A stretch of DNA of 21,611 nt from a virus. Position 1 is the first letter of the stretch. Every line of letters starts with the position of its first letter. The stretch lies in the IMG/VR virus record IMGVR_UViG_3300032282_001515, positions 1 to 21,611 of that record; one strand, 5' to 3'. Below the pieces are notes generated by a model. That model saw only the letters and a list, made by a program, of their open reading frames with translations, was not told the DNA's origin and made no database searches. The translations under genes and the position numbers were made by a program. Positions 1 to 21,611 of this stretch are shown here, in pieces.

Positions 1-296
1 ATGAAGTATTTCACGCCAACCTTCTTCGCCAGATCAAAACAGGCGTTTCGCGCATAAATTACCGCCCTCCGATCTTGAAAATTGTCACCCTCGTCAAACG
101 TCTCAGCAATCTTCGATTTCTCGAACATCAAGACCTTATCCTTGTACAGGCGCCGGTAGGTTTCGGCCTGTTTATCCTCGTCATCGATGACGATATAAAA
201 TCGCCCGGTGTATTTGAACTCGTCCAGCATCCTGATCGTCGGGATGTTATCCGGCCTCCCGTGCGAGAGGATAAAAACACAGAAATCGTTTCTCAT
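1..296 (-). CDS. TET-associated-type glycosyltransferase, N-terminal part (runs off the window)
   Basis: The 98 visible residues start MRNDFCVFILSHGRPDN and contain YIVIDDEDK near residue 35 and ARNACFDLAKKVGVKYF at the cut end. The order HGRPDN, VIDDED, GDNFQDRR, ARNA is the N-terminal pattern I know from phage TET-associated glycosyltransferases (GT-A fold). These are thought to transfer sugar to hydroxymethylated pyrimidines in phage DNA. The D-x-D type metal motif expected just after VKYF lies outside the window, so activity cannot be judged. The ATG overlaps the stop of the ParB-domain gene by 4 bases (ATGA), with GAGG eight bases upstream, so the two genes are probably translationally coupled. 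The family call is from memory of motifs; a different small GT-A enzyme is the alternative. Confidence 0.7.
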   Translation of the reverse strand, partial: MRNDFCVFILSHGRPDNIPTIRMLDEFKYTGRFYIVIDDEDKQAETYRRLYKDKVLMFEKSKIAETFDEGDNFQDRRAVIYARNACFDLAKKVGVKYF

Positions 297-1123
297 GATT
301 CAGCCTCGGCCTGCGAGACATGAAACTCGGTTTGAGCAGCAAGGTCGCCCATTCGTTTGGTTAGCCTTACAAACCCGTTTTCAATCGCCTTGTCGAAGTC
401 GATAATCACCAAGGCAGATCGCTCCATCAGTCGTTGGATAGGAGCATCGGACGATGCGTAGAAGTCGGCAATCCTTCGAAAGTCGAAAACCGTGTGACGC
501 TCCGCAGCCTTCTCTAGGAACACCGCAATATCGTCTGGCAACTTCGCCGCTCTGATTTCCTTGATTAGTCCGCTAGATTTCTCGTCATTGTACAGCTCGT
601 CTGGAGAGGGGCAATCGCCGCTAGGCTTGTAAATGGGAGCCTCGATCTTACGGCTATAAACCTCATCCTCACTTTCAACCGATCCAGCCGCTTCACTTTC
701 TCCCGTTAGCAAAGCGTTCAACGCAACGTCATCGAAACCCAGCAACCCCAGATCAAAGTCAGCATCCACCAGCTCGGCAATCTCAACCTTCAACATCTCC
801 GCATCCCAGCCAGCATTCAACGCCAACTGATTATCAGCAATCACATATGCCCGCTTCTGGGCCTCCGTCAGATGCCCTAGCTCGATGCAAGGAACATCCT
901 TCTCCCCAAGCTTGCGAGCCGCCATCACGCGCCCGTGGCCTGCAATAATCGTCCCATCCCCGTCAACCAGGATAGGATTGGTCCAGCCAAACTCTCGAAT
1001 AGACGCAGCAATCTGCGCAACCTGATCCTTGCTATGCGTCCGGCTGTTGCGGGCATAGGGGATCAGATCCTCAACCGACCTCCAGGTGATTTCATACTTC
1101 CCAGGCAGACCCTTCTTAACCAT
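293..1123 (-). CDS. ParB N-terminal domain protein with a distinct C-terminal region
   Basis: The product has 276 residues. Residues about 10-95 are a ParB/Srx-type domain: LIPYARNSRTHS, IREFGWTNPILVD, GTIIAGHGRVMAARKLG and the following VIADNQLAL helix region. In phages this domain is often fused to a DNA methylase, but no methylase motif follows here. Instead residues about 155-276 contain IYKPSGDCPSPDELY, ERHTVFDFRRIADFYA and SALVIIDFDKAIENGFVRL, a block I believe recurs in phage ParB proteins near base-modification genes but cannot name. An in-frame GTG at 1189 would add 22 residues encoded by homopolymer tracts. The ATG at 1123, with AAAGGA ten bases upstream, is the better start. The gene lies between a small terminase subunit and a glycosyltransferase. 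Its role may be DNA nicking, a switch in DNA modification, or packaging. Confidence 0.85.
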   Translation of the reverse strand: MVKKGLPGKYEITWRSVEDLIPYARNSRTHSKDQVAQIAASIREFGWTNPILVDGDGTIIAGHGRVMAARKLGEKDVPCIELGHLTEAQKRAYVIADNQLALNAGWDAEMLKVEIAELVDADFDLGLLGFDDVALNALLTGESEAAGSVESEDEVYSRKIEAPIYKPSGDCPSPDELYNDEKSSGLIKEIRAAKLPDDIAVFLEKAAERHTVFDFRRIADFYASSDAPIQRLMERSALVIIDFDKAIENGFVRLTKRMGDLAAQTEFHVSQAEAES

Positions 1124-1202
1124 GAAAACCATTTCCTTTTTTTTTGGAAGACCAGTCGAACAAGGCAACCGGGGGGGAGGGGGGTCCACCTCTGCTTGCC
1201 TG

Positions 1203-1418
1203 TTAACCTGTTACAGGGGGTTGTGGAGTGTAAAAAGGGATAGACGTTTGCGGGGTTGATGGGGGTTCTACGGATGCTGTGGATGCTGTGGATGCCGTAG
1301 ATGCCGTGGTGAGTTGATGTGTGTAAGCAGAGGGTGCTGCTACAGCAGCCGCCCCCCGCCCATCGGGGGAGCCGGGGGGGTCTATTGCCGTGCTCCAGCC
1401 AGCTATTGCCGTGTCCAT
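1203..1418 (-). CDS. Doubtful 71-residue Pro/Thr/Ala-rich reading frame
   Basis: This minus-strand frame starts with ATG at 1418, about eight bases after an AGGGGG that could serve as a ribosome binding site. It encodes a low-complexity peptide with an ASTASTASTAS run produced by the 9-base tandem repeat, then a Pro-rich end (VEPPSTPQTS). It has no domain, signal peptide or membrane segment that I recognise. A 9-base repeat stays open in any frame and composition here is biased, so the frame could be open by chance. It is listed because the spacer between the small terminase gene and the ParB gene is otherwise unexplained. Confidence 0.2.
   Translation of the reverse strand: MDTAIAGWSTAIDPPGSPDGRGAAAVAAPSAYTHQLTTASTASTASTASVEPPSTPQTSIPFYTPQPPVTG
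1272..1307. repeat. Four tandem copies of a 9-base unit
   Basis: On the plus strand the units read GGATGCTGT, GGATGCTGT, GGATGCCGT and AGATGCCGT, the first two identical and the others differing at one or two positions. They sit in the spacer between the small terminase gene and the ParB gene. Function is unknown; a protein-binding array or replication slippage are both possible. Confidence 0.8.
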
Positions 1419-1505
1419 GCTCCATTCCCCCTGTTTACCTAGTACGTAGGACGGTGCATCCCCCTAACTATCCCAGCATCCTATTGAAAACGCTACACTA
1501 TTTCA

Positions 1506-2135
1506 TCATGCTTGGGTGTCAGTCCCCAATTCAGTCCCCAAGTCATGCACGGGTTCGCTGTTTACCTGCAGCTCCAGTAGCTCCTGTTCACGCTGTGCGA
1601 TTGCTGCCTGCCCCACCTTTGCAGCCTCTGACAGTTGCCTAAGAGCATGCAGATGCAGGTGCTGGTGGTTGACAGTCACTTCCTGCTTCTCCCCGTACAC
1701 ATTGGCTGAGAGCCTTGCCGCAACCCATTGATAAGCATTGATTGCTACCCTTGCAGCATTGGGATCAATCTTGCCGCTGAGTGTTGCCTGGGCGATGTCT
1801 CCGATGGTGTCAGCGTAGACCAGAGATCGGTTCGAACAAGCGCGGAGATACGCGAGGCGGAAACCCTCGTCTTGCTCCATCCATCTATACACGTTTCGTA
1901 CATCAGGCATCCTTGGATCAGATGCACAAACGGTTGCCAGTGATCTGCCTGATGCGACACCGGCCAGGATGTCATCAATGATAGCAGGCGTCTTTTTGCT
2001 GGGTCTTCCGTTGAGATTTCCTTGTCTTACATGAACTTCCTCGGCCACCCTGATCTTTGTTGGCGGTCTGCTGGCCCGTTTGGCAATGCGTTCACGCCTT
2101 GCGGCGATCTGCTCCTCAGTCATGACCTTAGCCAT
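1506..2135 (-). CDS. terS: Terminase small subunit-like protein
   Basis: The 209-residue product would recognise the phage packaging site and load the large terminase (ATPase/nuclease) on DNA. The centre carries the pattern typical of Sf6-type small subunits: NGRPSKKTPAI, an ILAGVASGRSLATVC helix-turn-helix-like segment, PDVRNVYRWMEQDEGFRLAY, then a region ending WVAARLSANVYGEK where relatives read W...KLAPKKYG. The N-terminus is basic (ARRERIAKRASRPP) and the C-terminus Gln/His-rich, with HQHLHLHAL. The ATG at 2135 has GAGGG four to five bases upstream; an ATG at 2123 is possible. The candidate promoter 2165-2193 lies just upstream. Large terminase is not in the window, and in many phages it follows a ParB-type gene, so it is expected beyond position 1. 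Confidence 0.75.
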   Translation of the reverse strand: MAKVMTEEQIAARRERIAKRASRPPTKIRVAEEVHVRQGNLNGRPSKKTPAIIDDILAGVASGRSLATVCASDPRMPDVRNVYRWMEQDEGFRLAYLRACSNRSLVYADTIGDIAQATLSGKIDPNAARVAINAYQWVAARLSANVYGEKQEVTVNHQHLHLHALRQLSEAAKVGQAAIAQREQELLELQVNSEPVHDLGTELGTDTQA

Positions 2136-2164
2136 GCAACCCTCATTTCCTGTTCTGTTCCCGA

Positions 2165-2193
2165 GTTATGGCGATAAAACCACATTTCGTCAA
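2165..2193 (-). promoter_or_regulatory. Candidate sigma70-type promoter before the small terminase gene
   Basis: On the minus strand TTGACG (2188-2193) and CATAAC (2165-2170) are separated by exactly 17 bases, matching five and four of six consensus positions. It sits in the 92-base gap before terS, about 30 bases upstream of its start codon. It would give packaging and downstream genes a start independent of the replication operon. Motif match only. Confidence 0.4.
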
Positions 2194-2227
2194 ATTAGGT
2201 TAACAGAACCAAAATGGGTCTTGCACC

Positions 2228-2797
2228 TCAAAATGGTATCGCATCATTCAGCAACGTGTTCGTTGGGTTCTTGTTCTGGACGTATGCACCCGGCCACTGC
2301 CGTTTGATCTCTGCGATGGTCGCCATTGCGTCTGGCCTCTCGAACAGCCCCACGATCTCATCAAAGCTGATGACGATGTGATCTGGGTGGCGCTTGGCAA
2401 TGTCTGGGATGTCATGGACGGACTTGGCGAACGCATAGCGTTTCCTGCCGTCTGGAGAGCCGTGGAACCAGACGTGGCTGTTATCCTCACTACTATGGCC
2501 TGCTGCCCTTGCAGCCTTGTCCAGCGCCTCCCAGCCTCGCGCCATCGCCATTGCCTTCTGACTGGCAAGCTCGATGTCCACGGCCATAATGGCCTCGTCA
2601 AGCTGGTGCTTGGCGATTGCAAACTTCGCAGCCAGTTCTGGCGCGACGATGCGCTCCAGGCGTCCGATGCCCCATTCGCCTTCGAACTTAATTGCCGCTT
2701 GGTCTGCAACTTGGATTGCCGCCCATAGGCCAGCATCCTGTGCTGTCTTTGCTCTGTTTGTGGTTCTGTCGGCCATCGAGATGTTCGTCCTCTGCAT
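2228..2797 (-). CDS. Unknown phage protein with an SSB-like C-terminal tip
   Basis: I do not recognise a family for this 189-residue product. The first half is helical and Ala-rich (KTAQDAGLWAAIQVADQAA, then RLERIVAPELAAKFAIAKHQLD), followed by SHVWFHGSPDGRKRYAFAK and HIVISFDEIVGLFERPDAM. The last residues, LLNDAIPF, resemble the acidic, IPF-ending tail by which bacterial SSB recruits partners. That suggests, without proving, a role at single-stranded DNA or a replisome interaction. The ATG at 2797 follows GGGTCAA by three bases, an arrangement seen before three small early genes (8372, 8725, 9094). The ATG at 2776, with AGAGGA 11 bases upstream, is the alternative start. The gene follows the GTAGACAG repeat region and is the first one after the helicase. 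Confidence 0.8.
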   Translation of the reverse strand: MQRTNISMADRTTNRAKTAQDAGLWAAIQVADQAAIKFEGEWGIGRLERIVAPELAAKFAIAKHQLDEAIMAVDIELASQKAMAMARGWEALDKAARAAGHSSEDNSHVWFHGSPDGRKRYAFAKSVHDIPDIAKRHPDHIVISFDEIVGLFERPDAMATIAEIKRQWPGAYVQNKNPTNTLLNDAIPF

Positions 2798-3054
2798 GTG
2801 TTGACCCTGTTTTTCGTGCTTGTGCTTTGCATTAGGTAGACAGGTAGACAGAGTAGACAGAGTTTGCCCAACACTGTCAGTGGCATATAATATAGGGTAG
2901 TCATACAGGGTAGCTATCTACTGCCATCCTATATATATCAATAACTTAGTAACTTTAAAAAGATAAGTAGATATTCTATCTACTCCTGTCTACCATCGAC
3001 CCATAGTAGACAGTAGACAGCCGCAACAAGGCGTTCTGTCTACCGTCTGTCTAC
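2798..3054. other. Iteron-like region with eight GTAGACAG octamers around an AT-rich core (candidate origin or operator)
   Basis: The gap after the helicase gene carries eight perfect copies of GTAGACAG: plus orientation at 2836-2843, 2844-2851, 2853-2860, 3006-3013 and 3013-3020, and inverted (CTGTCTAC) at 2986-2993, 3036-3043 and 3047-3054. The last copy contains the helicase stop codon. Between the left and right clusters lies an AT-rich stretch (about 2929-2979, with TATATATATC and ACTTTAAAAAG) and a perfect inverted repeat, AGTAGATA-TTC-TATCTACT (2966-2984). A partial GTAG-CTAT-CTAC is near 2910-2921. Repeats plus an AT-rich element beside a replication helicase is the classic layout of an iteron origin; an autoregulatory operator is the main alternative. 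No intrinsic terminator or clear promoter was found. Confidence 0.7.
2966..2984. repeat. Perfect 8-base inverted repeat in the AT-rich core
   Basis: AGTAGATA and TATCTACT are exact reverse complements separated by TTC. The arms share the GTAGA core with the flanking octamers, so the site may bind a dimer of the same protein. It lies at the edge of the AT-rich stretch, next to the right-hand repeat cluster. Confidence 0.75.
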
Positions 3055-4412
3055 CGTTTCACGAACTTGGCCTGACCCTTATTAGGTTGCGCCGTAAACT
3101 GCCCATCCCGGCTCCACCCATTCTGAAGCAGGATCGAGACAACCCGGTTGCTCATCATCCTGTCGCGCCTGCTAACTTCGATCAGCATTTCGCTCATAAT
3201 CTGGCTGACGCAGGTTTCCTGCTTGCCCAGCACCTTGGATAGCACCTCAGACGTCCAAGGATCGTCTATGAGCCGTGCCTTCGTCTCCTGCGCTGCGATG
3301 GTCTCCGCTGACCGTGTAAGCCACCACTGCTCGCCCTGCCGGTATCTATGGACAGCCTCGCCCCATATCTGGATGCGATCCTGCTGAAGCGCCTCTGTGT
3401 CGATCCTGCCCACCTTCACCGGCCAGAACCGCCTGTTGCCGGTGTCGTCCCGCAGATAGTCCGTCCGATTGGTTGAGCCTATGAACACACATTGCCGAGG
3501 AAAGGTGACCTCGTTCCTGCCATATGGCGGTCTGAACCGTTCCTCTGATCGGCTGATGAAGGCCTTGACCACTTCCACCTCGGCCTTGCTGACGTTGGCA
3601 AGCTCGGCCAGCTCGATGATCCAGCGCCCTCTGACGTAGCCGCTGGCCTCTTTAGAGTGCATCGGAGGTAAGCTGTCCCCAAAGAACTCTGTTCCGGCCA
3701 GCACCTTGGCTGCGGTGCTCTTCCCAGCCCCCTGGCTACCTTCCAGGATCAATACACCGTCTGCCTTGCACCCCGGCTCCATGACCCTTGCAACCGCGCT
3801 GACGCACCACTTGATCCCGACTTCCTCGACGTACTGGCTGTGAGCAGGATCTTCAATTTCCACGCCTGCATAGGTTGCTAACCACTTCGCTAGTCTCGGC
3901 TGCTGGTCCCATGCCGCTTCGCAGTCTTCTAGGAAGTGCTTCACCGGGTTGATGATGGCGTCATGCACCACATCGTCGATAGCGTCGGCCACCTGGTTCT
4001 TGGCCGCTCGTGGAAACAGGTTCCGGTTGAACCAACTTGTGGCGCTTAGGATGTCCCGGTCTTCAATCTCCCGCGGCTTGAACTGCTTGTTTGCCGGTGT
4101 GCCTGGCACGGCCTTCAGCAGGATCTTGCGCCCTGTGAAGGCGTTGTATGCCAGCGCCTCTGTCCATTCCCCATGATTGCGGATTGTGTGGGCAAGATTG
4201 GCATGGTTTGAGACTGCCCAGCCCTTCTGATCGACGACAAGCTTGTCCTCCCAAGGATCTCCGAGGAACAAAGTGCGCTTGATCGGCTGCTCCTCTGGAC
4301 TATTCACGGCAATCTGCTTCTTGGGCTTCTTAGCTTCTAGCGCATCTGACTTGGCGTTCAGATCGTGTTGCAAGTCTGCAAAGAAATCGTCGTCATCGAA
4401 TGTGTTCCCCAT
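3051..4412 (-). CDS. VirE-family (virulence-associated E) replication helicase
   Basis: The 453-residue product matches the C-terminal ATPase part of phage VirE/D5-like replication proteins, superfamily 3-like helicases that open the duplex during phage replication. The Walker A motif is GSQGAGKST (residues 225-233), a Walker B-like WIIELAEL is at 264-271, and the family signature FIGSTNRTDYLRDDTGNRRF is at 310-329. No primase polymerase domain is visible in the roughly 200 N-terminal residues. The N-terminus is acidic and aromatic (FDDDDFF). An in-frame TTG at 4424 exists, but the ATG at 4412 is preferred: it forms a TGATG junction with the stop of the upstream gene and has GGTGGA just before it. 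The gene ends inside a GTAGACAG copy of the putative origin, so the product is the obvious candidate to act there. Confidence 0.9.
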   Translation of the reverse strand: MGNTFDDDDFFADLQHDLNAKSDALEAKKPKKQIAVNSPEEQPIKRTLFLGDPWEDKLVVDQKGWAVSNHANLAHTIRNHGEWTEALAYNAFTGRKILLKAVPGTPANKQFKPREIEDRDILSATSWFNRNLFPRAAKNQVADAIDDVVHDAIINPVKHFLEDCEAAWDQQPRLAKWLATYAGVEIEDPAHSQYVEEVGIKWCVSAVARVMEPGCKADGVLILEGSQGAGKSTAAKVLAGTEFFGDSLPPMHSKEASGYVRGRWIIELAELANVSKAEVEVVKAFISRSEERFRPPYGRNEVTFPRQCVFIGSTNRTDYLRDDTGNRRFWPVKVGRIDTEALQQDRIQIWGEAVHRYRQGEQWWLTRSAETIAAQETKARLIDDPWTSEVLSKVLGKQETCVSQIMSEMLIEVSRRDRMMSNRVVSILLQNGWSRDGQFTAQPNKGQAKFVKR

Positions 4413-4690
4413 CACTTCCACCAATCATCGTCTGCGCTGACCTCATTGCCCTGACCGGCAACCGCATCTGTCTCTGTCTGTTCCTTGGCTGCTATGCTGA
4501 TGTCCATCGCGGCGGATAACTCCCGCTGCGCCGCTTTGACGTATGCAACCAGTGATCGTTGAGCGTAATTGGCTCCCGGCAAATCGCCAACTGATACAAA
4601 TTCCCGTGCCAGCCGTGCATAAAGCTCGGCATAACCAAAATATTCGGCTGCAATTTGCAGCGTGTCTTCGAGAGTGTTAAATTTCGCCAT
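4412..4690 (-). CDS. Small acidic-tailed protein between SSB and helicase genes
   Basis: This 92-residue product is of no family I recognise. It is predicted to be mostly helical (LEDTLQIAAEYFGYAELYARLAREF, then NYAQRSLVAYVKAAQRELSAAM) with an acidic, aromatic C-terminus, SADDDWWK. That end resembles the SADDVF end of the SSB encoded just upstream, so it may compete for or copy SSB tail contacts, or bridge SSB and helicase (inference). The start is well supported by GGAGGAGGAGCGGAGG directly before the ATG at 4690. Its stop and the helicase start share bases (TGATG), implying coupled translation. A GC-rich hairpin lies between it and the SSB gene. Confidence 0.75.
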   Translation of the reverse strand: MAKFNTLEDTLQIAAEYFGYAELYARLAREFVSVGDLPGANYAQRSLVAYVKAAQRELSAAMDISIAAKEQTETDAVAGQGNEVSADDDWWK

Positions 4691-4724
4691 TGCCTCCGCT
4701 CCTCCTCCCGGCGTTGAGGCGATT

Positions 4725-4770
4725 GACGGCGCAGCAGACTGACCCCCGCTGCGCCGTCTTTCTGTTTACA
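4725..4770 (+). terminator. Perfect 11-bp GC-rich hairpin with a T-rich tail on the plus strand
   Basis: GACGGCGCAGC (4725-4735) pairs perfectly with GCTGCGCCGTC (4748-4758) around a 12-base loop. On the plus strand it is followed by TTTCTGTTTACA, the same 12 bases that follow the hairpin of the 9172-9217 terminator on the minus strand. It could therefore terminate antisense transcription. In the sense (minus) direction no U-tract follows, so there it more likely acts as an mRNA processing, stability or attenuation element between the SSB gene and the small acidic gene. Confidence 0.5.
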
Positions 4771-4772
4771 GA

Positions 4773-5360
4773 CTAAAACACGTCATCCGCTGACATTTCA
4801 GCAAGCGCCTTCGGAGCTGGTGAACCAAAGTCCTCTGCTTCGATCACGCCCCAGTCTGTGGCTCCAGATCCAAGCGGCTCACCCTTCCGAGTGATCCAGA
4901 CGCCATTCAGACCAGCCGCAACACCGCGATTCCCCGCAGCGTCGTAGCCGTAGAAGTTCAACTCTGCCGCTCCATAGTTGCCAGATTGCAGATGCTCCTC
5001 TGTTGCTGGAAGGCGAGCCTTGCCTGCCTGGGCGCGTACTGGCTTCTTGCTGCTGGCTGATAGATACCAATTTCCCCTGAACTCATCACCCTTCATGTAC
5101 TCGCCAGAGTCAGCATCCTTCTCGTCGCCGTCTCGCAGCGGATTGCGCAGACCCTTCGGTGGTTTATCCCCAAATTTCTTTGCAACAGCCGCCTTCATTG
5201 CCGCCTTAATGGCTGCGATGCCTGCCTCGTCTGTCTTCGGGATAATGAGAGTGATGCTGTATTTAGCCTCTGCACCTTCAGCCGCAGCACGAGGCTCCAG
5301 CAGGTGAACGTAGGCCATGCGAGCATCCTTGACGACAATGCGTGTATTTGCGTTTTCCAT
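4773..5360 (-). CDS. ssb: Enc34-type single-stranded DNA-binding protein (DUF2815)
   Basis: The 195-residue product matches the DUF2815 family, whose phage Enc34 member is an OB-fold ssDNA-binding protein. Motifs seen are ARMAYVHLLEPRAA near residue 14, AKYSITLIIPKTD near 33, then GLRNPLRDGDEK, FRGNWYLSASSKKP and ELNFYGYDAAGNRGVAAGLN. It ends MSADDVF, an acidic tail closed by an aromatic residue, typical of SSBs that recruit replication partners. It should coat single-stranded DNA during replication and exonuclease-driven recombination. The ATG at 5360 has AAGGAA about eight to nine bases upstream. It lies 26 bases after the exonuclease gene, and exonuclease plus SSB is a common phage recombination pair. 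No annealase (RecT/Beta/Erf) gene is seen in the window. Confidence 0.9.
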   Translation of the reverse strand: MENANTRIVVKDARMAYVHLLEPRAAAEGAEAKYSITLIIPKTDEAGIAAIKAAMKAAVAKKFGDKPPKGLRNPLRDGDEKDADSGEYMKGDEFRGNWYLSASSKKPVRAQAGKARLPATEEHLQSGNYGAAELNFYGYDAAGNRGVAAGLNGVWITRKGEPLGSGATDWGVIEAEDFGSPAPKALAEMSADDVF

Positions 5361-5386
5361 TTTACCGTTTCCTTCGGTTCGACGTT

Positions 5387-6181
5387 TCAGAAGTCTTCAA
5401 GCTCTAGATCAGCAATGGTTGCCACATCCAGATTAATCGGGATTGATAGCTCGATAGACTTCCCTTCATATCCCGGCCACTCGTTCTTTGAGATGCAGTC
5501 GGAATATATCTTGGCGATCCTGTTCATCGCTGACCATCCAGCCGCAAGGCTGTCATTGGAAAGCGTGTAACAGGCAACCGCATATGGTGGCTGCTTTTCA
5601 ACAGCGATGAACGTGAAAGGCGCAATGCCGCCGGTTGTCTCCGCAACACCGTCGATGTAGTGCGCCGCCTGCATATAGTAGCCATAAGACCTGATGGCTC
5701 TGGCAAAGGCGTCTGGCGAAGCGTCGATGGTCGTCTTCAGATCCACGATGCCCGCTGATCCAATAGCGTCGATGCCGCCCTTGCATGGAACCTTTGCGTC
5801 ATAGCCGGTCCAGGTTGTCTTCTGTTCTGTCACGCAGTTGGTCAGCAATTCAGAAGCATGTTTGCTTGCCCAGACGCTATCGCGCATCCGCAGCGCCTTA
5901 TCGAAATCTGCAACCGATATGATCGGCAGACCAATCCGTTCCAATTTTGCCTTTTCTTCCTTGCCTTCCTTCGTCGTCCAGTTCAGTTCCTTCACGCTGA
6001 ACAGATCAGCATGGGTTTTGTGTGGCTCCAGCACCATTGAGTGAACAACGGTCCCAAAGATCTGCGCTGGCGTTGGCGTCCTGTTCATCTCCATCGCCGC
6101 CTTGTAATGGGCAGGCGATCTGGCGAGCAGCTTGGCTCCAGAGGCAGACAGCGCCTCCAGCTTGAAGTAGTCGTTTTCCAC
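5387..6181 (-). CDS. PD-(D/E)XK exonuclease, RecE/DUF3799 type
   Basis: The 264-residue product carries the full motif set of exonuclease VIII-like (RecE C-terminal, DUF3799) nucleases: GTVVHSMVLEP at 43-53 with His47, Glu119, the GGIDAIG turn with Asp138, the metal-binding VDLKT at 146-150 (Asp147, Lys149), and YYMQAAHYIDG at 168-178 with the Gln-xxx-Tyr element. Such enzymes degrade one strand from duplex ends and expose 3' tails for annealing, feeding recombination-dependent replication and concatemer formation. The start is GTG (6181) with AGGGAGA about eight bases upstream; no better ATG is close. It is sandwiched by RuvC-like resolvase (11-base gap) and SSB, which fits a recombination module. 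Confidence 0.9.
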   Translation of the reverse strand: MENDYFKLEALSASGAKLLARSPAHYKAAMEMNRTPTPAQIFGTVVHSMVLEPHKTHADLFSVKELNWTTKEGKEEKAKLERIGLPIISVADFDKALRMRDSVWASKHASELLTNCVTEQKTTWTGYDAKVPCKGGIDAIGSAGIVDLKTTIDASPDAFARAIRSYGYYMQAAHYIDGVAETTGGIAPFTFIAVEKQPPYAVACYTLSNDSLAAGWSAMNRIAKIYSDCISKNEWPGYEGKSIELSIPINLDVATIADLELEDF

Positions 6182-6192
6182 TGTTGTTCTCC

Positions 6193-6663
6193 CTAGTTGG
6201 TTGCTGCCCAGAAGGCGATCAAGGCTGCGTCTGCCCTGCCGTCATCTTTGACCCGTCGAAACAGGTGGGCATATGCGGGAAAGCACTCTGCCGCCCGCAT
6301 CCTGTTCCCATCTTTGCCCTCACGAGCGCCGACTGCTTTTTTCCATTTCTGTGGCGTCACATGCTCAATCGGGATCTGTAGTCCTGAGCATATTCCAATG
6401 CAAAGACCATAGGATTTCCCAAAGGCGAACATGCTGGTAACGCCCTGACCTGGCATTGCACCCACCAGCTCGATGATTGCTCGATCCGGTTTGCGCGATG
6501 CAATGATGCCAGCCAACATCTGCGGACTGATTTCGCGCTTCATCTTGTTTCCGCGTTTAACCTCCAGCGTCGGCATATCCTCAACGTCCAGCATACCTGT
6601 GGTTGAATTGAAGAACGCCAGCGCACCAGATGCGCCAGGATCAATGGCTACGATCACGGCCAT
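6193..6663 (-). CDS. RuvC-like Holliday junction resolvase
   Basis: The 156-residue product has the RNase H-fold resolvase motifs: VAIDPGASGALAF with catalytic Asp8, AIIELVGAMPGQG with Glu65, and KDDGRADAALIAFW with Asp141 and Asp145. KSYG (83-86) and HVTPQKWKKAVG (101-112) are also typical of phage RuvC-like enzymes. It would cleave branched DNA left by recombination or replication before packaging. It starts inside the end of the XRE-type gene (10-base overlap) with GAGG a few bases upstream, and ends 11 bases before the exonuclease. Length and all four acidic residues are intact, so it is probably active. Confidence 0.9.
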   Translation of the reverse strand: MAVIVAIDPGASGALAFFNSTTGMLDVEDMPTLEVKRGNKMKREISPQMLAGIIASRKPDRAIIELVGAMPGQGVTSMFAFGKSYGLCIGICSGLQIPIEHVTPQKWKKAVGAREGKDGNRMRAAECFPAYAHLFRRVKDDGRADAALIAFWAATN

Positions 6664-6866
6664 TCAAGCCTCATTTCCAAACCCATGACCTTTGCAAATG
6701 CCAGTGCATTTCTAAGTGTGCAGGATTTTTTGGTGCGTGATGCACTGTAGGTGGCTGATGATACAGCAGCCTCATCGCACACAGCGCGTGTGGATTTCTC
6801 CTGCCGCTTGCGCTCCTTTTCAATAACCCGAAAGAAGTCTTCGGCATTGCGAATGCGGTAGCTCAT
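6654..6866 (-). CDS. Small XRE/Cro-type helix-turn-helix regulator
   Basis: This 70-residue product begins MSYRIRNAEDFFRVIEKERK and contains a helix-turn-helix-like segment: STRAVCDEAAVSSATYSASR, followed by SCTLRNALAFAKVMGLEMRL, the standard final helix of XRE domains. It may control the early operon or a host promoter. The ATG at 6866 has a near-perfect AAGGAGG about eight bases upstream and overlaps the previous stop by four bases (ATGA); a longer upstream reading frame is just overlap. It sits inside a co-directional operon, not at a divergent switch, so it does not look like a lysogeny repressor pair. Confidence 0.75.
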   Translation of the reverse strand: MSYRIRNAEDFFRVIEKERKRQEKSTRAVCDEAAVSSATYSASRTKKSCTLRNALAFAKVMGLEMRLEWP

Positions 6867-7075
6867 TCCTCTACCTCCTTGCTCATTACAGGATCTGGGA
6901 TTTCCATTGCATTGCGCTTGCGGCGATCCGTTGGGATCTTGTCTGCCTGCCACTCGCCGCACCACTGGGTTCTTGCAACCCGTGTTGATGTTGGGTATCG
7001 CAGGCAGGTCAACGATCCACCTGTTTTTTCTTTGGTGAACTTGCAGGTAAGGCAGGTATCTGTTGCACGTTCCAT
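6863..7075 (-). CDS. Small Cys-rich, possibly zinc-binding protein
   Basis: The 70-residue product has CLTCKF at residues 8-13, SLTCLRYP at 21-28 and QWCGEWQ at 37-43. The CxxC followed by two spaced Cys suggests a four-Cys metal site of the small phage zinc-finger kind. The C-terminal third is charged and probably disordered. I know no named function. The ATG at 7075 shares one base with the GapR stop (TAATG), so translation is likely coupled, and the 3' end overlaps the XRE gene by four bases. Confidence 0.75.
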   Translation of the reverse strand: MERATDTCLTCKFTKEKTGGSLTCLRYPTSTRVARTQWCGEWQADKIPTDRRKRNAMEIPDPVMSKEVEE

Positions 7076-7356
7076 TAGTCGCTCTCTTTCGGTAGGTTGC
7101 TCTGAATTACCATCTCGATCGGTGTCATCCCGATTTCGTGCATGTACGCTGCAAGGATGGCGCTTTCCTCCTTGCGCTTGGTGTCGTCCATCTTCCGCAT
7201 TGCAATGATCTTGCGGATGATTTTCACGTCATAGCCATTGCTTTTGGCTTCGGTGTAGATGTCTTTCACATCTGTCTTCAACAGGCTGATTTCATCTTCC
7301 TGCTTTTCGATGCGCTCAACAATGCGCGCCAGTTGGTTGTTTTTCAGATCCGACAT
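7075..7356 (-). CDS. gapR: GapR-family (DUF2312) DNA-binding protein
   Basis: The 93-residue product matches GapR/DUF2312: NQLARIVERIEKQEDEISLL, then DIYTEAKSNGYDVKIIRKII, then AMRKMDD and ILAAYMHEIGMTP. In Caulobacter GapR is a nucleoid-associated protein that clamps overtwisted DNA ahead of forks and stimulates topoisomerases. The family is centred on Alphaproteobacteria and their phages, hence the host inference. A phage copy could support fast fork movement on phage DNA or displace host GapR. A GAGGT about seven to nine bases before the ATG supports the start. The C-terminus (MVIQSNLPKESD) is longer than I remember for the short family members. It lies four bases downstream of the DUF6378 gene. 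Confidence 0.9.
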   Translation of the reverse strand: MSDLKNNQLARIVERIEKQEDEISLLKTDVKDIYTEAKSNGYDVKIIRKIIAMRKMDDTKRKEESAILAAYMHEIGMTPIEMVIQSNLPKESD

Positions 7357-7360
7357 TTCA

Positions 7361-7642
7361 TTACCTCACTTCTTGATTTACCTGGTCCAACTCGCGCACC
7401 ACTAGTGCCGCATACCCGATAATGTCTAGCCAGTGATCTGTCTCATAGGCATTGCCGCTTAGGATGCGAGCAATCTTCTGCTCAATCATCTCTAATGATT
7501 CCTGCATGTATTCCGGCATGTCCGCCCAATTAGGACTAGTCCTTATAAGGCTTTTCAATCTCTGTGACATTGCAGACTGTACTGAGTACGATCCGTGCGT
7601 CTTCTCTCGGCTCTGCAAGATACCCTCTATAGTCTGGTCCAT
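7361..7642 (-). CDS. DUF6378-like phage protein
   Basis: The 93-residue product carries GILQSREKTHGSY, the segment EYMQESLEMIEQKIARILSG and DHWLDIIGYAALVVREL, the pattern of the phage DUF6378 family (EMI..KI.RIL.G, then D.W.DI.GYA.LV). The function of the family is not known to me; the helical His/Glu/Asp pattern recalls small all-alpha NTP-pyrophosphatase folds, but that is speculation. The start at 7642 has GGAAAG about eight to nine bases upstream and is required by the conserved N-terminus. It lies 107 bases inside the end of the DnaA-like gene in another frame, an unusually long overlap. A 12-base perfect palindrome, AGGACTAGTCCT (7532-7543), spans the upstream gene's stop codon. Confidence 0.8.
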   Translation of the reverse strand: MDQTIEGILQSREKTHGSYSVQSAMSQRLKSLIRTSPNWADMPEYMQESLEMIEQKIARILSGNAYETDHWLDIIGYAALVVRELDQVNQEVR

Positions 7643-8174
7643 TTCGTTCTTTCCATTTTCTAACACCGTGGATGACAGTTGTATGGTCTCTCCCGCAGAT
7701 ACGCCCTGTCTCCGCATATCCGTATCCATTTGAGACAAGAGCAAAGAAAACTTCTGATCTGGCTCTAACGATTGGTCCATGTCTTCCTTGCCCCCTGATT
7801 ATGTCCCATGTCATATCCCGCTTTCGAAGGATTGGCAGAATAATCCGCCTGATCCTGTCTCGCTTCAAACCCCGTGTAATCAGTAGATCATCCCTACTGA
7901 ACTCTCTGAACGGCTCTGGTTCTGGCTCATATTCAACTGTTGTCTCTACCTGTAGCAGTTCCTCCTGTTGTATTATCTCTGGGATCGCAATCACCATCAT
8001 GACCTCTGATATTGATTCTTGCGGTTGAACTGGCTTTGGTCCGTTTAGCCGCGCCTTGACGCTTTTGTAATGATCCTGCCAAGCTCCTACCTGAAATTCT
8101 CCACTAGGTATCGCCGTGCCTCGCGCATTGTCTTTGTGTGTTTCAAGTCCCCGTTCCAACTGAGCGCCCTCCAT
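7536..8174 (-). CDS. DnaA domain IV (DnaA-box-binding) protein without the ATPase domain
   Basis: The 212-residue product ends in a DnaA C-terminal DNA-binding domain (about residues 105-178). RARSEVFFALVSNGYGYAET and the signature GRDHTTVIHG (161-170) match the helix-turn-helix of bacterial DnaA (GRDHTTVxHA). There is no AAA+ domain; the first 100 residues are acidic and low in structure, with EPEPEPF. It could bind DnaA boxes in phage or host DNA, either starting phage replication or competing with host initiation. The ATG at 8174 has AAGGTGAG upstream. The gene overlaps the previous gene by 88 bases and the next by 107, but both overlaps lie outside the DNA-binding domain. Confidence 0.85.
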   Translation of the reverse strand: MEGAQLERGLETHKDNARGTAIPSGEFQVGAWQDHYKSVKARLNGPKPVQPQESISEVMMVIAIPEIIQQEELLQVETTVEYEPEPEPFREFSRDDLLITRGLKRDRIRRIILPILRKRDMTWDIIRGQGRHGPIVRARSEVFFALVSNGYGYAETGRICGRDHTTVIHGVRKWKERNGPDYRGYLAEPREDARIVLSTVCNVTEIEKPYKD

Positions 8175-8278
8175 ATTTTTCTCACCTTGCTTTGCTGTAT
8201 CCAGCCAATTTGCCTGTTAAAGTATTTGACGGAATACACACCGTCAAATCCAATCTCACATGTAATTGGTCTAATCAT
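8087..8278 (-). CDS. Small conserved-looking phage protein (63 residues)
   Basis: The product starts MIRPITCEIGFDGVYSVKYF and ends with a basic helical segment, TMREARRYLVENFR, with IWRALSWNGDLKHTKT in the middle. I cannot assign a family; small basic phage proteins of this kind are often DNA or host-factor binders. An AGGGGG about six to eight bases before the ATG at 8278 supports it, and the upstream 30-residue gene ends one base before that start, so coupled translation is likely. Its last 88 bases are also coding in another frame for the N-terminus of the DnaA-like protein. Confidence 0.65.
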   Translation of the reverse strand: MIRPITCEIGFDGVYSVKYFNRQIGWIQQSKVRKIWRALSWNGDLKHTKTMREARRYLVENFR

Positions 8279-8279
8279 C

Positions 8280-8372
8280 TCAGCCCCCTATCATTATGCA
8301 GAAGACAAAGATTGACCCGATGGCAGTCAGTGCTGCGCAGACATTGGCGATTTCGTAGATTACCGTTTTCAT
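8280..8372 (-). CDS. 30-residue single-span membrane peptide
   Basis: This minus-strand frame encodes a short polar start (MKTVIYEIANV) followed by one hydrophobic stretch (CAALTAIGSIFVFCIMIGG), that is, one membrane helix with almost nothing outside. The start is preceded by GGGGTCAA four bases upstream, the arrangement found before three other genes here. It ends one base before the next start codon, so it fits the operon exactly. A holin-like, superinfection or membrane-stress peptide are all possible; nothing in the sequence decides. It is too short for default gene finders. Confidence 0.6.
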   Translation of the reverse strand: MKTVIYEIANVCAALTAIGSIFVFCIMIGG

Positions 8373-8393
8373 CGTTTTGACCCCGTGTTTTTG

Positions 8394-8531
8394 CTACGTC
8401 TCAAAGTAGTCCCTAATTACTTCCCAAATCGTTAACCCGATGAACAAAATCGCCCCATTGCACCCAATCACAATGACGCCTGTGAACATGGTTGCCGCAA
8501 TGTTAAGCAGTGCCAGTTGGTAATCAGTCAT
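8394..8531 (-). CDS. 45-residue single-span membrane peptide
   Basis: The frame encodes MTDYQLALLNIAATMF, a hydrophobic segment (TGVIVIGCNGAILFIGLTIW) and a charged end, EVIRDYFET. The ATG at 8531 overlaps the stop of the upstream gene by four bases (ATGA), and AGGAGG lies eight bases upstream, one of the best ribosome sites in the window. That strongly supports translation. With the 30-residue peptide downstream it forms a pair of tiny membrane proteins inside the early operon, far from the lytic transglycosylase, so a host-takeover role is as likely as lysis. The function is unknown. Confidence 0.75.
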   Translation of the reverse strand: MTDYQLALLNIAATMFTGVIVIGCNGAILFIGLTIWEVIRDYFET

Positions 8532-8725
8532 TGCTTGGCCTCCTGCGCATCAGCAACACAAACCAAATGAGCCTCAACAGCACCAAGGTATCCAAGCTGG
8601 TGCAGCGCTTCTTTTTGCCTAACAAGCTTGCCTGTTGTCAGATTGCAGATTGGGCAACGCTGGTGCAGCATTGGCCTGTTGAATTGCAGCCGCAACATCG
8701 GCCTGCTCAAACTAGCAACTTTCAT
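8528..8725 (-). CDS. Small protein with a CxxC motif (65 residues)
   Basis: The product starts MKVASLSRPMLRLQFNRPML and contains HQRCPICNLTTGKLVRQKEA, with a single CPIC knuckle near residue 23, then a helical end with one more Cys (HLVCVADAQEAKQ). A half zinc site or a dimeric metal site is possible. The ATG at 8725 lies three bases after GGGGTCGA, the variant start motif of this operon. An in-frame extension to 8842 exists but would lie inside the upstream gene. It overlaps that upstream gene by 14 bases and the 45-residue gene by four. Confidence 0.65.
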   Translation of the reverse strand: MKVASLSRPMLRLQFNRPMLHQRCPICNLTTGKLVRQKEALHQLGYLGAVEAHLVCVADAQEAKQ

Positions 8726-8924
8726 AAATCGACCCCAATGCTGTCTTGAGAACACGGATTCGATCATCTTCACTGCCGCAATCTTGCACTGCCTTAATGA
8801 TTGCGCGTTCCAGTTCATTGACCCGCTGCTCCAATGTGTCACAGAGTTGTTCGGCCATTAGATATTGCTGATGCCAGCGATCTTCCTGCTGCGCCCAATA
8901 ATGTAGCTGGCTCATTTTGGACAT
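8712..8924 (-). CDS. Small coiled-coil-like early protein (70 residues)
   Basis: The product is helical and charged: HYWAQQEDRWHQQYLMAEQ, then LCDTLEQRVNELERAIIKAV, then DDRIRVLKTALGSIYES. Heptad-like spacing of Leu/Val suggests a short coiled coil, so a dimeric adaptor is plausible. I recognise no family. The ATG at 8924 has GGAGGG about six to seven bases upstream; an ATG nine bases further in is less well placed. It overlaps the upstream gene by 13 bases and the next by 14. Confidence 0.7.
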   Translation of the reverse strand: MSKMSQLHYWAQQEDRWHQQYLMAEQLCDTLEQRVNELERAIIKAVQDCGSEDDRIRVLKTALGSIYESC

Positions 8925-9094
8925 TGCAGACCCTCCATCATGTCCTTAAACCGCTTGATGTGAATCATCAGCTCTTTGTAATGGCGTTCCTGTGCTGCCT
9001 TATCAGTGGCGTAATAAACCAGCAAAGAGCAATCCGCGATGTCTCGCGCCACCCCTTGCAGCTTGATATATTCAACTGGAAATTCGCTCTTCAT
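8912..9094 (-). CDS. First gene of the early operon, small helical protein (60 residues)
   Basis: The product runs MKSEFPVEYIKLQGVARDIA, CSLLVYYATDKAAQERHYKE and IHIKRFKDMMEGLQCPK. It is helical and basic at the end, with no recognised domain. The ATG at 9094 is preceded by GGGGGTCAA at three bases, not by a classical AGGAGG. It is the first gene after the terminator and candidate promoter, so its product would be among the earliest made; small early phage proteins often modify host functions, but no target can be named here. Confidence 0.7.
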   Translation of the reverse strand: MKSEFPVEYIKLQGVARDIADCSLLVYYATDKAAQERHYKELMIHIKRFKDMMEGLQCPK

Positions 9095-9143
9095 CGGTTG
9101 ACCCCCGTTGATGGGCAGTGCGAATCACCAGCCCATGTAAAAT

Positions 9144-9172
9144 AGATTATTAGGCACAAATGTTTTTGTAAA
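9144..9172 (-). promoter_or_regulatory. Candidate early promoter
   Basis: On the minus strand TTTACA (9167-9172) and TAATCT (9144-9149) are 17 bases apart, immediately behind the terminator tail and about 50 bases before the first early start codon. The -35 is close to consensus, while the -10 matches only partly, with other AT-rich hexamers beside it. Position is stronger evidence than sequence: an early promoter is needed between the terminator and this operon. Confidence 0.4.
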
Positions 9173-9217
9173 CAGAAAAATGGCGGCTGCGGAATATTTT
9201 TCCACAGACCGCCATTT
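9172..9217 (-). terminator. Intrinsic terminator after the virion operon
   Basis: On the minus strand AAATGGCGG (9209-9217) pairs with CCGCCATTT (9178-9186). The stem continues through CTGTGG/CCGCAG with one bulged T, and the loop is A/T-rich. TTTTTCTGTTT follows at once. It starts about 20 bases after the stop of the last virion gene, so it ends late transcription before the early operon. Confidence 0.85.
9198..9206 (+). promoter_or_regulatory. Possible DnaA box
   Basis: TTTTCCACA fits the DnaA-box consensus TTWTNCACA. It lies in the terminator hairpin just upstream of the operon encoding a DnaA domain IV protein, so autoregulation or initiator binding is possible. A single 9-base match that is also part of a hairpin could be chance. 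Confidence 0.3.
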
Positions 9218-9236
9218 ATCGTTAATAATCAGTTAC

Positions 9237-10961
9237 TTACTGATTCATCTCGTCTTCCTTGGATCCGCGAATTGCCTGCCCTCCAAGAAGCCCTGTTACC
9301 TCTCGGCTATAAGGCTGGGCATACCAGGCACGGGATGCAAGATAAGGCAGACCAAGAGCAGTGATAGGCTCTAGAGCAGCAACTCCAAGCCCCTGCGCCG
9401 TACCAGCCGCAGCCGCAGCCGGAGCGCCACGTTTGCCGCCTGTCAGCAGGTCTTGATAGAATGACCGCTGCGCTGTTCCTGAGTTTGGCACGGGATCAGG
9501 GATAATCGCTGCACCAGCCCTTACAAGATTGGTGAAGTCATCCTGTCCCTCAACCCATCGTGTTGGATCGCGGCCTCTAACAACAGATGCAATCTGCTGA
9601 GCAGGGATAAACCCTGTATTGAGTTTCTCATTTCCTGCCCGAGCCATTGCATCCTCAACCCGGCTGAAGATTGCATATCTCTGGTTTAGGTTCTGCCATG
9701 CTTGCCGCAACTCAGGTGATTCGGTCGAACGCTCCATAGCTCCAGCAAGTGATTGCTGAAGACCTTGCAACGCCTGCGTATAATAGCCAGACGATGGATC
9801 AGTTGAACGGGATGCCTTTGCAATCTCTTCTGACAGTTCACTTTGAAGCCGGTGATATGTCCGCCCTTCACCAGTGCGTTCTCCAGTTGCAAAGCGTAAG
9901 ACCTCATCGCGCCGTGCATTCCAAACAGGCTTAATCGTGTCTGGGAACCCGACAACGTAGTTGCTTTCAATGCGTCCAAGATCATTGAAAAGCTGCTCAT
10001 CACCTCTGATGTTAGTCTGACGCTCTAAGGCATTATATTCGCGCCCAAAGCTGCGACGTGCATTTGTAAGCACTTCAGGTGTGGCTATATCGCTCTCAAT
10101 TCCAGCACGGCGCAGGATAGAGCCAGTGAACGCTCTCTGCGTCAGATCCTCTTGCCTAGCAACCGCTGGTGCAGATGTTGGCAGATATTTCATCACACTC
10201 TCAACCATTTGAGGTGCCCCGGTCTCTAACTGTTGGGCCGGAGACAACGGTATTCCCTGCTGCTGCAAGACATTAATATTGGCCTGGCGCACCTCACCAG
10301 GAGCCGCAAACATGTTCTGCGGCCTAGCCATAAATGGTAGCGCCCCAGACGCGATTCCAAGCGGCAATGCAACAGCTTCAGGCGCACCCATCTCACGGGC
10401 TGTCTGTGCTGTTCCTGCGCTGATGGTTCCAGCCGCTGTCTGTGCTGCCGGTGCTTCAGCAAGCGTCTGCGCAATGCCTTGACCAACGGTCCTTGGTGTC
10501 AGCGAACGGGATAACAAGCCAGCGCCTCCAGCCCCTGTAAGAGCCTCTGCCCCAGACTTGATCGCACCTTGGACAACGCGCTCTGTTGACGTTTGAGGTT
10601 GAGGCAAACCGGCATATGTCATCAACTGTTCAAGCGCCTGTGAAGGCAATGGACCTTGCTGTGCATTGGATGGTGAGACAAGGTTTTTCAATCCACGATA
10701 ACCGCTCACGGCAAGATCAGACAATGGGCCAGCAAGTGCCGCAGATGTAGCGCCAGCAACAAACCCAGGGATAGCGCCAACGCCCATCATAGGAGCGCCA
10801 GCAGCAGCCCCAAGAGCACCGCCAGCCATGATAGGACCAAGAGAGCGCGCAGTTAGCCCAGCCTGCCTTTGCAGGTCTCCCATGATCGAGCGTTCCATGC
10901 CCTGCCCAATCTTCTCGCGCTCTTTTGCGATTAGGGCATCAAGATCAATTTTGTCAGCCAT
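9237..10961 (-). CDS. Putative internal virion / DNA-ejection protein (574 residues)
   Basis: This large Ala/Gly/Gln-rich protein has an N-terminal amphipathic start (KIDLDALIAKEREKIGQGM), Gly/Ala-rich hydrophobic stretches at about residues 40-85 and 135-220, a helical middle (RRSFGREYNALERQTNIRG, QSELSEEIAKASRS) and a hydrophobic Ala-rich stretch near the C-terminus (GAPAAAAAGTAQGLGVAALE). Such membrane-active, low-complexity proteins between tail and replication genes are typical of ejection or pilot proteins of short-tailed phages, which leave the virion and span the cell envelope. I assign no named family. Start TAATG-coupled to the upstream gene, with AGGGGG about six to eight bases before the ATG. 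It is the last gene of the virion operon, followed by a terminator. Confidence 0.65.
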   Translation of the reverse strand: MADKIDLDALIAKEREKIGQGMERSIMGDLQRQAGLTARSLGPIMAGGALGAAAGAPMMGVGAIPGFVAGATSAALAGPLSDLAVSGYRGLKNLVSPSNAQQGPLPSQALEQLMTYAGLPQPQTSTERVVQGAIKSGAEALTGAGGAGLLSRSLTPRTVGQGIAQTLAEAPAAQTAAGTISAGTAQTAREMGAPEAVALPLGIASGALPFMARPQNMFAAPGEVRQANINVLQQQGIPLSPAQQLETGAPQMVESVMKYLPTSAPAVARQEDLTQRAFTGSILRRAGIESDIATPEVLTNARRSFGREYNALERQTNIRGDEQLFNDLGRIESNYVVGFPDTIKPVWNARRDEVLRFATGERTGEGRTYHRLQSELSEEIAKASRSTDPSSGYYTQALQGLQQSLAGAMERSTESPELRQAWQNLNQRYAIFSRVEDAMARAGNEKLNTGFIPAQQIASVVRGRDPTRWVEGQDDFTNLVRAGAAIIPDPVPNSGTAQRSFYQDLLTGGKRGAPAAAAAGTAQGLGVAALEPITALGLPYLASRAWYAQPYSREVTGLLGGQAIRGSKEDEMNQ

Positions 10962-12676
10962 TATCGCCCCCTATTGATTTGAGACATACGCGCCAGCAAT
11001 TCTGCCTTTTCACGCTCGCTCAGTTTTGTTGTGTCGAGCATATAGAGATCAGCAGCAGACATTGATTTGATCCGGTCAACCATTGCTGGTTCATATGGCT
11101 TAAATTCTAAGCCAGCTTTCTTAGCGCCAGGACCAGCGTTAACAATCATTGATTGCATAGCACTTTCTCTGGATCTGCGTTTTTGGTCAACCACGCGTGG
11201 ATCATCTGATGGCTGGGGAAAATACTTGATTATTTCGTTATTCATTTCTTCGCCGCCAATTGCAGCACCTGATTCTTGACGCAGATTTGCAGTCACCCAG
11301 TCGCGCTGAGCCTGCTTGTAACTCTGTCGCTCTGGGCTTTCTAAGTACCCCGCATATGGTCCAAGTTTTTGACCAATTGTTGTTTCCCCAAACCCTGCTT
11401 TTGAAGCTGCCGTTGGATCAAGTGGATCAATGACTTTGGAGGCATTAATCATGCGTGAAGCAAAGCCAGTGGCTTTCCCTTGTGTTTCAGTGAGTGGCTT
11501 TTCTTCTACCGGCGGCCTTGCAATCACAACAGGCTTTGTCGTCCCAGGTGCAGGTGCTGTCTGAGGAATTGGCATCATAGGACCAGCAACAACAGCAGGT
11601 TGCCCCGCGACAGGCGGTGCCAGATACTGGTTGACCGCAGCCTGACTTGTCGGATCATAGCCAGGTTGGGCATATAAGGGCACATTAGTCGTTGCAGCCA
11701 TTGGAGCAGCAGCAGCAGGAGCCGCCACAGGAGCGGCAACAGGAGGCGCTGCGGCAGGTGCAGCAGCAGCAGGCATTGGCGGAACATTTATCGGCTTTGG
11801 CTCAAGCACACCTTGCGGCAATGGGGGCGATACCCACTGGTATTCCATCTGCTTTGTTTCAGGGTTAAATCCCTGAACCATTTTTGGTCCATAAAGATTG
11901 TTATATGCCTGCACATACTCAGGCGTTGATGCCAAAGCAGGATTGCGCTGTGCTGTAATAATCATAGCCCTATCACGCTCTTCCAAACCTCCTTGAGGCT
12001 TTTGAAGCAGCGATTGCATTGCAAGAGATGGGTTTGCCTCAACCACATCTTTAATTGACTTTGGAACATCAGGGTTATCTTTGACGCTCTTTGCAAACTG
12101 TTCAACAGCAAGACGTGTCCGTTCAGCTTCAGACTCGTTACGCCTCATTTCCTGGATCTTCAGGAGATTTGACTCTTGCCCATACGGATTTGCTGCACGT
12201 TGAGCCACAATCTGCTGATTGATACCCATCAACTGCGATCCAGCAATGCCACTTGGATCGTAGCCAAAACGTGCCTTGTAAGCCTCTGGGTCTTTTGCCA
12301 GTTCGCTAAGTTGCTTCTGACTCTCAAGCATTTGTTGCTTTTCAGCCATCTGCTGACGCATCAAATTTCCCTGAACAATGTTGTAAGCTTGCGTCTGCAT
12401 GTTTGAGCCAACACTGCCCAACTGCCCCAGCTTCTCAGCCCTCTGCGCACCCGTCTGCCTCTGCCCCGCAGCCAGCAGCGTCGATCCAAGCTGCCCAAGC
12501 ATCGACAACCCAAGACGTCGCTGGTCTTCGGGAGATAGCATTGCCATCATGTCCTGCTGCTGCCCGGCAGTCGGCGCAGCGCCGCCTCCCAACAACCCGC
12601 TCAAGCCGGACCAAACGTCGCTGCCAAACTTACCAGCGGAACCAAGAAGCCCACCACCGATTTCTTCATCAGCCAT
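10961..12676 (-). CDS. Putative internal virion / structural protein with Pro-Ala linker (571 residues)
   Basis: The N-terminus is Gly-rich (EEIGGGLLGSAGKF), followed by Gln/Met-rich helices. Residues about 305-400 form a Pro/Ala/Val linker (PPMPAAAAPAAAPPVAAPVA). The C-terminal domain contains RDWVTANLRQESGAAIGGEE and YFPQPSDDPRVVDQKRRSRE, a block recurring in phage structural proteins (F...L.RESGAAI...E, then YFP..GD...V..K...R). It probably belongs to the same internal or ejection set as the next gene. The start is the ATG at 12676 with GGAGG about nine bases upstream, not the in-frame codon at 12691. The linker may let globular ends pass through a narrow channel (inference). Confidence 0.7.
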   Translation of the reverse strand: MADEEIGGGLLGSAGKFGSDVWSGLSGLLGGGAAPTAGQQQDMMAMLSPEDQRRLGLSMLGQLGSTLLAAGQRQTGAQRAEKLGQLGSVGSNMQTQAYNIVQGNLMRQQMAEKQQMLESQKQLSELAKDPEAYKARFGYDPSGIAGSQLMGINQQIVAQRAANPYGQESNLLKIQEMRRNESEAERTRLAVEQFAKSVKDNPDVPKSIKDVVEANPSLAMQSLLQKPQGGLEERDRAMIITAQRNPALASTPEYVQAYNNLYGPKMVQGFNPETKQMEYQWVSPPLPQGVLEPKPINVPPMPAAAAPAAAPPVAAPVAAPAAAAPMAATTNVPLYAQPGYDPTSQAAVNQYLAPPVAGQPAVVAGPMMPIPQTAPAPGTTKPVVIARPPVEEKPLTETQGKATGFASRMINASKVIDPLDPTAASKAGFGETTIGQKLGPYAGYLESPERQSYKQAQRDWVTANLRQESGAAIGGEEMNNEIIKYFPQPSDDPRVVDQKRRSRESAMQSMIVNAGPGAKKAGLEFKPYEPAMVDRIKSMSAADLYMLDTTKLSEREKAELLARMSQINRGR

Positions 12677-12701
12677 TTTTACGGCCTCCAATTAAATGCT
12701 G

Positions 12702-13700
12702 TTACTGCCTGTCATTGTATGTGCTAATCTCGCCGCTTGTGGCAGGACTTGTAGTTGTAGAAGCAAGTGTTTTTCCTGCTGCCAAAGCAGTAGCCTCTTC
12801 AGGGGTTGTCACTCGCAGCCAGTCTGGAACAGTTGCACCACCGATATTGTATCTACCAAGTGCCTGAGCAATCTGAGGAAAGATTGAAGGTGTCGCGGCA
12901 GGATTAAATACAGGAAGCATGTTAGGAAGATTGGCCTGATACATCATTGAGTTGCGGAACATATCCTGAATTGAAGGTGCATACATTGCAGCAGTATAGC
13001 CAGCACTTGGTCCGGTGACATTTGGCCCAACAACTGTAGCACCAAACGGAACCTCACGAATGCCACTTTGATATCCTGCAAAACCAGATGGCATACCTGT
13101 ACTAGGAACGCTCGTCACTGCCCCTGATTTAATGAGTTTAGCACGTTCGGCAACCAGAGCCGGATTAGTCATAGATTTTCTGAACTCGGCTTCTATCGTT
13201 GCAAGATCCATCCCCTTGGCTGCCTCCCCAAGCCAATGCTCTAAACCAGCCTTATCAGCTGTGGATCCAATAATGTTTTTATAGAGATTTTCAATGTCTG
13301 CGGCAGTAACAGTTTGTTTGTTTCCAACGGTTGTTCCAGTGGTTGCTCCCAACAAGCCGCCAGTTGTCGCACCAGTTGTTGCACCAGTGGTTGCACCAGT
13401 TGTTGTACCCAACAAGCCGCCAGTTGTCGCACCAGTTGTTGCGGCTGAATTGTTTGCTGCGTTAGTAATGTTACTTAAAACATTAGCCCAAGTTGTCGGA
13501 TTAACAACCTTACTAGCGCCAGATTTAACAAGGTCAGATGCTTGCTGAACCAAAGCAGCATTTTGTCTTGCAGCTATAAACTCAGGCGTCATCGCTTCAG
13601 GGGTCATCCCCCTATTAAGCCACCAATTTACGCCTTCTTGCTCTCCAGTGCGTCCGATGATCGAATTGTAGAGCTGTTGGATTTCTTCTACTGTTGCCAT
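12702..13700 (-). CDS. Virion-associated protein with two DUF4214-like repeats
   Basis: The 332-residue product has two similar segments: VEEIQQLYNSIIGRTGEQEG (residues 4-23) with NWWLNRGMTPEAM, and AADIENLYKNIIGSTADKAG (about 133-152) with LEHWLGEAAKGMDLATIEAE. This I..LY...IGR....G...W spacing is that of DUF4214 domains, found in surface and phage structural proteins. Between them lies a Thr/Gly/Ala linker (GATTGGLLG units) encoded by a 60-base-period DNA repeat. The C-terminal half is Pro/Gly/Met-rich. Nothing catalytic is visible. GGGG eight bases before the ATG overlaps the end of the transglycosylase gene. A tail, internal or adhesion protein is likely. Confidence 0.7.
   Translation of the reverse strand: MATVEEIQQLYNSIIGRTGEQEGVNWWLNRGMTPEAMTPEFIAARQNAALVQQASDLVKSGASKVVNPTTWANVLSNITNAANNSAATTGATTGGLLGTTTGATTGATTGATTGGLLGATTGTTVGNKQTVTAADIENLYKNIIGSTADKAGLEHWLGEAAKGMDLATIEAEFRKSMTNPALVAERAKLIKSGAVTSVPSTGMPSGFAGYQSGIREVPFGATVVGPNVTGPSAGYTAAMYAPSIQDMFRNSMMYQANLPNMLPVFNPAATPSIFPQIAQALGRYNIGGATVPDWLRVTTPEEATALAAGKTLASTTTSPATSGEISTYNDRQ
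13336..13440. repeat. 60-base-period direct repeat inside the DUF4214-like gene
   Basis: A 33-base stretch at 13348-13380 recurs exactly at 13408-13440, and shorter 12-base GCACCAGTTGTT-like units fill the space between. In frame it encodes repeated GATTGGLLG/GATTGATTG linker units, so copy-number change alters linker length without a frameshift. Confidence 0.85.
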
Positions 13701-13705
13701 GATAG

Positions 13706-14557
13706 TTACCCCATGTATCCGAATAAGCCTGCAAACAGGTCATCTTTCACTTTTGGACGATGCGACACACCAGACAGCATCGGTGCTGCTTTAGGCGCAC
13801 CAGCCGCCATCAAGGAATTTCCTAGCGATGACAATCCTGCCAAATCCTTCATCGTAGCTGGTGTCATTCCAGCAGGTTCAAACCGCTTATCTCCACCAAC
13901 AACTGAAGCCAGTATATCAGGCATTCTCTGTCCTGGCATCGGAGTTGCCGGTGGTGGCTGCGGTGATCCGCCGCCAAGAAGCCCGGTGATCGGACTGGCA
14001 AGGAAGCTCAATCCGCCATTGAGGTATTTTTGATCTAGATCACCAATCATGCCCATTGGAGCCTGCCAAGGTGGCGTTACTCCGGTAGGTGGCGCATCAG
14101 CCTGACCACCGCCGTCAAACTTTGACATAATCTTGTTGGCAAACTCATAGCCGGTCATTTCTGGATTGCCAGCATTCCAAACAACCGCGTTCTTTCCAAC
14201 TAGATCAGCAGCCTTCTTATCCGTTCCAGAAAGCAGCTTGCTTGCTCCACCCGCACCCTGCTGGTGCGCAAGATAAAGTTGCGATGCTGTTGGGTCTTCA
14301 ATGCCAGCCTTCTGCAAGGCGGCTCGATTGTCTGCCGCAAGCCTAGCCGCGGCTTCAGCAGACTGCGTAAGATCGTATGGGTCTTTCAAACCATACTGTT
14401 TTGCCGTGCTTGGGATAAACTGAAATCCACCAGCGGCCTTGGATAGCGGATTATATAGGTTTGCGCCGCTTCCGCTTTCAATCTGATATATTCTAGCCAG
14501 AAAGCCAGCAGGCAGTTTGTATTTCTGCTCTAGCTCCAAAAACAGATCATTTGCCAT
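13706..14557 (-). CDS. SLT-type lytic transglycosylase
   Basis: The 283-residue product begins with the domain itself: LEQKYKLPAGFLARIYQIES with catalytic Glu28 in the QIESG motif, AAGGFQFIPSTAKQYGL (goose-lysozyme-like GxxQxxP pattern), then ASQLYLAHQQGAGGASKLL. It cuts the glycan strand of peptidoglycan. Its place among internal virion genes and the long Pro/Gly tail (about 160-283, with PPTGVTPPWQAPMG and PQPPPATPMPGQRMP) suggest a virion-carried enzyme opening the wall during DNA entry rather than the lysis enzyme. The reading frame stays open to 15019, but that extension lies over the PAPS-reductase gene. The ATG at 14557, with GAGGGTG upstream, fits the domain start. It overlaps the upstream gene by 11 bases. 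Confidence 0.85.
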   Translation of the reverse strand: MANDLFLELEQKYKLPAGFLARIYQIESGSGANLYNPLSKAAGGFQFIPSTAKQYGLKDPYDLTQSAEAAARLAADNRAALQKAGIEDPTASQLYLAHQQGAGGASKLLSGTDKKAADLVGKNAVVWNAGNPEMTGYEFANKIMSKFDGGGQADAPPTGVTPPWQAPMGMIGDLDQKYLNGGLSFLASPITGLLGGGSPQPPPATPMPGQRMPDILASVVGGDKRFEPAGMTPATMKDLAGLSSLGNSLMAAGAPKAAPMLSGVSHRPKVKDDLFAGLFGYMG

Positions 14558-15239
14558 ATTGCACCCTCTGACTTTCAATCGCATCGTCAATGATCGCCAG
14601 TCGGCGCAGCATTTCAGTGCGCTTGGCATCCGGTAGATTGTCGATGCGCTTGCGGTTGTCGTCCAGGAAGCCAGTGCAATCCCAGCAATCACGGCCAGTC
14701 TTTTCGCCCAAACCATAGCCAGGTGACATGTCTGCCCCAACTTCAGCCAGATAGTTGAATATCTGCTTTTCCGTCCAGTTTTCGACCGGCATGATGTATT
14801 TGATGCCGTCGATGACCTGACCATTTTTCGATGTGGATTTGCGGCGGTCATCCAACCGCTGGCCCTTGATGATCTTTGTGACGCCCAAATCTTTGATGCC
14901 CTGATAGAGAGGTATCCAGATATTGATCGCGCAACACTCAAGGCACGATTGCATCGTTGGGCCTGTATTTCCGCTAATGACTTTACCAAGCGCCGTGTTC
15001 TCGACTGGTACAACGTCAACCGGCCATCCTCTTTCAGCGATATTGGCAGGCTGGTCTGACTTCAGATGAATGAAGTGCGGCAACCGCTTCGACCACCGCT
15101 CCATGTAATCAATCATCTCGGGATAGGATGCGCCTGTGTCCAGCCAAACAACATAAATGTCGTCCCACCTCTCCTTGTAGAGGTAGAGACAAGCCAAACT
15201 ATCCTTGCCGCCGCTGAACTGAAGCGCAGTGTCAATCAT
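14547..15239 (-). CDS. PAPS/APS-reductase-family PP-loop protein with a likely Fe-S site
   Basis: The 230-residue product has the PP-loop SGGKDS (residues 9-14), IYVVWLDTG, SCLECCAINIW (98-108), GQRLDDRRKS (126-135), PVENWTEKQIFNYL (151-164) and CWDC (185-188). The PP-loop family activates substrates with ATP, as in phosphoadenosine phosphosulfate reductase, DndC and tRNA thiolation enzymes. Cys102-Cys103 and Cys185-xx-Cys188 reproduce the CC...CxxC spacing of [4Fe-4S] APS reductases. The C-terminal catalytic Cys of true reductases is absent (it ends RVQYGK), so sulfur transfer or nucleic-acid modification is as likely as sulfate reduction. It is ATGA-coupled to a structural gene and lies within the virion operon, unusual for a metabolic gene. 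Confidence 0.85.
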   Translation of the reverse strand: MIDTALQFSGGKDSLACLYLYKERWDDIYVVWLDTGASYPEMIDYMERWSKRLPHFIHLKSDQPANIAERGWPVDVVPVENTALGKVISGNTGPTMQSCLECCAINIWIPLYQGIKDLGVTKIIKGQRLDDRRKSTSKNGQVIDGIKYIMPVENWTEKQIFNYLAEVGADMSPGYGLGEKTGRDCWDCTGFLDDNRKRIDNLPDAKRTEMLRRLAIIDDAIESQRVQYGK

Positions 15240-16165
15240 AGAGACGCCAATGTTCCAAGGATAGAAACGGCAGACGAGGCAGCGCCAAGACCAGTTAATA
15301 GTCCAGAACCGCTTCCACCACCACCACTCTGCGTCTGAGTTGCGCCGTATGGCGTAGCGCCCAAAGCCTGCAATGGAATTTGAAGTTGCTGAAGTGGGAA
15401 TTGTTGCTTTTCAGCATATGCTTGCCGTGCTGAATCCAATTGAGCTTGCTGCTGCTGTTGAATAAGAGACTGTGCACTAAGAGCACCTGTCGCACCTGTT
15501 AGGAATGCTTCCTGACCAGCGCCAGCAAGATTGCCAAGTGTTGAAGCGCCTTGCAAACCAAGTTGAGAACCTGTCAATCCAGCAGCCTGGTTAAGCTGCT
15601 GAGCTTGCAAGTTGCGAGCAATATCTCCCTGCGCTGCCGCCTGCGCTTGCTGGTAGTTCTGTCCATATAGGTTTGCCGCCAATTGCCCAGCCTGCTGCTG
15701 CGCTGCTGAATTGATGACACCTTCTTGAATGCCCTGACGCGATCCACCAAAGGCCTTAGCCTTTATGGCGTCAGCATAGGTTTGATTTAGCCCAGTTTGA
15801 CGCTGCGCATTGAGCGTTTCCAAAGAAGCGTCAATGACGTTTTTTGTATATGGATTCATGTATGGGCTAAGATCAGCATTAGCAATATAACCAGGGCTGA
15901 CCTGCTGTGGCTGATAGCTGCCAGACTGCGCTGCCATCATCTGCGCCTGTGCAAATGCAGGTTGAGCCATTGCATAGTTATTGGAGATTGCTCCAATTGC
16001 GCTCAACTGCCCAGGAGCCATATCAGCAACGCGCTGGCCCTCATATGGTCCAAGCATCGTATTGGAAATGTCGTAAGCAGCAGCAAGGTTTTTGCGGCCA
16101 GCCTCCTGAACCCACTCTGGGTATTCGGTTTTGTTTACCGTTGTTCCGCCGCCACCACCGTCCAT
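15236..16165 (-). CDS. Gln/Ala-rich phage structural protein (309 residues)
   Basis: The product starts with a Gly run (MDGGGGGTTVNKTEYPEWVQ), has the segment DLSPYMNPYTKNVIDASLE at about 98-116 and AKAFGGSRQGIQEGV at about 134-148, then long Gln/Ala helices and a Gly/Ser-rich hydrophobic end. The YMNPY...VID...L...AFGGSR...E pattern is common in tailed-phage virion proteins lying between nozzle-like and ejection genes; I know no defined function. It is probably an internal or tail-associated component. AGGAGG five to six bases before the ATG gives a strong start. The stop overlaps the PAPS-reductase-like start. Confidence 0.75.
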   Translation of the reverse strand: MDGGGGGTTVNKTEYPEWVQEAGRKNLAAAYDISNTMLGPYEGQRVADMAPGQLSAIGAISNNYAMAQPAFAQAQMMAAQSGSYQPQQVSPGYIANADLSPYMNPYTKNVIDASLETLNAQRQTGLNQTYADAIKAKAFGGSRQGIQEGVINSAAQQQAGQLAANLYGQNYQQAQAAAQGDIARNLQAQQLNQAAGLTGSQLGLQGASTLGNLAGAGQEAFLTGATGALSAQSLIQQQQQAQLDSARQAYAEKQQFPLQQLQIPLQALGATPYGATQTQSGGGGSGSGLLTGLGAASSAVSILGTLASL

Positions 16166-16174
16166 CTGGACCTC

Positions 16175-16525
16175 CTAAATATCCAAAGTGTGAACAACCC
16201 AGCGTTTCTTCCAGCCTGGCGTTGCGACCTTTTCCCAGCCTAGTCTACCCGATCCCATGATAAATTCACAGCCGTTCGCCCGTCCAAATTCTATCAGTCT
16301 TGGCTGCATGTTCTTAAGCGTCTCAAGTTCACCGGCAACCAGGACAATGTTCAGATGTCGTTTTTGCGGTGCAACCCGAATTTCTGTAACCACAACACCG
16401 TCATCATCCGCAAACATCTGAAATGCTCCAGACTCCAGCTTCGCAACCATGTCATCGTAAGTGTGGGTGTCCAAGCCATATTTCAGCGCCTTCTTGATCC
16501 GCTTGACCAGTTTTGCCTTATCCAT
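16175..16525 (-). CDS. Small conserved phage protein with a GRLGW motif (116 residues)
   Basis: The protein has a basic helical start (DKAKLVKRIKKALKYGL), a beta-rich centre (FADDDGVVVTEIRVAPQKRH, LNIVLVAGELETLKNM) and an end with CEFIMGSGRLGWEKVATPGW. A GR.GW...P.W end after a mixed alpha/beta core is shared by small phage proteins encoded near tail or connector genes and is faintly like GNAT acetyltransferases; catalysis cannot be claimed. The ATG at 16525 forms a TGATG junction with the upstream stop; a TTG one codon earlier is less likely. Confidence 0.7.
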   Translation of the reverse strand: MDKAKLVKRIKKALKYGLDTHTYDDMVAKLESGAFQMFADDDGVVVTEIRVAPQKRHLNIVLVAGELETLKNMQPRLIEFGRANGCEFIMGSGRLGWEKVATPGWKKRWVVHTLDI

Positions 16526-16755
16526 CAATAATTCGGTGCCCCAGTTTGACCCAAGGCAACAGATGTCGTCTGGAGAACGCCATCATCACCAACACTAACT
16601 TTCCAAACACTACCATCTGAAGCCAAAAGCAAAATGCTTTCAATTGCCTCATTTCGTGTCACATTTAACGATTGAGCTTTGTCGATCGCACTGAACGAAT
16701 AGCGGAAATATTCACGATCATAGCCGCTCGGTGGTGTTGGAAGGTTCAGTCTCAT
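16525..16755 (-). CDS. Small phage protein between nozzle and structural genes (76 residues)
   Basis: The product starts MRLNLPTPPSGYDREYFRY, has an AIDKAQSLNVTRNEAIESIL segment, and ends with a beta hairpin-like LLASDGSVWKVSVGDDGVLQ. The LP.PP..YD..Y......I..A pattern is frequent in small phage proteins at this position, and I suspect a head-tail or tail-assembly role. It overlaps the nozzle gene by four bases (ATGA), with GGTGGA just upstream of its ATG, so it is made by coupled translation. Confidence 0.7.
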   Translation of the reverse strand: MRLNLPTPPSGYDREYFRYSFSAIDKAQSLNVTRNEAIESILLLASDGSVWKVSVGDDGVLQTTSVALGQTGAPNY

Positions 16756-18614
16756 CGTCCACCCCCAGCTGTCATATCAAGGCGCACCTCACCGATGCTC
16801 CATTCTGCATCTTCAGTTGCCGCAACCTTAATCCTAAAATCACGGCCAGTCACGCGCATGTCAGTGTAGCCATCCGATCGCGGATTGTACGGACCAGATG
16901 TTGTTTCAGTTCCTTCTGGCGTAAAGGATGAAAACACCGTCAATTGAGTTGAGCTGTAGCCATAGCCACTGTCTGTGATTGCTTGCTTAACATGCGAAAT
17001 CATATTGCCGCCTTGAGCATTGATTGAGCCAGTTTCAGCATATCTAGCCGTTGTGATTGGATCGCCAGCAGCCGTCCAACCATCTTCGTGCTGGTAGAGA
17101 TTACCTTCCTCATCAGAAGCCAATGGATGTTGAATTACGGTTGTCCCACAAGCTGCGGTGCGAGCCATTTCTCCAATGCTCCACCAGTTTTCGGCATAAG
17201 AGAACATCAGATATTTATCTGGATTGGTTGATCCATTTGACGGATACCAAAACCAAGCTTCTGGAAAGACGCCATTATCTGAGCCAAAAGTCCAAAGATG
17301 TGATGTTTGTGGATCAAGATCATCAAACACAAATGAACCAACATCACATGGCAATGGACGTACAGTTCCTCCATCGTAAAGCCAGAATGATTCATTGCCC
17401 ATCCAAATACAACGTCCAGCAGTTGTTGCAAAAGCTTGCGGAGCAATTAATCCGCAGCCAAATCCAATGCGCTCTATCTGATAGATATATGGCAAACCAA
17501 CATAGCGCATGATCCATGCTTCATTGCTAGTCCAGATTAGAGTGCCTTCACGCACTGGAGCGCACATAACAATCTGACTTTGCGTATCCAGATCAAGGTA
17601 TCCAGCCGTGTTAGCAGGATTAGCAAAATCCCAATTTGTGTAGTCTTCAGAAGATGACCAGGCTACCCGCCTTTTATTGCCTCCAGCCCCAATCAAAACG
17701 CAATGACGCTCTGGCGTAACAATAACACCGCGATTGTCTGACGGCACTGAATTTGATGTTGTTACCGATCCGCCAGTACCAATAGCAGTTATTCCAGATG
17801 CGACTCCAGTGGCAATACCTCTGCCAGATGCAGATCCAACCAAAGATGCGGTTAGAGTAGTGGCGCTAAATGCCACGATTGTTGACCGGCCAGCAGCAGA
17901 TGCAATGCTAGATAACGTGGATGGAGTGGCAAAAGTAAATGTTGTGTCGTTGATAACAGAAAGAATTGTCCATGTTGCATTGAATGCAGAAAAGCTGTTT
18001 CCACTAATAACAACAGACTGACCAACAGTAAACCCATGATGGTCAACAGTTACTGCTGTTGCGACATTTGCATTTCTTGAGATGGTCACAATGGTGCTGG
18101 TTCCAACTGGACCAGCAATCACTTCATCATGGTTCCAATGAAGCAACCGGCCATCTGATGATGCAACAGCCAAAAGATCGCCACCCCAGTTATCAAACGT
18201 CCATGAAAATGTTGGCGTAAATGCCTGTGTGGGCGGGCGTGGATATGTTGGATCTGTATCAAGGCCATAATATGTGTAGCCATAGTTGTAGGCTCCAAAT
18301 CCTCCATATACTCCAGCGTCAGGTGTAACAAATGAAGGAGGTGTTACGTCCGTATAAGTTGAGCTATTAAGGATGTAGAGTTTGTCTTCACATCCAACTG
18401 CTGTATAGGACGCACCATCTGCTCCATTCCAAGGAAATATCCCACGGATTGTGCTGCTAAGAGGTGTCGATGTAACACGCTGCCATCCTCCAACAGGCAA
18501 CAGTTTTCCAGATCGCCAACGGATAAGGTTAGCATCCCAATACCTACCCTTTGTCTGAAGAGGCGTTGCCAGCTTCATGACACCAGGAGGAACATTGATC
18601 GGAGCAAGAGGCAT
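16752..18614 (-). CDS. P22 gp10-like tail nozzle / stabilisation protein candidate (620 residues)
   Basis: The N-terminus, INVPPGVMKLATPLQTKGRY followed by WDANLIRWRSGKLLPVGGW, and repeated blade-like segments (LLAVASSDGRLLHWN, LIGAGGNKRRVAWSSSEDY, LIWTSNEAWIMRYVG, CIWMGNESFWLYDGG, DKYLMFSYAENWWSIG, GNLYQHEDGW) match the beta-propeller stabilisation/nozzle family exemplified by P22 gp10. These form the end of a short tail tube and hold in DNA. Residues about 170-290 look like an insertion: a beta domain (VTISRNANVATAVTVDHHGF, TVGQSVVISGNSF, TWTILSVINDTTFTFA) plus Ser/Gly/Ala-rich sequence. GGAG before the ATG and a one-base TAATG junction support the start. A siphovirus tail protein with the same fold is the alternative. 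Confidence 0.65.
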   Translation of the reverse strand: MPLAPINVPPGVMKLATPLQTKGRYWDANLIRWRSGKLLPVGGWQRVTSTPLSSTIRGIFPWNGADGASYTAVGCEDKLYILNSSTYTDVTPPSFVTPDAGVYGGFGAYNYGYTYYGLDTDPTYPRPPTQAFTPTFSWTFDNWGGDLLAVASSDGRLLHWNHDEVIAGPVGTSTIVTISRNANVATAVTVDHHGFTVGQSVVISGNSFSAFNATWTILSVINDTTFTFATPSTLSSIASAAGRSTIVAFSATTLTASLVGSASGRGIATGVASGITAIGTGGSVTTSNSVPSDNRGVIVTPERHCVLIGAGGNKRRVAWSSSEDYTNWDFANPANTAGYLDLDTQSQIVMCAPVREGTLIWTSNEAWIMRYVGLPYIYQIERIGFGCGLIAPQAFATTAGRCIWMGNESFWLYDGGTVRPLPCDVGSFVFDDLDPQTSHLWTFGSDNGVFPEAWFWYPSNGSTNPDKYLMFSYAENWWSIGEMARTAACGTTVIQHPLASDEEGNLYQHEDGWTAAGDPITTARYAETGSINAQGGNMISHVKQAITDSGYGYSSTQLTVFSSFTPEGTETTSGPYNPRSDGYTDMRVTGRDFRIKVAATEDAEWSIGEVRLDMTAGGGR

Positions 18615-18868
18615 TACGGTCTCCGTTGATCTGTCATACTAGCATTGATGCGTTCAATTTCATCAGCATCAGGAACCCGCGTTAACCATACCATACGCCA
18701 TACGCCATCTTTATTGGCAGGCGGTCCTTCATAGCAAATTGCGTCAGGAAATGTAACATCAGGCGGATCAACCCATTCAACATGAGCATATTTGCTATCT
18801 GGATCAAGAGCTATATCCCCAGCGTGCCGTGGATACTCGCCAGTTGAGAGTTTGATAAATGCGCTCAT
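18614..18868 (-). CDS. Small tail-associated protein (84 residues)
   Basis: The product runs SAFIKLSTGEYPRHAGDIAL, YAHVEWVDPPDV, YEGPPANKDGVWRMVW and ends in a helix (VPDADEIERINASMT). FIKLSTGEYPRH at the start of a small protein between fibre and nozzle genes is reminiscent of tail-fibre assembly or chaperone-type proteins, but I cannot name a family. The ATG at 18868 overlaps the propeller gene's stop by four bases with GGTGA upstream, and its stop shares one base with the nozzle start. Confidence 0.65.
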   Translation of the reverse strand: MSAFIKLSTGEYPRHAGDIALDPDSKYAHVEWVDPPDVTFPDAICYEGPPANKDGVWRMVWLTRVPDADEIERINASMTDQRRP

Positions 18869-20115
18869 ATCGTTTTCACCGATGAAGTGAGTGATGTTGC
18901 AGAATCTGTAAGAGTTGCGGTTGAACTTGTATATGTGCTCGTAGATACTATTGGGGTTACAGCAGTTTCTGTATTTGTAAATGTTGATGATGTATTTGAG
19001 CCAGCACTATATGTGAATGATAGCCCACCAACTGTATATGTCCCTGTCAAAGAACCATCATTTGGCAGTCGAGCAAACAAGAAATATTGAGCAGAAGAAT
19101 AAGTTGGACTTCCTAATATGCATAAATTGTCTGAACGATCAATTGCAATTGAAAATGCAGTTGATGTCCACGCACTTGTTACAAGGCGTCTTTGCCACTG
19201 AAGAGTTCCAGATGAATTATATTTGAAAATCTCAAAACCTAAATTGCTCACTTCGTCTGTTCCGCACGCATATATGTTTCCAGCTGAGTCCAATGCAACT
19301 GAAGTCAAAAATATTGGATAAGCAGAACCAGAAGATGTCACAAGTCGTCTGCCCCATAAAAAAGCACCAGTATTATCTATTTTTGTTAAAGATCTATCTT
19401 CACATGAATAAATATTTCCAGAACTATCAATCGCAATAGAGCTACCCAAATCAAAACCAGAAAAGAAAACTCCAAATTGAGCAACTCCTGAAGAATTATA
19501 TTTTGATATTGTTGAAAAGCCAATGCCTGTAGTTCCTATAAAAATATTGCTGGAGCTATCCAATGAAATGCTGGCTCCATATTCACCAATATCTGAAAAT
19601 TTCTGATATTGAATAACCCCAAATGTGTCATACTTTGCAAAAAGTACATTATTTGTTCCGCTATTATTTGCCTCACCGCATATATAAGAGTTGCCGGAAC
19701 TATCAGCTTTAATACGTAAGCTTACTGTATTAAGCAGGTTCTTTTGCCACTGGATGACTCCAATGGAGTTGTATTTTGTTATTATTGATGCCCCAACAGT
19801 AGTGTCGTATCCGCACACATAAACATTTGAATTTCCATCAAGCGCAATGGAAACTGCTGATGCAAGATTAAGCTTTCGTTGCCATTGAATAACTCCAACT
19901 GAATTGTATTTTATTATCAAAAATCCACTGCTTCCTATGCTTCCGCACATATATATATTTAAATTTCCGTCAACTGCTATTGAGTTTCCAACTGCATCTC
20001 CAGAACTTCCTGGTCCAAGCAATCCAATAAAATGTACACTACTGATCGCAGCTATAGCGCTGGTAAACCCAAGCGCCTTAGCCGATATAGCCCCACGAGT
20101 AATTAAGCTTGGCAT
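18865..20115 (-). CDS. SBBP-repeat beta-propeller protein, probable receptor-binding tail component
   Basis: The 416-residue product consists of about seven repeats of roughly 40-45 residues of the form SIAVDGNLNIYMCG..., FLIIKYNSVGVIQWQRKL, as in SBBP/NHL-like propellers. Clear copies are near residues 50, 90, 130, 175, 225, 275 and 325, enough to close a seven-bladed ring. After about residue 350 comes GTYTVGGLSFTYSAGS and a Ser/Thr-rich tail (STFTNTETAVTPIVSTSTYT). There is no signal peptide; the N-terminus is MPSLITRGAISAKALGF. Lying between a tail fibre and the nozzle gene, it is a good candidate for host recognition. AAGGATAAG before the ATG supports the start. The DNA is visibly richer in A/T than in the replication genes. 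Confidence 0.75.
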   Translation of the reverse strand: MPSLITRGAISAKALGFTSAIAAISSVHFIGLLGPGSSGDAVGNSIAVDGNLNIYMCGSIGSSGFLIIKYNSVGVIQWQRKLNLASAVSIALDGNSNVYVCGYDTTVGASIITKYNSIGVIQWQKNLLNTVSLRIKADSSGNSYICGEANNSGTNNVLFAKYDTFGVIQYQKFSDIGEYGASISLDSSSNIFIGTTGIGFSTISKYNSSGVAQFGVFFSGFDLGSSIAIDSSGNIYSCEDRSLTKIDNTGAFLWGRRLVTSSGSAYPIFLTSVALDSAGNIYACGTDEVSNLGFEIFKYNSSGTLQWQRRLVTSAWTSTAFSIAIDRSDNLCILGSPTYSSAQYFLFARLPNDGSLTGTYTVGGLSFTYSAGSNTSSTFTNTETAVTPIVSTSTYTSSTATLTDSATSLTSSVKTI

Positions 20116-20126
20116 TGATCTTATCC

Positions 20127-20888
20127 TTACGCAAAGGCAGTTTGAGATGCAAATACAGTAAATGTACCTACAGCCCTTTTTAAGATTGTATATGTATATA
20201 TATCAATGCTAGATACGTTTCCACTCGGAGCAGATCTACCTTGCCATTTTGGTGTTATAGGAGAACCGTCAATCTGGACTGCACTATTGTAATAAGCGGA
20301 TGTTCCTTGAGTGACAAAAAATGCTACAGTTATGATCTGGTTTGTTGCCATAAGTGTATCTAATGGTGTTCCAGATGATCCTCTGAAATTGACAGTCCAA
20401 TTAGCAGAGGCATCGCTAGTGTAATAAAGAATTGACTGCGTTGTAACATCATAATTGATAGTCCCGGTAGCCGCAGTAGCAGATACGGTTGCCGGTTCCG
20501 CAACGTTTTTAAATGATGCAGCAATTTTCGCAGATGTTCCGTTAAATGTCTGTAGGCCAGTCCAAGTATTGTCTGCACCAGCCGTTACACCTGCAACAGA
20601 CTGCCAGCTTGTTCCATTACTGGTAAGCACATTTCCACTAGTTCCTGCCGCAGCAAGTCCAGTACCGCCCTGAGCAACTCCTAGAATGGCAGTTCCTGCA
20701 AAGGAACCATCAACTTTTAGAGTTTTTCCGGCCCCAACATTAACGCCAACGGATGTCCCTGTTCCTGCCGCTGCAAATAGAGCATCAATCGTTGAAAGAT
20801 CCGTGTTGAGTTTAGTCCCCCAGGAATCCCGGCTTGCGCCAACTTGTGGGAGTGTCAGGTTTAGGTTAGCTGTATAAGCATCGGCCAT
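20127..20888 (-). CDS. Tail fibre protein with GGTG/VLTSNGT repeat (253 residues)
   Basis: The N-terminus ([20 protein letters not shown] followed by [13 protein letters not shown]) is the standard start of many phage tail fibres. [20 protein letters not shown] at about 81-100 followed by [10 protein letters not shown] is the usual fibre shaft element. The C-terminal half ([50 protein letters not shown]) resembles fibre head domains that end in a compact beta fold. The ATG at 20888 has AGGAGA eight to ten bases upstream; the in-frame codon at 20918 lies in the previous gene and is rejected. The neighbours are the repeat-rich fibre-like gene upstream and the propeller gene downstream. Confidence 0.85.
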
Positions 20889-20899
20889 TGAATTATCTC

Positions 20900-21611
20900 C
20901 TATGCGGCCCTTTGCCATGTGGTTTCGGGCGTCGGTATCTCATCCCATATGCTTGCAGGCGTTGTAATTTCGCTCCACGATGCAGCAGGTGTTGAAACTG
21001 CGCTCCACGATGCAGATGGCGTTGGTATGCTGTCCCATGTTTCTGCTGGCGTTGGGATTGGATGCCAGCCAATATCTCGTCCAACTGCGGATACTACACA
21101 CGTTCCAGCAGCTGATCCAGCACTTGCCGCAGTTGACTGCCCAACGCCTAGCGCATTGCCAATCCCAACCGCTGAACCAACCATATAGGCATTGGCTCTA
21201 AGAACGCCTGATGCCGTTGAATTTCCAGCTGCTGCGCCAATACCTGCCCTAAAGTTAATTGCAGCTCCAACAGCCGTAGCCGTAGATGTTCCCGCCGCCG
21301 CGCCTATAGATGCTGCGATTGGAGCCGCAATAGCCGTTGCAGATGATGTTCCAGTTGCAGATCCAATAGATGATAGAACAACTGAACTGCTAGCTTGTGC
21401 TGTCGATGTCCCAACAGCAGATCCAACTCCTACCTCAACTTGAGTTGTAACAGCATTAGCAGTTGATGTTCCAACGGCAGATCCAACTGCGGAAATAATT
21501 GTAATTCCGATTGAGGTTGCAGTTGATGTTCCAACGGCAGATCCAACTGCGGAAATAATTGTAATTCCGATTGAGGTTGCAGTTGATGTTCCAATAGCAG
21601 ATCCAACTGCG
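20900..21611 (-). CDS. Repeat-rich fibre-like protein, C-terminal part (start outside the window)
   Basis: The frame is open from the window edge to a TAG at 20900. The 236 visible residues consist first of imperfect ~20-residue units built on [13 protein letters not shown] (also [13 protein letters not shown] and [13 protein letters not shown]), then a Cys-containing segment, [20 protein letters not shown]. They end with five Trp-Pro-rich units of about 10 residues ([46 protein letters not shown]). Both repeat kinds are typical of elongated phage tail or fibre proteins. Ala/Gly/Thr-rich hexad-like repeats may form a trimeric shaft, with the Trp repeats as a terminal patch (inference). The stop lies 12 bases before the tail fibre start. 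Confidence 0.7.
21421..21611. repeat. 60-base tandem repeat array running off the window
   Basis: Positions 21481-21540 and 21541-21600 are identical except for two bases near the end, and a third copy begins at 21601. The unit at 21421-21480 shares both ends but has a diverged centre. Each unit encodes 20 residues ([20 protein letters not shown] type), so recombination between copies would change length in steps of 20 residues. Confidence 0.9.

Follow-up and report, generated by a model that had tools for sequence, protein, structure and literature searches.

A phage-specific PAPS-reductase-like protein with a conserved four-cysteine site encoded among DNA ejection genes

The stretch of viral DNA analysed here (the window; 21,611 nucleotides, positions 1 to 21,611 of IMG/VR record IMGVR_UViG_3300032282_001515) encodes a PAPS-reductase-like protein of 230 amino acids that is very probably not an APS or PAPS reductase. 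Judged by its sequence, the best explanation, offered tentatively, is a phage-specific, single-domain N-type ATP-pyrophosphatase with the PAPS-reductase fold and a four-cysteine [4Fe-4S] site, which would be made late, would not form part of the virion and would most likely thiolate an acceptor.

The gene is located on the minus strand at 14547 to 15239, where an earlier reading made from the sequence alone (the sequence-only reading) had correctly recognised a PAPS-reductase-family open reading frame without giving its strand. It lies within a series of virion genes, all on the minus strand. The upstream protein, termed U (15236 to 16165, 309 amino acids), matches the DNA ejection protein family phrog_4287 (E = 5e-17). 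The downstream gene (13706 to 14557) encodes an internal virion protein with an SLT lytic-transglycosylase domain (PF01464; phrog_22520, phrog_4067), followed in the same operon by a DUF4214 protein with a GATT/GGLL-rich repetitive stretch (12702 to 13700; PF13946), a putative ejection protein, module gene E1 (10961 to 12691), which many relatives also have on the downstream side of the PAPS-like gene, and a DNA ejection protein (9237 to 10961; phrog_26400, E = 5e-25). On the other side of U are a 117 amino acid protein (16175 to 16528) and a virion structural protein resembling the P22 gp10 stabilisation/closure protein (16752 to 18614; phrog_3287, E = 1e-82), a relative of which is annotated as a phage stabilization protein. 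The 117 amino acid protein has 30% identity by blastp (E = 1e-16) to p41 of vB_OspP_OH, annotated as an acetyltransferase; it has no Pfam match and its GNAT identity is one of annotation only. In Bcep22-like phages and others that bear the PAPS-like gene, the corresponding position is taken by a gene annotated as an acetyltransferase. Elsewhere in the window, a GapR-like DNA-binding protein is encoded at 7075 to 7356 (minus strand) and in a relative (L292:12525-12806; PF10073, E = 7e-24), and a stand-alone ParB-like domain protein (293 to 1189, minus strand) adjoins the small terminase. A further match of the latter is to the N-terminal portion of phrog_498 DNA methyltransferases, whose methyltransferase part it lacks. 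It was considered as a partner of the PAPS-like protein, after the manner of IbrA/IbrB, and rejected, as just 2 of the 29 phage records compared, related or control, contain a clear homologue.

The start of the PAPS-like gene overlaps the stop of U by 4 nt (ATGA) and its end overlaps the start of the transglycosylase gene by 11 nt. Promoter and terminator scans yielded sites no more numerous than in shuffled sequences; because of the gene overlaps, translational coupling, operon transcription and late expression are nevertheless probable. The tight coupling with structural genes from which late expression had been argued is supported by the placement of the gene in an ejection-protein operon in most relatives; late expression itself continues to be a likelihood deduced from gene order.

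The protein scored 60.7 bits against PF01507 (E = 2.4e-16; cut-off 22.5), which establishes superfamily membership, and matched PHROG 424 (E = 4e-20). Scores against the NCBIfam reductase models (CysH/APS/PAPS) were 36.0, 30.2, 28.0 and 26.1 bits, against cut-offs of 154, 165.1, 254.2 and 235.3 respectively, the last pair being that of TIGR02055. The best NCBIfam scores, though weak, were to the archaeal PRK08557, PRK08576 and PRK13795. An AlphaFold2 model built from the family's own alignment (pLDDT 92.3) has the PP-loop ATP-pyrophosphatase fold with a four-cysteine metal site. In the structural comparison proposed by the sequence-only reading, the best Foldseek matches were CysH and APS reductases (E = 1e-9 to 1e-7), with YcfA of Erwinia also matched (E about 1e-6). 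VIA-align Z scores were 15.1 for Candida PAPS reductase, 13.7 to 14.0 for APS reductases (13.3 to 15.1 for PAPS and APS reductases overall), 14.0 for both CysD and FAD synthase, and about 11 for LarE, TtuA and NcsA. The modelled fold fits several chemistries and cannot choose among them, nor can fold and motif together tell sulfur transfer from amidation or adenylylation.

Short peptide-pattern scans of IMG/VR gathered at least 313 relatives, and several of the counts given here are of sequences related to one another; a scan patterned on the phiA008 homologue yielded no matches. The window protein was aligned with 41 of its relatives (32 to 89% identity to it). The PP-loop SGGKDS (residues 9 to 14; 15198 to 15215) is intact, as had been claimed, with G11, D13 and S14 invariant and positions 9, 10 and 12 nearly so. 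Cysteines occur in the window protein at residues 17, 99, 102, 103, 185 and 188, among which Cys102-Cys103 (14931 to 14936) and the Cys185-x-x-Cys188 pair (14676 to 14687) are invariant in 42/42 sequences; no other cysteine is invariant, and positions 17, 99 and 120 are unconserved. Cys99, unmentioned in the sequence-only reading, might have completed a CxxC zinc pair, yet it is unconserved. The invariant cysteines align column for column with the [4Fe-4S] ligands of four APS reductases from one bacterial order, the Burkholderiales (L197-L200), the CxxC pair falling on CEPC or CAPC. The APS-reductase spacing noticed earlier is therefore borne out, and the four residues are predicted to form a [4Fe-4S] site, the identity of the metal being suggested by the ligand pattern.

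All of the reductase features examined have been lost. The catalytic cysteine tail ECGLH is present in neither the window protein nor its homologues, extending to the whole subfamily an absence first noticed in the single protein. The Burkholderiales enzymes have RAGRWWWE...KECGLH, of which the arginine-rich RAGRWWW region is likewise absent. Position 107, which corresponds to the lysine after CC, is I, L, V, F or Y in 42/42 sequences and never lysine. The lysine after CC and the arginines of RAGRWWW contact the sulfonucleotide in APS and PAPS reductases. The PP-loop resembles that of CysD and DndC in being of the ATP type, and replaces the SSLAAED or SSLGAED of APS reductases; SGGKDS binds ATP, whereas the altered loop of the reductases accommodates APS or PAPS. 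The suggestion that the protein does not serve sulfate assimilation is strengthened accordingly. Two observations named beforehand as counting against that suggestion did not occur: the cysteine set is kept by every homologue aligned, and none of the closest proteins is a genuine reductase.

An ATP-type PP-loop together with predicted Fe-S ligands is the combination found in the functional class of Fe-S PP-loop sulfurtransferases, and sulfur transfer by the PAPS-like protein is given a little less than an even chance. Made late alongside the virion proteins, the enzyme would remain outside the particle, to extrapolate from a relative, and would bind ATP in its intact PP-loop. The acceptor would most likely be adenylated on an oxygen, and the activated oxygen then exchanged for sulfur. 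The cluster may help to hold the enzyme together or to deliver sulfur from a host cysteine desulfurase or from sulfide, and a requirement of the fold or of the sulfur step may be why it has been kept. The host could supply IscS. Delivery by the cluster is not evident, since four conserved cysteines imply a fully ligated cluster; LarE, TtuA and NcsA have three cluster ligands, leaving one iron free for sulfide. Two further counterpoints are that no cysteine desulfurase was found in the 26 related phage records searched, and that the isoelectric point of the family, mostly 5 to 6, fits a large nucleic-acid substrate poorly. The acidic pI argues weakly against DNA and mildly for a small molecule or a protein as the substrate.

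The alternative that survives best, although it is unlikely, is an ATP-dependent enzyme, comparable to QueC/Cap9, FAD synthase or CysD, that adenylates or amidates and performs no sulfur chemistry; a carboxylate or phosphate would be activated and joined to an amine, an alcohol or a protein N-terminus, and the metal site would be only structural. That FAD synthase and CysD rank among the closest folds is in keeping with this, as are matches in PDB profile comparisons to Cap9 (E = 6e-5) and to CysD (E = 8e-5). Cap9 joins 7-deazaguanine to an N-terminal glycine and QatC has been proposed to act likewise (PMC13279940), and many of the adjacent U proteins begin MG(G/K/S). The glycine is, however, not common to U proteins: that of the window begins MDGG, in BcepIL02-like phages U is predicted to start at MLENAIW or farther upstream, and phages lacking the PAPS-like gene also have MG. 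A Cap9/QatC-type partner with a conserved N-terminal glycine was thus not found in the adjacent U of the window or of BcepIL02-like phages, and modification of such a glycine on U was rejected as unsupported. Moreover, the CC and CxxC motifs match the Fe-S site of APS reductases, unlike the zinc site of QueC-type enzymes.

A working but unusual APS or PAPS reductase, its catalytic cysteine coming from a second protein or from among the four conserved residues, is improbable. The cluster-ligand columns common to APS reductases, the best Foldseek matches and the interpretation of the JC1 and CSP3 authors, who read the gene as one of sulfate assimilation, all favour it, but it would have to accommodate the family-wide loss of the terminal cysteine, the sulfate-binding arginine region and the lysine after CC, as well as a PP-loop of the ATP type. 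No other cysteine is conserved that might take over the catalytic role, and we know of no reductase whose catalytic cysteine is supplied in such an arrangement. A literature search for an experimentally tested phage PAPS reductase turned up only a citation, according to which the phage 186 gene is non-essential.

Phylogenetic analysis of 61 catalytic domains grouped the phage and prophage copies in a single clade (99/92) that excludes APS reductase, CysD, DndC and the archaeal PUA-PAPS proteins, although some long rows (L022, L127 and L116) were placed with uncertainty. This topology bears on the idea of a DndC/SspD-like enzyme marking phage DNA with phosphorothioate, which has little probability. 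Membership of the same superfamily, the SGGKDS loop and an Fe-S site, predicted in the PAPS-like family, are common to both, the profile comparison with DndC gave a probability of 93.5% over 151 columns, and weak profile matches were obtained to SspD (E = 3.5e-5) and BrxP (E = 1.6e-4). DndC nevertheless forms a separate clade (100/100), has a single cysteine where the PAPS-like family has CC and an extra cysteine before its CxxC, and is about twice as long. The search for Dnd partners that had been suggested was negative: neither DndD nor a cysteine desulfurase was detected in any of 26 related phage records, several of which are fragments. A Pfam scan of ten early or unassigned genes of one relative of 37.8 kb recognised families of replication, recombination and packaging together with a single 2OG-Fe(II) oxygenase, and no nucleotide-modification gene.

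Archaeal relatives with SGGKDS, CC and CxxC carry an RNA-binding PUA domain in 2 of the 3 tested (E = 3e-13 and 4e-17) and ferredoxin domains in all three, a hint that the wider family may act on RNA. At several archaeal loci (L131, L132, L150 and others) PUA-PAPS-ferredoxin proteins of approximately 600 amino acids look like uncharacterised RNA-modifying enzymes. In a prophage of Limnohabitans sp. T6-5 (L120:7341-8687), a SAM-dependent methyltransferase domain (PF08241) is fused N-terminal to the PAPS-like domain; this fusion adjoins the same virion gene and is possibly a clue to a two-step modification. A copy in a Reyranella metagenome-assembled genome (L129:4851-5723) carries an N-terminal domain that could not be assigned and has a primase/helicase-like gene, not virion genes, next to it; its frame stops shortly past the CC motif, which may mean truncation or a broken frame.

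At viral loci the PAPS-like gene directly follows U wherever the contig extends to that point, two contigs (L010 and L085) beginning too late to tell. The same position is found in two types of podovirus, that of the window and that of Bcep22, between which no homology of the U, closure or downstream proteins was detected, in the case of U by profile comparison. A few prophage copies (L115 and L129) have DNA-metabolism genes as neighbours, and the association with virion genes, though strong, is not absolute. Mass spectrometry of JC1 virions identified gp64, gp67, gp68 and gp69, encoded nearby on both sides, with neither the PAPS-like gp65 nor gp63 on the list (PMC9144972). JC1 gp64 is the positional counterpart of the window U, sequence homology between U and this Bcep22-type protein being undetected. 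A protein missing from a mass-spectrometry list counts for little, and JC1 is only distantly related; the absence of gp65 nevertheless fits an enzyme that acts in the cell.

Ratios of dN/dS against close relatives were 0.04 to 0.13, and because of this strong purifying selection on the family the gene is not there by chance. A functionless passenger moron, kept in the virion operon only as a recombination cassette, is very improbable, for although not every relative has the gene (ctvy9321, vB_OspP_OH and MJing1 lack it among similar neighbours) and its presence changes five times on the U tree, at least four of these on well-supported branches, it is under that selection and in several relatives is better conserved than the surrounding genes (88% against 69, 54 and 37% in L005). 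Some U proteins bear an S74-like tail, a C-terminal endosialidase-chaperone extension; the comparison covered the window U (15236 to 16165) and loci L205-L283. Among 108 non-identical cases, 69 had the PAPS-like gene and no tail, 23 the tail and no gene, 16 neither and 0 both. The raw Fisher p of 2e-13 takes no account of kinship or of bias in the sampling, and the only four independent pairs give p = 0.125 to 0.5; the tail as an alternative to the gene was accordingly set aside as a pattern only, resting on four independent contrasts.

The family itself is already known, as PHROG 424 or as a 'PAPS reductase' or 'cysH' moron, and phage papers call the gene a sulfate-assimilation moron. What is new is the combination of a phage-only clade, an ATP-type PP-loop, retained cluster ligands, lost reductase residues and a fixed place among ejection genes, and the current name of this variant is probably wrong. 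It is possible, and put forward with a shade more reserve than sulfur transfer itself, that this large phage-only subfamily, which in viromes and phage genomes goes under the name of the sulfate-assimilation gene cysH, is an Fe-S, ATP-dependent modifying enzyme made with the DNA ejection proteins, whose thio- (or other) modification of phage or host nucleic acid, a nucleotide or a virion component would matter at the end of infection. Among the 'globally conserved' auxiliary metabolic genes of viruses, cysH is reported to be one of the most common, and it is interpreted as a sign that viruses control sulfur cycling (PMC9301287). Should the main phage subfamily be unable to reduce APS or PAPS, many such claims may depend on a name. 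When IMG/VR was scanned with a pattern modelled on Burkholderiales APS reductase, only two close matches emerged (L296 and L297, each at the end of a contig), compared with at least 313 PAPS-like relatives; the scan patterns differ, and the comparison of these numbers gives no more than a hint. Because the gene keeps its place among ejection genes, its real function can be tested directly in cultured relatives, JC1 for example.

Among known systems, Cap9 of type IV CBASS and QueC resemble the PAPS-like protein in the PP-loop fold and, for the profile, weakly, and differ in the QueC-type zinc site and in the conserved N-terminal glycine substrate, which was not found in the adjacent U. The [4Fe-4S] sulfurtransferases TtuA, NcsA and LarE, and YcfA of Erwinia, are alike in fold and proposed chemistry; they have extra domains and no close sequence match to it, and the number and placement of their cysteines differ. 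DndC, SspD and BrxP share the superfamily, the ATP-type PP-loop and Fe-S, while DndC is distinguished by the single cysteine of WCTERMKI with an SC...CxxC layout, frames of 382 to 541 amino acids, its partners and its clade. The archaeal proteins (PRK08557/PRK08576/PRK13795) have SGGKDS, CC and CxxC in one domain, and differ in size, in their PUA and ferredoxin domains and in their separate place in the tree. Assimilatory APS reductase (CysH of the [4Fe-4S] type; PDB 2goy, 7lhr) is similar in fold (Z = 13.7 to 14.0) and in its CC and CxxC columns, whereas the PAPS-like protein is without ECGLH, RAGRWWW and the lysine after CC, and has the ATP-type loop. The same subfamily, PHROG 424, includes the closest annotated phage relatives: the 'reductase' of ctyzp037, at 50% identity, and, at approximately 36%, the 'PAPS reductase' of the Burkholderia phages BcepIL02, BcepMigl, DC1, JC1 and CSP3, among them the Lessievirus products BcepIL02 gp67, JC1 gp65 and CSP3 orf41. 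The Lessievirus genes have Bcep22-type neighbours without detectable homology to those of the window, but occupy the same place after a virion gene; identity extends over nearly the whole length in BcepIL02, JC1 and ctyzp037, and all four cysteines are seen in BcepIL02 and ctyzp037.
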